Assembly (NCBI GenBank): GCA_947454235.1
Contig: CANGIY010000014.1
Span: 47,330 to 111,329, forward strand
Length of the DNA stretch: 64,000 nt
Direction: 5' to 3'
Source: Chitinophagaceae bacterium
Lineage (GTDB): Bacteria; Bacteroidota; Bacteroidia; Chitinophagales; Chitinophagaceae
Shown: in pieces, positions 1-64,000 of the stretch
Layout of the letters: the number at the start of each line of letters is the position of its first letter
Position numbering within the stretch: position 1 is the stretch's first letter
The notes under the pieces: model-generated
What the model saw: only the letters and a program-made list of their open reading frames with translations
Told to the model about the DNA's origin: nothing
Databases searched by the model: none
Position numbers and translations under genes: made by a program

Positions 1-358
1 CCAGCACCAACATTGATGTAATTACCACAATCAATGGTGCAAGGTTAAACAAAAACTTATCAGCCGAATTAGGTGTAAGTCCTTCCTTCATCAACAGTTT
101 AACTGTATCAGCCACAATTTGTAGAGTACCCTTTGGTCCCACACGGTTCGGACCTAGACGCATTTGCATGAATGCGGCTACTTTACGTTCCATGTAACCA
201 AGGAAGAAACAAAGTGGAACCAGAAACAGCAACAGGCAAACACCTGCAATCACCATTTCGAGTACCTGTGCAGCGGTAGGATTGGAAATCATCGAGGCAA
301 TCTTCTCATGAAGAGAGTGTGCCCAAACTGCAAATCCGATATCTAAAAGAAGGCTCAA
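1..358 (-). CDS. nuoH: NADH-quinone oxidoreductase subunit H (partial; truncated by window edge)
   Basis: Minus-strand translation reads ...LGYMERKVAAFMQMRLGPNRVGPKGTLQIVADTVKLLMKEGLTPNSADKFLFNLAP, the NuoH signature. Start uncertain (TTG near 358 or ATG near 292). Confidence 0.88.
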   Translation of the reverse strand, partial: MSLLLDIGFAVWAHSLHEKIASMISNPTAAQVLEMVIAGVCLLLFLVPLCFFLGYMERKVAAFMQMRLGPNRVGPKGTLQIVADTVKLLMKEGLTPNSADKFLFNLAPLIVVITSMLVL

Positions 359-494
359 TTTCGTACTAATTAGAAAGTTGGTTAAAAATACTCATCTTTA
401 TCGTTAAAGCAATCTCATTCATATTCAATTGTCCGAAATCGCTTTTGTGTTGTTAAAAATTTCGTTTATCGTAATAAAACAACAAATTCGTCTT

Positions 495-1616
495 TTAGCG
501 ATCTACGTCAGGAATTACAAGGTCAACAGTTGCCATGATAGCCACCAGGTCGCCAATTTTAGCACCGGTACACATTTTTTCTAATGCAGAAAGGTTGCTG
601 AAATTTGGAGAGCGGTACTTAATACGGTATGGCGAAGCCGCACCATCACTCACTATATAAACACCTAACTCGCCGCGGGCAGTCTCCACACGTTGGTAGA
701 ATTCACCCTTCGGCAGTTTGATAACATTCTTCGTTTTTGCCTGATAATCGCCTTCAGGAATGTTGTCAATAAGTTGTTCGATGATGCGTACCGATTGTTT
801 CATTTCAAGCATACGCACTTTGTAGCGCGCATAACAGTCTCCGCCATTGTCCAGAATCTCATCAAATTCAATTTTCTCAAAGCCATCGTAAGGGAACCAC
901 TTACGAATATCGCTGCTCACTCCCGAACCACGTGCTGTTGGGCCAGTGCAACCGAAAGAAATTGCATCTTCAGCCGAAAGGTACCCAACGCCCTTAGTAC
1001 GTCCTTCGAAAATGACATTACCAGTCAATAGTTCGTCGTATTCCTTAAAGCTCTCTTTGATTTTTACCAGCGACTCTTTAACCCTTTTCTGGAAGTTAGG
1101 GTGAATATCGTACATTGTTCCACCCGGAACCATGAAGTTTTGTGTAAGACGCGCGCCACAAGTTTCTTCCATAATATCCATAATCAATTCGCGCTCACGG
1201 AACGCATAGAAGAATGGAGATACGGCACCAAGGTCAAGACCCATACAACCCCACCAAAGCTGGTGAGAAGAAAGACGGGTAAGCTCGCCTAATAAAATCC
1301 TGATGGCCTGTGCACGTGGTGGTGCCTCAATTTGTAGGCCTTTTTCAACTGCCAGCGCACAAGCCTGATTGTTGATATGGGCACTGAGATAGTCCATACG
1401 GCTGGTCGCGAAGATGAAGTTTCTATACGACAGGCTTTCAGACATTTTTTCGATTGACCTGTGGATATAGCCCAGATGCGGTTCCATTTTCTGGATAATC
1501 TCGCCATCGAGCCACACCTTAAGGTGTAACACGCCATGCGTTGAAGGGTGCTGCGGGCCAATATTGACAATGAATTCGCCCTCTTTGTTTACTTCCGGTG
1601 CTCCTAACAAACTCAT
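495..1616 (-). CDS. nuoD: NADH-quinone oxidoreductase subunit D
   Basis: NIGPQHPSTHGVLHLKVWLDGE motif. Start at MSLLGAPE, in an ATGA overlap with the nuoC stop. Confidence 0.95.
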   Translation of the reverse strand: MSLLGAPEVNKEGEFIVNIGPQHPSTHGVLHLKVWLDGEIIQKMEPHLGYIHRSIEKMSESLSYRNFIFATSRMDYLSAHINNQACALAVEKGLQIEAPPRAQAIRILLGELTRLSSHQLWWGCMGLDLGAVSPFFYAFRERELIMDIMEETCGARLTQNFMVPGGTMYDIHPNFQKRVKESLVKIKESFKEYDELLTGNVIFEGRTKGVGYLSAEDAISFGCTGPTARGSGVSSDIRKWFPYDGFEKIEFDEILDNGGDCYARYKVRMLEMKQSVRIIEQLIDNIPEGDYQAKTKNVIKLPKGEFYQRVETARGELGVYIVSDGAASPYRIKYRSPNFSNLSALEKMCTGAKIGDLVAIMATVDLVIPDVDR

Positions 1617-2068
1617 AGCGATATCATATTTTCGTCCACATAATTTTTTCTCAACGGGTAGCCCTCCCATTCGTCATCCAGTAAAATCCTTCTGAGGTCG
1701 GGGTGGTTATTGAATTTTACGCCAAACAGGTCGTACACTTCGCGTTCGTGGAAGTTGGCTGTTTTCCAGATGTCGCACACGGTTTCTAAAATCGGGTTGT
1801 TGACATCGTCGAGTTTTACTTTAACCACCAGTTGGTGCCTGTGTTTTTTTGAAAGGAGGTGGTAAACCATGGTCAGGTTTGTCTTCCAGTCGATACAAGT
1901 AAGGCAAAAAAGGAAGTCAAACTCCAAATCAGCATTATTGCGAATTGCTTTCATGAATTTCCTGAAATCGGCAGGGGCAACAAATGCCTGCATGAATTCG
2001 GAAGTTTCATCAAAAGTCACATTCGGATTGACGGCTGTCAGTGCGCTTTTTAATTCTTCGTTGTTCAT
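1613..2068 (-). CDS. nuoC: NADH-quinone oxidoreductase subunit C
   Basis: FHEREVYDLFGVKFNNHPDLRRILLDDEWEGYPLRKNY, the 30 kDa subunit motif. Confidence 0.95.
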   Translation of the reverse strand: MNNEELKSALTAVNPNVTFDETSEFMQAFVAPADFRKFMKAIRNNADLEFDFLFCLTCIDWKTNLTMVYHLLSKKHRHQLVVKVKLDDVNNPILETVCDIWKTANFHEREVYDLFGVKFNNHPDLRRILLDDEWEGYPLRKNYVDENMISL

Positions 2069-2559
2069 TATTGAATCAGCTTTAATTTCCGGGGAAATTG
2101 AGTTTAGCCAGATTTTTTAAATAGATGCTCAAATCTAAAAAACTCTCTTCAATAATGCTATTAAACGTTTTTATTTTTTGTCAGGTGTTGTGGATAGTGG
2201 AGGGTAAGAGAAAATCTGATGAATTTTAAGGTAAGTTTGATCTACTAGTTCGAGAAGACAAATACTATCCAACTTTTTTGATTATTGAAATAAATCCAAC
2301 AACGATTTAGTAACCTGCTTTTGTGTTGAGTTATTTATCGTTCCAGATTTTTTAAGAATAATATTTTTGTCAGCCGTAAAAATTCTTTGAATTCGTATGT
2401 AAGATATTACAGGTAATCTGCACGCACCCATATCCTGAAAATTCTGATTGAGACGATTTATTACATGCAAGACCAAGTCTTGCGCTCACTCGTCCTTAGA
2501 AGATTTTATGGAAAACAAATTGAAATAAAAAAGCGGTGGTTCCTAAAAAATGTCGAAAA

Positions 2560-3900
2560 CTATTCCCTAGTTATGATTGAAGATTTTCGAAATGAATGTG
2601 TTGATACGTTTACAATGTACAATCCGGAGGTTAACTCTAATTCAATTGAATAATGATGGTTGGTAGTAATGCGTTCTCGGTACAATATTGTGCCCGTAAT
2701 ACTCATAATAATCACTTCAGCATCTTGACTTACAGGGCTTTCTAATTCAACTTCGATTTGATTGGAAGTTAATGGATTGGGGTAAACTCGGAAAACTAAT
2801 TCTTTTTGAAGAATTCCGTCAATACCCAAAAAAGGAGGCGTAATTCTTCGGCAGCGATAATTGTCGCTATCCGCTAATAATAAAGCACCATTTTTATCAA
2901 AACATATTCTCGTTTGCCTTAAATCTGCAGCGGTTGCAGGTCCCCCATCGCCTGAAAAACCGGAATTTCCCGAACCGGCAATGTGATAAACTTCGCCACT
3001 GGGTGTGATTTTGTGTATTAAATTGCCAGTTGATTCAGATGCATAAATATTGCCAGATGAATCGACAACAAGCCCCGCTACTGTTAACAATCTCAGGTCA
3101 TGGGCGGCACATCCGTTACAGTATGTAAAAATCGTACCTCCTCCTGCAAATGTGGTTATGATGCCTGAGGTACCTATTTTTCGTATGCGATGATATTCCA
3201 TTGGTACTCCAGCGTCAAAATATATATTTCCAATTTCATCGACAATCATACTACCTCCACAAATCAAAGCTACCGTGTCAGCGCGTGCATTATCAGCATA
3301 CCGAGTGCCTCCGCCTGCAATCTTTGTAATAATTCCAGCCGATGAGATCATTCTGATTCTTGCACTCAGTTCGTCCATCAACAATAAATTCCCTCTTCTA
3401 TCAAAGCATAAGCTAGTTACATACCCTAACTCAGCAGCAGTTGCAGGTCCACCATCTCCTGAGACACCGTTAAATCCGTTCCCTGCAATTGTAGAAATAA
3501 AACCTAATGTATCTACTTTGCGGATACGCCTATTTTCAGAAAAATACAGATTCCCAATAGAATCAATGACCATCCCAATATATCCTTGAGAAATTGCAAT
3601 ATTAGCCGCCGTTGCTTGCCCTCCATCACCGCTGTGTCCCGAAATTCTGGTGCCGGCAAAGCGCCAAATCCTTCCATTCGTATCAATGCGTTGAATAATA
3701 TTATTAATATCAGAAGCTATGTAAATATTTCCTTTTCGGTCGGCTGCTATTGCATCCGGTCGCTCAATTGGCGCATCAGTTGCCATTCCACCCTCACCTC
3801 CAAAACCCATACTACCATTTCCTGCAAAAGTTTGGATAACTTGAGATGATGAATTAAGGCTAGATAGAATGAGCACTAGTAAAAAATAAAACCTCACCAT
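2560..3900 (-). CDS. NHL-repeat beta-propeller protein with T9SS C-terminal sorting domain
   Basis: Signal peptide, repeated TFAGxGxxGxSGDGGPATAA / DxxGNIYxAD units, C-terminal VYPNPLTSNQIEVEL...GLYIVNV. Confidence 0.85.
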   Translation of the reverse strand: MVRFYFLLVLILSSLNSSSQVIQTFAGNGSMGFGGEGGMATDAPIERPDAIAADRKGNIYIASDINNIIQRIDTNGRIWRFAGTRISGHSGDGGQATAANIAISQGYIGMVIDSIGNLYFSENRRIRKVDTLGFISTIAGNGFNGVSGDGGPATAAELGYVTSLCFDRRGNLLLMDELSARIRMISSAGIITKIAGGGTRYADNARADTVALICGGSMIVDEIGNIYFDAGVPMEYHRIRKIGTSGIITTFAGGGTIFTYCNGCAAHDLRLLTVAGLVVDSSGNIYASESTGNLIHKITPSGEVYHIAGSGNSGFSGDGGPATAADLRQTRICFDKNGALLLADSDNYRCRRITPPFLGIDGILQKELVFRVYPNPLTSNQIEVELESPVSQDAEVIIMSITGTILYRERITTNHHYSIELELTSGLYIVNVSTHSFRKSSIITRE

Positions 3901-4174
3901 AAAAGTTTCATTTAAGGAAAATTAATTTCCAAAACAGATGGATTATTGCAAAACTTCTCAACAAAAATAATGTTAGTTAGTGAATTAAAGGGTACTATAC
4001 AAAAAATATTGCTGTTATCCTTAAACTGTAGACTATCCGGCATTACTAAAGTATCTTCTAATTCAGAATACATATATGAAATATTATTGAGCGCATATAA
4101 ACGAGTGATAGAAAGCCCTAATGCGAGAGAAATTGCCCATTACAAAAGTAACGTGGTAGAAGTTCATTCCACTC

Positions 4175-4714
4175 CTACATCCCTCCTGCAAGCATATCAA
4201 ATAATTCCTGTACGCGTTTGCGAAGGAGATTTGATTTGTTGTTGGCATAAATGATACCTTGAATAGAGCCGCCACCTGAATATTTGTCTTCGGTGAGCTT
4301 GCGCAATAATTTTAGTTCCTTTTCTCGGTATGCCAACCACGCTTTTTGAGCTTCAATAAGCACTGGTTTATCCTTGGTTGTCAGCTTGTTTAATAGTTTT
4401 TTATAATAGCTGTTGAGTAATTTGTCATACAACGAATCAACATCGTAGGAAATCTCCATCATAGCCAATGTAGAACTTTCAATGTCCATGCAACGGCGTT
4501 CAAACTCATTGATTGTGAACGTATCAAGGGTGTATTGGGTGTACAATGCACTGTCGTCGCCATCACGTACATATACGTTCAGCAACTTAGCCTTTTTCTG
4601 CGCTTCGGCATAAAGCTGCTTCTTTTTTTGTGGGGTTAGCTGTTCTTGGGCAAAACTGGCGTTTGCAACTATGGTCAATACTACAACAACAAATAGTCTA
4701 AAAGCGTATTTCAT
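4175..4714 (-). CDS. DUF1311 / LprI-like lysozyme-inhibitor family secreted protein
   Basis: Signal peptide MKYAFRLFVVVVLTIVANASFAQ; C-terminal LIEAQKAWLAYREKELKLL resembles the LprI family. ORF extends upstream to 4777; MKYAF start preferred. Confidence 0.6.
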   Translation of the reverse strand: MKYAFRLFVVVVLTIVANASFAQEQLTPQKKKQLYAEAQKKAKLLNVYVRDGDDSALYTQYTLDTFTINEFERRCMDIESSTLAMMEISYDVDSLYDKLLNSYYKKLLNKLTTKDKPVLIEAQKAWLAYREKELKLLRKLTEDKYSGGGSIQGIIYANNKSNLLRKRVQELFDMLAGGM

Positions 4715-4879
4715 TTTTCGATTTTGAAGCAATGAGGGCTTAATGATACAAATTTTATTTGTGGGTGTCGTCCTCAAGTAAATCAGTTACTTTGAAGTAA
4801 TAATTAGCAGCCGTGTAATTCAATTGCTGTTCAGCGGGAAAACAATAAATTTGTTCAATAATCTCGTAACAGCGCTCCA

Positions 4880-6544
4880 ATGACCAACGACCAAATAGCC
4901 GATTGCTTTTCGCTTTTAAGTAAACTCATGGATATTCATGATGAAAATTCATTCAAAATAAAAAGTTACAGCATAGCAGCTTACAATATTGAAAAGTTGC
5001 CTGCCCCGGCTATTGAAATGAGTCAACAGGAGTTGTTTGCTCAAAAGGGTATTGGCGATTCAACCGGAAAAAAAATACTTGAAATTATAAATACCGGTAA
5101 GCTCGACGCGCTTGAAGAAATTATAGCACGCACTCCTCCCGGCATTTTGGAGATGCTACATATTAAAGGGTTGGGGCCCAAAAAAATAGGTGTTATCTGG
5201 CACGAACTGGGTATTGAATCGCTGGGTGAACTTGAATATGCTTGCCAGGAAAACCGATTAGTGACGCTGAAAGGGTTTGGCGCAAAAACACAAGAAAGTG
5301 TTTTACAAAACATTGCTTACCTGAATCAAAACAAAGGATATTTCCTGTGGGCTGATGCACATACCATCGCGCAAAGCATCATTGATAGTGTGCAAAAAGC
5401 GATGCCGAACATTCGCTTCGAAATGTCGGGTGCTTTAAAACGCCAGATTGAAACAATGAACGTTATTGAGTTCATTACTGACGGCGAAAGAGGGTTGGTT
5501 GATGATTTTTTTAAGGCACTAGGTCAGCTTGATGCTGTAGAAACGAGTGAACCGTCTCAAAGCAGGTTTAAAATGCAATCAATACCTGAAGTGTGTATTT
5601 ACTACGTTTCAAAAGAAAACTTTGCACTAGAGAGTTTGCAATTGTCGGGTGCTGAAGACTTTGTGGCTGGTGTCAGTGAATACATAAAAGATACTGCGGG
5701 CATACAAACTGAAGTTGAACTGTTTGAAAAGAACGGCATACAATTTATTGTACCTGCATTGAGAGAGGATAAAAGTGTTTGGGCAAAAGCAAAGGCTAAC
5801 TCTTTGCCCAACCTCATTCAGCCGGGTGATATAAAGGGTATTATTCACTCACATTCTAAATGGAGCGATGGTGTTCATTCGTTGGCAGAGATGGCAAGTG
5901 CAGCCATGAAAAAAGGACTTGAATACCTCGTTATCAGCGATCACTCCCAATCGGCTTTTTATGCCAATGGGTTGAAGCCGGAAAGGGTGGCAGAGCAACA
6001 TGCTGAAATAGACATGTTGAATCAGAAGTTGGTGCCATTCAAAATTTTTAAAAGCATAGAATCTGATATCCTGAACGATGGTAGCCTTGATTATACTGAT
6101 TCGGTGCTGTCAACATTTGATCTGGTGATCGCATCGGTACACTCAAATTTAAAAATGAGTGAGGAAAAAGCGATGATGCGTTTAATGAATGCCATCGAAA
6201 ACCCGTACACAACCATACTTGGTCACCCAACGGGCAGGCTGTTGCTTTCCAGAAAGGGTTATCCAATCGATCATAAAGCCATTATTGATGCATGCGTGAA
6301 ACATAATGTTGTTGTAGAAATCAATGCGCACCCAAGAAGGTTAGATTTAGACTGGCGTTGGGTAGAATATGCTATGGAAGCAGGAGCATTACTTTCTGTA
6401 AACCCCGATGCGCACAGTGTTGAAGGGTACAAAGATGTGTATTATGGCGTAATGGCAGCACAAAAAGGAGGGCTTACCAAAAACCGAAATCTGAGTAGCT
6501 TTTCGTTAGCGGAACTGACTAACTATTTGAAAAACAGGGGCTAA
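4880..6544 (+). CDS. polX: PolX-family protein (HhH plus degenerate nucleotidyltransferase plus PHP domain)
   Basis: HhH motifs (KGIGDSTGKKILEI, IKGLGPKKIGVIW) and PHP motifs (HSHSKWSDG, VISDHS, ESDILNDGSLDY, LGHPTGRLLLSRKGY, NPDAHS). Confidence 0.9.
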   Translation: MTNDQIADCFSLLSKLMDIHDENSFKIKSYSIAAYNIEKLPAPAIEMSQQELFAQKGIGDSTGKKILEIINTGKLDALEEIIARTPPGILEMLHIKGLGPKKIGVIWHELGIESLGELEYACQENRLVTLKGFGAKTQESVLQNIAYLNQNKGYFLWADAHTIAQSIIDSVQKAMPNIRFEMSGALKRQIETMNVIEFITDGERGLVDDFFKALGQLDAVETSEPSQSRFKMQSIPEVCIYYVSKENFALESLQLSGAEDFVAGVSEYIKDTAGIQTEVELFEKNGIQFIVPALREDKSVWAKAKANSLPNLIQPGDIKGIIHSHSKWSDGVHSLAEMASAAMKKGLEYLVISDHSQSAFYANGLKPERVAEQHAEIDMLNQKLVPFKIFKSIESDILNDGSLDYTDSVLSTFDLVIASVHSNLKMSEEKAMMRLMNAIENPYTTILGHPTGRLLLSRKGYPIDHKAIIDACVKHNVVVEINAHPRRLDLDWRWVEYAMEAGALLSVNPDAHSVEGYKDVYYGVMAAQKGGLTKNRNLSSFSLAELTNYLKNRG

Positions 6545-6686
6545 TTCACTTCTTTTATTGTTGTGTTTTTGTTAAACGTTTGTTCGATGTTTTAAAGTGT
6601 CCAATTCGTATTTTGATAGAATAGGATTTTGATTAACTTTGATAGGCGCGAGTTGTATCGCACTTGTCAAACCCAAATTTCATTTT

Positions 6687-9026
6687 ATGAAAAAACTAAT
6701 TATGGTGGCAGTACTAGCCATCGTAGGATGTTCTCAACTTTCTTATGCCCAAACAATTAACACATTTGCTGGTGGTATTGGAACACATGATTCTTCAGCC
6801 CACATTGGGCTAGGAGGCATGTCGGGTGTTGCTTACGACACCTCAAATAATCTCTATGTTGCTGACCAGCAATATTACGTGGTCAGGAAAATTACACCTT
6901 CAGGTATTATGAGTACCTTTGCCGGTAACGGTGCATTTGGTGAAAGAGGCGATGGTGGTTCTGCGACTTTAGCAGGCTTGATCGCTCCAGCAGGGGTAGC
7001 GGCTGATAGAAAAGGCAACGTTTACGTTTCTGACATCGCCACTCACGTTGTTAGGAAAATAAGCTCATCCGGTATCATCACTCATTTTGCTGGAGGCAAC
7101 ACATCTGGCTTTTCGGGGGATGGCGGCCCCGCTTCTATAGCAAAACTTAACTGGCCGTTGGGGCTCGTTGTCGATCGTTTTGGGAATGTTTTTATTGCTG
7201 ATCTCTTAAACAATAGAATAAGGAAAGTTGATACAAATGGCATCATCACAACGGTTGTGGGTAGAGGAGCAATAGATTCAAACGGTGATGGCGGTGCGGC
7301 TACTTTGGCTGGGTTAAATCGCCCCAGTTCCATATGCTTTGACAGAGGCAACAATATGTACATTGCAGACCAGAGCAATAACAGAATAAGGAAGGTAAAT
7401 ACCTTAGGCATCATATCAACGTTCGCAGGAGGAGGTACTTCAACAACTTGGGCTACTGATACATTAGCAACATCTGCTACGATTTTTCAGCCAAATTTTT
7501 TAGCAATTGACGGAAGGGATAGGTTATTTTTTACTGATGGCACCGGATTGGATGTTCGTTATATTGACTCAGCCGGATATTTGAGAAGATATGTTGGAGG
7601 AGGCTCAAGAACGCCTGGATATGGCGACGAAAATCCTGATTCAATTATGTTATATAGAGCAAAAGGGATTGCATTCGACAATTTAGGGAATTTTGCTATT
7701 GCTACATACGAAGATCATCGTTTATATAAAGTTTCCCCTGCACACATATTGAACAATCTAGCAGGGAATAAATACAACTCAGTTTCAGGCAATGGTGGTA
7801 ATGCGCTAAATGCCCAACTGTATCGGCCTACGGCAGTGGCTGTGGGGCCTGATAACAATGTGTACGTAACAGACAATGAGAACTTTATTGTTCGCAAAAT
7901 TGATAATTCTAATACCATTACGACTTTCGCAGGTACTGGCTTTGGTTTTTCCGCTGGAGATGGGGGGCCAGCTACGTTAGCTCTTTTAAGATATCCATTT
8001 GGAATTACAGTTGATCAAAGTAACAATGTGTATGTGGGTGAAGTATCCCTAATCAGGAAAATCAATTCAGCTGGAATCATTAGCACTTTTGCAGGTGCGG
8101 GAACCAATATCAGAAATCACGTTCCTGCAATAACAACGCGTATTTATTCTCCTTACAATATGTCGACCGACAACTTCGGAAACATTCTAGTAGCCAATAC
8201 TTATCAAAATACAGCTATCTATATTGATAGAGACTCAGTAACAAATAATTTGAGTGGATACTTGGGTGGTCACTCTTTTTGCGGCGATGGTGGAATAGAT
8301 ACAATGGCTTGCCTGAACAACCCTTACGGCGTGTGCCGTGACATGCACGGTACATTTTATATCGCAGATTGTTATAATAACCGAATTAGAAAAATAGACA
8401 CTTCAGGTATCATCACTACTTTTGCTGGGGGAAATTCAGCCGGATATTCAGGAGATGGCGGACCTGCATCATCGGCTTTACTCAATAGCCCACGTGATGT
8501 AAAAGTAGCCCCTGACGGGGAAACAGTTTTCTTTATTGACGGTTACAATTACGTTATCAGAAGTATCACTCATGATGGCGTTATAAACACTGTTGTGGGT
8601 AACGGAACTAGTGGATATTCGGGCGATGGTGGCCCAGCAATTGCTGCTCAACTTTCAAATCCGTCATCTATTGCCTTCAAAAACAATGGAGACTTATTTA
8701 TTGCCGATGGCATGAATAATAGAATCAGGGTGGTGAACACAGGCATTGTAAATGCTGTTTCAAATGTTTCAAAAAATGAAGTGTCATTCAGCATTTTTCC
8801 TAACCCAGCAAGCGACATTGTAAACTTTGCAATTAGTTCTAAGATTGAAAAAGCACATACCATTTCCGTGTTTGACTATTTAGGGCATAAAGTATCTGAA
8901 ATTAATATTGATGGCAATAGCCATAATGGTTCGCTAAATATGGGCAGTGTTGCAAAAGGAATTTATCTGGTTCAGGTGCATTCAGAAGGTGCACTTGAAG
9001 CAACAACCCGCCTTGTGGTTCAGTAA
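6687..9026 (+). CDS. Large NHL-repeat protein with T9SS C-terminal sorting domain
   Basis: Signal peptide MKKLIMVAVLAIVGCSQLSYAQ; many GIITTFAGG..GYSGDGGPA repeats; C-terminal SIFPNPASDIVNFAIS...GIYLVQVHSEG. Confidence 0.88.
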   Translation: MKKLIMVAVLAIVGCSQLSYAQTINTFAGGIGTHDSSAHIGLGGMSGVAYDTSNNLYVADQQYYVVRKITPSGIMSTFAGNGAFGERGDGGSATLAGLIAPAGVAADRKGNVYVSDIATHVVRKISSSGIITHFAGGNTSGFSGDGGPASIAKLNWPLGLVVDRFGNVFIADLLNNRIRKVDTNGIITTVVGRGAIDSNGDGGAATLAGLNRPSSICFDRGNNMYIADQSNNRIRKVNTLGIISTFAGGGTSTTWATDTLATSATIFQPNFLAIDGRDRLFFTDGTGLDVRYIDSAGYLRRYVGGGSRTPGYGDENPDSIMLYRAKGIAFDNLGNFAIATYEDHRLYKVSPAHILNNLAGNKYNSVSGNGGNALNAQLYRPTAVAVGPDNNVYVTDNENFIVRKIDNSNTITTFAGTGFGFSAGDGGPATLALLRYPFGITVDQSNNVYVGEVSLIRKINSAGIISTFAGAGTNIRNHVPAITTRIYSPYNMSTDNFGNILVANTYQNTAIYIDRDSVTNNLSGYLGGHSFCGDGGIDTMACLNNPYGVCRDMHGTFYIADCYNNRIRKIDTSGIITTFAGGNSAGYSGDGGPASSALLNSPRDVKVAPDGETVFFIDGYNYVIRSITHDGVINTVVGNGTSGYSGDGGPAIAAQLSNPSSIAFKNNGDLFIADGMNNRIRVVNTGIVNAVSNVSKNEVSFSIFPNPASDIVNFAISSKIEKAHTISVFDYLGHKVSEINIDGNSHNGSLNMGSVAKGIYLVQVHSEGALEATTRLVVQ

Positions 9027-9052
9027 GAACTTATTAAAAGTAATTTGATAGA

Positions 9053-9082
9053 AGCCGTCGGGGTATTTCCGGCGGTTTTTTC
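9053..9082 (+). terminator. Rho-independent terminator after the NHL-repeat gene
   Basis: AGCCGTCGG-GGTATTT-CCGGCGGTTTTTT stem-loop (with G-U wobbles) followed by a T run. Confidence 0.65.
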
Positions 9083-9161
9083 ATTTTTGGGCGATTGCTC
9101 TCTGTGCAGTCTTACACGTCAAATCAAAACGTTTGGTATTTTTGGGTCAAATTTTCAGGGA

Positions 9162-10361
9162 ATGAAAAAAGTGCTTTTATTATTTGTTGCAGCATTTGCA
9201 GGAATAGGGCATTTAGCAGCTCAGTCATCGGGTTCTGGTGAATTGAAGATGATGTCAGAACGGCTGGTTACTTGCGACGACATGTTTTATAATGCACTGG
9301 TATTGATTCCCCGGTTTTATGAAGAAAAGAAGTACGACTCAGCAGATTTAATATCCAAATTTGTTTCACAAAATTGTGGTCTTTACGAGCCGGTATTTTC
9401 ATATCAGGTATTGCGCAGAATTGATGCAAACGATATGAAATTGAATCAGGTATTTGACTTGTACCTAGGGTATAACAAGAATCAGAACAAATCACTGAAT
9501 GAAACAAACAAGCTATCAGAATCTGTCATTTCTTACCTGGAAACGTACAAGGAACAATACGGTGTTACAGTAAATAATACCGGTTACCCTCAGTATGTTT
9601 TTGAAGTGCAGCAAAAGTACTACTCTTTCATTCGCAGGCTGGCAGAATCACTGCTCAACAAACCTGGATTAGATTCGATGCAGGAAAATTTGTTGCGTTT
9701 TTACGCTAATCCCGCCACTTCAGATTTTTCAAGGTGGTCGCAAACCAATTATAGCGGCTCAGTGATACACGAAGACTACAAGCAGCAAATGAAGCGCACC
9801 TCGTTCAGTTACAGAATGCAGGCAGGATTATGGACACCGAATGGAAACATCGATATTTTAGGCAATCACCCATCGATTGGATTTGGTTTCGGCCCCAGAA
9901 TCAATAAGACCCTGATTGAAATGCACTTTGATATCGCTTTCATCAAATCACCGCGTGATTATAATATCTATGCATACGACACTGTATTTCCTACCCATAG
10001 ATTTGAAACCATTTATTTTGGGTTCAATATAGATCAGCCAATTATTTCAACCCGTAAAAGTGAAATTTCTTTGCTGGGCGGTACAGGCGTTGATATTCTG
10101 AACATTGTAGAAAATACAAGTCAGGACAAGAATACTAACAATGCTGTCAATCTTTATTCATTCAATTTGAACGGTGGTTTAGAGTATCGCTACTTCTACC
10201 ATGGGCTTGATACGCGCAATGGAGTGCTTTCTTCATCGTATATAGGGCTGCAAGCCAGGTTCAACTTAATTAACTACTGTAATACTAATGGTACCGACCT
10301 TGCGGGTCAGTACACATTAATATCACTGGTTTGGGGAGGGTTCGCGAAAGTGATACACTAA
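9162..10361 (+). CDS. Hypothetical secreted/outer-membrane protein
   Basis: Signal peptide MKKVLLLFVAAFAGIGHLAAQ; C-terminal half has alternating beta-strand-like sequence. ORF extends upstream to 9045. Confidence 0.65.
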   Translation: MKKVLLLFVAAFAGIGHLAAQSSGSGELKMMSERLVTCDDMFYNALVLIPRFYEEKKYDSADLISKFVSQNCGLYEPVFSYQVLRRIDANDMKLNQVFDLYLGYNKNQNKSLNETNKLSESVISYLETYKEQYGVTVNNTGYPQYVFEVQQKYYSFIRRLAESLLNKPGLDSMQENLLRFYANPATSDFSRWSQTNYSGSVIHEDYKQQMKRTSFSYRMQAGLWTPNGNIDILGNHPSIGFGFGPRINKTLIEMHFDIAFIKSPRDYNIYAYDTVFPTHRFETIYFGFNIDQPIISTRKSEISLLGGTGVDILNIVENTSQDKNTNNAVNLYSFNLNGGLEYRYFYHGLDTRNGVLSSSYIGLQARFNLINYCNTNGTDLAGQYTLISLVWGGFAKVIH

Positions 10362-10386
10362 ACGTCTAGGTTATCCCCCTAATTCC

Positions 10387-11073
10387 TTATAATTCAATTG
10401 TTTTTCCTACTTCAGGCAGTATGAGTTCAATGCCTTCTTTCGCAAACATGGCTATAGCTGCTTCATGGTCAATTTTGATATAACCAAACGTATCAAAATG
10501 CACACCAATGATTTTTTTACAGTTGATCATTTTTGCTGCGATTACAGCGTCAGCGGCATCCATGGTAAAGTTGCCACCCACGGGGAGAATTGCAAAATCC
10601 ATTGAGCCGTAATATTGAAACATTTGAAATTCAGAAGTCAACGAAGTGTCGCCTGAATAGTAAAACGTTTTTTCTTTTCCGTACACAACAAAGCCTCCTG
10701 GGTTGCCACCATAAGTGCCATCGGGTAGTACACTGCTGTGCATTGCAGGTACATACCTCACCTTTCCAATTTCAAAATTGAATGAGCCAAAGTTCATAGG
10801 ATGGAAGTTAGTTACGCCTTGTTTTTCAGCCCATGAAATAATTTCATAAGCTGAAATGACTTTAGCATTTGTACGCTTAGCAATACTTACCAAGTCGCCT
10901 ACATGGTCGCCATGACCGTGCGATACCAGAATGTAATCAGCTTGAATATCATCGGCATTTACTTTTCCTGCTGCCGATGGGTTACCAGTGATGAACGGAT
11001 CGAAAAGAATTTTTTTGCCATCAGTTTCAATCATGAAAGTGGCGTGACCATAAAAAGTAAATTTCATATACAA
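10387..11073 (-). CDS. Metal-dependent hydrolase, UPF0173/YtkL-like metallo-beta-lactamase fold
   Basis: SHGHGDHVGD, SGDTSLTSEF, IGVHFDTFGYI motifs. Confidence 0.9.
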   Translation of the reverse strand: MYMKFTFYGHATFMIETDGKKILFDPFITGNPSAAGKVNADDIQADYILVSHGHGDHVGDLVSIAKRTNAKVISAYEIISWAEKQGVTNFHPMNFGSFNFEIGKVRYVPAMHSSVLPDGTYGGNPGGFVVYGKEKTFYYSGDTSLTSEFQMFQYYGSMDFAILPVGGNFTMDAADAVIAAKMINCKKIIGVHFDTFGYIKIDHEAAIAMFAKEGIELILPEVGKTIEL

Positions 11074-11120
11074 TTGAGGTTTGTTGTCAAAAATAAGGTT
11101 GAAGAATCAAATAACGATTT

Positions 11121-12539
11121 CTATTTTTTAAGCTCCAGAAGTACTACATTTTCAATGTGGTGTGTATGCGGGAACATATCAACCGGTTGCACTTTCTTTA
11201 TATCGTACATAGTACACAGCAGTTGCAGATCGCGTGCCTGGGTAGCCGGGTTACAGCTGACATAAACAATTCTTGGGGCAGCCATTTTCAACAACTGATC
11301 TACCAGTTTTGTATGCATTCCTGCCCTTGGCGGGTCGGTAATTATCACATCAGGCTTGCCATGTTGCGTAAAGAAGTCATCAGTACAAATATCAATTACG
11401 TCGCCTGTAAAGAAGGTACAATGGTCGAGGTTGTTAATTGAAGCATTTTCACGGGCGTCAATAATTGCATCGTCAATTACTTCAATACCTACTACTTTTT
11501 TCGCACCCGCTGAACAAAAAATACCTATTGAGCCGGTTCCGCAGTACAAATCATAAAGCGTTTCACTGCCTGTTAGTCCGGCAAAATCTCTCGCTACTTT
11601 ATACAGCGTTTCTGCCTGGCGGGAATTGGTCTGGAAGAATGATTTTGGTGAAATTTTGAATACATATTGTTCGAGTTGCTCCCTGATGAAAGCAGTACCC
11701 TTGAACACTTTTACATCCCGGTCGTAAATAGTGTCGTTCTTTTTATCGTTGATGGTGTATTGGAGCGAAGTTATACCCGGTATGTTGGCATCCATGTGTT
11801 TGAGCAAATCAAACAACACATTATCATCTTCGTAAGCTACAACGAGGTTAATCATTAATTCTCCCAAAGTAGTTTTCCTGATGATAATATTGCGCAACCA
11901 GCCCGTGTGTTTACGTATGTCGTAGTAAGGGAGTTGGTGTTCTAAAGAATATTTGCGCACTACATCCAGTATCAGGTTTACCGGGTCTTCCAGCAAGTAA
12001 CATGTTTCAATCGGTACAACTTTATCGAACAAGCCTGGTGCATGGAAGCCAAAAGCCGGTTCGGGTTCAAACTTTTCGTCGCGCGATTCAATTTCTTCAA
12101 AGGTTCTGTATTTCTGTGTTGAGAAAGTAAATTCCAGTTTGTTTCTGTAGTATTTATCATCAGCACTACCTAATATAGGAAACATCTCACGAAACTCGAG
12201 GTGACCAATTCTTTTGAGTTGATCTTCAACTTGTTGCTGTTTGTATTTGAGCTGAATAGGGTAGGGCAACATTTGCCATTTACACCCACCGCAAACACCA
12301 AAGTGCTGGCAAAAAGGTTGTACCCTGTCAGGCGATGGTGTTATCAATTTCACCATGCGTGCTTCAGCCCATGCACTTTTGTTTTTTGTTGTTACTGCAT
12401 TAATTACGTCGCCGGGAACTACGTTTTCAACAAATACTACCTTCCCATCTTCAAGGTGAGCGATACTTTTACCTTCGGCAGCATAAGCATCAATAGTTAA
12501 ATGCTCGAGCGGAACGCGTTTTTTCTTTTTACTAGACAA
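11121..12539 (-). CDS. rlmD: 23S rRNA (uracil-5-)-methyltransferase RumA/RlmD family
   Basis: TRAM-like N-terminus, Fe-S motif CQHFGVCGGCKWQ, DLYCGTGSIGIF, TDPPRAGMH, YVSCNPATQARDL. Confidence 0.93.
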   Translation of the reverse strand: MSSKKKKRVPLEHLTIDAYAAEGKSIAHLEDGKVVFVENVVPGDVINAVTTKNKSAWAEARMVKLITPSPDRVQPFCQHFGVCGGCKWQMLPYPIQLKYKQQQVEDQLKRIGHLEFREMFPILGSADDKYYRNKLEFTFSTQKYRTFEEIESRDEKFEPEPAFGFHAPGLFDKVVPIETCYLLEDPVNLILDVVRKYSLEHQLPYYDIRKHTGWLRNIIIRKTTLGELMINLVVAYEDDNVLFDLLKHMDANIPGITSLQYTINDKKNDTIYDRDVKVFKGTAFIREQLEQYVFKISPKSFFQTNSRQAETLYKVARDFAGLTGSETLYDLYCGTGSIGIFCSAGAKKVVGIEVIDDAIIDARENASINNLDHCTFFTGDVIDICTDDFFTQHGKPDVIITDPPRAGMHTKLVDQLLKMAAPRIVYVSCNPATQARDLQLLCTMYDIKKVQPVDMFPHTHHIENVVLLELKK

Positions 12540-12759
12540 TTTAAAATGTGTTTTGGTTGTAAGAACCCAATTTTCGATGGCGCAAATTTATATGCAAAAG
12601 GGCATAGTATCGCTGTATGGTTTATTTTGGGAGTGGTTTTCTTAAAGGTTTGTATAAGAACTGTTATTGATTTCTAAAAATAACAGGTCGAAAAAATGGC
12701 AAATCGGTGTTGTTACATTCTTTTATGAATTTTTTAGCTAAACCTTTCCCGACAATTAA

Positions 12760-12767
12760 TAATTTTG
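12760..12767 (+). promoter_or_regulatory. Candidate Bacteroidota -7 element (TAATTTTG)
   Basis: Matches TAnnTTTG upstream of the CDS at 12806; no clear TTTG -33 element seen. Confidence 0.35.
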
Positions 12768-12805
12768 AACCTGTCTAATAGCTGTAACCAAATATTCAAA
12801 AACCT

Positions 12806-14296
12806 ATGAATCAGGTAAAAAAATTACTTACTGTTGCTTTAGCCTTATGTGCCCTGCAATCTAATGCCCAAAAGTCTACCGACAAATCTAAAGGCGGTGG
12901 GTTACACAAGGCGTACAATATTAAGCTCGTATTGCCCGATGTGAAAGATACCGGTGTTTATCTGGCGCACTTTTATGGCAAGGGTGGCAATGAAATTTAC
13001 ATCTCCGATTCGGCTAAGTTTAAGAAAGGAGGCATTGCCGAATTTCATTCGAACGATAGCAACTTCGTAGGTGGTTCGTACATGCTTTTGATGTCTGATA
13101 AACGCACCAATTTCGAATTTTTGCTCGATCGTGGCGATAACTTGACCATCACTGGTTCGGTGGAAAAACTTCCCGAGAGCCTTAAGTTCACAGGTTCGCA
13201 CCAAAACGATTTGTTCATAGATTATGAAATTAAAGCACGAGAAAATGGTGAAGCGCAACAAAAGCTGGTAAAAGAACTTGAAACTTGCAAGACAAAAGAA
13301 GATACTGCTAAAGTGAGAGAGAAATCAGTGGCGCAAAGCAAGAAATTTGTGAATTACAGGCGCGATGTGGTTAAAAATAATCCGGGTTCATTGGTTGCAA
13401 GCATCCTGAATGCGCTAGAAAAACCTGAAATTCCTGAAGGCGACCATTTCTTAGCTGATGGAAAAACAAAAGACTCAACTTTTGCATACAGGTATTATAA
13501 AAACCACTTTTGGGATTATTTCAACTTTCAGGACGACCGTTTGATTTACACACCATTGTATGACGGTTTACTTGATGAATATTTCAGCAAAGAAGTACTT
13601 CCTTACCCTGACTCTGTTGAGCAGGAAGGCGACATGTTGTTGAAGAAAGCACGTGGTTCGAAAGATGTGTTCAAATACACGCTTTACTGGCTCACTAAAT
13701 ACGTTGAAAACAGTAAAGTAATGGGCTTGAGCGATGCATTCGTGTATTTCGTTGAAAACTATTACATGAAAGGTGATGCATTCTGGCTTTCTCAGGGCGA
13801 CCTTCAAAAATACATTGACAGGGCTCGTAAAATGGGACCAAATGTAATTGGTAACGTGGCTCCTGAATTGAAATTGCCAAACGTAGGTAACAAGAAAACA
13901 GAAACACTTTCACAAGTGAAATCAAAATACACGCTTGTTATGTTCTATTCGCCAAACTGCGGTCACTGTCAGCACGAAATTCCTGCTTTGGACTCAGCTT
14001 ATGAGGCAAGTTTGAAAGAAAAAGGTTTGACAATATTTACCGTAGCTACCGAGGGCGACGATAAAGCTATTAACGCATTCCTTGAAAAACACAAAGTAGA
14101 TAAAAAGTGGGTGAACACCTGGGATCCTGAAAACGTAGGTAACTACCATAACAATTACGACGTGTACAGCACTCCTACAATTTACTTGCTTGACGATCGT
14201 AAAATAATTGTTGGTAAAAGGCTCGACCATAGCAATATCGGTAGCCTGATAGACATGAACGAACGTAAGAAAAAGGAAAAAACTCAAAAGAAATAA
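12806..14296 (+). CDS. TlpA-like thioredoxin-fold protein (DUF4369/DUF5106-type architecture)
   Basis: Signal peptide; C-terminal YSPNCGHCQHEIPALDS redox motif and YSTPTIYLLDDRKIIVGKRLD. Confidence 0.85.
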   Translation: MNQVKKLLTVALALCALQSNAQKSTDKSKGGGLHKAYNIKLVLPDVKDTGVYLAHFYGKGGNEIYISDSAKFKKGGIAEFHSNDSNFVGGSYMLLMSDKRTNFEFLLDRGDNLTITGSVEKLPESLKFTGSHQNDLFIDYEIKARENGEAQQKLVKELETCKTKEDTAKVREKSVAQSKKFVNYRRDVVKNNPGSLVASILNALEKPEIPEGDHFLADGKTKDSTFAYRYYKNHFWDYFNFQDDRLIYTPLYDGLLDEYFSKEVLPYPDSVEQEGDMLLKKARGSKDVFKYTLYWLTKYVENSKVMGLSDAFVYFVENYYMKGDAFWLSQGDLQKYIDRARKMGPNVIGNVAPELKLPNVGNKKTETLSQVKSKYTLVMFYSPNCGHCQHEIPALDSAYEASLKEKGLTIFTVATEGDDKAINAFLEKHKVDKKWVNTWDPENVGNYHNNYDVYSTPTIYLLDDRKIIVGKRLDHSNIGSLIDMNERKKKEKTQKK

Positions 14297-14302
14297 AAGC
14301 TC

Positions 14303-14337
14303 AAAAAAGCAGTTAAAACATTTTAGCTGCTTTTTTT
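14303..14337 (+). terminator. Rho-independent terminator between tandem paralogs
   Basis: AAAAAAGCAGTTAAAACATTTTAGCTGCTTTTTTT. Confidence 0.7.
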
Positions 14338-14434
14338 GAATGTATTAATTCCTGATTAAAGAAGTTGAAAAGTAACCCAATTAACGGTACTTTTGAGCAC
14401 ACTAACCATTCATAAATAATACCCCAAAACAAAC

Positions 14435-15883
14435 ATGAAAAGGATAATAGCACTACTTTTTTGCGCCATTTTTGCCACATCAGCGGCATTTGCAGGCAAA
14501 AAAGGATATAAAATTCAATTGAAGCTTTCGGGTGTAAAGGACTCGATGGTGTACTTGGTACACTATTACGGAAAGCCGTTACCTAAAATTTACAAGTCCG
14601 ATTCTGCTATTTTTAATAAGAAAGGAATAGCTGAATTCAACTCCAACGATTCAACATTTGTAGGTGGTATCTACATCATGTTGCTTTCTGACAAGAAAAC
14701 ATACTTTGAATTCTTGTTGAATGCAGGTGATGATATCTCTATTTCAGGTAAAATTGGTGATTTGCCGGGCAGTCTGGTGTTCAGAAATTCGCCCGAAAAC
14801 GAGCCATTCAAACGTTATGAAGAGTTTTTGAAAACCTACAGCGAAAGGCAGGAGGGATACAAAAAAGAACTTTCGCAGGCAAAATCAAGTGCTGACACTG
14901 CCGATGTAAGGAAGAGAGCGGTTGCAGCAGCCAAAGAGTTGAATAAATATAGAAAAGACTTCGCTACAAAAAATCCTAACACATTTTTAGCCGAAATATT
15001 CAATGCACTTGAAGTGGTGCAGGTGCCTGAAGGCGATCATTTTTTGCCTGATGGTAAAACAAAAGACTCTACGTTTGGCTTCACATACTTCAAAGCACAT
15101 TACTGGGATGGCTGGAACTTTCAAGACGATCGTTTAATCAACACTCCTTTGTATGATGCTAAGCTGGAAGAATATGTAACCAGGCTTACGCTTCCTTACC
15201 CTGACAGCCTTGAAAAAGAAGCTGACTTCTTATTGAAAAAGACGAAAGGCACTAAAGATTTGTTTAAATACACTTTGTGGTGGTTGACACAATATATTGA
15301 AAACAGCAAAGTAATGGGTGTTGACGAAGTATTTGTTTATCTCGTTGAGAACTATTACATGAAGGGCGATGCTTTTTGGTTAACGCCTGAAGAGTTGAAA
15401 AAATATACCGACAGGGCACAAAAAATTGCTCCAAACGTAATTGGTAATGTGTCTCCTGAAGTGAAAGTGAAGAATGTATTTACTCAGGAAGATGTTTCAT
15501 TGAGCAGCATTAAGGGTGGTAAGTTTTACTTGCTGGTGTTTTATTCTCCCGATTGCGGTCACTGTCAAAAAGAAATTCCATTGATTGACTCGGTTTATAA
15601 GGCAGCTTTTAAAGCAAAGGGCGGTAAAATATTTACAGTTTCAACCGAAGGTGACAGCAAGAAAATTCAGGAGTTTCTGATCAAAAATAAATTGGAAGAA
15701 TGGACAAATAACTGGGATCCGGACAACCAGGGCGGCTGGAGAAACAATTTTGATGTGTACAGTACTCCAACAATTTACCTATTAGACGAAAAGAAAATCA
15801 TTAGGGGTAAACGCCTCGACCACTCAAACATCATGACTGTAATTGAAATGATGGAGAAGAGAGCAAAAGACCAAAAAAAGTAA
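14435..15883 (+). CDS. TlpA-like thioredoxin-fold protein, paralog of the preceding gene
   Basis: Collinear similarity to 12806..14296, including YSPDCGHCQKEIP and DVYSTPTIYLLDEKKIIRGKRLDHSNI. Confidence 0.87.
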   Translation: MKRIIALLFCAIFATSAAFAGKKGYKIQLKLSGVKDSMVYLVHYYGKPLPKIYKSDSAIFNKKGIAEFNSNDSTFVGGIYIMLLSDKKTYFEFLLNAGDDISISGKIGDLPGSLVFRNSPENEPFKRYEEFLKTYSERQEGYKKELSQAKSSADTADVRKRAVAAAKELNKYRKDFATKNPNTFLAEIFNALEVVQVPEGDHFLPDGKTKDSTFGFTYFKAHYWDGWNFQDDRLINTPLYDAKLEEYVTRLTLPYPDSLEKEADFLLKKTKGTKDLFKYTLWWLTQYIENSKVMGVDEVFVYLVENYYMKGDAFWLTPEELKKYTDRAQKIAPNVIGNVSPEVKVKNVFTQEDVSLSSIKGGKFYLLVFYSPDCGHCQKEIPLIDSVYKAAFKAKGGKIFTVSTEGDSKKIQEFLIKNKLEEWTNNWDPDNQGGWRNNFDVYSTPTIYLLDEKKIIRGKRLDHSNIMTVIEMMEKRAKDQKK

Positions 15884-15925
15884 TTAATTTCGAAGCCTAA
15901 AAACACTTATTTAACTGCACAGAAT

Positions 15926-17884
15926 ATGCGAAAGTTTTTATTGACTACCCTGATTACCGGCGCTGCAATAGGTTCCGGATATGCCCAAAACCTATTTACT
16001 TACGGAAATAAGTCGGTCACTAAAGAAGAGTTTTTAAGAGTGTACAAAAAAAATGCACTCAAAGGTAAAGCTGATATGAGCGATACCGCACTCAAAAGTT
16101 ATCTTGATTTATACAGCCTGTTCCGCATGAAAGTTGCTGAGGCTGAAAAACAACATCTTGATACTGTTGAGAAAATTAAGAAAGACCTTGACTCGTATCG
16201 TAAGTCGCTTGCCCGTAATTACCTCACTGATGAGCAAATGACCAATAAGCTTGTTAAAGAAGCTTATGACAGAATGAAGGAGAATATTCATGTTGAGTAT
16301 ATCCTTATTTCTTGCCCTCCGGGTTCTGATTCTACAGCTCCTTACAAGAAAATTGACAGCATCTATAAAGTGCTCGTCGATAAAAAAGGAAACTTCGAAG
16401 ATCTCGCCAAAGATCTTTCAGATGACAAAGGAACAAAAGACAGGAATGGCGATGCAGGTTTCCTTACTTCAATGCAAACCGTATATCCGTTTGAAAATGC
16501 GATGTACAACACTCCGGTTGGTAAGTTCTCAAAACCTTTCAGAACGCAATTCGGTTATGTAATTGTAAAAGTGCTTGAAAAGCGCAAGGATATCGGTACT
16601 ATGAAAGTAGCTCAGATATTGTTGGCTACTCCGAAACTGAAAGGAGAAGAGGGTGTCAGGGTTGCAAAAGCAAAAGCTGACAGTATCTCTGCGGCATTGA
16701 AAGCAGGAGCTTCTTTCAGTGAAATGGTTAAAAAGTACTCTGAAGACAACTATTCATTGCGCGATAGTGGTGTTTTGAAACCATTCGGTTCAGGTACATA
16801 TAGAGCTGCATTCGAAAATGCAGCAGTTGCGCTTAAAAACCCGGGCGATATCTCTGCTCCGGTTAAAACTGACTTCGGGTTTCACATTATCAAGTTGATA
16901 TCAAAAACAGATTTGAAACCATTCGATTCTATCAAAAATCAATTGAAAAAGCGTGTAGAAAACGACTCAAGGGCTTCTATGGCTCGTGAAGTGTACATGG
17001 CTAAAGTGAAAGAGAAGAACGGTTACAAAGAGTTTAGCGCGAACATCGAAGAGATTTACAAAAAAATAGATAAAGCGATTGTTGACACTGGTAAAGCGCG
17101 TGGTTCTTTCAACGCAAGCAGCCTTTCTGATGCCAACAAACCTGTATTTACTTTAGATGGCGTAACCTACACTCAATACGATTTCGTGAAATTCCTGGAT
17201 GAATTGACGCATTCAAGAATCATGAACAATCGTATGCCTACAATCACTGACGGCTTTACAAACTACACAAGTAAAGCACTAAATGATGTTCAGGAGAAAA
17301 AGCTGGAAAAAGAAAATCCGGAATTCAGAAACCTGATGAGCGAATACAGAGATGGTATCTTGTTGTTTGAATTGATGGACAGAAATGTTTGGAGTAAAGC
17401 ATCTAAAGATTCAGCAGGTTTGAAAGCTTTCTTTGAGACACGTAAAGGCAAGTACATGTGGGAGCCTGGCTTTGAAGGTTCAGTTTATACTTTCAAAAAT
17501 AAAGCGGCACTTGATACGGGTATGATGTTTATTAACGATGCTAAATTAACCGACGAAGAAATACTGAAAGCATTGAATACACAGTCAACGCCAGACAGAG
17601 TGAACATTCAGCGCGGACGTTATGAGTTCTCTAAATTCAGAGATGCTTCTCAGGCTGAATTGACCAATAACAACAAAAAGGTAATCAACATGCCTAACGG
17701 TTCATTCAAAGTTGTTTATGCACGTCAGATATTCAATACCCCTGGTCCTAAAACTTTAGAAGAAGCACGCGGATATGTTGTGGCTGAATATCAGGATTTC
17801 CTTGAAAAACAATTCAATGAAAAAATGCGTCGTGAATTCCCAGTGAAAGTTAACGATGCAGTTCTGAAAAGCTGTTCTAAATAA
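15926..17884 (+). CDS. Peptidylprolyl isomerase (parvulin/SurA-like, two rotamase domains)
   Basis: Repeats of the type GDAGFLTSMQTVYPFENAMYNTPVGKFSKPFRTQFGYVIVKV and GVLKPFGSGTYRAAFENAAVAL..FGFHIIKL. Confidence 0.88.
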   Translation: MRKFLLTTLITGAAIGSGYAQNLFTYGNKSVTKEEFLRVYKKNALKGKADMSDTALKSYLDLYSLFRMKVAEAEKQHLDTVEKIKKDLDSYRKSLARNYLTDEQMTNKLVKEAYDRMKENIHVEYILISCPPGSDSTAPYKKIDSIYKVLVDKKGNFEDLAKDLSDDKGTKDRNGDAGFLTSMQTVYPFENAMYNTPVGKFSKPFRTQFGYVIVKVLEKRKDIGTMKVAQILLATPKLKGEEGVRVAKAKADSISAALKAGASFSEMVKKYSEDNYSLRDSGVLKPFGSGTYRAAFENAAVALKNPGDISAPVKTDFGFHIIKLISKTDLKPFDSIKNQLKKRVENDSRASMAREVYMAKVKEKNGYKEFSANIEEIYKKIDKAIVDTGKARGSFNASSLSDANKPVFTLDGVTYTQYDFVKFLDELTHSRIMNNRMPTITDGFTNYTSKALNDVQEKKLEKENPEFRNLMSEYRDGILLFELMDRNVWSKASKDSAGLKAFFETRKGKYMWEPGFEGSVYTFKNKAALDTGMMFINDAKLTDEEILKALNTQSTPDRVNIQRGRYEFSKFRDASQAELTNNNKKVINMPNGSFKVVYARQIFNTPGPKTLEEARGYVVAEYQDFLEKQFNEKMRREFPVKVNDAVLKSCSK

Positions 17885-17906
17885 TATAAATTAAAGTATG
17901 TATAGA

Positions 17907-17936
17907 GGCCGGGTTCGAAAGAGTCCGGCTTTTTTC
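17907..17936 (+). terminator. Rho-independent terminator
   Basis: GCCGGGTTCGAAAGAGTCCGGCTTTTTT just after the PPIase gene. Confidence 0.7.
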
Positions 17937-18051
17937 TTGCGACGATAATTCCCATTTTCTAACAGATGTATATCCTTGTCACAAAAAAGTCATTGAAGTG
18001 TGGGCTTTCTTTTATCTTTACGTATCTGCTTTATGGTAGGTTTTTTCGAAG

Positions 18052-19041
18052 ATGATTGGAAAAATATTGGACAAAATAGGACTGGCAGAGGTTGCTGACT
18101 TTGGGAGAAGTGTAAAGACTAAAGGGCTTTCAAAAACGCTCCAAATTGCCCGTGAACGTAAGGAAGATGATAAAAAAGCCGCCCCCAACGATACGGTACT
18201 GGAAATACATAAAATCAGGTCATTAAGGGAATACCAGCATTTTTTGAGCACTCATCAGGTCGAATACACCGAGATGGCAAAAGTGTGTGGCGAATATGAA
18301 AATAATGGGAAGCAAGAGTTTACAGTTGCCGCCTATTCTTATCCTATGCAAAAGTGGGAACGAATGCACGTGGATTTCCTATATTCTGATGGAAAGACAA
18401 TCAATTGGCGGGAACGGCTAATTTGCCCCGACTCTTTGCTCAACAACAGGTTAAGGGCATCAATACACATGATTGACAGGGAATTGAAACCGAATGTAGG
18501 ATCTTCAATTTACATCGCCGAACAGCTAACACCGCTCTACGCCTACCTATCGAAAAAGTATAAGCACCTTGTAGGTAGTGAGTTCCTGGGTATTGACGTA
18601 AAGTCCGGAACAGTTAACGAGCGAGGTTTGAGGCACGAAGATGCTACTCAGCTTTCTTTTAAAGACGAATCGTTTGATTACTACCTCACTTTTGAATGTT
18701 TAGAACATATCCCTGATTACAAGAAGGCATTTTCGGAAGCATCAAGAATTTTAAAGAAAGGCGGAAAAATGTTTTTTACCGTTCCTTTCCGTTCAGGCGC
18801 GCATGAAAATCTAATTAGGGCAGTTTTAAATGAGAAAGGAGAAGTGGTGCATTTAACCGAACCCGAGTATCACGGCGACCCTGTACATTCTGATAAAGGC
18901 ATATTGTGCTTTCAGCATTTTGGTTGGCAGATGTTTGAAGAATTAAAAGAGGTAGGTTTCACCGATAGCTACGCACTTGTTTTTCAATCAGTTGAATTTG
19001 GGTATTTTACGGAACAAATGATATTTATAGCTTGTAAGTAG
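18052..19041 (+). CDS. Class I SAM-dependent methyltransferase (Methyltransf_11-like C-terminus)
   Basis: SEFLGIDVKSG...LSFKDESFDYYLTFECLEHIPDYKKAFSEASRILKKGGKMFFTVPF. Confidence 0.82.
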   Translation: MIGKILDKIGLAEVADFGRSVKTKGLSKTLQIARERKEDDKKAAPNDTVLEIHKIRSLREYQHFLSTHQVEYTEMAKVCGEYENNGKQEFTVAAYSYPMQKWERMHVDFLYSDGKTINWRERLICPDSLLNNRLRASIHMIDRELKPNVGSSIYIAEQLTPLYAYLSKKYKHLVGSEFLGIDVKSGTVNERGLRHEDATQLSFKDESFDYYLTFECLEHIPDYKKAFSEASRILKKGGKMFFTVPFRSGAHENLIRAVLNEKGEVVHLTEPEYHGDPVHSDKGILCFQHFGWQMFEELKEVGFTDSYALVFQSVEFGYFTEQMIFIACK

Positions 19042-19048
19042 CCTAAAA

Positions 19049-19079
19049 CAAAAAAACTGCCGGATGGCAGTTTTTTTGT
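19049..19079. terminator. Bidirectional rho-independent terminator between convergent genes
   Basis: AAAAAAACTGCC-GGAT-GGCAGTTTTTTT; works on both strands. Confidence 0.75.
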
Positions 19080-19100
19080 TTTATATAGACAAGAGAAAAA

Positions 19101-19292
19101 TTATTTAGATGATTTTTCGCTTTCTTTTTTGTCTTCTTTTTTCTCGTCTTTGCTACATTTTTTCTTGTCTTTGCAGCAAGAACCTTCTTTGTGGCATTTT
19201 TCACTTTTCTTCTTGCAGCATGCTTTTTCTTGCGCTCCGGCAACACCTGCAACCATCATTGCAGCAGCCAATAATAATGTTACTTTTTTCAT
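19101..19292 (-). CDS. Small secreted Lys/Cys-rich protein of unknown function
   Basis: Signal peptide MKKVTLLLAAAMMVAGVAGAQ followed by EKACCKKKSEKCHKEGSCCKDKKKCSKDEKKEDKKESEKSSK. Confidence 0.6.
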   Translation of the reverse strand: MKKVTLLLAAAMMVAGVAGAQEKACCKKKSEKCHKEGSCCKDKKKCSKDEKKEDKKESEKSSK

Positions 19293-19390
19293 TTTTTCCG
19301 TTTTAATTTAGTAACGTAAAGGTAAGTGAATTTTTATTTCAAACACCAACCTACGTCATAGTTATAGTTAAAAAATTAATAAAGACCTGT

Positions 19391-21079
19391 TTATTTCATT
19401 TTCCCAAGTACCATCTCCCATATCTCGGCATCCAGTTTTTCGGTTTCCGCCAAAATGTAATCAGCATCAGCCAGAATAGGTTTTACTTCTTCATGGTCTT
19501 TGAGGTCTTGTGCATTGATCTTGATGTTCAGGTAACAACCGCGCACAGCAGTTCTGGCACACAATGCACCAACACCAGCATCACTCACACTGTTTGGGTT
19601 ACCAATCTCCACCATTTTCTTAATCAGTTCAAACGATTCATAAGCACGTTTGAGTGTCGTATATGGCACTTTGATGGCTAGTATAGTTGCCGCTTCGATA
19701 GCTGCCTTTCTTGCCGCTTTTTCACTGTCACTGCCTTTTGGTAAACCAAATGCAGCCATAATTTGATTGAAAGCATCGGTGTCTGCATCAACAAGGTGCA
19801 GCAATTCTTTCATTAAATCCTGACCTGTTACAGCGTAGTTGCTGAACTCTTCCCAGCGACTATCCCAACCTTTTTTGTGCGATGAAAGGTTAGCTACCAT
19901 GGTTGCCAGAGCAGCACCCAAAGCACCGCAATATGCTGAAATAGAACCACCACCAGGGGCTGGACTTTCACTAGCTGTTTCGTAAGCAAAGCCTGAAGCT
20001 GTTTTATCAACAAGTTTCTTTTGATCTAATTCACGCAGGCGATATTCTATAATTTTCTTTTTCGGGTCAAACGGATAAAGCTCATCAAGTCCCAGCGATT
20101 TTACAGCAATTTTGATGATTTCTTCTTCACTAACACCAATACTTCTTTGTTGTTTGCGTAAGAAATATTTGCCTGCTTCAAGAATGGCATCTAAAGGCAC
20201 CAACCCAACTAATTCGCTACCAGTAACCCTGAGTCCACGTGCTGTAGCTCTTTCGCAACAAGTGTCAAATGCTACATGGAGTGGGGTAATGTGCATGTTT
20301 GTAAGGTTCATAGAAATTTGTGCAATGCCATATTCCTCAATGTACCAGCCAATACCCTTAACAGATTTCAAAAGACCCGGTTCCCACACAGCATCGCCAT
20401 TGGCATCTTTTACAATTTTTCCGTTGGCATCTTTCTTCTGGCGTCCTTTTTCACGAATATCAAATGCTACTGCATTTGCCCTGCGTGTACTTGTTGTATT
20501 TAAGTTTACGTTGTAAGCAATCAGGAAGTCACGAACACCAATAGCAGTTACACCAGCAGTTTCATTTATTGTTGCATGACCATAATCGGGTTTCCATTCC
20601 GGCTGTTTGATTTTCGCACCGAAGCCTTCAAACTCACCACTACGAATTTCAGCAAGGTTTTTACGATTTGGTGCTGATGCCGCGTATTCATATAGATAAA
20701 CAGGAATACCCAACTCCCAGCCAACGCGTTTACCTAATTCGTGGGCAAATGCAATTGTGTCTTCCATGCTGATGCCAGAAATCGGTATCAATGGACAAAC
20801 GTCGGTGGCGCCCATACGAGGGTGTTCGCCCTTGTGGTTGCGCATATCTAAGAGCTCTTGTGCTTTCTTAATTGCCAGGAAGGCAGCATCAACTACGGCA
20901 TGCGGATTTCCCACAAAAGTTACAACAGTTCTATTGGTTGCTTTACCCGGGTCAACATCCAATAATTTTACCTCTTTAATCTTTTCAATTTCGTCGGTAA
21001 TGCTTTTTATGATGTCCATGTTCACACCTTCGCTGAAGTTAGGAACACACTCTATAATCGCGTTTCTGAAATCTTTCAT
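19391..21079 (-). CDS. ftcD: Glutamate formimidoyltransferase / formimidoyltetrahydrofolate cyclodeaminase (fused)
   Basis: IIECVPNFSEGVN, HPRMGATDVCPLIPI, and a C-terminal cyclodeaminase domain (SPAPGGGSISAYCGALGAALATMVANLS). Confidence 0.93.
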   Translation of the reverse strand: MKDFRNAIIECVPNFSEGVNMDIIKSITDEIEKIKEVKLLDVDPGKATNRTVVTFVGNPHAVVDAAFLAIKKAQELLDMRNHKGEHPRMGATDVCPLIPISGISMEDTIAFAHELGKRVGWELGIPVYLYEYAASAPNRKNLAEIRSGEFEGFGAKIKQPEWKPDYGHATINETAGVTAIGVRDFLIAYNVNLNTTSTRRANAVAFDIREKGRQKKDANGKIVKDANGDAVWEPGLLKSVKGIGWYIEEYGIAQISMNLTNMHITPLHVAFDTCCERATARGLRVTGSELVGLVPLDAILEAGKYFLRKQQRSIGVSEEEIIKIAVKSLGLDELYPFDPKKKIIEYRLRELDQKKLVDKTASGFAYETASESPAPGGGSISAYCGALGAALATMVANLSSHKKGWDSRWEEFSNYAVTGQDLMKELLHLVDADTDAFNQIMAAFGLPKGSDSEKAARKAAIEAATILAIKVPYTTLKRAYESFELIKKMVEIGNPNSVSDAGVGALCARTAVRGCYLNIKINAQDLKDHEEVKPILADADYILAETEKLDAEIWEMVLGKMK

Positions 21080-21209
21080 TGTAGTCTCAATTTATTGCAC
21101 TGCAAAAGTAAAATTGAAAACGCAAAACAATCCACAATTTGACAACAGCCTGCTAAAATGATTTCAAAAATCGCTTTTAAACCATATTATTGCATTAAAA
21201 TAGGTTTCT

Positions 21210-22244
21210 ATGAAAAGGGTTCTAAAGTCGAGTTTAACACTGGGTTTGGTGATGTTTTTGGGGCTAACTGCCTTTGGTCAAGCGTTTAAAATGGGTACTC
21301 CTATTTCAGTAGTTGGTGAAGTAAAATGGGGCTATGTTTCAACACATTCTACTACTCATCAAATTTATTTAGCCCATGGCGATTTCGTGGATGTATTTAG
21401 CCCGTTGGGTGATAGGGGAATGCAAATTCTTGGTATGCACGGAGCTAAAGGACTTTGCATTCCACGAATGGGTTCTAAAGCATACGTGAGTAATTCTAAC
21501 TCAGGTACTATTTCAGTTATCAACCTTACCAATAATGTTGTTGAACAAGACATTCCAGTTGGCGAAGCTCCGGGATTTGTTACTTGGGATCCTGCAACGC
21601 ATTCGGTATTAGTGAGTCTTGAAAAAGCAAATCAGTTGTGTGTAATACAAGATACTACTTATGAGATTTTAAAAAATGTTGAGTTATCTGGTAAACCGGC
21701 AGAAATAACTTACGACGGCAAAGGAATAGCTTACGTATGTATTCAGGACAAAGATCAAGTAGCGGTAGTTGATATCACACGCGGTAGTATCTCGAATGTC
21801 ATTGATTTAGAAAAAGGAAAGTCACCAACAGGAATTGCATACGATAAAGCAACACAATTGCTTTTTGTTGGTTGCCAAAACAAAATCATGGAGGTAATTG
21901 ATACTAAATCAGGGCAAACTTATGAGAAGAAAAAGATAGGTGAAGGTTGTGGCAGCGTAATTTTCGATCCATTGGGGAAATTTGTTTATGTTTCAAATAG
22001 TGATGGCACCTTGAATGTTTTTAAAGTTAGGGTGGGAAAAATTATTGACGAACTAGAAACAATTAAAACCCAAAAAGGAGCACCAATTTGTGGTATTGAC
22101 TTTGCTGCTCATAGAATTCTTATTCCTTGCGGCGATGTAATAATACCAAAAGACGGGAAAAAGGGAGGACAAAGTTTTAAACCAGGTTCTTTATCAATAT
22201 TGATTCTGGAACGAGATAAATCAGTACTCAACGAGCCGAATTAA
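21210..22244 (+). CDS. YncE/YVTN-family beta-propeller protein
   Basis: Signal peptide; repeats such as YVSNSNSGTISVINLTNNVVEQDIPVGEAPGFVTWDP. Confidence 0.8.
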   Translation: MKRVLKSSLTLGLVMFLGLTAFGQAFKMGTPISVVGEVKWGYVSTHSTTHQIYLAHGDFVDVFSPLGDRGMQILGMHGAKGLCIPRMGSKAYVSNSNSGTISVINLTNNVVEQDIPVGEAPGFVTWDPATHSVLVSLEKANQLCVIQDTTYEILKNVELSGKPAEITYDGKGIAYVCIQDKDQVAVVDITRGSISNVIDLEKGKSPTGIAYDKATQLLFVGCQNKIMEVIDTKSGQTYEKKKIGEGCGSVIFDPLGKFVYVSNSDGTLNVFKVRVGKIIDELETIKTQKGAPICGIDFAAHRILIPCGDVIIPKDGKKGGQSFKPGSLSILILERDKSVLNEPN

Positions 22245-23458
22245 TTTAATTGGTTGATGTGGCTTGCTGCAATGAAGGCACTGCACCATGCATGTTGGAA
22301 ATTGTAACCACCTGTTATGCCATCTACATCTAGCGTTTCACCGGCAAAATACAATCCCGGTACTATTTTGCTTTCCATCGACTGGTGTTGAATTTCATTG
22401 AGCGATACGCCGCCGCATGTCACAAATTCTTCTTTGAATGTGGTTTTGCCTTGCGCTTTGAATGGCATTCTTATCAGGTTTTCGATGAGTTTATTTTGAG
22501 CCGTTGATGGCAGTTCACCCCATTTCGCTTCTTCTTTTACTCCGCATGTTAAAAGAAGGTATTCCCAAAAACGTTTTGATAAAGTGAAAGGATTCTTATT
22601 GAAAACCAGTGATTTACCAAATCCTGACCGCATGGAGTTCAACTCTTCCCGAAGAACATTTTCAGTGGTATTGCCCAACCAATTGACGGTAAACTCAAAG
22701 TTGTAATTGTTTTCAGCCAGAGTTCGTGCTGCGAATGCAGAACACTTCAAAACAGCGGGGCCACTCAAGCCCCAGTGGGTGATCAAAACCGGACCGCTTT
22801 CTGATATTTTTGTACCCTTAATTTTAACAGTAGCCTCTGGTACAGCTACCCCCATTAATTGAGTGATGCTGTGCCTGGGTAAATTAAAAGTAAACAAAGA
22901 AGGTACAGGCTTGTTGATTGTATGACCCAATTTCAACAGCCAATCAAACTTACCGGGTGCCAACATCCCTCCCGTGGTGATTACCACTTTGTCGAAGATT
23001 TGAGGGCTATTGTTATCAAAGTGCAGCTTGAACCTACTATCAATATGTTCAATATTTTGCAGGCTATGGTTGTACCTCACCTGAACGCCATTAGCTATAA
23101 CTTTACTCCAAATGGCATCAATAATAGTTTGTGAATCATTTGTATTGGGGAACATTCTACCATCCTTCTCTGTTTTCAGCGTGACCCCGGCTTTTTGAAA
23201 CCATTGAACTGTATCGAGCGGAGAAAAGTGATGAATTGCTTTCTTGATAAATTGTGCTCCTCGAGGGTAGTTTTGTTCGAAGGCATCGCCTTTTGAATAT
23301 TCATGCGTTACATTGCACCTGCCACCGCCTGAAACCTTTACTTTTTGCATCACCTTGCCCGTTTTTTCAAACACCACCACTTCAAGACCCAATTCGTGAT
23401 TGATGTTGGCTGCACAAAAACATCCCGCAGCACCGGCTCCGATGATTGCAATTTTCAT
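22241..23458 (-). CDS. NAD(P)/FAD-dependent oxidoreductase, HI0933/YhiN family
   Basis: IIGAGAAGCFCA, VSGGGRCNVTH, TTGGMLAPG, C-terminal GLYFAGETLDVDGITGGYNFQHAWCSAFIAA. Confidence 0.92.
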   Translation of the reverse strand: MKIAIIGAGAAGCFCAANINHELGLEVVVFEKTGKVMQKVKVSGGGRCNVTHEYSKGDAFEQNYPRGAQFIKKAIHHFSPLDTVQWFQKAGVTLKTEKDGRMFPNTNDSQTIIDAIWSKVIANGVQVRYNHSLQNIEHIDSRFKLHFDNNSPQIFDKVVITTGGMLAPGKFDWLLKLGHTINKPVPSLFTFNLPRHSITQLMGVAVPEATVKIKGTKISESGPVLITHWGLSGPAVLKCSAFAARTLAENNYNFEFTVNWLGNTTENVLREELNSMRSGFGKSLVFNKNPFTLSKRFWEYLLLTCGVKEEAKWGELPSTAQNKLIENLIRMPFKAQGKTTFKEEFVTCGGVSLNEIQHQSMESKIVPGLYFAGETLDVDGITGGYNFQHAWCSAFIAASHINQLN

Positions 23459-23535
23459 GGTACAAATTAAACCAATTAATTGCGAACATCGGTTATTTAA
23501 GTGGCTGACCCACCAAACTTAATTTTTCTTAATTT

Positions 23536-24984
23536 TTGATCTTTAAGCTTCTCTGTACTCAATTTGTGTCTATTTTTGGGAAATCCAACTTTTCATTTTT
23601 GAAAACAATTGTCAAAAGATTCAGGAAATCCAATCCTGATGTGCCTTTATTAAAACAGCCTTTATTGGGTCTTTTTTTGAGACACAAGCCATTAAGGCGC
23701 AAGGTGTTTGGGCATTTTTTATTGATGCGGTTAGCCATCATTCTTGCACTTAATATGCAAGCGACCATTGTTGCTTACTACGTTTACAGGCTTTCATTTG
23801 ACCCTGCGACAGGCAAGGGCGACGCATTGGTTTTGGGCTTAACTGGTTTGTGGGAAGTAATACCTGCCATCGGTTTTTCTTTGTTTTCCGGTCATTTTGT
23901 TGATTTGGCTGAAAAGAAAGGAATGGCACTCAAAGGTATTTTAGGGTACTTTTTATTGGGGGTATTCTTTTACTCGCTCACGTTTATTGAACATACACAT
24001 GCCATGTCAAATGCCGGAATCATCAGATTGGCTTATGTGGGTATTTTCGTTGGTGGCGCAATTCGTGCATTTTTAAGCCCGGCAATTTTTGCACTCTTCG
24101 GACTCATTTTACCACGCAACCAATATGCACGCGCAACGACCTGGAGCAGTGCTGCATGGCAGGTAGGGTTTGTTATTGGTCCTTTATTGGCAGGTAGTTT
24201 AATAGCTTTTGGCGGGTTCGGAATGAGTATGATTGTTACACTCATTATCGAAGCAATTTCATTGTTTGCTTGTGTACTCATACCGCGCCAAAAAGTGATT
24301 GTGAAAGACCAGAAAGAGCCAATTTTCAAGAGCTTATCGGAGGGAGTGAGATTTGTATTTAAAACTCAACTGGTTTTGGCGACTTTGTCATTAGATATGT
24401 TTGCTGTTTTATTTGGAGGGGCAGTAGCTTTATTGCCTGTATATGCCGATGAAATTCTGAAAGTTGGTGAGATTGGCTTTGGCTGGATGAGGGCAGCACC
24501 GGGTATTGGCTCTATTTTAATGCTGTTTATTTTGTCGGCAAGACCATTGAAAAAAAGCCCCGGCATCAAGCTGTATCTGGCAATTATTGGATTTGGAATA
24601 ACAACTATTTTATTCGGTTTGTGTGGGGACATAGCCTCAATAAAACCACTGTTTACTTTGTTTGGTTGCCCTATTTCAGCAGGCTTTGTTTTAGCATTGG
24701 CTATGTTGTTCCTGGGTGGTGTTTTTGATTCTGTGAGTGTGGTAATAAGAAGCACAGTATTGCAACTTCACACACCCGACGAAATGCGTGGTAGAGTAGC
24801 GGCAGTAAACACCATGTTCATCAGTTCTTCCAATGAATTGGGGGGAATGGAAAGCGGTCTTACAGCCAAATTAATGGGGACTGTTCCTGCGGTGGTGTTT
24901 GGTGGGGTGATGACGGTTGCTGTTGTTGGTGTAACTTATTTTGTAGCACCATCACTCAAGAAAATCAAGCTGGAAACTACCTAG
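23536..24984 (+). CDS. MFS transporter (start uncertain)
   Basis: Multiple hydrophobic TM segments; QYARATTWSSAAWQVGFVIGPLLAG; TPDEMRGRVAAVNTMF. Confidence 0.85.
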   Translation: MIFKLLCTQFVSIFGKSNFSFLKTIVKRFRKSNPDVPLLKQPLLGLFLRHKPLRRKVFGHFLLMRLAIILALNMQATIVAYYVYRLSFDPATGKGDALVLGLTGLWEVIPAIGFSLFSGHFVDLAEKKGMALKGILGYFLLGVFFYSLTFIEHTHAMSNAGIIRLAYVGIFVGGAIRAFLSPAIFALFGLILPRNQYARATTWSSAAWQVGFVIGPLLAGSLIAFGGFGMSMIVTLIIEAISLFACVLIPRQKVIVKDQKEPIFKSLSEGVRFVFKTQLVLATLSLDMFAVLFGGAVALLPVYADEILKVGEIGFGWMRAAPGIGSILMLFILSARPLKKSPGIKLYLAIIGFGITTILFGLCGDIASIKPLFTLFGCPISAGFVLALAMLFLGGVFDSVSVVIRSTVLQLHTPDEMRGRVAAVNTMFISSSNELGGMESGLTAKLMGTVPAVVFGGVMTVAVVGVTYFVAPSLKKIKLETT

Positions 24985-24987
24985 TGT

Positions 24988-25848
24988 TTACATCTGCGGC
25001 TCTACCTTATAGCCAGCCTTACGTAACAATTGAATAACTCCGTTTTCGCCATCAAGGTGTCCTGCGCCTACTGCAAAAAAGACCGAATTGTACTTCATCC
25101 TTTCGCTCATTCTTGGAATCCATTTGATGTTTCGGTTGTCTAGGAATGATGCTTTTTTGTCGCCTAAGCCACCTTCTCTTGTAGCTATCATTTCAAATAG
25201 CCTAGGTAAGTCCTGGGCTTTATAAGCATCAATTAGCTTTTGATATTCCTCTTTCGATTTGGAAAAATCGTTCGGTGCTTCCAGTAAGTTTTGAACTGCG
25301 GTATCGGTTGGTACAGTACTCAAAACATCAATTTGTTCGCTTGCTTCTTCCAGTCCGAATATCTGTTTGTTGGTACTACGGGCGTCTTGCGCCATTTTTT
25401 CTTCATAACTCTGCGGCATCAGGCATTTGGCGCACTTCATTTCTAGCATACTCAATACAGCCATTGGCTTCATACTGTTGAACATCGACAAATCCATGCC
25501 TATTGAGTCTTTAAAGAATTTCTTGAGCATTTTGAACTGGTCAGGTGTGTAGTAGTCGGTTAGTTTTTTGCCATCAGGGTCTACAATACCTTCCGATACT
25601 TCTCGCATCACTTTTGGGTCGTTGATGTTCATTTCAAGCCCTATTTTCTCACTTTCGCTGAATGCTGTCTTCATTGCTGGTGTCCATACATAGTCCTTAG
25701 GACAAATAAGATGAATTGTCCCAAATAAGTATGATGGTTTGTTAAGTCCATTGCCTGAAATCTTCCACAATAAACTGTGTGGCGTTTGACCAAAAGCATT
25801 AACCACCACAATCAGCAACAAAGCGATTGAAAAACGGTACTTCATCAA
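24988..25848 (-). CDS. TraB/GumN family protein
   Basis: LLWKISGNGLNKPSYLFGTIHLICPKDY...; C-terminal FFAVGAGHLDGENGVIQLLRKAGYKVEPQ. Confidence 0.88.
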   Translation of the reverse strand: MMKYRFSIALLLIVVVNAFGQTPHSLLWKISGNGLNKPSYLFGTIHLICPKDYVWTPAMKTAFSESEKIGLEMNINDPKVMREVSEGIVDPDGKKLTDYYTPDQFKMLKKFFKDSIGMDLSMFNSMKPMAVLSMLEMKCAKCLMPQSYEEKMAQDARSTNKQIFGLEEASEQIDVLSTVPTDTAVQNLLEAPNDFSKSKEEYQKLIDAYKAQDLPRLFEMIATREGGLGDKKASFLDNRNIKWIPRMSERMKYNSVFFAVGAGHLDGENGVIQLLRKAGYKVEPQM

Positions 25849-25910
25849 GAAATTTTGATAAATATAGGAATTTTGGTGTAGAAATTTGAAGGTGGTATTA
25901 ACCGAATCTC

Positions 25911-26951
25911 TTACTGCACTTCTGCCCTAAACTTAACATCATACAAAAAAGCCTTGTCTGTGAGGGTATTGAGGAATGCTACAAGGTCTTTTTTATCCTG
26001 AGGAGTGAGTTGCATGTTTTTATTCAGTTTGGCAGAAACTTTGTTTGAGTGAATGGTGCCCGTATTGTAGTGTTCAATAACATCTTTCAATTTACTGAAC
26101 CTGCCATCGTGCATGTAGGGTGCCGAAACTGCTACATTGCGCAATGACGGTACTTTAAAGTAAAATGAATCACTGGATTTCCCGGTTATTGCGGCTCTGC
26201 CGTAATCTTTTAAAGCAGTGTCAAATGGTAGTCCGTTGTTCTCAAAACCTTGGTTGGTGAACAGTGGCTCGGGGTGGCAAGCGGCACAGTTCTTTTTGTA
26301 AATCTCGTAACCCCGCAGTTCTTCATTGGTAAATTGCACGCCTTGTTCATTTCTTTGTATGCTGTCGTATTTTGAGTTGGTGGAAACAAGCATCACATCA
26401 AACTGAAACAAGGCATTCAACAACATTTTTTGCGTTATCTGGCTGTCAGTATACACGTTGTAAAACAACTTCCTGTAAATGGCTGAGTGGTTGAGTTTCT
26501 CAATCACATCTTCCATTTTACTCGCCATTTCTACGGGGTTGGTGATTGGATTAATGGGCTGGCTTTCTAGCGTTTCTACACGTCCATCCCACATCAAGTT
26601 TTTACTCCAGGCAAGGTTGAAAAGAGCGGGGGAGTTGCGCGTACCTTTCAATCCATAAATGCCGTGGCTTACCGCATGGTCGCCATGTGTAAACGCAGAA
26701 AAATTGAGATGGCAACTGGCACACGAGATTGAATTATCTTTCGATAAAATTGGGTCGTTGAATAGTTTTTTACCCAGTGAAAATGCGTCAATGTTTACCC
26801 TGTTGTGTGGTGGGTGTACTACTGGCTTAGGCCAGTGTTTGGGCACTTCAAAGTTGAGGTAAACCTCTCTTTTCTTGAATGCAAAAAAGCTCCATGCCGC
26901 TGCAAACGCAAGCAGTACATATACCTTCTTGTTGAATTTTACGTTTTTCAA
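25911..26951 (-). CDS. Di-heme cytochrome c peroxidase (MauG/CcpA-like)
   Basis: Two CxxCH motifs (CASCH, CAACH); RNSPALFNLAWSKNLMWDGR; VPSLRNVAVSAPYMHDGRF. Confidence 0.92.
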   Translation of the reverse strand: MKNVKFNKKVYVLLAFAAAWSFFAFKKREVYLNFEVPKHWPKPVVHPPHNRVNIDAFSLGKKLFNDPILSKDNSISCASCHLNFSAFTHGDHAVSHGIYGLKGTRNSPALFNLAWSKNLMWDGRVETLESQPINPITNPVEMASKMEDVIEKLNHSAIYRKLFYNVYTDSQITQKMLLNALFQFDVMLVSTNSKYDSIQRNEQGVQFTNEELRGYEIYKKNCAACHPEPLFTNQGFENNGLPFDTALKDYGRAAITGKSSDSFYFKVPSLRNVAVSAPYMHDGRFSKLKDVIEHYNTGTIHSNKVSAKLNKNMQLTPQDKKDLVAFLNTLTDKAFLYDVKFRAEVQ

Positions 26952-27040
26952 TGGGGGGCTGTGAAAAGTGTCTAAAAGTACAAAGGCACACCCAACGATG
27001 CGCCCTTGCTAAAACCTCTCTCAAAAATATTTATAAAATC

Positions 27041-28342
27041 TTATTCTTCAATAACCTCAACGCGTTTTACAATACGCTCACCGTTTTCAAACTCGAAGCG
27101 AAGCAAATACATACCAGCGCCTAGCTGTGGTGCTGAAAAACTTTGATTTGCTGTGAATTTACCTGCTTGAAGATTTTTTATCACCAGCGCACGACCTTGA
27201 AAGTCAATCAGACTTACTAATACATTTTTATTGGTGTTCGGAATTTCAAAACGGATGTCTGAACTTGGAGCAGGGTTTGGTGCAACAATCACTTCGTTTG
27301 ATGCAACATTCTCTTCAATTACTGCTGTAGGTATATACTCTGTAGCACCTGTAGGAACTGTGTTATGTCCACCAGTCATGCCAATATCAGTAGTTACTAC
27401 ATTACCATAATAGGTCGGTCCAAGGATGAACGGATATTGCGGTGTGCCAGTGCTATCAATGGTAACGAAGTAAGCATAAGTGCCAGAGGGATATTCGGGT
27501 GTTTTGCACCAACGACCGTTATGCTGATCGAGGTCTCCCGCACCTGGCGTATAAACAAAGTCTTCAATGAATGTACCAGCCGCATAAGCTGACATAGTTG
27601 GCCCACCTGAGCGGGTAGTTGCTGTTGTAAGCACATAGCTGCTGCGCATTCTTCTTATTGCACCTGTTCCATTGGTGTCAGAATAGGCGTATGCCCCGTA
27701 AACAGGGTAGCCATCAAATGCATAACCAATGATTGGCGAATGCACAGTTGTTGCAGTAGCATCATAAATGCATGTAGGGTTCACGTGGTTGTGGTAACTA
27801 CCTCCCTGGTCGGGGTGACCAAGGCAAGCGTCAAAGCTGGGCCCTTCGAAAAGGTATGCATTCCTGTTCCATTGTCCGGTTACACCAATAGTGTTACCGA
27901 AAGCATGTGTTGTTGTATCCCAGTAAAATCCGTCTTTAGGGTTGTACATGGTTACGCCATTAGACCACACACCGGCTTTGCCCATTGGTACTGCAGTTGG
28001 GGTGCCGGTATTGGGGGTAGGGTTCAACGGAATTTTTTCAACCAGGTTCTGGTCACTAGGTACGTTAGGGTTGCCAGGCCATGGCCCAATATTGTAACTT
28101 GGTATAGCCGCACATTTAATGTACACATCGGTTGTAGTATAGTACACATGCTGTATGTTAGCTGCAATTGTACCATAGTGTGCAGGAGTGCAACCCGAAC
28201 AATTATAACCTGTTAGTCCGGTACGATTTAAAACCCAACTGGTAATAGCAGGGCTTTGTGCCTGAGCATGTATTGAAAGGCCTGCAAAAGCGAGTGCAAG
28301 CCCCGAACGTAAAAGTGATTTTGAGTAAACAGAGTAGCCCAT
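27041..28342 (-). CDS. YHYH-domain protein with T9SS C-terminal sorting domain
   Basis: GHPDQGGSYHNHVNPTCIYD...SPIIGYAFDGYPVYG; C-terminal APNPAPSSDIRFEI...GAGMYLLRFEFENGERIVKRVEV. Confidence 0.85.
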   Translation of the reverse strand: MGYSVYSKSLLRSGLALAFAGLSIHAQAQSPAITSWVLNRTGLTGYNCSGCTPAHYGTIAANIQHVYYTTTDVYIKCAAIPSYNIGPWPGNPNVPSDQNLVEKIPLNPTPNTGTPTAVPMGKAGVWSNGVTMYNPKDGFYWDTTTHAFGNTIGVTGQWNRNAYLFEGPSFDACLGHPDQGGSYHNHVNPTCIYDATATTVHSPIIGYAFDGYPVYGAYAYSDTNGTGAIRRMRSSYVLTTATTRSGGPTMSAYAAGTFIEDFVYTPGAGDLDQHNGRWCKTPEYPSGTYAYFVTIDSTGTPQYPFILGPTYYGNVVTTDIGMTGGHNTVPTGATEYIPTAVIEENVASNEVIVAPNPAPSSDIRFEIPNTNKNVLVSLIDFQGRALVIKNLQAGKFTANQSFSAPQLGAGMYLLRFEFENGERIVKRVEVIEE

Positions 28343-28435
28343 AGTATTGGTTTTTTAAAGCTGTAGAAAATGGTTGATGGTATTTTGACGAAAGAAGCTG
28401 AAGAATCCTTCGTCACAGGGCGATATTTTTTTGAA

Positions 28436-29125
28436 TTATTTACCGATGGCTATTTCATCGGGCACAATCATACACGGAGAGTAATTGTTATTGGCTTCAT
28501 GCAACATCCCTAATGCATCTTCACGCCTTTTGTAGTCGCCCACTTTAAGTTTGTAATAGGGTGCTAAGTAAACAAGGTAAGTTTTTACGTTAGGGTAGTA
28601 GCGCATAAAATCGGCCTTGCGCCTGAGTGCTTCATCCCTGCTTTGTCCATTGTATATCTGAACTCTAAATCCCTTTCCTGCATATTTACCACCTCCGCTG
28701 CTTCCCTGAACTGCTTTGTGTGCATTCTGTTCGTCTTCGGTAGGCGCCTTTGTTTTCTGATTTTTCTTCAGTTTAGGGTCAGGCGTTTCTTTTTCCCGGT
28801 GTACGGGCTTTTCTACAACAGCCATTTTTATGGCTTTGCGTTCCGCTTCAATTTCTTTCTTGGTGGGTGGTTCGGGTGTATATTTTGTAGTTGAAAGCGT
28901 TGGAGAAATGGGTTTTATTTTTAGTTCTTCCTTATGTTCTTTTTTAGAGACCGCTTTAGGTTTTTTTTCTGCAACAGGGGGGGCAGCAACCTGCACAGGT
29001 TTCTTGCTTTTCAACAACAACGACAATCGTGGGTCAGAATGCAATGATACACCCTTCACAGATTGACCGTGAACCATACTGAAAAACGCGAATAATGAAA
29101 ATAGGAGGCAAAAAATGCGCTGCAT
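28436..29125 (-). CDS. SPOR-domain-containing protein
   Basis: Signal peptide MQRIFCLLFSLFAFFSMVHGQ; C-terminal FRVQIYNGQSRDEALRRKADFMRYYPNVKTYLVYLAPYYKLKVGDYKRREDA. Confidence 0.82.
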   Translation of the reverse strand: MQRIFCLLFSLFAFFSMVHGQSVKGVSLHSDPRLSLLLKSKKPVQVAAPPVAEKKPKAVSKKEHKEELKIKPISPTLSTTKYTPEPPTKKEIEAERKAIKMAVVEKPVHREKETPDPKLKKNQKTKAPTEDEQNAHKAVQGSSGGGKYAGKGFRVQIYNGQSRDEALRRKADFMRYYPNVKTYLVYLAPYYKLKVGDYKRREDALGMLHEANNNYSPCMIVPDEIAIGK

Positions 29126-29195
29126 TGTCACAAAGGTATATAATTGCCATATCACTTTAGTGTTATGAACCCATTAACCAGCATATTTTAACCAA

Positions 29196-30695
29196 TTACA
29201 GTTCTTTTCTTAGGCGCGCAACCGGTATGTTGAGCTGTTCGCGGTACTTGGCAACAGTTCTGCGGGCAATATTATAGCCTTTCTCAGAGAGCATTTCGGT
29301 CAATTGTTCGTCTGATAGCGGTTTATGCTTGTCTTCATTGGCCACCATGTCGCCAAGTAACATTTTAACTTCTCTGGTCGATACTTCCTCTCCGCTATCG
29401 GTTTGCAGTGCCTCCGAGAAAAAGTATTTTAATTTGTAGGTGCCATATTCTGTTTGAACAAACTTACTATTCGCCACCCTTGAAACTGTTGAAACGTCAA
29501 GGTCGGTCACATTGGCAATATCCTTCAAAATCATTGGGCGAAGATTAGATTCATCGCCCGTTAGGAAGAATTCTTTTTGGAAATTGAGGATTGCCTGCAT
29601 GGTGTGTAATAAAGTGTGCTGGCGCTGCTTAATAGCATCAATGAACCACTTTGCAGCATCAAGTTTTTGCTTGATGAACATCACCGCTTCTTTTTGCTTC
29701 TTATCTTTCGACTTGTTGCGTTCGTAAGACCTTAGCATTTCTTTATATCCGTCAGAAACACGCAACTCCGGTGCATTTTTAGAATTAAGTGTGAGCTCTA
29801 AAATGCTATTGTTGTTGAAAACGAAAAAGTCTGGGATAATATAGCTTTCGGCCTTGTTCAACACTGCAAACGTAGATCCCGGTTTAGGGTTCAGTTTAAT
29901 GATGATGTTGATGATGTTTTTGATGTCAGCATCATTCAAACCAAGCAGCTTCTGAATTTTTTCGTAGTGTTTTCTAATAAACTCGTCATAGTATTTCTCC
30001 AATACTATAATCGCTTTTGCAACGTGGTCGGAAGGCGTCATGCGCTTCAATTGCAAAATCAAGCATTCCTTTAAGTCCCAAACACAAACTCCCGGTGGGT
30101 CAAATTGTTGAATCTTGTGGATGATAGCATTTATTTCTTCTTCGCTGCAATCCAGATTTCTCCCAAACGCAAGGTCGTCAACCAATGCAGTCAGTTCGCG
30201 CCTTAAATAACCATCTTCGTCAATACTGCCTATAACTTGCTCTGCTATAACTTGTTCTTTTTCTGTCAGCACCAGCATTCCCAATTGGTCAATGAGGTAG
30301 TCGTGGAAATTATTTTCAATGCGTGCCGGCGTTACTTGCCTGTCGCTATCGCCGCCGTGGTAGTCATCGCCATAGTCGTAGCCACGTTCGCCATCGTCTT
30401 CACTGCGTAAAAAATCGTCGAAATCTATTTTCTCGGCTGTATCATCGCTCAATTCTACTTCTTCGCCATCTTCACCAAAGTCACTTTCGTCGCCGTCTTT
30501 ATCGTGGTCGTCAAGGTCATATTCCGAACCAGCCTCCGGCTGTGCCAGCTCATTTTCAAGCGCAGGGTTTTCTTCAAGTTCTTCCTGTATTCTTTCTTCT
30601 AGGCTGGCAGTAGGTATTTGCAGCAATTTCATCATCTGAATTTGCTGAGGTGATAATTTTTGAAGCAGCTTTAATTGATTCGACTGACGTAGCAT
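29196..30695 (-). CDS. rpoN: RNA polymerase sigma-54 factor
   Basis: LLQIPTASLEERIQEELEENPALE N-terminus; RpoN box ARRTVAKYREQLNIPVARLRKEL. Confidence 0.96.
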   Translation of the reverse strand: MLRQSNQLKLLQKLSPQQIQMMKLLQIPTASLEERIQEELEENPALENELAQPEAGSEYDLDDHDKDGDESDFGEDGEEVELSDDTAEKIDFDDFLRSEDDGERGYDYGDDYHGGDSDRQVTPARIENNFHDYLIDQLGMLVLTEKEQVIAEQVIGSIDEDGYLRRELTALVDDLAFGRNLDCSEEEINAIIHKIQQFDPPGVCVWDLKECLILQLKRMTPSDHVAKAIIVLEKYYDEFIRKHYEKIQKLLGLNDADIKNIINIIIKLNPKPGSTFAVLNKAESYIIPDFFVFNNNSILELTLNSKNAPELRVSDGYKEMLRSYERNKSKDKKQKEAVMFIKQKLDAAKWFIDAIKQRQHTLLHTMQAILNFQKEFFLTGDESNLRPMILKDIANVTDLDVSTVSRVANSKFVQTEYGTYKLKYFFSEALQTDSGEEVSTREVKMLLGDMVANEDKHKPLSDEQLTEMLSEKGYNIARRTVAKYREQLNIPVARLRKEL

Positions 30696-30851
30696 TTATC
30701 TTCTGTTTGTGCTGTAGGCAAAAGTAAATTGAAAAGCACTTCAAAAACACTGCCACAAATATTTTGTGGGTATCGTTGTAACAATTGTGAAAACGTTTTT
30801 TTAGTTGGTCAGTTTGTCGTACCTTGTGTATTATCGCGACCGTTTACTGTC

Positions 30852-32063
30852 ATGCTAAAGAAACCACAAATTGCGCCGGGTATTTCCTATTTACCGTTAG
30901 AAGAAACTCTAATGGTGAAACCGCGAAAAAAACAGCTATTCATAGGTATTCCCAAAGAAACTTCATTTCAGGAAAATCGTGTGCCCCTTACCCCCGATGG
31001 CGTAAGTGTACTCATTAATCAGGGACATGAAGTTGTGGTTGAGCATGGGGCTGGCGAGGGCTCTTATTACTTCGATAACGACTATTCAGAGGCAGGTGCC
31101 CGAATTGTATACGATAAAGAACAACTTTACAAGGCAACAACCATCATTAAATCGGCACCTATTACCGATGAAGAAGTGGTGTTCATGCAAATGAATCAGG
31201 TGATATTGTCGCCTATTCACTTGCCGATGTTGCGTGCTGATTTAATACAACAATTAATTGCCAAGAAGGTAATAGCCATAGCATTTGAGTCCATTCGCGA
31301 CGATTTGGGGTCATCTCCTATTGTACGTTCAATGAGTGAGATTGCAGGTAACTATGCCATTCTTACCGCTGCCAGATACTTAGGGAATACTGATAACGGC
31401 AAGGGTGTTTTGCTGGGTGGCATCACTGGTGTGCCTCCTGCTGAAGTATTGATTATTGGTGCAGGGGTAGTGGCTGAATTTGCTGCACGGGCGGCACTGG
31501 GACTTGGAGCCAATGTGAAATTATTCGATAACTCTATTTACCGCCTTATGAAGTTGCAAAACAACATTGGGCGCAGGTGCTACACTTCAGTAATAGACCC
31601 AACGATACTGGCAGAAGAGCTTAAAAATGCGGATGTGGCAATAGGTGCTCTAAAGCCTGTTAACGGTGTTACACCAATGGTGGTAACCGAGCAAATGGTG
31701 AGCAACATGAAAGCCGGTTCGGTGATTATGGATGTGAGCATTGACCGTGGCGGCTGCTTTGAAACGTCGAGAGTAACAACCCACGAGAAGCCAATTTACA
31801 AGATGTACGATGTTATTCACTACTGTGTACCAAATATCGCTTCAGGAGTATCTCGTACAGCATCAATGGCTATTAATAATGTACTGATGCCAATTCTTCA
31901 AAATTGTGCTGAAACAGGCGGTTTTGAAGAAATTTTAGAGAAAAACGAGGGTATTAGGAATGGTGTTTACTTGTATAAAGGTGCTGTTACTAATGCACCA
32001 ATTGCTAAGAAATACGGCATGAAATTTACTGACCTCGATTTGTTATTTGCTGTACAAGGTTAA
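30852..32063 (+). CDS. ald: Alanine dehydrogenase
   Basis: IGIPKETSFQENRVPLTPDGV, VLIIGAGVVAEFAARAALGLGANVKLFD, IMDVSIDRGGCFETS. ORF open upstream to 30729. Confidence 0.9.
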   Translation: MLKKPQIAPGISYLPLEETLMVKPRKKQLFIGIPKETSFQENRVPLTPDGVSVLINQGHEVVVEHGAGEGSYYFDNDYSEAGARIVYDKEQLYKATTIIKSAPITDEEVVFMQMNQVILSPIHLPMLRADLIQQLIAKKVIAIAFESIRDDLGSSPIVRSMSEIAGNYAILTAARYLGNTDNGKGVLLGGITGVPPAEVLIIGAGVVAEFAARAALGLGANVKLFDNSIYRLMKLQNNIGRRCYTSVIDPTILAEELKNADVAIGALKPVNGVTPMVVTEQMVSNMKAGSVIMDVSIDRGGCFETSRVTTHEKPIYKMYDVIHYCVPNIASGVSRTASMAINNVLMPILQNCAETGGFEEILEKNEGIRNGVYLYKGAVTNAPIAKKYGMKFTDLDLLFAVQG

Positions 32064-32064
32064 A

Positions 32065-32397
32065 ATGCTCACGGTATCGCTTCATAAAATACAATTGCAT
32101 GCGCCGATAGGCTTGCATGCACAAGAGCATGTTCTCGGCAACATTCTCGAGATTGATGTTGATCTCTTTTTACCCGCCGCTAAGCCGTGGCCTTATGCCG
32201 ATTACGGATTGATAAGGGCAGCAGCAGTTACAGTGTTTGAAAAAAGCGGCGAGCTGCTGGAAACCTTTGTGGCTGAACTGCATGAAGAACTCAAACGAGT
32301 TTTCCCTTTTTCTGAAAAAGTTAGGGTTGCAGTACGCAAGATGAACCCTCCATTGCCTGGAGTTACCGGTTATGCTCAAATTTGTTACGAAGCCTAG
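32065..32397 (+). CDS. folB: Dihydroneopterin aldolase
   Basis: VSLHKIQLHAPIGLHAQEHVLGNILEIDVDL...KVRVAVRKMNPPLPGVTGYAQI. Confidence 0.82.
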   Translation: MLTVSLHKIQLHAPIGLHAQEHVLGNILEIDVDLFLPAAKPWPYADYGLIRAAAVTVFEKSGELLETFVAELHEELKRVFPFSEKVRVAVRKMNPPLPGVTGYAQICYEA

Positions 32398-32561
32398 TAG
32401 CGATGAACAAATAAGGTATACCATCTTACTTGTTCTTTCCCATTTTTGCTTTGTTGAAAAAGTCCTTATTCCGAATACTTTCGGAAATCGGATTTTGCGC
32501 CTTGCAAATAAGATAAGTAACTGCGCAATTCGATACACTTTATTGATTCAACGTTCCTTAG

Positions 32562-33635
32562 TTATTTCTTCATTCTTTTTGCGCGCTCATATTGAAGTGG
32601 CCACATACCTTCATCTTCATTCATTTGAATAGCAGCGTGTAACGGAAAGTATGGGTCGCGGAGCATTTCGCGCGCCATGAAAATAAAATCTGCTTGTCCG
32701 TTTTGCAATATTTCCTCTGCTTGTTCAGCCTGAAAGATGATACCTACTGCCCCTGTTAGTATTCCAGTCTTACGAACTGCTTCCGCAAACGGAACCTGAT
32801 AGTTAGGGCGAGCAGGAATTTTAATATCGGGTAATATGGCGCCTGAGGAACAATCAACTACATCGACACCTAGTTCTTTTAAAATGGTACCAAGTTGAAC
32901 ACTATCGTCAATTGTCCAGCCGTTTTCGTGCCAGTCGCTGGCTGAGATGCGTACAAATAAAGGCATGTTTTCAGGCATTACGCCACGTAAAGTTTGTACA
33001 ATTTCCAGCAGAAGCCGGATTCTATTTTCGAAACTTCCTCCATATTCATCAGTTCTAAAATTGCTGAGTGGCGACATGAATTCGTGAATCAAATAGCCAT
33101 GTGCAGCATGTATTTCTATTACTTCAAATCCAGCGTCTATTGCTCTAATCGTTGCCTTTTTAAAGTCTTCGACAATACGTTTTATTCCATCGATATTGAG
33201 TGCTGCCGGGGTAGAATAGCTCGAACTGTACGCCACCGCACTTGGTGCAACTGTGTCCCAACCGCCATCGGCAGGGGAAATATACTTATCTCCGCACCAG
33301 GGTTGTGTTAGTGATGCTTTACGACCTGCATGTGCAAGTTGTATACCCGGTACTGTGCCGTTTTGGGTGATGAATTCAGTGATTCGTTGTAACATTGTTT
33401 TTTGCCCATCTTCCCACAAACCTAAATCGAACGGTGAAATTCTACCTTCCGGGCTCACTGCTACAGCTTCAGTAAATATGAGTCCGGCACCACCAACGGC
33501 CCTACTGCCCAGGTGCACAAGATGCCAGTCATTGGCATAACCATCTTTCGCTGAATATTGGCACATAGGCGAAACCACCAGTCTGTTTTTAAAGGTGACA
33601 TTTCTAACGGTGATTGGAGAGAACAGCAACGACAT
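32562..33635 (-). CDS. NADH:flavin oxidoreductase/NADH oxidase (Old Yellow Enzyme, YqjM/NamA-like)
   Basis: NRLVVSPMCQYSAKDGYANDWHLVHLGSRAVGGAGLIFTEA; FEVIEIHAAHGYLIHEFMSPLSNFRTDEYGGSFENR. Confidence 0.93.
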   Translation of the reverse strand: MSLLFSPITVRNVTFKNRLVVSPMCQYSAKDGYANDWHLVHLGSRAVGGAGLIFTEAVAVSPEGRISPFDLGLWEDGQKTMLQRITEFITQNGTVPGIQLAHAGRKASLTQPWCGDKYISPADGGWDTVAPSAVAYSSSYSTPAALNIDGIKRIVEDFKKATIRAIDAGFEVIEIHAAHGYLIHEFMSPLSNFRTDEYGGSFENRIRLLLEIVQTLRGVMPENMPLFVRISASDWHENGWTIDDSVQLGTILKELGVDVVDCSSGAILPDIKIPARPNYQVPFAEAVRKTGILTGAVGIIFQAEQAEEILQNGQADFIFMAREMLRDPYFPLHAAIQMNEDEGMWPLQYERAKRMKK

Positions 33636-33760
33636 TGAAAGTTTTTTTTTACAAAATTACGTTTGCTTTTATGGAATTTTTTAAGTGCCGCATCTTTTTA
33701 TCAAAGGGTCTTTTTATGGTATCAATCTAATCTCTCTACACACTTTTTAAATCTTTTTTT

Positions 33761-34300
33761 ATGGCTGAATTAATGGTAGCCCCCAAAGGGAAGGGGAGGC
33801 GTCGTGTGCATGCCTTAAAGGTCGACTTAACACCCATGGTCGATTTAGGATTTCTGCTGATTGCATTCTTTATGTTCACAACCTCATTGGCTCAAACCAA
33901 GGTGCGTCCAGTGAATGCGCCTGATAATCAGTCGGCAGTTGATCACCCCACAGCATGGCCCGAAGAAGCAACTATTACAATTATTCCTGTTGGGAATAAC
34001 ACATGTTACTACTACAACGGCGTATCAATTGACAACGCCCAACCAGTTGCTACTACACTTCCCGCGCTTTCAAAGTTATTGGTCGATAAAGCCGGTGCTT
34101 GTCGCGCATTTCCTACAACACTTTCAAAAGAGGCACACGAAGTTCATGTGCTTATTAAGCCCGGTACTAAAAGTTCTTATCAGGATCTAATCAACATTTT
34201 CGATGCTGTTGAAGTAGCAAAAACAGAACAATATGCCATTGTCGATTTTACTGCCGATGATTCTTTGATGTTGGTAAAAGCGGGCTATTCACTCAAGTAA
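33761..34300 (+). CDS. exbD: ExbD/TolR biopolymer transport protein
   Basis: LKVDLTPMVDLGFLLIAFFMFTTSLAQTKVRPVNAP. Confidence 0.85.
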   Translation: MAELMVAPKGKGRRRVHALKVDLTPMVDLGFLLIAFFMFTTSLAQTKVRPVNAPDNQSAVDHPTAWPEEATITIIPVGNNTCYYYNGVSIDNAQPVATTLPALSKLLVDKAGACRAFPTTLSKEAHEVHVLIKPGTKSSYQDLINIFDAVEVAKTEQYAIVDFTADDSLMLVKAGYSLK

Positions 34301-34346
34301 ATCTATTCACTCAATTTATTCATAATCAACCCCAAAAAACAATTTT

Positions 34347-35150
34347 ATGGAAAAGGAACAATTGCTTAAAGCAGACTATCTGGACATTATTTTTGATAAC
34401 CGCAATAAAAAATATGGTGGTTATATTTTAAGAAGGCAATATGGTAATACTTCTCGGAAGGCATTATTGACAGTCGTATCAATAATTGCAGCATTTGCAT
34501 CACTTTCATTTGTGGGTAGCCATAATGAAGGAGCAAACTCACTCGTGAATAAAAAAGTGGTTGAAATAACAGATGTTCAACTCCCGCCTAAGCCACTTGA
34601 TCCCGTTAAGCCTCCGGTACAACCACCGGCAGCACAAAAGGAAATGCCAAAAGCTCAGATTAAAATGACTGAAATGAAGGTGGTGGACGATAATCATGTG
34701 AACGAACCTCCGGTCGAAATCAGCAAATTGAATAATGCAGTTGTAGGTAAAATGAATGCAACAGGAGATTCAATGGGTTCTGACATTTCTCTGCCAAAAG
34801 GAAAACCTGAAATTGCGGGATTTGTTGATGTACCTAAAAATGACAAACCTTATTTTGTTGTTGAGGTGATGCCAGAGTTTCAAGGTAGTTTAAGGGACTT
34901 TCTGTCTAAACATATTGTCTATCCCGAAGAAGCACGTTCAGCACATATTGAAGGTAGGGTAGCTATACAATTTGTGGTAAATGAAGACGGAAGCATTTCT
35001 GAAGCTAAAATTCTTAAAAGTGTGTGCAGTGCGCTTGATCTGGAAGCATTGCGTGTGGTAAAAAGTATGCCGGCATGGAAACCAGGTAAAATGAACGGAA
35101 AGGCAGTAAAAGTATATTTTACCCAACCCATTTCCTTCAAATTAGATTAA
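34347..35150 (+). CDS. tonB: TonB-family energy transducer
   Basis: One TM, Pro-rich linker, C-terminal YPEEARSAHIEGRVAIQFVVNEDGSISEAKILKS...MPAWKPGKMNGKAVKVYFTQPISF. Confidence 0.92.
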   Translation: MEKEQLLKADYLDIIFDNRNKKYGGYILRRQYGNTSRKALLTVVSIIAAFASLSFVGSHNEGANSLVNKKVVEITDVQLPPKPLDPVKPPVQPPAAQKEMPKAQIKMTEMKVVDDNHVNEPPVEISKLNNAVVGKMNATGDSMGSDISLPKGKPEIAGFVDVPKNDKPYFVVEVMPEFQGSLRDFLSKHIVYPEEARSAHIEGRVAIQFVVNEDGSISEAKILKSVCSALDLEALRVVKSMPAWKPGKMNGKAVKVYFTQPISFKLD

Positions 35151-35170
35151 GGGGTAAATTGCAGCTCAGT

Positions 35171-35824
35171 ATGGCTATCAAAGTCCTATTTTCTAAGTTA
35201 CCTTTCGATGTAAGTGAATACAGGATTGACTCGCTGGAAAAAAGTGTGGGTGCACAATGGCGTATAGGATTGCAAAGGGGCAGCGATTTAAAACAATATG
35301 GTCAGTCGCTTTTAGGTCGCAATTTGATAGAACGATTGGTGAACGAGCATTGTAGTTCTTGCACTGATTTATTCATCAATGATTGGGGGAAACCAATGCT
35401 TACAACAGCCGAATATTTTAGCATTGCTCATTCTGAAAATATAGTGGTTGCTGCCTTTTCTAAAACCTGCCCGGTTGGTATAGATGTAGAATGCGTGCGC
35501 TCGATTGAAGTAAATGACTATACCGACTACTTTACGGCTGGTGAAATGGCTTCTTTTGCAGGATTCGCCGGGCAGTATAATTTTTATAGTAGTTGGACTG
35601 CCAAGGAGGCTATTGCAAAAGCAATTGGCGAAGGAATGAATATCGATTTTCGACAAATGGCCCCAATTGAAAATGGACTTTACGAATATCGCGCAGAAAA
35701 ATGGAAAACAGATTCAGTTAAAATTGGGGCAGATATTGTGTGTAAATTGGCAGTTCAATACGCCTGCCAGGATCAGGAGTTTGAGGTGAATTTCATTAAT
35801 TGGACTTCATTGTTGGTTAAATAA
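35171..35824 (+). CDS. 4'-phosphopantetheinyl transferase superfamily protein
   Basis: FSIAHSENIVVAAFSKTCPVGIDVECVR...FYSSWTAKEAIAKAIGEGM. Confidence 0.9.
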   Translation: MAIKVLFSKLPFDVSEYRIDSLEKSVGAQWRIGLQRGSDLKQYGQSLLGRNLIERLVNEHCSSCTDLFINDWGKPMLTTAEYFSIAHSENIVVAAFSKTCPVGIDVECVRSIEVNDYTDYFTAGEMASFAGFAGQYNFYSSWTAKEAIAKAIGEGMNIDFRQMAPIENGLYEYRAEKWKTDSVKIGADIVCKLAVQYACQDQEFEVNFINWTSLLVK

Positions 35825-35910
35825 ACCTACTTGCTAAAAAATATCCAAAATTTTCTCCATTTTAGCGGTCGAAATCAATTATTGCCTAATTTTAGACAAA
35901 CAATTCGAAT

Positions 35911-36834
35911 ATGCGCAAACTTGGTATTCTTTTATTTGGTTTTGGCATGGTTACATTAAGTACTCATGCGCAGGAAGCAAAGAAAAAGGAATCTGGTAAA
36001 TCTAAGAAGGCTCCTGCTGTTGCTGCTCCAAAAGTAGCAAAAGGTGCAAAGCCAAAGGTGGTTCCACATCCTCCAATGCCGCCAACTGCTGACAACAATG
36101 TACCGCCGTTGCCGCCGGGCGCACCACCGCTGCCACAAGGTCCACAACCGCCACAACCGCCTATGCCAGTGGGCGCTCCTCCATTGCCACAAGGCCCTCA
36201 ACCACCTATGCCGGGTCAACCGCCATTACCGGGTGGAGGAGGTCATCCTGTAGCTGTAGAACATAATGGAAAAGGAAAAAAAGGGAAGGTGCCAAAGTTG
36301 CCGGGTCAACCGCCAATTCCTGGTCAGGCAAATGGACAAATTCCTCCTCCTAACCCAATTCCTGGACAGCCTCCAATACCTGGTCAACCTCCGTTGCCGG
36401 GACAAGAAAATGGTCGTCCTGTAGCTGGTCAGCCACCAATACCACCTCCATTGCCGGGTCAACCGCCAATGCCACCATTGCCGGGTCAGGAAGCGAAGCC
36501 ACAAGCTCCGCCTAGCCCTAATGCAGGTGTTTTCAAATTCAATGAAGAGCGTCACAGCTTTGGTTTATTGACAGAAGGACCTACCGCAGAATATGATTTT
36601 GAATTTACCAATACGGGTAAAGAAGATATTGTAATTTCAAATGCAAGAGCATCTTGCGGTTGTACTGTGCCAACATATCCTAAAGAGGGTATCCCAGCCG
36701 GAAAAACTGGTAAAATACACGTTGTGTACACTACACAAGGTCACATTGGTCAGTTCAACAAAGAAGTATACATCACCTCTAATGCAAAGCAACAAAACCT
36801 GACTTTGTACATTTCTGGTGAAGTGAAGAAATAA
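35911..36834 (+). CDS. Proline-rich secreted protein with C-terminal DUF1573 domain
   Basis: Signal peptide; PPxPGQPP repeats; C-terminal HSFGLLTEGPTAEYDFEFTNTGKEDIVISNARASCGCTVPTYPKEGIPAGKTGKIHVVY. Confidence 0.87.
   Translation: MRKLGILLFGFGMVTLSTHAQEAKKKESGKSKKAPAVAAPKVAKGAKPKVVPHPPMPPTADNNVPPLPPGAPPLPQGPQPPQPPMPVGAPPLPQGPQPPMPGQPPLPGGGGHPVAVEHNGKGKKGKVPKLPGQPPIPGQANGQIPPPNPIPGQPPIPGQPPLPGQENGRPVAGQPPIPPPLPGQPPMPPLPGQEAKPQAPPSPNAGVFKFNEERHSFGLLTEGPTAEYDFEFTNTGKEDIVISNARASCGCTVPTYPKEGIPAGKTGKIHVVYTTQGHIGQFNKEVYITSNAKQQNLTLYISGEVKK
36060..36520 (+). repeat. Degenerate coding repeat encoding GQPPxPGQPP/PPLPQGPQPP units
   Basis: Recurring ccgggtcaaccgcc / cctggtcagcc triplet-based units. Confidence 0.8.
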
Positions 36835-36852
36835 TTAATAGAACTTTTATCG

Positions 36853-36891
36853 CGAGCCGCCTCATTGATTTGGGGCGGCTCGTTTTGTTTT
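36853..36891 (+). terminator. Rho-independent terminator after the DUF1573 gene
   Basis: CGAGCCGCC-TCATTGATTTGG-GGCGGCTCGTTTTGTTTT. Confidence 0.75.
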
Positions 36892-36953
36892 GAGTGGGGG
36901 GCTGGTAAATAAGCCGGTTCTCCATTTAACTTACCCTCGTACCCTCATCAATC

Positions 36954-36987
36954 AAAAACGCCACATACTCCTAAAAGCATGTGGCGC
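36954..36987 (-). terminator. Rho-independent terminator for the minus-strand lectin/Ig-repeat gene
   Basis: Minus strand: CGCCACATGCTTTTAGGAGTATGTGGCGTTTTTG. Confidence 0.7.
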
Positions 36988-37010
36988 ATTATATTTTTGA
37001 AGTAGTATAT

Positions 37011-40000
37011 CTACCTGATCAAGGTTACATTACCTGTTTTATTGACTATTTTACCCGAGCCGCTAACTGTTGCTTGTACATCATAAATGTACACATCAAA
37101 AGGTTGCGCCTTACCGCTGAACGAACCATCCCAGCCCTCGTTGATATCCTTGGTTTCAAACATTAATTGCCCCCAACGGTCAAACACCCTGAAATGATTC
37201 AAAGTGGCTATTCCCGAAAGATTGATTTTGAATGTTTTATTGTAGTCGCCAGAAGGGGTAAACGCATTTGGTACGCCTATCACCGACTGCTCCTGTACAT
37301 CAACATACACCGAGTCTTGTGCAGTACAACCAAAATTGGTGGTTGCTGTTACAACGTATTTCACGCCCAATGCAGGTTGAACCGTTGGGTCAAGAATACT
37401 GTTATTGTCAAGTCCTTCATTTGGTAGCCAAGTAAAGGCACTGCCATTACTTTGAGGTGTAAAGTGCAGCGATTGCCCAGGGTACAGTTTTACAGTATCT
37501 CCCGCACCAATATTCACTATTGCGGCAGGGTGTACTATGATTTCAGCACGTTGGGTATCAGTACAGTTGAATTCATTTTTGGTCACTAAAAGGTACTTTA
37601 TCGAGTTAGCAGGTGTTGAAACATTGGAAAGCGTCGTAGAGTCAGGCAGGTAGAACGATGGCACCCAACGGTGTGTATCGAATTTACCAGTGTCAGTTGC
37701 TGTATATACAACAACTTCATGCGGGCATATTTCAGTGTAATTAGGTGTCAAAGTAACATTCGGTTTTGGATAAACTATTACTTGCACCGAATCAATATCG
37801 CTCTTACAACCACTCACAATTTCGCTGAGGTAGAAGAAATAAACTCCCGGAACTGTTGTTGATGGGATTGGCGCAACCGATGTTGATGTGCCACCTGAGG
37901 CGCTTGCATACCATTGTATATTTCTCCCATCAATCGGAATCAAAGGTGAGGCATATGCATACTGGCAATAGGTAAGCCACGTTACCCAAGGGGGTAGAGG
38001 TGTTTGATTTACAGAAATGTTCAAAGATGTATCGGAAGTGCAGCCGTTAATATCGGTCGCTACAACATGGTAAATACCTGCATATTCCAGCATTGCCGGA
38101 GCCCTGAAAGGTGCCGAACCTGCTGCTGTAAACGAATATGGGCCTGTCCATGAATAACGTGTACCAGGCGATGAAGTACCCAGGAATTTAAGGGTGTCGC
38201 GTGTACACACTGGGCTATTAGATGTTACGAGCAATGGCGGAGCGGCATTCACTGTAACCAACGACTGATTTTGTTTTGAGCACGGACCAATTGATGCTGT
38301 TAAAGTATAAATACCGGCATTGGCGCTAGCTGCATTTAAAATATCTGGATTCTGAAGGCTTGAGGTGAAACCACCCGGTCCTTCCCAGTAATAAGAAACG
38401 CCTGTTGAATCATTGTTACCTCTAAGTTGTATAGTATCGCCTTCGCATACGGGGTTATTGGTAGAGATTTTTGGTATCGTCGGACTTGGGTTGACAACCA
38501 CTGTTACTGTAGCTGTTGGTGATATACATCCAGATGCATCTTCGTACACGTAGTAGGTGCCTGATGCCGCTACTGTCACTCCAAAAATCGCAGGGAACTC
38601 AACATTGGAAGTAAATCCATTAGGCCCCGTCCAGTACCAATTTCCCGTTGATGGGGTAGCTGTTGCACTTAACGATAACAAGTTCCCGGCGCAGACGGGT
38701 GTTGTCGCCATCACCGTTGGCATGTCAGGAGTTTGGTTCACTATTACTGCTACCGTATTGCTACTTCGGCAGTTTCCCAATGTTGCGGTAACGGTATAAA
38801 CACCACTATTATAAGTTTGAATACTGTCGATAATTGGGTTTTGAGTTGTAGAGCTGAATGTATCCGGGCCCTCCCAGAAATAACGTACACCCGGGGTTGA
38901 ATCAGATGCAGTCAGGAATAAAGTATCGTTAGAACAGAATGGAGCTGTCAGTGCTGCAATTGCCGGCAAAGCTGGCGTTGAGTCAACGTAACAATATACG
39001 TAAGCAGGTGGAGCAGTGCAGCCTCCGTATGTAGCTGTTACAGTGTAACGTCCCTCACCCGAAGTTGGTATATTATTGATAGTTGGGTTTTGAAGCGTCG
39101 AAGTGAATCCATTCGGTCCTGTCCAGTTGTAAGTAGCACCTGCAGTATCGGTAACAAATAAGTTCAGGTTGTTTCCCGAACAAACAGGTCTGATTACAGG
39201 AATAATAGGTACAGGAGGCATAGGACTCAAAGTAACCGCTGTAGTTGCAGAAGCAGTACAAGTGCCAATTGTAGCAACAACTGTATAAATTCCAGCATTT
39301 CCGGCAGTTGTCGATGTTATTGTGTTTGTTGCATTTGTTGATGAATAGCCTGAAGGACCAGTCCAACGAAAAGAAACTGCTGCTGAATCGCTGGCTGACA
39401 AAGTAACATTATACCCAATACAAGTAGGCGAAGTATTTGTGGCAACAGGCACTGGCACTCTTATAGTAGTCACGCGTACCGATTGGGTATCCCGACACCC
39501 GTGCAATGATGCGATGACGGTATAAACCCCGGTATCAGCATACGAAAATCCTGTACGGGTAGGGTTGTACACAGAAGCAGAAAAGCCCGAAGGTCCAGTC
39601 CAGGAGAATGTCTCGCCAACTGAATCAGGCAAAGCAGTTAAATTAAGTGTAGTGCCATAACAAACCGGAGAGTTACTAGTAATTGTAAGGGAAGGTGTGT
39701 GGTTGACTGTAACAATTGTTGAAGCAGTGTCAGGTACGCCCGCAACAGTTTTTACAACATAATATATACCAGAGTCGGCATAAGTGACATTCGGAATAAT
39801 GGGGTATTGAAGCGTGCTCGTAAACCCTCCCGGTCCCCACCACGAATATGTAGCTCCTGTTGAATCACCAACTGCTCCCAGGCGTAAAGTATCTCCCATA
39901 CACAGAGGCCCATTATTAATAGGTGTTAAACATCCACTAGCAACAATTGAAACTTGTTTTATACTCTGGCGACTTGTAACACCACCGGTACTAGAACTGA

Positions 40001-40640
40001 ATCCAAACTGTCCTCTGATACCTAAGTAATAGTATCCTGTAATAGATGGGGTAGTACTGTCGTTGAGGTAAACCGAAACGTTTCCTGCATCATAAACAAC
40101 TTTAACGTGGTGCCAGCCTCCATCTCTTATCCACGTTAATGGACCAAGCACCGGACCTAGCCTTCCTGTTGTAGACCCTTCGACAAATGATGAAACTGAT
40201 CCATTATATCCTAATAAAGTAACAAGTGGGTTATTGCGGTCTCCGTCGTTATCGTAGGTATCAAATATCAAAATCAAACCGGTTGGTGTTGATGGCAAGC
40301 CAATTTGGGAACCTGTAATACCAGTAGGAGGAGGGTTATTTAAAAACCAAAAAGCGATACCATCGGCAGCACTTGTACCAGAGCTAGGAATAATTTGAAA
40401 GTCAAAATTGGCAGTAAACTTGCAATAGCCCGCCATGTTTATTACCGAGTCAAATTTAGCATAAGATGCAACCCCACCTGTAGTACTTGTCAATTGAAAA
40501 ACACTATCGTGGGTACTGGCAGCAGAAGGATAGCTCCAGCCGGTAGTTGAAATTGTGGTGCCGCCCATTGTTGCAGTAAATTGCGCATTCGAGTTGAATA
40601 CTAATAACAATGCAGCGACTATATAAATAATCCTTTTCAT
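37011..40640 (-). CDS. Giant surface protein: L-type-lectin-like N-terminus, Ig-like repeats, gliding-motility/T9SS type B C-terminus
   Basis: DGIAFWFLNNPPPTG...IFDTYDNDGDRNN...WHHVKVVYDAGNVSVYLND; repeated SPVCxGxxLxLxA...YxWTGPNGFTSxxxNPxI; C-terminal IGVPNAFTPSGDYNKTFKINLSGIATLNHFRVFDRWGQLMFET. Confidence 0.88.
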   Translation of the reverse strand: MKRIIYIVAALLLVFNSNAQFTATMGGTTISTTGWSYPSAASTHDSVFQLTSTTGGVASYAKFDSVINMAGYCKFTANFDFQIIPSSGTSAADGIAFWFLNNPPPTGITGSQIGLPSTPTGLILIFDTYDNDGDRNNPLVTLLGYNGSVSSFVEGSTTGRLGPVLGPLTWIRDGGWHHVKVVYDAGNVSVYLNDSTTPSITGYYYLGIRGQFGFSSSTGGVTSRQSIKQVSIVASGCLTPINNGPLCMGDTLRLGAVGDSTGATYSWWGPGGFTSTLQYPIIPNVTYADSGIYYVVKTVAGVPDTASTIVTVNHTPSLTITSNSPVCYGTTLNLTALPDSVGETFSWTGPSGFSASVYNPTRTGFSYADTGVYTVIASLHGCRDTQSVRVTTIRVPVPVATNTSPTCIGYNVTLSASDSAAVSFRWTGPSGYSSTNATNTITSTTAGNAGIYTVVATIGTCTASATTAVTLSPMPPVPIIPVIRPVCSGNNLNLFVTDTAGATYNWTGPNGFTSTLQNPTINNIPTSGEGRYTVTATYGGCTAPPAYVYCYVDSTPALPAIAALTAPFCSNDTLFLTASDSTPGVRYFWEGPDTFSSTTQNPIIDSIQTYNSGVYTVTATLGNCRSSNTVAVIVNQTPDMPTVMATTPVCAGNLLSLSATATPSTGNWYWTGPNGFTSNVEFPAIFGVTVAASGTYYVYEDASGCISPTATVTVVVNPSPTIPKISTNNPVCEGDTIQLRGNNDSTGVSYYWEGPGGFTSSLQNPDILNAASANAGIYTLTASIGPCSKQNQSLVTVNAAPPLLVTSNSPVCTRDTLKFLGTSSPGTRYSWTGPYSFTAAGSAPFRAPAMLEYAGIYHVVATDINGCTSDTSLNISVNQTPLPPWVTWLTYCQYAYASPLIPIDGRNIQWYASASGGTSTSVAPIPSTTVPGVYFFYLSEIVSGCKSDIDSVQVIVYPKPNVTLTPNYTEICPHEVVVYTATDTGKFDTHRWVPSFYLPDSTTLSNVSTPANSIKYLLVTKNEFNCTDTQRAEIIVHPAAIVNIGAGDTVKLYPGQSLHFTPQSNGSAFTWLPNEGLDNNSILDPTVQPALGVKYVVTATTNFGCTAQDSVYVDVQEQSVIGVPNAFTPSGDYNKTFKINLSGIATLNHFRVFDRWGQLMFETKDINEGWDGSFSGKAQPFDVYIYDVQATVSGSGKIVNKTGNVTLIR
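38000..39930 (-). repeat. About eight tandem Ig-like coding repeats of roughly 240 bp
   Basis: Recurrent units with consensus NxPVCxGDTLxL...YxWxGPxGFTSxxQNPxI...GxYTVxAxxGxC. Confidence 0.75.
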
Positions 40641-40772
40641 GAAAGGTGACTATTTTTAATGATGTGGTAAATTTAGATATTAATTGTGGTTCGGCAATAT
40701 ATGTTATGCACAAATCACACAACATTCAATAAATAAGACCTTCATTTGACTCAGTACGGTTGGTTAGGCTCC

Positions 40773-41657
40773 TTATTGTTGTTCAGCCCAGCCTAATCCA
40801 GCAATCTTCACCGTTTTTGTTGATACTTCTAAGCCATCAAGCATAGTTGTTTGGGGTGGCGCAGGTGTATTGTCATAACCATTTCGTCCACCAACTCCAA
40901 CACCCATTCCCGAAAAACCGCCAACACTTATAGACGGTCTTATCATGGGGCGTTTGTTGCCTTTTGGTTGTGCAGGCAATTGAACGTTAGGTTTGTAAGC
41001 TTCTGTTTCGATATATATACCAATGGGTTTGCCTTTATCAACTCTAGAAATTTCAGGTTTGTGCATAAAGCTCGCAAATGGCACTTTCGCTTCCCAAAAT
41101 AGATTGCCTTCACCATCTAATGCCATAGCCACTTCTATGCCACAGCTATCGTGTTCTTTCAATAGAAATTGTCCTTCGCACCCTTTGAAACCTTGCAGGG
41201 AATAGTCGTTGCAATATTTGTATTCATCTGCAACTTTTTCCATTAGTTCCCACCTCATTTTTTCCTGATTGGGAATCACTTTGATTGACTCGCTTGTTTG
41301 AGGGCGATTTGATTTGTACTCATCAGGTACCGGGAAATTGATGGCTGTTTTTTCATCGTGGTTCGCAGTTTTATCAATCCAAACGGTTAGCCCCCGGTGC
41401 ATTATTTTAAGTTGTGTTGCAAGGTCGCCGGTTTCTATTCGCAGATAGAGGTTGTTTTTGTCGTTTGTTACTGAATACCCAAGCCTTGCCTTAACATCGT
41501 AGTCTTTATAGTCAGCCGACCAATCGTCTTTTTTGCCATCAATTGTGATAGGGCTCACCTGCCAATATCCCTGGTACTTTTTGTATTTTTTCTGGTTAGA
41601 AGTACTACAAGACGCTAAAAAAAATAAACAGTTAAAAAAGAAAAATAATTTACGCAT
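40773..41657 (-). CDS. Lipoprotein with CBM9/DOMON-like domain
   Basis: Lipobox-like LFFLASCST; ITIDGKKDDWSADYKDYDVKARLGYSVTNDKNNLYLRIETGD. ORF open to 41696. Confidence 0.6.
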   Translation of the reverse strand: MRKLFFFFNCLFFLASCSTSNQKKYKKYQGYWQVSPITIDGKKDDWSADYKDYDVKARLGYSVTNDKNNLYLRIETGDLATQLKIMHRGLTVWIDKTANHDEKTAINFPVPDEYKSNRPQTSESIKVIPNQEKMRWELMEKVADEYKYCNDYSLQGFKGCEGQFLLKEHDSCGIEVAMALDGEGNLFWEAKVPFASFMHKPEISRVDKGKPIGIYIETEAYKPNVQLPAQPKGNKRPMIRPSISVGGFSGMGVGVGGRNGYDNTPAPPQTTMLDGLEVSTKTVKIAGLGWAEQQ

Positions 41658-41848
41658 AGTTGGGCTTGTGTTTTCGCTTTGTTGTTTGACCTCCAAGTAA
41701 TTGCGAAGTTAAATGATTATTAAACTACTGAGTCCTAATAGTAAAAACTAGGGACATGAAAATTTAATTATTGATATTTAAGTGTAATATTCCCTAGTTT
41801 CAGTAGTTTCGCAACGGTTTTTAGTTCAAAAATAGAGAAAGTATGATA

Positions 41849-42280
41849 GGCATGGAAGTAAAGACCTTATTGAAGGATATTTTTGCGAAAATTCATCAGT
41901 CCGCTGAAGCTCTGGACGCAGATTTCACTACTTCAAACATAAAAAGTTTGAAGAAAGAGCTTAAGGTCATCAGGTCATTTATGAGTTTTGTTAGGAGTAA
42001 TAACTCTGATAAAAACTTTCATATGCCCGATAAAGTCAAGAAAGTATACATAACGTTAGGTGCAATTTGTGAGTGGTTAGAAGAAAATCCCGGAAAGGAT
42101 ACTGATGATAACCCGTTGTGGGTAAACATATTCAATGTTGCGAAAGGTGAATGGGAAAGAAACTACTCTCCAGCGATTTTTAAGAAGTTTGAAGCCTACC
42201 TTATAGATTATCATTATGGCAAGATTCACCCTGATGTATTTCGTAATTTCCTGAGCCTCAAGGATAAAGCAGAAATGTAG
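41849..42280 (+). CDS. Hypothetical alpha-helical protein
   Basis: Isolated 144-codon ORF, Bacteroidota-like codon use, no recognised family. Start 41843 also possible. Confidence 0.6.
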   Translation, partial: GMEVKTLLKDIFAKIHQSAEALDADFTTSNIKSLKKELKVIRSFMSFVRSNNSDKNFHMPDKVKKVYITLGAICEWLEENPGKDTDDNPLWVNIFNVAKGEWERNYSPAIFKKFEAYLIDYHYGKIHPDVFRNFLSLKDKAEM

Positions 42281-42519
42281 TACTACATTAGTATAGTACG
42301 GCAGCGATGTGTTTTGCACCCAAATTTTGGGGTGTTTTACCAGTATTTTTAGCAAGAGATCAATGGTGAATTTTACGTTTGAAATTTTACCAAATTGTTA
42401 TTGGTGAATTGTATTTTGAATAGACGTTTTTTCGTAAATTCGCAATCCGTTCAAAAATTCAAACTTCATTTACGTATTTACGAATCGATAGTTTGTAACT
42501 CTTAGTTAAAAAAACCAGT

Positions 42520-44745
42520 ATGAAAGCTAAAAACACATCCAGACCTGCTTTTGACCTAAAATATGAGTTGAATCAGTATTTTGGTTTCGACTCATTCAAA
42601 GGTGAGCAGGAAAGAATCATTCAAAGTGTACTGGATGGCAACGATACTTTTGTAATTATGCCAACAGGTGGCGGTAAGTCACTCTGTTATCAGTTACCGG
42701 CTCTTTTGTGTGAAGGGGTTGCAATTATTGTTTCTCCACTCATCGCACTTATGAAAAATCAGGTTGATTTAATAAGGGGGTATAGCAGCAAAGACAATAT
42801 TGCGCACTTCCTGAATTCAACCTTATCGAAATCTCAACAAAAGAAAGTAAAATCTGACCTTACTGAAGGAAAGACGAAAATGCTATACGTAGCTCCTGAA
42901 ACATTGACAAAACAGGAAAATATCGCTTTTTTCTCCGACCTCAACATTTCATTTATTGCTGTTGACGAAGCACACTGTATTTCAGAATGGGGACATGATT
43001 TCCGTCCTGAGTACCGCAAACTGAGGGGTATGATTAACGAAATCAATCGTGAACTACCAATTATTGCACTTACAGCAACCGCGACTCCAAAAGTTCAGGA
43101 TGATATTGTTAAGAACCTTGAGTTGGAATTGCCGCATATCTTTAAAGATTCGTTCAACAGGCCGAATCTTTACTACGAAGTAGTGCCAAAAGTGAGCAAA
43201 GAACAGGTTTTGAAACACATTGTGAAATTCATTACCGGTATGAAAGGTAAAAGTGGTATTATTTATACCCTTAACCGTAAAACCACTGAAGAGCTAGCTC
43301 AAACGCTCAATGCAAATGGCATTTCTGCAGTGGCGTACCACGCTGGTTTGGAGTCTCCCCTCAGGGCGCAAAGACAAGATCAGTTCTTACATGAAAAAGT
43401 AGATGTCATAGTCGCTACCATTGCCTTCGGTATGGGTATTGATAAACCAGATGTCCGCTTTGTTATGCACTACAACATTCCTAAATCGCTTGAAAACTAC
43501 TACCAGGAAACCGGTAGGGCAGGAAGAGACGGTTTAGAGGGCAAGTGTGTTTTGTATTATTCTTATAAAGACGTTCAAAAGCTCGAACACTTAATGCGCG
43601 ATAAGCCATTAAGCGAACGTGAAATGGGTGCTCAGTTGATTTCAGAAACACTTGCCTATGTAGAAAGCGGTGTGTGCAGAAGGAAGCTTTTGTTGCATTA
43701 CTTTGGTGAAGAGTATAAAACAGAAAATTGCGATAGCTGCGACAACTGTAAAAATCCTAAAGAAAAACTTGAAGTTAAAGACAGCGTAAAAATTACACTT
43801 GACGCCATTAATGAACTCGATGAGCGTTTTGGTATTGAATACGTTGTAAACATCATACTTGGTAAAGCCAATCCTCAGGTTCAAACTTACAGGCACGATA
43901 AATTAAAATCGTTCGGTAAGGGGCTTATCATGGAAATGGAAGCTAACTTCTGGTACTCTCTTATTCGCCAGATGATTCTTGAGGGAATGATCAGGAAAGA
44001 TATAGAGGAGTATGGATTGCTAAAAGTGACTGAAAAAGGTCATAAGTTCCTTAAAAAGCCATATTCTATTCAGGTGGTATTGAACCACAACTATGAAGAC
44101 GCGCAAGGCGACGACGACGAAGCAAGCGGTGCCGTATCAGGACCTGCGGCTGTAGATCCTGCGTTGTTTGAGATGCTGAAAGGCTTGAGGAAACAAATCG
44201 CTAAAGAGAAAAACCTGCCTCCGTTCGTAATCTTCCTCGAAAATTCATTGGAAGATATGGCTACTAACTATCCTACTACGCTTGAAGAGCTGGAAAAGAT
44301 ACAAGGGGTAAGCAAGGGTAAATCAATTCGTTACGGTAAGAAATTTGTGGAATTGATTGGTCGCTACGTTGAAGAAAACGATATCGTTAAACCTGACGAT
44401 TTTGTGATGAAGAGCGTAGTGAACAAGAGCGGTATGAAGGTGTTCATTATCCAGAACATTGATAAGAAAATACCATTGGAGACAATTGCTAAAAACAAAG
44501 GTTTATCGATTCAGGAATTACTTGTTGAGATGGAAACTATTGTTGCTAGTGGTACACGTTTGAACCTGGATTATTGCCTTGAGCAAGAACTTGATGAAGA
44601 CGAACAAGACGAAATTTTTGAGTTCTTCAGAAGCAGTGCTGATGATGACATGGAAGGTGCTTTCGAGGAATTCCGCGACCGCGATGTAAGTATCGAACAC
44701 CTGAAAATGATGCGCATCAAATTCATGAGTGAATACGCCAACTAA
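42520..44745 (+). CDS. recQ: ATP-dependent DNA helicase RecQ
   Basis: FVIMPTGGGKSLCYQLPAL, VDEAHCISEWGHDFRPEYRKL, YYQETGRAGRDGLEGKC, Zn motif, HRDC-like C-terminus. Confidence 0.97.
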   Translation: MKAKNTSRPAFDLKYELNQYFGFDSFKGEQERIIQSVLDGNDTFVIMPTGGGKSLCYQLPALLCEGVAIIVSPLIALMKNQVDLIRGYSSKDNIAHFLNSTLSKSQQKKVKSDLTEGKTKMLYVAPETLTKQENIAFFSDLNISFIAVDEAHCISEWGHDFRPEYRKLRGMINEINRELPIIALTATATPKVQDDIVKNLELELPHIFKDSFNRPNLYYEVVPKVSKEQVLKHIVKFITGMKGKSGIIYTLNRKTTEELAQTLNANGISAVAYHAGLESPLRAQRQDQFLHEKVDVIVATIAFGMGIDKPDVRFVMHYNIPKSLENYYQETGRAGRDGLEGKCVLYYSYKDVQKLEHLMRDKPLSEREMGAQLISETLAYVESGVCRRKLLLHYFGEEYKTENCDSCDNCKNPKEKLEVKDSVKITLDAINELDERFGIEYVVNIILGKANPQVQTYRHDKLKSFGKGLIMEMEANFWYSLIRQMILEGMIRKDIEEYGLLKVTEKGHKFLKKPYSIQVVLNHNYEDAQGDDDEASGAVSGPAAVDPALFEMLKGLRKQIAKEKNLPPFVIFLENSLEDMATNYPTTLEELEKIQGVSKGKSIRYGKKFVELIGRYVEENDIVKPDDFVMKSVVNKSGMKVFIIQNIDKKIPLETIAKNKGLSIQELLVEMETIVASGTRLNLDYCLEQELDEDEQDEIFEFFRSSADDDMEGAFEEFRDRDVSIEHLKMMRIKFMSEYAN

Positions 44746-44769
44746 AAAAAGCAATCCTTATATAATACG

Positions 44770-44799
44770 AAAGCCGCTCTTTTTTGGGCGGCTTTTGCT
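44770..44799 (+). terminator. Rho-independent terminator after recQ
   Basis: AAAGCCGCTCTTTTTTGGGCGGCTTTTG. Confidence 0.7.
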
Positions 44800-44827
44800 T
44801 TATGGGGGGGGCAGTGTATAAAACCTA

Positions 44828-44863
44828 CCAAAAAAACGGGCTGCTCAATGAAGAACAGCCCGC
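44828..44863 (-). terminator. Rho-independent terminator after aconitase (minus)
   Basis: Minus strand: CGGGCTGTTC-TTCATT-GAGCAGCCCGTTTTTT. Confidence 0.72.
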
Positions 44864-44887
44864 TGTAGTATTTAAGTTTTTGATTTA

Positions 44888-47161
44888 CTACGCTTTTGCA
44901 GCAGCAAAGCTAGCTCTGATCACATTCAATGCGCCGCCTGCTTTGAACCACTCAATTTGTTGTTCATTGTAAGTGTGGTTAACTGTAATGGTATCGCTGC
45001 TGCCGTTTTTGTGGTTCAATACCACTTTCAAAGCAACACCCGGAGCGAAAGACTCTAAGCCTACGATATCAATGTTGTCATCTTCCTGAATTTTGTCGTA
45101 GTCAGCTTTATCGTTGAATGTGATAGCCAACATACCTTGTTTTTTCAGGTTAGTTTCGTGGATACGAGCGAAGCTTTTCACCAAAATAGCTGAAACGCCT
45201 AGGTGTCTTGGCTCCATAGCTGCGTGTTCACGGCTGCTACCTTCACCATAGTTTTCGTCGCCTACAACAATACTGCCAATGCCATTTGCTTTATAATCGC
45301 GTTGTACCGCAGGTACTTCGCCATAAGCACCGGTCAATTGGTTTTTAACGTTGTTCGTTTCGTTGTTGAAAGCATTCACCGCACCAATCAACATATTATT
45401 AGAAATGTTGTCAAGGTGACCACGGAATTTCAACCAAGGACCCGCCATTGAGATGTGGTCAGTAGTACATTTTCCGAATGCTTTAATCAACAATTTCAAA
45501 CCTTTAAGGTCAGTACCATTCCAAGGAGTGAATGGAGCCAACAATTGCAAACGAGCACTAGTTGGGCTAACAACCACCTGTACTTTTGAACCGTCTTCAG
45601 CCGGAGCAATGTAACCCGCGTCTTCAACGTCGAAGCCTTTTGTAGGCAATTCATAACCTTGAGGTTCAGCTAATTTCACCTGCTCACCTTTTTCGTTCGT
45701 CAGAGTGTCAGTCAATGGGTTGAAAGACAAACGACCAGCGATAGCGAATGCAGTCGTGATTTCAGGAGAAGCTACGAAAGCGTGTGTAGATGCAAGGCTG
45801 TCATTACGCTTAGCGAAGTTCCTGTTATAAGAAGTAACGATTGTATTTTTTCTGTTTGGGTCGTCGATGTGACGTGACCACTGACCAATGCAAGGACCGC
45901 AAGCATTAGCAAGTACTACACCACCCATTTTACCGAATGTTTCCAACATGCCGTCACGCTCAATTGTGTAACGAACCATTTCAGAACCCGGAGTGATATT
46001 GTATTCACTTTTTGCAACCAAACCTTTGTTCATAGCATCTTCAGCGATGAAAGCAGAACGGCTGATGTCTTCGTAAGAAGAGTTGGTACATGAACCAATC
46101 AAAGCAACGTCTACTTTATCAGGCCAGCCGTGTTCAGCAACAGCTTTCGCCATTTGGCTGATAGGGGTAGCTAAATCCGGAGTGAAAGGACCATTTACGT
46201 GTGGTTCTAATTCATTCAGGTTTATTTCAATAATTTGGTCGTAGTATGCAGCAGGGTTAGCATAAACTTCAGCATCAGAACGCAAGTGTTCTTTAACTGC
46301 GTCAGCTAAAGCAGCAACATCGGCGCGACTAGTACCTTTCAGGTAGTCAGCCATTTTTGGGTCATAAGCAAACATTGAACAAGTAGCACCTATTTCAGCA
46401 CCCATGTTACAAATTGTTGCTTTACCAGTACAGCTCAGGCTTTCTGCGCCATCACCAAAATATTCAACGATTGCACCAGTACCACCTTTTACTGTAAGAA
46501 TACCGGCAACTTTAAGAATAACGTCTTTTGCTGAAGTCCAGCCGTTCATTTTTCCTGTCAACTTAACACCAATCAGTTTTGGCATTTTAAGTTCCCATGG
46601 AAGACCAGCCATAACGTCAACGGCATCAGCACCACCAACACCAATCGCAATCATACCCAAACCACCAGCGTTAGGCGTGTGGCTATCGGTACCAATCATC
46701 ATACCGCCAGGGAATGCATAGTTTTCAAGCACTACCTGGTGAATGATACCTGCACCCGGTTTCCAGAAACCGATACCATATTTGTTAGATATTGAAGAAA
46801 GGAAATCATACACTTCTTTATTCACGTCAACAGCGGTAGCCAAATCTTCTTTAGCACCCACTTTAGCCTGAATCAAGTGGTCGCAATGCACTGTGCTAGG
46901 AACAGCAGCTTTATCGCGGCCGCAAGTGCTGAACTGCAACAATGCCATCTGAGCAGTAGCATCCTGCATCGCAACGCGGTCAGGGTTGAAGTTTACATAG
47001 TCTTTACCCCTTACAAAAGCAGTAGTAGTGTCGTCGCAAACGTGGCTGTAAAGCGTTTTTTCAGCAAGCGTCATTGGCCTGCCCAGTGTTTTACGCGCAG
47101 CAGCAATTTTGCCCGGTAACTCACTGTAGATTTTCCTGATTAGTTCAATATCAAATGCCAT
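44888..47161 (-). CDS. acnA: Aconitate hydratase
   Basis: [51 protein letters not shown] promoter-like CAAAATTA lies at 47192-47199, so the start at [10 protein letters not shown] (47161) is preferred. Confidence 0.93.
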
Positions 47162-47191
47162 TGAGAAAAAGTTTAATACAATATTTGGGTG

Positions 47192-47199
47192 CAAAATTA
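47192..47199 (-). promoter_or_regulatory. Candidate Bacteroidota -7 element for aconitase (TAATTTTG on minus strand)
   Basis: TAnnTTTG match about 30 nt upstream of the preferred start. Confidence 0.4.
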
Positions 47200-47393
47200 C
47201 TATAAAAGTTGTAAAGGTGGTTGCGAAATGGGCGATTTGTATTTCAAGTTAATAACATTTTAACCATGCTTAATTAGAAAAACGGGCGAAAATCCATGAA
47301 CATCAATTTTTTAGTTAGAATCCCCAAAAAAACTTTCCCAAAACTGTAACTTTTAAACCACTCCTGCGATTCATGTAACATTGGGCATTTCCG

Positions 47394-47401
47394 TAATTTT
47401 G
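47394..47401 (+). promoter_or_regulatory. Candidate Bacteroidota -7 element (TAATTTTG)
   Basis: TAnnTTTG match about 20 nt upstream of the 47424 start. Confidence 0.38.
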
Positions 47402-47423
47402 ACCCTCTATTACTATAAGTATG

Positions 47424-48665
47424 ATGAAGAAATCGTTTACCTTTTTGCTGGTGCTTGTGGTTTCGGCACTGAATGTTATTGCACAGGAAAATCCGTACAA
47501 AAAAGAAACGGACAATATTTTTCAGGCATTCAAAACCAAAAAGTTCGATCTTATTAAAGACTACTTTACTGCCGAAACTAAAATTGGCACGTTGCCGCAA
47601 GGCATGGCAGGAATGATAGTACCTCAGTTGCTCAATCAATTGCCTGAACCTAAAGACTATAAGGTAACTGCTGTGGAAAAGGAAAACGGAGGGACTAGAG
47701 TAAAAACTACCTATAATTATGTAAACGGAATGACCCGCGAACAAAGCTTTTTGTTCAATACCGACCACAAATTGCTTGACTTCGATGTGTTGGGTGGCGT
47801 GCAAACCATGACGGCCGAAATGCCGCAGGCTAAGAACGATGTTAGTTTCACCATGCCATTCAAGTTACATCGCAACGTGATTTATGTAAAGGCAAAACTG
47901 AACGGTAAAGTAGAAAATTTCATTTTCGATAGCGGGTGCCCTACACTAGTGTTGAATTCAAAACACAAGGGTAACAAAACTGATGGAGCAGCGGGCATGG
48001 AAGTGCGGGGTATTGGTGGCAAGAACACTACTACTACAGTTGATATGGAATCGTTCGAGTTCGGTGCCATTAAATTGGGTAAAACAAAATCCATTGGTAT
48101 GTCTATGACCCACCTCGAAAAAACAACATTTCGCAGAATGGCTGGGATAATAGGATATAGCCTGTTTCAGAATTATGAAGTTACTTTCGATTACGAAAAT
48201 AAGCTCCTGACATTCACTAAACTAGATAAAGAAGGAAATCCTGAGGGCGGCAACAAGGCAGGAGAGAAGTACGATTCTGTGAAATTTAATTTGGTACAAC
48301 ATATCCCTGTTTTTGATATTCAGGTTGCAGGTAAACCCTATAAAATGGGTTTTGATTGTGGTGCATCAACCAACCTAATGTATGAGAAATACATTCCTGA
48401 AATTAAAGCTAACCTGGGTAAATTGAAAAAGGTGAAAATGAGAGGTGCAGGAGAAAAAACAGTAAAGGCTAAAAGAACCAAAGTTCAGAATATCACAGTT
48501 TCTAATGTACACCTCGATGCGCAGAAATATGCTTTTGAAGACGCTACACTCGATCAAATTAATTCAGCCTATGGATCCGGTATCGACGGACTGATGGGCT
48601 ACGAATTGTTGAAGTCGCACAAAGTGGTGGTCAATTATATTAAGAAAGTAATAAAAGTCTATTAG
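47424..48665 (+). CDS. Secreted retropepsin-like aspartyl protease
   Basis: Signal peptide; FIFDSGCPTLVLNS and MGFDCGASTNLMYEKY aspartyl-protease-like motifs; IDGLMGYELLKSHKVVVNY. Confidence 0.78.
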   Translation: MKKSFTFLLVLVVSALNVIAQENPYKKETDNIFQAFKTKKFDLIKDYFTAETKIGTLPQGMAGMIVPQLLNQLPEPKDYKVTAVEKENGGTRVKTTYNYVNGMTREQSFLFNTDHKLLDFDVLGGVQTMTAEMPQAKNDVSFTMPFKLHRNVIYVKAKLNGKVENFIFDSGCPTLVLNSKHKGNKTDGAAGMEVRGIGGKNTTTTVDMESFEFGAIKLGKTKSIGMSMTHLEKTTFRRMAGIIGYSLFQNYEVTFDYENKLLTFTKLDKEGNPEGGNKAGEKYDSVKFNLVQHIPVFDIQVAGKPYKMGFDCGASTNLMYEKYIPEIKANLGKLKKVKMRGAGEKTVKAKRTKVQNITVSNVHLDAQKYAFEDATLDQINSAYGSGIDGLMGYELLKSHKVVVNYIKKVIKVY

Positions 48666-48714
48666 TTTTCGTTATTTTTATAACCTGTTTTTGCTTGCAA
48701 ACTGAAAGCGTTCA

Positions 48715-48966
48715 ATGAACATCAACATGCATTTTCGTAAATATTTTTACTTTCTTTTCGCTCTTTTGACTTTCTCCTTGGTTGCTGATGCGCAAACAAA
48801 AAAAAGGAAGCCCAAAAAGCATCACGTTACTCATGTTAAGAAAGTAAACCTATCCTCAAAAAGTGAATCAACCGACAGTGCAAGTGCAGTAGCAAAAAAG
48901 AAGACCAAGGTGTTGGGTGTACTCAAAGAAAAGAGTTTTAAAAGACCGGACTCATCAAAAAAATAG
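48715..48966 (+). CDS. Small secreted basic protein, unknown function
   Basis: Signal peptide ...FYFLFALLTFSLVADAQ followed by a Lys/Ser-rich 50-residue mature region. Confidence 0.6.
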   Translation: MNINMHFRKYFYFLFALLTFSLVADAQTKKRKPKKHHVTHVKKVNLSSKSESTDSASAVAKKKTKVLGVLKEKSFKRPDSSKK

Positions 48967-48992
48967 ACAATCAAAATTCAAAAACTTCGTTC

Positions 48993-50780
48993 ATGAAGAA
49001 ATCTTTTATTCAAGTTATAACCCTCGCCGCCGGATTATTCCTGATGGCATCAAACCTTGCGAACGCCGATGCTAAAAAGCATTCTAAGGCTGAAATGGTG
49101 AAAGAAATGTTGCGGGAAAAATCGTTTCATAAAATATCAGAGTCTGACAATGACTCGGAAGAGGTACGGGAGCGTATGACAACCTTCGACCAACGCCTCA
49201 CCCGCAATGCTGTGGGTGCATCAGAGGCTGAAGTGTCGATTGCTGTCAGCCCCAATGATAGCAGCCACTTGGTAGCAAGTTGTATGGCCTATACGAGTGC
49301 TTCAAGTCCACTTGCATTTCCTATTTACTACTCAAGCAATGGCGGAACCACCTGGACGCAAGCTACATTTAACAGCGTGACTATCCATGGTGCTGATTTC
49401 CCTGGTATGGCCATAGCCGGTGGTGGAGATCCTGTTTTTGCATGGGATAAAAATGGCAGACTTTATTTTGGTTGGATATACCTTTCAGCTAATTTCTCTT
49501 CGTTAGATACGGCTTACTTTACACTCAATTGGGCATATTCTGATGACAATGGTGCAACTTGGAATATCAAGCCTAATCACTTTGTAGGTAGGGGTGTCTT
49601 GAATGCATCAACAGGCGATGTTTATAATATGTTTGACGGTATTACTGATAGAGAATGGTTTGCTGTTGATAACAGCGGTGGCGCATTTCAAGGGCATTTA
49701 TACAGCAGTTTTGTTTGTTTCCCTCCGGGCTCGGCTGCTGCATATGAAGGCGTGAAAACTTTAGTACCTGGAGTCGATACTTTTGGAGCTGCGGTACATG
49801 CTTACAATGGATCTTCTCAATTTGGTAATGTTGAGGTAGATAGAACCGGTCGTTTGCACATGAGTTTCGCTGACCTTGATTCTAATTTCGTGGGACACGT
49901 TTCTTCAACTGACGGTGGAGCAACATTTGGTGCAGCGACTGTTGTGGGTAGGGGCTCTGTGCTTTTCCCTCAATCGAGTACATTTGTTTTTCATAACCGT
50001 GAAAATGCTGCTGTAAATATGGCAGTTGATGGAGCTACCGGTACGGGTAATAATGTACATGTAGTGTGGAGTGATTTCCCTTCTGGTCCGGTAGCTTATT
50101 CATGTTACGCCCATTCAACCGATGGTGGAGCAACTTGGAGTACACCCGACACTTTGAACAGTTATTTTGGTGGTAAATCGACTTTAATGCCAACGGTAGC
50201 AGCGGAGGGTAATAATGTTGCCATTTCATTTACTGCAAATACCGGTGTTGATTCAGCCTGGTATTATCACATGGGTTCAACGGATAACGGAAGCACTTTT
50301 ACGGGCCCTGTATTGGCATCAGCATTGCCAACCCGATACCATACTATAGGTGCAAATAGTTCTTCAAGCAATTTGTTCTTTGGCGACTACAATCGTTCAG
50401 TGCGCAAGTCGTGCCAGGTTTATGCATTGTGGAGCGATGGCAGAACCAGCCGCCCGCTTGTTTATTTTGCCAAGCAAGATTTTTGTCGTTTGGGTATCAA
50501 CGAACTTACTGCCATTAACAGCGGAATTAAACTCGTTAATATTTACCCTAACCCTGCAGTGAACGACCTGACCTTAAAAATCGAGTCTAACGAAGGTGCA
50601 AAAGTCAGTATTGATGTTTTGGATTTGAATGGCAAGTTGTTGATGAGTCAAAAAGAACAAATTTCTAAAGGAACAAATATGGTTACAATACCAGTGAATG
50701 CACTACATGCCGGCAACTACGTAGTAAGTGTAAATACTGAAGCAGGCCAGATAGCTACCAGGGTAATTACTATTCAATAA
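48993..50780 (+). CDS. BNR/sialidase-like repeat protein with T9SS C-terminal sorting domain
   Basis: Asp-box-like SSNGGTTWTQ, SDDNGATWN, STDGGATF, STDGGATWS; C-terminal IYPNPAVNDLTLKIES...GNYVVSVNTEAGQIATRVITIQ. Confidence 0.87.
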   Translation: MKKSFIQVITLAAGLFLMASNLANADAKKHSKAEMVKEMLREKSFHKISESDNDSEEVRERMTTFDQRLTRNAVGASEAEVSIAVSPNDSSHLVASCMAYTSASSPLAFPIYYSSNGGTTWTQATFNSVTIHGADFPGMAIAGGGDPVFAWDKNGRLYFGWIYLSANFSSLDTAYFTLNWAYSDDNGATWNIKPNHFVGRGVLNASTGDVYNMFDGITDREWFAVDNSGGAFQGHLYSSFVCFPPGSAAAYEGVKTLVPGVDTFGAAVHAYNGSSQFGNVEVDRTGRLHMSFADLDSNFVGHVSSTDGGATFGAATVVGRGSVLFPQSSTFVFHNRENAAVNMAVDGATGTGNNVHVVWSDFPSGPVAYSCYAHSTDGGATWSTPDTLNSYFGGKSTLMPTVAAEGNNVAISFTANTGVDSAWYYHMGSTDNGSTFTGPVLASALPTRYHTIGANSSSSNLFFGDYNRSVRKSCQVYALWSDGRTSRPLVYFAKQDFCRLGINELTAINSGIKLVNIYPNPAVNDLTLKIESNEGAKVSIDVLDLNGKLLMSQKEQISKGTNMVTIPVNALHAGNYVVSVNTEAGQIATRVITIQ

Positions 50781-50804
50781 TAATAGTTTTTCGTTTTATG
50801 ATAG

Positions 50805-50830
50805 AGGCGTGCCAAAAGCGCGCCTTTATT
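50805..50830 (+). terminator. Rho-independent terminator
   Basis: AGGCGTGC-CAAAA-GCGCGCCTTTATT. Confidence 0.6.
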
Positions 50831-50891
50831 ATTTGACATTTGTCAAGCCCCGATTCAGTCTTGCAATTACAAAATCAACTACTTTAGCATT

Positions 50892-52226
50892 ATGGAAAAT
50901 ACTGTTACCAGTGGGGTAGTGCAATCATCAGACAAAAAAACACATCGTGCATGGGCAATGTACGATTGGGCTAATTCGGCTTATAATCTGGTAATTACAT
51001 CCACCATCTTCCCTATTTACTATGAGGCGGTAACTGCTTCAAGCGATAAAAGTGGGGGCGATATTGTTTCCTTTTTTGGACTGAGAATCAAAAATTCATC
51101 ACTTTTCGATTATTCAATTGCAAGTGCGTATTTGGTGATTGCTTTGCTTTCGCCCATACTTTCTTCCATTGCCGATTATAAAGGCAATAAGAAATTGTTC
51201 ATGCAGATTTTCTGCTATTTGGGTTCTATAGCCTGCTGCATGTTGTACTTTTTCGATAAAAATACACTGGAATTGGGTGTTGTATCATCAGCACTGGCGG
51301 CGATAGGGTATTGTGGCAGCCTGGTGTTTTACAACTCTTACTTGCCTGAAATAGCTCTGCCGCACGAACGCGATAAAGTGAGCGCAATGGGTTTTTCTTA
51401 CGGGTATATCGGTAGTGTGATATTGCAAATAGTTTGTTTCATCTTTGTGTTGAAACCTCAATTTTTTGGCATCACAGATGGTACTTTTCCCGCGCGATTG
51501 TCATTTTTATTAGTAGGTATCTGGTGGATGGCATTTGCACAGATAACATTTGCAAAGATGCCTAAAGGCGTTGCTGCAGCCCAGGACAAAGCGCACAATT
51601 TGCTGGTCAACGGGTTTCACGAACTGGCAAAAGTGTGGCAACAGCTTAAAAAGTTAAGTGTACTGAAAAAATTTTTAGGTGCTTTCTTTTTCTACAGTAT
51701 GGGTGTTCAAACAGTTATGCTCGCTGCAACATTATTTGGTAAAAAGGAGCTTCATCTGGAATCAGGGCAATTAATTGCAACCATTCTTATTATTCAATTA
51801 GTTGCAATTGCAGGGGCGGTAATCATGGCGCGTTTGTCTGAAAAACTAGGCAACCTCGTGGTTTTATTAATGACCGTTTTTATTTGGATTGGTGCTTGCA
51901 TTGCAGCCTATTATGTGTATTCAGCTACAGGATTTTACATTCTTGCTGCAGTGGTGGGAATCGTCATGGGGGGCATCCAAAGCCTGAGCAGAAGCACATA
52001 TTCTAAACTAATGCCTGTAACCCATGACACGGCTTCGTTTTTTAGTTTTTACGATGTCACTGAAAAAATAGCTATTGTTATTGGTATGGCTACATTCGGA
52101 AAAATTGACGAATTGATGAATATGCGTGTGGCAATTCTGGCATTGATTTCGTTCTTCCTGGTGGGAGCATTTATTCTGGCACGGGCTCAAATGTTGTTCA
52201 AAAAGCAACAAGTTACAGCGAATTAA
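50892..52226 (+). CDS. MFS transporter, UMF1/Atg22-like family
   Basis: AWAMYDWANSAYNLVITSTIFPIYYEAVT; GGIQSLSRSTYSKLMP. Confidence 0.92.
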   Translation: MENTVTSGVVQSSDKKTHRAWAMYDWANSAYNLVITSTIFPIYYEAVTASSDKSGGDIVSFFGLRIKNSSLFDYSIASAYLVIALLSPILSSIADYKGNKKLFMQIFCYLGSIACCMLYFFDKNTLELGVVSSALAAIGYCGSLVFYNSYLPEIALPHERDKVSAMGFSYGYIGSVILQIVCFIFVLKPQFFGITDGTFPARLSFLLVGIWWMAFAQITFAKMPKGVAAAQDKAHNLLVNGFHELAKVWQQLKKLSVLKKFLGAFFFYSMGVQTVMLAATLFGKKELHLESGQLIATILIIQLVAIAGAVIMARLSEKLGNLVVLLMTVFIWIGACIAAYYVYSATGFYILAAVVGIVMGGIQSLSRSTYSKLMPVTHDTASFFSFYDVTEKIAIVIGMATFGKIDELMNMRVAILALISFFLVGAFILARAQMLFKKQQVTAN

Positions 52227-52363
52227 CTGCTTTGTGGTTGTGATTGAATGCGTATCACTTCAAAATAAACTGTTAACTTAGTTTGTTTTCTGGCTGTTCG
52301 CAAATATCCATCTCAAAAAAATAATGAATTTTGAAATCGAATTTTTACTTTTGACGTTTCATT

Positions 52364-53113
52364 ATGCTTAACGGAAAGAAGATTGTCATCGTTTTACCGG
52401 CTTACAATGCTGCTAAGACCCTCGAACGTACCTATAACGAAATTCCATTTGATATAGTTGACGAAGTTGTACTTGTTGATGATAACAGTAAAGACGAAAC
52501 TGTTCAGGAAGGCAAACGCCTTGGCATTAGGCACATTATCAAGCATGAGGTAAACAAGGGCTATGGCGGCAACCAAAAGAGCTGTTATAGGAAAGCACTT
52601 GAGCTAGGTGCTGATATTGTAATTATGTTACACCCCGATTACCAATACACTCCTTTGTTGATAACTGCAATGTCTTCAATCATTGCCAACGGACTTTATC
52701 CTGTGGTGCTGGCGTCCAGGATTTTGGGTAAAGGTGCATTGAAAGGTGGTATGCCAATGTATAAATACATAGCAAACCGTTTCCTTACTTGGTTTGAAAA
52801 TGTAATGATCAGCCAGAAGTTAAGCGAATACCACACTGGTTACCGCGCTTTCTCTGCTGAAGTTATTCGCTCAATTGACTTTTCGCATAACAGCGACGAC
52901 TTCGTTTTTGATAACGAAATGCTCTCTCAAATTGTGATGAATGATTTCGAGATTGCAGAAGTGACTTGTCCTACAAAATACTTTAAAGAAGCATCAAGCA
53001 TCAATTTTAGCCGGAGTATGAAATACGGCAGGGGAGTGCTTAGGGTTTCTATGATTCACCGTTTCCACAAGTGGGGAATCTTTAAATCAAACCTCTACAA
53101 CAAACCGGCTTAA
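52364..53113 (+). CDS. Family 2 glycosyltransferase (DPM1-like)
   Basis: IVLPAYNAAKTLERTYNEIP..VDEVVLVDDNSKDETVQ; VIMLHPDYQYTP; YHTGYRAFSAEV. Confidence 0.92.
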   Translation: MLNGKKIVIVLPAYNAAKTLERTYNEIPFDIVDEVVLVDDNSKDETVQEGKRLGIRHIIKHEVNKGYGGNQKSCYRKALELGADIVIMLHPDYQYTPLLITAMSSIIANGLYPVVLASRILGKGALKGGMPMYKYIANRFLTWFENVMISQKLSEYHTGYRAFSAEVIRSIDFSHNSDDFVFDNEMLSQIVMNDFEIAEVTCPTKYFKEASSINFSRSMKYGRGVLRVSMIHRFHKWGIFKSNLYNKPA

Positions 53114-53138
53114 TTGAGCCGCAAACATATTTGAGTTG

Positions 53139-53164
53139 AAGCCTAGGTTTTCCTGGGCTTTTTC
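53139..53164 (+). terminator. Rho-independent terminator of the glycosyltransferase gene, overlapping the 3' end of the convergent CDS
   Basis: AAGCCTAGG-TTTT-CCTGGGCTTTTTC; contains the minus-strand stop codon at 53143-53145. Confidence 0.65.
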
Positions 53165-54408
53165 TTTGCAGCAGGGAATAGAATGTTGTTGAGAATAAGT
53201 CTGTAGCCCGGAGAATTTGGGTGCAGTTTTAAATCAGTTGGGTCTTCACCCACAATGTGCTGATAGTCTTCAGGATCGTGACCACCAAAGAACGACCACG
53301 TACCCTTTCCGTATTCACCGTGAATGTAGCGAGCCTCATCAGCGGCTTTATTCTCACCCATAATCAGCACGCTACTTTTAAGCGTCGATTTTCTGAATGC
53401 GGTCGATTGACCCATAAAGCCTTTGATGGTGGTTGTATGATTCTGACACAACATAGCAGGAACAGGGTCGAATTTGGCAGAGAAAGTGAACAAAGAGAAA
53501 TAGTCTGTTTCCTTTGCCATGTGTCTGAAATCGGTGTTGTCAATGTCTGACTTGCGGTAAACGTAGGGATTAGTTACCAATTGGAAGTCTTTGAATGCGA
53601 AGCACTTAGAATAATTGAGTTTTGATTGGGCATTGGGGTCAATAGGGTCGCCGTCAAATTGTTCAGTGCAAATATCAGCACCTTCAGCCGCCAGTGCAAT
53701 ATCATAACTATCGGGTGCCGAACACATCGCAAATAAGAAACCGCCACCTGCCACAAAATCCCTGATTTTCTTAGCCACAGCCAGTTTCAGTTGAGATACC
53801 TTTTTGAAGCCGTGCTTCGCGGCCATTGCCTCAATGGTTTTCTGGTCGTTCTGGTACCATGTCGCATTATGGAAGCCTGCCCAGAATTTGCCATACTGCC
53901 CTGTAAAGTCTTCGTGGTGCAGGTGTAGCCAGTCGTACTTAGGTAAGTCATCGCCTAAAACCTCATCGTCATACACTTTCTCAAACGGAATCTCGGCGTA
54001 GTCTAACGCCATGGTTACTGCATCATCCCATGGTTCTTTGTTGGGTGGGGTATAAACTGCGATCTTGGGTGCTTTTTCCAGTTTTATCAGGTCGCCGTTA
54101 AAATCAGGATTGGCGATTTCGGTCAAGATTGCACTGTATTTTGAGTCGCTGATTTCTTCGAAACTCACACCACGTAACTTGCACATACGTACATAAGATT
54201 CAGCATCATCAAGCACAAAACTGCCGCCTCGGTAATTAATGAGCCATTCAACAGTCATTCCGTTTTTAAGCGCTGCATAGGCTATGCCATACGCCTTAAG
54301 GTGTTGCGCCTGGCTTTCGGCATCCATAGGTATAAAAAGCCTTGACGCCTGAACCTCGGTCGTGAAAAAGAAAACTAACCCTGTGAGCAATGCGAGAAAC
54401 GCTTTCAT
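53143..54408 (-). CDS. Secreted protein of the family often auto-annotated 'asparagine synthetase B' in Bacteroidota; true function unknown
   Basis: Signal peptide; LFIPMDAESQAQHLKAYGIAYAALKNGMTVEWLINYRGGSF; FVAGGGFLFAMCSAPDSYDIALAAEG. Confidence 0.7.
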   Translation of the reverse strand: MKAFLALLTGLVFFFTTEVQASRLFIPMDAESQAQHLKAYGIAYAALKNGMTVEWLINYRGGSFVLDDAESYVRMCKLRGVSFEEISDSKYSAILTEIANPDFNGDLIKLEKAPKIAVYTPPNKEPWDDAVTMALDYAEIPFEKVYDDEVLGDDLPKYDWLHLHHEDFTGQYGKFWAGFHNATWYQNDQKTIEAMAAKHGFKKVSQLKLAVAKKIRDFVAGGGFLFAMCSAPDSYDIALAAEGADICTEQFDGDPIDPNAQSKLNYSKCFAFKDFQLVTNPYVYRKSDIDNTDFRHMAKETDYFSLFTFSAKFDPVPAMLCQNHTTTIKGFMGQSTAFRKSTLKSSVLIMGENKAADEARYIHGEYGKGTWSFFGGHDPEDYQHIVGEDPTDLKLHPNSPGYRLILNNILFPAAKKKPRKT

Positions 54409-54542
54409 AAAAAATCAATGTGGCTGTAAATTATTTAAAAAACTGTGCCTGCCGTTTAAAATCGTTTTTTTTAACAAAAACCAACCTCCCATAGTGTTAA
54501 TAAAACGTGTTTATAACGTTCTTTTTATGCAAAGTGTTTCCC

Positions 54543-54550
54543 TATTTTTG
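54543..54550 (+). promoter_or_regulatory. Candidate Bacteroidota -7 element (TATTTTTG)
   Basis: TAnnTTTG match 37 nt upstream of the 54588 start. Confidence 0.4.
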
Positions 54551-54587
54551 CAAGTAAGGCAACCTCGTATCCGGGTTGTAGTTAACT

Positions 54588-55808
54588 ATGAAGCATCGTG
54601 TTGTAATTACGGGTATTGGTATATACTCGTGCATCGGAAAAGATATTGATACTGTTCGCCAATCGTTGTACGATGGCAAAAGTGGTATCATATATGACGC
54701 ACCACGTAAAGAGTCAGGATACAGGAGCGCACTCACAGGTTTCGTAGAAGATCCGGATTTAAAGCCTTTCCTCGGCAGGCGCGAGCGCATGGGAATGGGG
54801 CAACCTGCAATGTATGCCTACATGTCAACCCGTCAGGCTATTGAACAGGCAAAAATGGATGTCGATTTTTTCGATAAAAATGAAACTGGTATCATATTCG
54901 GTAACGATAGCACTGCCGGTGCTGTAACCGAAACGGTTGATAAGGCACGCAGAAAGAAAGACAATACGCTTATTGGCAGTGGCGATATTTTCCAGAATAT
55001 GAATTGCACCGTAAACATGAACCTATCAACTATCTACAAGTTGAAGGGTATCAATTTTACATTGAGTGCGGCATGTGCATCGGGTTCACACTCTATAGGA
55101 ATGGGCTATTTTCTCATTCAACAAGGCTGGCAGGAACGCATTATTTGCGGCGGTGCACAAGAAATCAACGCTTATGCAATGGGCAGTTTTGACGGTCTCA
55201 GTGCTTTTTCTGTTCGGGAAAATGTGCCTACAAAAGCGTCGCGCCCTTTCGATCGCGACCGTGACGGACTTATTCCTTCGGGCGGTGCAGCAACCGTTAT
55301 TCTAGAGTCATTAGAGTCGGCACAAAGAAGGGGAGCGCCTATTTTGGGCGAAGTAATTGGTTACGGTTTTTCGTCAAATGGCGACCATATTTCAAATCCT
55401 AGTCTGGATGGGCAATTGCGCTCGTTGAATATGGCAATTGCACAAGCAGGAGTAAATATCAGCGATATTGATTACATTAACGCTCATGCAACATCAACAC
55501 CTGCGGGCGACGCCATAGAAGCGCGTGCACTGGGTGAAGTGCTGGGTAATAAGATACCAGTAAGCTCAACCAAATCAATGACAGGACATGAGTGCTGGAT
55601 GGCAGGTGCAAGTGAAATTGTGTACAGCCTTTTAATGATGCACAACGACTTTATTGCACCCAATATCAATTTTGAAAACCCCGATGAAGATTCGGCAAAA
55701 ATCAATGTTGTTGCTAAAACACAGACACACAAAATTGATTGTTTCCTTTCCAACTCATTTGGTTTTGGTGGTACCAATTCAACATTGATTGTCAGGAAGT
55801 TTAAATAG
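54588..55808 (+). CDS. Beta-ketoacyl-ACP synthase family protein (FabF/FabB-like)
   Basis: VVITGIGIYSCIG, SAACASGSHSIGMG, YINAHATSTPAGDAIEARAL, STKSMTGHECWMAGASE, SNSFGFGGTNSTLIV. Confidence 0.93.
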   Translation: MKHRVVITGIGIYSCIGKDIDTVRQSLYDGKSGIIYDAPRKESGYRSALTGFVEDPDLKPFLGRRERMGMGQPAMYAYMSTRQAIEQAKMDVDFFDKNETGIIFGNDSTAGAVTETVDKARRKKDNTLIGSGDIFQNMNCTVNMNLSTIYKLKGINFTLSAACASGSHSIGMGYFLIQQGWQERIICGGAQEINAYAMGSFDGLSAFSVRENVPTKASRPFDRDRDGLIPSGGAATVILESLESAQRRGAPILGEVIGYGFSSNGDHISNPSLDGQLRSLNMAIAQAGVNISDIDYINAHATSTPAGDAIEARALGEVLGNKIPVSSTKSMTGHECWMAGASEIVYSLLMMHNDFIAPNINFENPDEDSAKINVVAKTQTHKIDCFLSNSFGFGGTNSTLIVRKFK

Positions 55809-55868
55809 GGTATTTTATTTCTTAATTCAATCAATTCATTCGGTTTCCGAAAGCAAAATCATTCAATC

Positions 55869-56570
55869 TTGGCTACAACTCTTTACCTCATTCCGCTGCC
55901 TCTATCGCCTAATAAGCTTGAAGCCTTACCTGCACAGGTGTGGAAGGTGACGGAAATAATCAAGCATTTTTTTGTTGAGGATGTGCGCACTTGCCGCCGT
56001 TTTATCAAAGAGTTACACCCCGCTTTGAATGTTGAACCTATTTTGTTCCAGGAAGTCAACCAACACACCAGCCCGGATAGAAAGGTTTTTAAAGAATGGG
56101 TGAAAGCTGGAGTAGACATTGGCGTGATGAGTGAAGCTGGGTGCCCCGGCATCGCAGACCCCGGTGCGGAGGTAGTTAGTTGGGCGCATGAATTGAGCCT
56201 GAAAGTTGTACCTCTTACCGGACCAAGTTCAATTACGCTGGCACTTATGGCTTCAGGGTTATCAGGACAAAACTTTGCATTCAATGGATACCTGCCTGTA
56301 AAAGAACCTGAACGCAGTAAAAGGATCAAAGAACTGGAACAACATTCGGCTAAAAATCAACAGACCCAGTCATTCATAGAAACTCCCTATCGCAACAATA
56401 ATTTACTGGCTGATTTGCTTAAAAATTGTTCAGCTAATACATTGATTGCCATTGCGCAAGATGTTACCGGAGATAAAGAATGGATAAAGACCAAAACAGT
56501 TGCAGAATGGAAAAAGCAAATTCCAAAACTTGAAAAGTTGCCGACTGTATTTTCGTTGCTGGCGGGCTAA
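55869..56570 (+). CDS. SAM-dependent methyltransferase, RsmI/tetrapyrrole-methylase-like (TTG start)
   Basis: TLYLIPLPLSPN, MSEAGCPGIADPGAEVVSWAHELSLKVVPLTGPSSITLALMASGLSGQNFAFNGYLP. Confidence 0.88.
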   Translation: MATTLYLIPLPLSPNKLEALPAQVWKVTEIIKHFFVEDVRTCRRFIKELHPALNVEPILFQEVNQHTSPDRKVFKEWVKAGVDIGVMSEAGCPGIADPGAEVVSWAHELSLKVVPLTGPSSITLALMASGLSGQNFAFNGYLPVKEPERSKRIKELEQHSAKNQQTQSFIETPYRNNNLLADLLKNCSANTLIAIAQDVTGDKEWIKTKTVAEWKKQIPKLEKLPTVFSLLAG

Positions 56571-56704
56571 ATTCCACACTCAAATAACAGTGCATTGCGC
56601 TGCATTCCGCAGGCTGCATTTTTATTATTATTTTGCAAGCACAAAACACTTTCCGGTACCGAACACTACATGTTTTTTTATCGGAAGCACATCTTAATTA
56701 AAGA

Positions 56705-57655
56705 ATGGCATACACACTCGTAATACATGGCGGAGCAGGCAACATCACTCCTGCAATCATGAATAAAGAACAGGAACAAGAATACACCGAAGGCTTGCAA
56801 GCTGCCTTGGTTGCTGGCAATGCAGTGCTTAAAAATGGCGGTACATCTGTTGATGCTGTTGTTGCTGCTATCTCAGAATTAGAAGACAATCCGATTTTCA
56901 ATGCAGGCAGAGGAGCAGTTTTCACCAAGAAAGGGCTCAATGAAATGGATGCTGCCATCATGGATGGTTCAAATCTGGCTGCAGGTGCTTTGGCTGGTGT
57001 GCGCAACATCAAAAATCCAATTAAACTGGCTCGTGAAGTAATGCTTCATTCAGGTCACGTATTTTTAAGTGGCCCTGGTGCTCAGGAATTTGCCTTGAAA
57101 CAAGGCATAGACATGGCGCCCGATGAGTATTTCTTCAATAAATCAAGGTACGACCAGTGGCTTGAAATACGCGATAGCGATTTTTACCAGCTCGACCATA
57201 AGGAAGATAATTTAAAAGGCGTTGTACCTAACACCGGACATAAATTTGGTACAGTAGGTGCGGTAGCTGTTGATATTCACGGTAATCTCGCGGCAGGTAC
57301 CAGTACCGGCGGTATGACCAACAAAAGGTTCGGAAGGATAGGGGATAGCCCCGTTGTTGGTTCTGGTACTTATGCCAATAACAAAACATGTGCGATTTCA
57401 TGTACAGGTCACGGAGAGTTTTTCCTGAGAGCTGTTGTAGCGTACGATGTTTCTTGCCTTATGGAGTACCGCGGACTTTCGTTGCAAGAAGCTTGCAATG
57501 TGGTTGTTCGTGAAAAATTAGTGGCTATGGGCGGCGAAGGCGGTTTGATAGCTGTTGATGCAAAAGGTAATTACGATTTTTGTTTCAACTCCAATGGTAT
57601 GTACCGCGGTATGATGAATCACTTGGGCGAACAAGTCGTTGCATTTTATAAATAA
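56705..57655 (+). CDS. Isoaspartyl peptidase/L-asparaginase (Ntn hydrolase)
   Basis: VIHGGAGNI, ELEDNPIFNAGRGAVF, HKFGTVGAVAVDIHGNLAAGTSTGGMTNKRFGRIGDSPVVGSGTYA. Confidence 0.94.
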   Translation: MAYTLVIHGGAGNITPAIMNKEQEQEYTEGLQAALVAGNAVLKNGGTSVDAVVAAISELEDNPIFNAGRGAVFTKKGLNEMDAAIMDGSNLAAGALAGVRNIKNPIKLAREVMLHSGHVFLSGPGAQEFALKQGIDMAPDEYFFNKSRYDQWLEIRDSDFYQLDHKEDNLKGVVPNTGHKFGTVGAVAVDIHGNLAAGTSTGGMTNKRFGRIGDSPVVGSGTYANNKTCAISCTGHGEFFLRAVVAYDVSCLMEYRGLSLQEACNVVVREKLVAMGGEGGLIAVDAKGNYDFCFNSNGMYRGMMNHLGEQVVAFYK

Positions 57656-57753
57656 TTACTCAGTTACCTATAGATTACAGCTATAAGCTGTTTGAAGTTT
57701 TAAGCATTGAAAATCTATCCTACGGGGATATTTTCGCCAAAAAATTGAACAAA

Positions 57754-58209
57754 ATGAAAGTAATGATCATCATGGGGTCAAAGTCTGACGAAGGTGTTAT
57801 GTCAGAATGCAGTACTTGGCTCAACTGGTTTGGTATTGAAAATGAAATGGTTGTAGCATCTGCACACCGTAACCCCGATATGGTTCGCGAACTCATGGTA
57901 ACTGCAAAAGAAAAAGGCTTTGGTGCAGTTGTAGCTGCCGCAGGAATGGCTGCTGCATTACCGGGCGTTTGTTCAGCATATACTTCACTGCCTGTTTTAG
58001 GCGTTCCTTTAGAAGGTGGTTTGCCGGGTGGTATCGATGCACTGTACAGCATTGTTCAAATGCCTGCAGGATTGCCAGTTGGAACCTTGGCGGTAGGCAA
58101 AGCCGGAGCCAGGAATGCTGCTGTTTTGTGTGCCCGTATGTTCGCTCTCACCGACAGCCGCCTTGCTGCTAAAGTGGAAGAGTTCAAAAGTCAAGGTTAC
58201 AAAATTTAA
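57754..58209 (+). CDS. purE: 5-(carboxyamino)imidazole ribonucleotide mutase
   Basis: MIIMGSKSDEGVM, VASAHRNPDMV, VVAAAGMAAALPGVCSAYTSLPVLGVPLEGGLPGGIDALYSIVQMPAGLPVGTLAVGKAGARNAAVL. Confidence 0.96.
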   Translation: MKVMIIMGSKSDEGVMSECSTWLNWFGIENEMVVASAHRNPDMVRELMVTAKEKGFGAVVAAAGMAAALPGVCSAYTSLPVLGVPLEGGLPGGIDALYSIVQMPAGLPVGTLAVGKAGARNAAVLCARMFALTDSRLAAKVEEFKSQGYKI

Positions 58210-58260
58210 TACTGAAGTCATTTTACTCAACTATATTCAACCCAATTAAATAGTACCCGT

Positions 58261-59286
58261 TTGGACGAAATCATCATAAATCTCGATTCAGTTAATCCCA
58301 TAGAGTTTTTTGGGGTTAATAATGCTAAGTTCGATATCCTCAAAAAGAGGTACCCTACTTTGAAAATACTGGGTCGCGGTACTCAGGTTAAGATAGCGGG
58401 GCACCCCAACGAAGTGATGGTAGCCCAAACGAAAATCAACCAAATCATCCAGTTTCTGGAACGAAATGGTCATTTGTCGGAAAACTATTTTTCAAAGATT
58501 ATTGGAGAAGAAGAGGGCGAAAGCGTTAAGGAAGATTTAGCCAACAACGATATTTTAGTTTTTGGTCCAAACGGGAAAGTAATCAGGGCAAAGACTGCCA
58601 ATCAGAAACTGATGGCGGCTGCGTCTGAAAAAAATGATATCTTATTTGCTATTGGCCCTGCCGGTACGGGTAAAACATACACGGCAGTGGCTTTGGCAGT
58701 TCGTGCATTGAAGAACAAAACAGTGCGCAAAATCATTCTCACACGTCCGGCAGTTGAGGCGGGCGAGAATCTCGGTTTTTTGCCCGGCGATTTAAAAGAG
58801 AAAATCGATCCGTACCTGCGTCCATTGTATGATGCATTGGATGACATGATACCTACCGACAAGCTCAACTATTACATGACCAACCGCATCATAGAAATTG
58901 CGCCTTTGGCATACATGCGTGGTCGTACCCTCGACAATGCCTTTATCATTCTCGATGAAGCACAAAACACCACCGACTTACAACTTAAAATGTTCCTTAC
59001 CCGTATTGGCCCATCAGCGAAAGCGGTGATTACAGGCGATTTAAGCCAGGTCGATTTACCAAAGAACCAACGTTCAGGTTTGATACGTTCCTCAAAAATT
59101 CTACAGAACATTGAAGGGATCGCATTCATTCACCTCGACGAAGCCGACGTTGTGCGCCATAGACTGGTTAAACACATCATTCGCGCATACGACAAAGCCC
59201 AGGCGCAAGAAGACGAACAAAAGGCCCGCGACAAAAAAGAACAACAAGAGCGCTACAACAACCGCGACCAAGGTCAGCAATCGTAG
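58261..59286 (+). CDS. phoH: PhoH family ATPase (TTG start)
   Basis: FAIGPAGTGKTYTAVALAVRALK, ILTRPAVEAGENLGFLPGDLKEKIDPYLRPLYDAL, FIILDEAQNTTDLQLKMFLTRIG. Confidence 0.95.
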   Translation: MDEIIINLDSVNPIEFFGVNNAKFDILKKRYPTLKILGRGTQVKIAGHPNEVMVAQTKINQIIQFLERNGHLSENYFSKIIGEEEGESVKEDLANNDILVFGPNGKVIRAKTANQKLMAAASEKNDILFAIGPAGTGKTYTAVALAVRALKNKTVRKIILTRPAVEAGENLGFLPGDLKEKIDPYLRPLYDALDDMIPTDKLNYYMTNRIIEIAPLAYMRGRTLDNAFIILDEAQNTTDLQLKMFLTRIGPSAKAVITGDLSQVDLPKNQRSGLIRSSKILQNIEGIAFIHLDEADVVRHRLVKHIIRAYDKAQAQEDEQKARDKKEQQERYNNRDQGQQS

Positions 59287-59347
59287 CGAGGGGGGTAGAG
59301 TGGGTGGAAGTCATCGTCGCAAAACTAGTTTTTCGATTGTAGTAAGT

Positions 59348-59897
59348 TTAATGTGACCTAAAATCATCGGGAAAAGTTAGAAAACGAATTCGTCTATGAG
59401 GAGTTAAAGAAATTGTTCAGCTAAAAGAACTTGTGCTGTCGTTTAAACAATAATCAAAAGAAATTTCAGCGTTTACCATATCAATATGAGGAAAGTGTTC
59501 AATATCTCTAGTGAGGACTAAGTTGTATTTGCCATCAATTTTTTCGGATTTTATTACACTATTTGGTTTTATCCATCATCCCAATGAAAAATACTTTTGA
59601 AGCCAAATTCCCCAAAGAAATTGCCCTTCTTTCACATCTTTATCGTCTGAACTGATTTTTAGACTAGCATTCTTAACAACGAATGAGTCGGTTCCATTCA
59701 AAACTAAGTAAATGGAAAATCTATCTAAAGGACCTCCTTTTTCGGCATAAACTTCACACAGAATTCCTTTTTCTAAGCCTAAGCAAACATAGTCCTTATT
59801 TTGAGACTTGCATTGTGACTTTAGATTAGTGGTGTATACAGTACTGCTCCTACACCCCATTTAAAAGCAAAAAGATAAAACAGATATAGTATTTCAT
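59348..59897 (-). pseudogene. Decayed paralog of the adjacent lipoprotein gene (one frameshift plus two in-frame TGA)
   Basis: Reading along copy 2: MKYYICFIFLLL then a +1 frameshift (GGG to GGGG), TGA at 59576-59578, TGA at 59417-59419, then ...TISLTPHRRIRFLTFPDDFRSH stop. Confidence 0.85.
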
Positions 59898-59921
59898 ACT
59901 TGCAGGTTTTGCATTTTTGAA

Positions 59922-60467
59922 TTAATGCCCCCTAAAATCATTTGGATATGAAAGTAAACGAATTCTTCTATGAGGGGTTAGGAGGATTTTTTTGCTAAAA
60001 GAACTTGTGCTGTTGCGAAGACAATAATCAAAAGAAATTTCAACGTCCAATGTAGGCATATCTTTGAAATTATCGATACTTCTATTTAATACTAAATCAA
60101 AGTTGCCATGTAGTTTTAGGGATTGTACAATATTAGAATCAACCCTTCCACCGAGAGAAAAATCATTATTTAACCATATCCCCCAAAGAAATTTTCCTTT
60201 AGTTATGTTTTGGCCTTCATGAAATAAGTTCATTTTTACATTTTTGACATAGAATGTATCATCGCCATTCAACATTAGGTAAACATCGAAGCTATTGAAG
60301 GGTTTTCTGTTTAAAACAAAAAGATTACAATGGAGCCCATTACCCAATTCAAAGCAAGCGTAATCCTTATTATCTGTTTTGCATTCCGATTTTAAATCCG
60401 AAGTGTATACAGTACTGCTCCTACACCCAACTAAAAGCAAAAAGATAAAACAGATATAGAATTTCAT
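59922..60467 (-). CDS. Hypothetical lipoprotein (intact paralog)
   Basis: Lipobox FIFLLLVGCRSST; 181 codons from MKFYICF. ORF open upstream to 60518. Confidence 0.72.
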   Translation of the reverse strand: MKFYICFIFLLLVGCRSSTVYTSDLKSECKTDNKDYACFELGNGLHCNLFVLNRKPFNSFDVYLMLNGDDTFYVKNVKMNLFHEGQNITKGKFLWGIWLNNDFSLGGRVDSNIVQSLKLHGNFDLVLNRSIDNFKDMPTLDVEISFDYCLRNSTSSFSKKILLTPHRRIRLLSYPNDFRGH

Positions 60468-60652
60468 AGTTGCAGGTTTTACTTTAAAGTTTTGATTTAA
60501 TGTCTTACGAAAACTCAACTCTGGTTCCTAAAAAAAACATAGCAAGACAATCTATCTTTATACAAGAAGGAATTATTCCCCCTAAAATAGATAAAAATAG
60601 CTGAAATCGATTGTGGAGTATTTAGAAATCCACTTGCAGGTTTCAATCCTTT

Positions 60653-60785
60653 CCTCGCGCGCTGCGACCTGCCCTCACCAGTTTCATCGGATTGCATCCG
60701 AAATAATACCACAATCTGGTTGAAGGATTTCCTTCTTCTCTTTTATTCAGCAATCGTGTAGGGGCGGAAGATCTTCCGCCCTTAC
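60653..60785. repeat. Palindrome-rich intergenic repeat, copy 1
   Basis: cctcgcgcgctgcgacctgcc...atcggattgcatccgaaataatac.acaatctggttgaaggatttccttc...attcagcaatcgtgtaggggcggaagatcttccgcccttac; near-duplicate at 60831-60962. Confidence 0.88.
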
Positions 60786-60830
60786 AGTCGGCGCCCCTTC
60801 AATCTCACACTGGCATGTCCGGTGCATAGC

Positions 60831-60962
60831 CCTCGCGCGCTGCGACCTGCCAACACCAGTTTCATCGGATTGCATCCGAAATAATACTACAATCTGGTTG
60901 AAGGATTTCCTTCGACCTAATATTCAGCAATCGTGTAGGGGCGGAAAATCTTCCGCCCTTAC
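60831..60962. repeat. Palindrome-rich intergenic repeat, copy 2
   Basis: Near-identical to copy 1; ends gtaggggcggaaaatcttccgcccttac. Confidence 0.88.
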
Positions 60963-61044
60963 GGTAGTATGTGTTGCCGAAAAATCAGAAAAATCAACAT
61001 CAAACAACCCTTCAATACGATTCAATTGCCGTAATTTACCGTCG

Positions 61045-61944
61045 ATGTCTATAAAATCGTTGATTGGTATTTTTGCCCTTAGCTGCACATGTTCGTTAGG
61101 GTATTCGCGAAGTATGAATGAATTACGACAACGAATAAAATCGATTACCGACACCACTAAAGGGATTATTGGAATCTCGGTGCATGAGTTAGAAACAGGC
61201 GATACACTAACGTTCAATGCGCAACATCATTACCCAATGTTGAGTACCTATAAACTGCCACTCGCACTCGCAATTTTGCATAAAGTCAATCAGGGAGTAT
61301 TAAAACTCGATCAGAAAATTCACGTTTCAGCAAAAGATGTGAAACAAGATACCTGGAGTCCAATCATTGAGCAATACCCTCAGGGTAATATCGATTTGTC
61401 GTTGAAAGAAGTGCTCGAATATACGATTGCTCAAAGCGATAACTTAGGGTGCGATTTGCTATTCAGACTAATTGGCGGAACGCATATCGTGAATGAGTAC
61501 ATACATAGTGTAGGCATTGATAGCATGGAAATTGTTGCTACAGAGGAGGAAATGCACAAAAAATGGAATGCACAATATAAAAATTGGTGCCTACCAAATG
61601 CAATGGATAAAATATTAGAAGACATTTTTCATCAAAAATTGTTAGACAAAACATTGAATGCACTACTTATTCAAATTCTTGAGTCAACGAGTTTTCGGCC
61701 CGAACGAATAAGAGGATTGCTGCCCAAAGAAACAGTAGTTGCACATAAAACTGGCACTTCCGGAACAAGGTTAAATGTCAGGGCTGCGTGCAATGATTTG
61801 GGCATTATTACGTTGCCCAACGGTCATCATGTTGCCCTGGTCATTTTTATTACTCAATCAAAATCTCCACTGCCCATCGAAGAACATCAAATTGCATTGA
61901 TTTCCAGGGCTGTTTACGACTTTTTTGCAGCCGTCAATCATTAG
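61045..61944 (+). CDS. Class A beta-lactamase, subclass A2-like (PER/VEB/CfxA-related)
   Basis: S70-x-x-K (STYKLPLALAIL), SDN loop (IAQSDNLGCDLLFRLIGG), omega loop (TEEEMHKKWNAQYKNW), KTG motif (HKTGTSGT). Signal peptide-like start at MSIKSLIG; the ORF call from 60898 runs back into repeat copy 2. Confidence 0.92.
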   Translation: MSIKSLIGIFALSCTCSLGYSRSMNELRQRIKSITDTTKGIIGISVHELETGDTLTFNAQHHYPMLSTYKLPLALAILHKVNQGVLKLDQKIHVSAKDVKQDTWSPIIEQYPQGNIDLSLKEVLEYTIAQSDNLGCDLLFRLIGGTHIVNEYIHSVGIDSMEIVATEEEMHKKWNAQYKNWCLPNAMDKILEDIFHQKLLDKTLNALLIQILESTSFRPERIRGLLPKETVVAHKTGTSGTRLNVRAACNDLGIITLPNGHHVALVIFITQSKSPLPIEEHQIALISRAVYDFFAAVNH

Positions 61945-61977
61945 GTTTTTGTCAGGCAGACAGTTGGGGTGCACAAT

Positions 61978-62085
61978 AGTAGGGACCGAAAATCTTCCGC
62001 CTTTCGGTATGTACATCTGGTCCAAGATTTCCTTCGACCCAACATTCAGGAAGTATGTGCTTCCGAAATGAAAAATTCTGAAAAA
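61978..62085. repeat. Diverged/rearranged copy 3 of the palindromic repeat
   Basis: gtagggaccgaaaatcttccgcctttcggtatgtacatctggtccaagatttccttcgacccaacattcaggaagtatgtgcttccgaaa, with blocks matching copy 2 in a different order. Confidence 0.7.
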
Positions 62086-62125
62086 TGATTTTCAGAAAAC
62101 CCCAAATGAAAATTACCAACTAAAT

Positions 62126-63316
62126 CTATTTCGCAATTGTAAACGCAAACTCTGTTCGACCAGGTTCAGATTTTACATTAACATTGCCACCTAGTTTTTC
62201 CACCAATTTTTTAACTGTGGCGAGTCCCACACCAGTACCGCTGTCTTTATTGATTTTGTTGGTTTTGAACAAATCGAAAATGTTCTCAAGCGCTTCGTTG
62301 GGTATGCCCGGACCATTGTCAATTAAAGAAAAATAGTATTTCCCACCTTTGCATTCACAATTAATATTGATGATTCCATCAGGCCTGTCCAAATATTTAA
62401 TTGCATTCGCCATCAGGTTCAGTATTATTTGCTTCAACGCAATTTTAACCGAAAATATCTCCTTACAATTTAAAAACTTTTCAATCTTGATTTTCTCAGA
62501 GGGTTTAAGCAGAAAGGTAATATCATTGAGCAAAGAGTCTAAGTCAAACAGTTCTTTTTGAATGCCAATTATCTGCGTATTCTTTGAATAATAGAGGATG
62601 GCATCAATGAGGTGACTAAGGTTTTCAGAAGACTGTTTGATGTATTCAAGGTATTCTCGGGTTGTTTCAGGGTCACTGTCATCACCCATATTCAAAATAA
62701 TATCAGTAAGCCCATTGATTGTATGTAAAGGACTTTTCAGGTCGTGTGCTGCCCGGTATGAAAACTGTTCTATTTCCTCATTTTGTTGTTCTAGCTCAGT
62801 CATTATGTTATTGAGCATCTCATTCTTCACCCTCAACTCAAGTATTTTTGAAATCTGATTGCTTATAGCTTGTAAAGCATTCTTTTGAGTAGGTGTTAGA
62901 TCTTTCGGCTTATTGTCTAAAACGCAGATTGTGCCGAGCGCATACCCCTCTTGCGACACGAGTGGCATACCTGCATAAAATTGTATATAAGGAGCACCCA
63001 CCACCAATGGATTGTCAAAAAAGCGAACATCTTTTGATGCGTCATTAACTAAAAAAAGCTCGTTGGGTTGATTAATGGCATAAGCGCAAAATGAATATTC
63101 CCTGGCTGTTTCTGTATCAATCATGCCAACTCTGGATTTAAACCACTGTCTTTTTTCATCCACCAAAGAAATCAACGAAATGGGAGTTTGACATATCTCC
63201 GATGCAAGTACCGTCAAGTCAGCGAACTCCTTCTCGTCGATGGTATCAAGGATATTATAATGCAATAAATTAGCCAGCCTTTCTTTCTCGTTTGCTGGAA
63301 TCGGTGGAGCTTGCAT
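62126..63316 (-). CDS. GAF-domain sensor histidine kinase
   Basis: GAF-like N-terminus (RQWFKSRVGM.DTETAREYSFCAYAI); HisKA FSYRAAHDLKSPLHTINGL; HATPase NLMANAIKYL, DNGPGIPNEALENIFDLF, GTGVGLATVKKLVEKLGG. Confidence 0.94.
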   Translation of the reverse strand: MQAPPIPANEKERLANLLHYNILDTIDEKEFADLTVLASEICQTPISLISLVDEKRQWFKSRVGMIDTETAREYSFCAYAINQPNELFLVNDASKDVRFFDNPLVVGAPYIQFYAGMPLVSQEGYALGTICVLDNKPKDLTPTQKNALQAISNQISKILELRVKNEMLNNIMTELEQQNEEIEQFSYRAAHDLKSPLHTINGLTDIILNMGDDSDPETTREYLEYIKQSSENLSHLIDAILYYSKNTQIIGIQKELFDLDSLLNDITFLLKPSEKIKIEKFLNCKEIFSVKIALKQIILNLMANAIKYLDRPDGIININCECKGGKYYFSLIDNGPGIPNEALENIFDLFKTNKINKDSGTGVGLATVKKLVEKLGGNVNVKSEPGRTEFAFTIAK

Positions 63317-63450
63317 ATTTTGGTTTGGAAAAATTTTGAGCGAAGTTACTTGCTATGATATTTAGTGTGTTCAATTCAACAATGCAATATAACAAAATTT
63401 AAGTTAAAACGAGGTCCCTAAGGGTGAGGTGTTGAAAACGTGTGTTTGAG

Positions 63451-63480
63451 TAAAAAAAAGACCGGCACGAGGCCGGTCTT
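63451..63480 (-). terminator. Rho-independent terminator after the minus-strand tonB gene
   Basis: Minus strand: AAGACCGGC-CTCGT-GCCGGTCTTTTTTTT, a perfect 9-bp stem. Confidence 0.85.
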
Positions 63481-63502
63481 GAAATATTATTTGTGTAATT
63501 AC

Positions 63503-64000
63503 CTAGTCAAGTCTGAAAGTGATAGGCTGTGTGTAACTTACTTTTACAGCTTTACCATTCATTTTACCTGCTTTCCACTTAGGCATTTGCGAGATTACGC
63601 GTTTTGCTTCTTCATCGCAACCTGCACCAATACCTTTTAAGATTTTGATGTCGGTAATAGAGCCATCTTCGTTTACTACAAACTGAACAGCTACACGACC
63701 TTGAACACCGGCCTCACGCGCAGATTCAGGGAACCTGATATTCTTAGCGAGGAACTCCTGAATATTGTAACCAGGTTCAGGCATTTGCTCCACGAACTGA
63801 TAGATTTGTGGAGGAGGCGGGGCAGAAACAACACCTGTACTAGGTGGTGCTACAATACCCGGATCAATTGCATCTGGGTTACCTTCCTTTGTTTCTTTAC
63901 CTGCGTTGGTTACTTTATCTTGTGGTGGTGGCACCTCATTTTCCTTCACCTCTTCATCCTTTTTAATTACCGGCGGTGTAAATTTTACCGTTGGTTTTTG
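63503..64000 (-). CDS. tonB: TonB-family energy transducer (partial, N-terminus beyond window)
   Basis: C-terminal FPESAREAGVQGRVAVQFVVNEDGSITDIKILKG...MPKWKAGKMNGKAVKVSYTQPITFRLD; reading frame continues open to the window edge (QKPTVKFTPPVIKKDEE). Confidence 0.92.
   Translation of the reverse strand, partial: QKPTVKFTPPVIKKDEEVKENEVPPPQDKVTNAGKETKEGNPDAIDPGIVAPPSTGVVSAPPPPQIYQFVEQMPEPGYNIQEFLAKNIRFPESAREAGVQGRVAVQFVVNEDGSITDIKILKGIGAGCDEEAKRVISQMPKWKAGKMNGKAVKVSYTQPITFRLD

What the first reader, a model, noticed from the sequence alone, without database searches (positions are those of the whole stretch)
61045..61944. Chromosomal class A beta-lactamase of the A2 (PER/VEB/CfxA-like) branch, apparently intact
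Seen: all catalytic motifs are present in order (STYK, SDN, an omega loop TEEEMHKKWNAQYKNW that resembles VEB/PER from memory, HKTGTSGT). Established: the A2 subclass includes extended-spectrum enzymes typical of Bacteroidota. Inference: an environmental relative of clinically mobile ESBLs, in an accessory pocket beside a pseudogene and repeats.
Basis: partly seen in the sequence, partly recalled or inferred. Interest (0 to 1): 0.72.

Follow-up and report, generated by a model that had tools for sequence, protein, structure and literature searches.

The report
Ordinary environmental A2-type beta-lactamase gene
This is an intact gene for a penicillin- and cephalosporin-breaking enzyme of a kind widespread in Bacteroidota; it is a distant cousin, not a close relative, of hospital resistance enzymes such as PER and VEB, so it is a new but ordinary member of a known family.

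Summary
Window 61045-61944 (+) encodes a complete 299-aa class A serine beta-lactamase with all catalytic residues (S70, K73, S130, D131, N132, E166, K234-T-G) and a putative signal peptide. It passes NCBI's subclass A2 model just over the cut-off (324.8 vs 320 bits). A predicted structure (mean pLDDT 95) matches CPA-1 of Chitinophaga pinensis (6v4w, TM 0.97 by target length, 47% identity), then TLA-1/TLA-3 and PER. 'PER/VEB/CfxA branch' is too specific: identity is 39% to TLA-3, 38% to VEB-1, 35% to PER-1 and 28% to CfxA2, and the tree leaves it on a long branch, unresolved among Bacteroidota chromosomal enzymes. No relative above 49% was found in 299 family genomes; 35 of those carry a strong match. 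Its position (between phoH and a GAF histidine kinase, beside a decayed lipoprotein copy and dispersed palindromic repeats) is specific to this genome; two congeners carry their A2 gene elsewhere, between dxs and gcvP. No transposase, integrase or regulator was recognised next to it. Hydrolysis, spectrum and inhibitor profile are untested; the main sequence oddity is Leu instead of the usual Gln at position 69.

The parts
61045..61944 (+). class A beta-lactamase gene, subclass A2 (299 aa)
   Evidence: NF012099 SubclassA2 324.8 bits (cut-off 320), NF033103 bla_class_A 261.8 bits (cut-off 200); PF13354; AlphaFold model mean pLDDT 95, nearest 6v4w
61045..61110 (+). putative N-terminal signal peptide (about MSIKSLIGIFALSCTCSLGYS), for export
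   Evidence: by eye: basic n-region, hydrophobic core, small residues before about residue 22; homologues begin their mature domain at residue ~25. Not tested with a signal-peptide predictor
61240..61254 (+). codons for L69-S70-T71-Y72-K73 (nucleophile and general base; Leu69 replaces the usual Gln69)
   Evidence: alignment to TEM-1 numbering and 51 comparison rows
61435..61443 (+). codons for S130-D131-N132 motif
61537..61593 (+). omega loop with E166 (ATEEEMHKKWNAQYKNWCL); Gln177 and Asn180 (protein numbering) of the A2 loop present
61747..61764 (+). codons for K234-T-G-T-S-G motif (preceded by His)
60653..60788 (+). dispersed repeat unit, copy 1, ending in palindrome GGGCGGAAGATCTTCCGCCC (60762-60781)
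60831..60965 (+). dispersed repeat unit, copy 2, about 93% identical, palindrome at 60939-60958
61979..62052 (+). diverged repeat copy downstream of bla (palindrome with 3 mismatches at 61983-62002; related 27-nt piece at 62026-62052)
59922..60518 (-). lipoprotein-like gene (lipobox LLVGC by eye), no Pfam match, no homologue found in the other 10 genus genomes
59348..59920 (-). decayed tandem copy (49% protein identity, several stops) of the lipoprotein-like gene
58261..59286 (+). PhoH-family ATPase: left flank, conserved in the genus with the PurE-like gene upstream
62126..63316 (-). GAF-domain histidine kinase: right flank, not next to phoH or bla in congeners

Best explanation
It is an exported, chromosomally encoded serine beta-lactamase of class A, subclass A2, of the unmobilised kind scattered through Bacteroidota. 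Lys73/Glu166 activate Ser70, which attacks the beta-lactam ring; Ser130 and the K234-T-G strand hold the substrate; Glu166 then activates a water that frees the inactivated drug. The A2-type omega loop (Asn179, Asp136, Gln177) and Thr237/Ser238 with Arg220 resemble those of PER and TLA, so cephalosporins are likely substrates. Shown by sequence and model: residues, fold, subclass, intact frame. Inferred: export, hydrolysis, spectrum, physiological role. The gene is accessory: it sits at a site not used by congeners, was probably acquired or moved locally, and nothing shows that it is mobile now.
For: SubclassA2 and class A equivalog models over cut-off. Every catalytic residue present; S70, S130, D131, E166, G236 invariant in the comparison set. 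AlphaFold model pLDDT 95, pTM 0.90; best solved matches 6v4w (TM by target length 0.97, rmsd 0.9-1.3 A), TLA-1, TLA-3, PER-1, PER-2. 6v4w is CPA-1 of Chitinophaga pinensis, classed as a class A 'Q-like' enzyme (PMC12073871). Patchy spread: 35 of 299 family genomes have a strong match. Different genomic site in congeners G004 and G007, and none of their bla or hydrolase genes beside dxs or gcvP in this genome.
Against: The A2 score is only just over the cut-off. The protein departs from the A2 majority at 14 otherwise 80%-conserved positions, among them Q69L, F74L, T216F, G217R and G245N, and sits on a long branch. In LRA-5, a related soil protein, neither of two changes at positions 69 and 166 gave activity alone; both were needed (PMC12777564), so position 69 may matter. 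No expression or activity data.
Confidence: 0.9

Rival explanations
1. The protein keeps the fold and catalytic residues but has become weak or substrate-shifted (for example cell-wall peptide binding), because substitutions around Ser70 and the 214-218 region disturb the active site.
For: Leu69 where 43 of 51 comparison rows have Gln; F74L, T216F, G217R, G245N and a long branch. LRA-5 shows that an A2-like fold can be nearly inactive in soil bacteria (PMC12777564).
Against: Glu166 is present (absent in LRA-5). Leu, Met, Ile or His at position 69 occurs in eight other A2 rows, including the established CfxA2 enzyme (Met). Model confidence is very high.
Confidence: 0.08
2. A recently mobilised ESBL of the PER/VEB/TLA group captured by this bacterium.
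For: Same subclass; accessory position with flanking repeats.
Against: No DNA match in 72,556 plasmids; 35-39% identity to TLA-3, VEB-1 and PER-1; PER-1 and TLA-3 pairings rejected; GC 39% against 41% for the window; no mobile-element gene recognised beside it.
Confidence: 0.02
3. A PBP-like or DD-peptidase serine hydrolase rather than a beta-lactamase.
For: Weak secondary Pfam matches to Transpeptidase and Peptidase_S11, below their cut-offs.
Against: Glu166 in an omega loop, SubclassA2 and class A equivalog models over cut-off, all top structures are class A beta-lactamases.
Confidence: 0.01

Closest known systems
CPA-1, Chitinophaga pinensis (PDB 6v4w)
   Same: Class A 'Q-like' catalytic core, Bacteroidota enzyme, 47% identity, TM 0.97 by target length (PMC12073871)
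   Different: Leu instead of Gln before Ser70, so the Gln-Gln contact described for CPA-1 cannot form; KTGTS instead of KTGSS
TLA-1 / TLA-3 extended-spectrum beta-lactamases
   Same: Same fold (TM 0.96-0.97 by target length), near-identical omega loop (ATEEEMHKxWNxQYxNW)
   Different: 39% (global, TLA-3) to 42% identity; TLA-3 lies on an IncC plasmid; pairing with TLA-3 rejected, p 0.036
VEB and PER extended-spectrum beta-lactamases
   Same: Subclass A2; catalytic motifs, HKTGTSG, Asp136, Asn179
   Different: 38% and 35% identity; far below the blaVEB and blaPER cut-offs (239 of 670 and 219 of 650 bits)
CfxA / CepA / CblA (Bacteroides enzymes)
   Same: Subclass A2 relatives; their models also match
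   Different: 28% to CfxA2 over 269 columns; lower model scores than TLA, CGA/CIA, VEB and PER
LRA-5 (Alaskan soil metagenome, PDB 8eo5)
   Same: Environmental A2-like fold, 33-34% identity
   Different: LRA-5 lacks Glu166 and is nearly inactive; this protein has Glu166

Membership tests
Class A serine beta-lactamase | S70-x-x-K73, S130-D-N132, E166, K234-T/S-G in register | tested here: met
   Alignment on TEM-1 numbering; models over cut-off
Class A serine beta-lactamase | overall fold of class A enzymes | tested here: met
   AlphaFold pLDDT 95; Foldseek top 50 hits are class A-type beta-lactamases
Class A serine beta-lactamase | hydrolyses beta-lactams | not testable with these tools
   needs expression and kinetics
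Subclass A2 | NCBIfam NF012099 score over 320 bits | tested here: met
   324.8 bits, a narrow pass
Subclass A2 | positions shared by the A2 rows: Asp136, Asn179, omega-loop Gln177, Trp105 | tested here: met
Subclass A2 | Gln at position 69 (majority feature, 43 of 51 rows) | tested here: not met
   Leu69; accepted members such as CfxA2 also vary here, so this is a majority trait, not a defining one, and is not taken as exclusion
PER / VEB / TLA / CfxA allele families | family model over its curated cut-off | tested here: not met
   TLA 261/640, VEB 239/670, PER 219/650, CfxA 117/625 bits
PER / TLA sublineages | pairs with the named enzyme in the tree | tested here: not met
   PER p 0.011, TLA p 0.036
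VEB and CepA-like sublineages | pairs with the named enzyme in the tree | tested here: inconclusive
   not found in the free trees, but not rejected: VEB p 0.061, CepA-like p 0.19
Extended-spectrum beta-lactamase | hydrolyses oxyimino-cephalosporins | not testable with these tools
   needs MIC and kinetics
Mobile resistance gene | on a plasmid, integron or transposon, or close copies in other genera | tested here: not met
   no plasmid DNA match; none over 49% protein identity in the family; no element gene recognised nearby

The most novel reading that the evidence does not exclude
A divergent A2 lineage whose replaced Gln69-Gln177 contact (Leu69 with Gln177 kept) and altered 214-218 region give an unusual substrate or inhibitor profile, showing that the A2 active site tolerates another solution.
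Probability: 0.12. Interest if true: 0.35.

Novelty: new member of a known kind. Interest (0 to 1): 0.15.

Why it matters
It adds one divergent sequence to the large unmobilised Bacteroidota pool from which PER, VEB and TLA-like enzymes are thought to have come, and gives a natural case of Leu69 together with Glu166 for the open question of what residue 69 does in A2 enzymes. It is not evidence of a resistance threat.

Tried and rejected
Tested pairing with PER-1, TLA-3, VEB-1 and a CepA-like enzyme by AU test: two rejected, one borderline, one open. Tested whether it is the vertical form of its congeners' A2 genes: that clade is allowed and even slightly better in likelihood (AU p 0.67 and 0.51), so vertical descent with relocation can be neither shown nor excluded. 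Looked for the congeners' bla or hydrolase genes beside dxs and gcvP in this genome: none. Searched for a plasmid copy: none. Matches in viral contigs and phage records are distant and were not followed. A Bacteroidota-type promoter was looked for by eye only, without a clear result. Literature searches for A2-defining residues gave few usable papers.

Full report
What was checked. Window 61045-61944 (+) is one uninterrupted frame of 299 aa. The S-x-x-K, S-D-N, E166 and K-T-G motifs line up with TEM-1 numbering. Pfam Beta-lactamase2 matches at E 8e-45. NCBIfam's class A and subclass A2 equivalog models both pass their cut-offs, the A2 model narrowly (324.8 against 320 bits). The upstream frame extension to 60898 runs largely through a dispersed repeat and is not part of the protein by comparison with homologues.

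What it is. A predicted structure from an alignment of 30 relatives is very confident (mean pLDDT 95, pTM 0.90). Its best solved match is 6v4w (47% identity, TM 0.97 by target length), followed by TLA-1/TLA-3, PER-1/PER-2, the Bacteroides enzyme 5tfq and LRA-5. A 2025 survey names 6v4w as CPA-1 of Chitinophaga pinensis, one of a small 'Q-like' group of class A structures in which an omega-loop Gln touches the Gln before the nucleophile (PMC12073871). The window protein keeps that omega-loop Gln (residue 177) but has Leu before Ser70. In the comparison set 43 of 51 rows have Gln there; the rest have Leu, Met, Ile or His, among them CfxA2 with Met.

Placement. On a tree of 55 rows and on one of 42 rows without the longest branches, the protein sits on a long branch inside subclass A2, unresolved among chromosomal Bacteroidota enzymes, and joined to none of the PER, VEB, TLA or CfxA rows. 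AU tests reject pairing with PER-1 (p 0.011) and TLA-3 (0.036), leave VEB-1 borderline (0.061) and leave a CepA-like enzyme open (0.19). Grouping with the three A2 proteins of its own genus is allowed (p 0.67 and 0.51). No relative over 49% identity turned up in 299 genomes of its family, of which 35 carry a strong match, or in plasmids (best 43% in Nostoc). The pattern search of genome contigs found 32-40%; that search reaches close relatives only, so it is not exhaustive.

Surroundings. The left flank (PurE-like gene, then phoH) is conserved through the genus; what follows phoH is not. The right flank, a GAF histidine kinase and a TonB-like protein at the end of the contig, has its closest congener matches away from phoH. 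In congeners G004 and G007 the A2 gene lies elsewhere, directly after an alpha/beta-hydrolase-like gene between dxs and gcvP (those gene names are read from the sequence, not from a model search). In the window's genome dxs and gcvP lie on different contigs and neither has a bla beside it. The gene is therefore accessory, and its site is specific to this genome among those compared. Next to it are a lipoprotein-like gene found in no other genus genome, a decayed tandem copy of it, and three copies, two good and one diverged, of a palindromic repeat that occurs at 18 places genome-wide with at most two mismatches. Direct repeats on both sides could allow loss or movement by recombination, but this is inference. 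GC content (39%) is close to that of the window (41%). No transposase, integrase or BlaI/BlaR-type regulator was recognised among the neighbouring frames; this was by reading plus Pfam on five proteins, not an exhaustive search.

How it most likely works. By analogy with class A enzymes (established knowledge), Ser70 is acylated by the beta-lactam and Glu166-activated water releases the product. Asp136, Asn179, Thr237 with Arg220, and Ser238 match the PER/TLA pattern, so cephalosporin hydrolysis is likely. In PenL, Asn136Asp raises ceftazidime efficiency (PMC7737660), but that is a different subclass and only suggestive. Activity, spectrum and inhibitor profile were not tested. LRA-5 warns that an A2-like fold can be nearly inactive, although that protein lacks Glu166 (PMC12777564).

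Verdict. A real, intact, new but ordinary member of subclass A2.

Noticed in passing
60762-60781, 60939-60958, 61983-62002: Palindromic repeat GGGCGGAARATYTTCCGCCC, 18 places genome-wide with up to 2 mismatches, clustered on contigs C11 and C18; two good copies and one diverged copy surround bla.
   Followed up: partly
59348-60518: Lipoprotein-like gene with a decayed tandem copy; no Pfam match and no homologue in the other 10 genomes of the genus.
   Followed up: partly
L002 1207-2208 (G000 contig C12): A second Beta-lactamase2-domain protein (333 aa) in the same genome; by reading, the S-x-x-K motif is not evident where expected, so it may be non-catalytic.
   Followed up: no
L117 8676-10390 and L118 9092-11572: In two congeners the A2 gene directly follows (overlapping by 1-4 bases) an alpha/beta-hydrolase-like gene between dxs and gcvP, a possible conserved operon.
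   Followed up: no
L077: The CfxA2 copy on Bacteroides fragilis plasmid CP103278.1 is listed as two pieces, suggesting a frameshift or early stop in that record.
   Followed up: no
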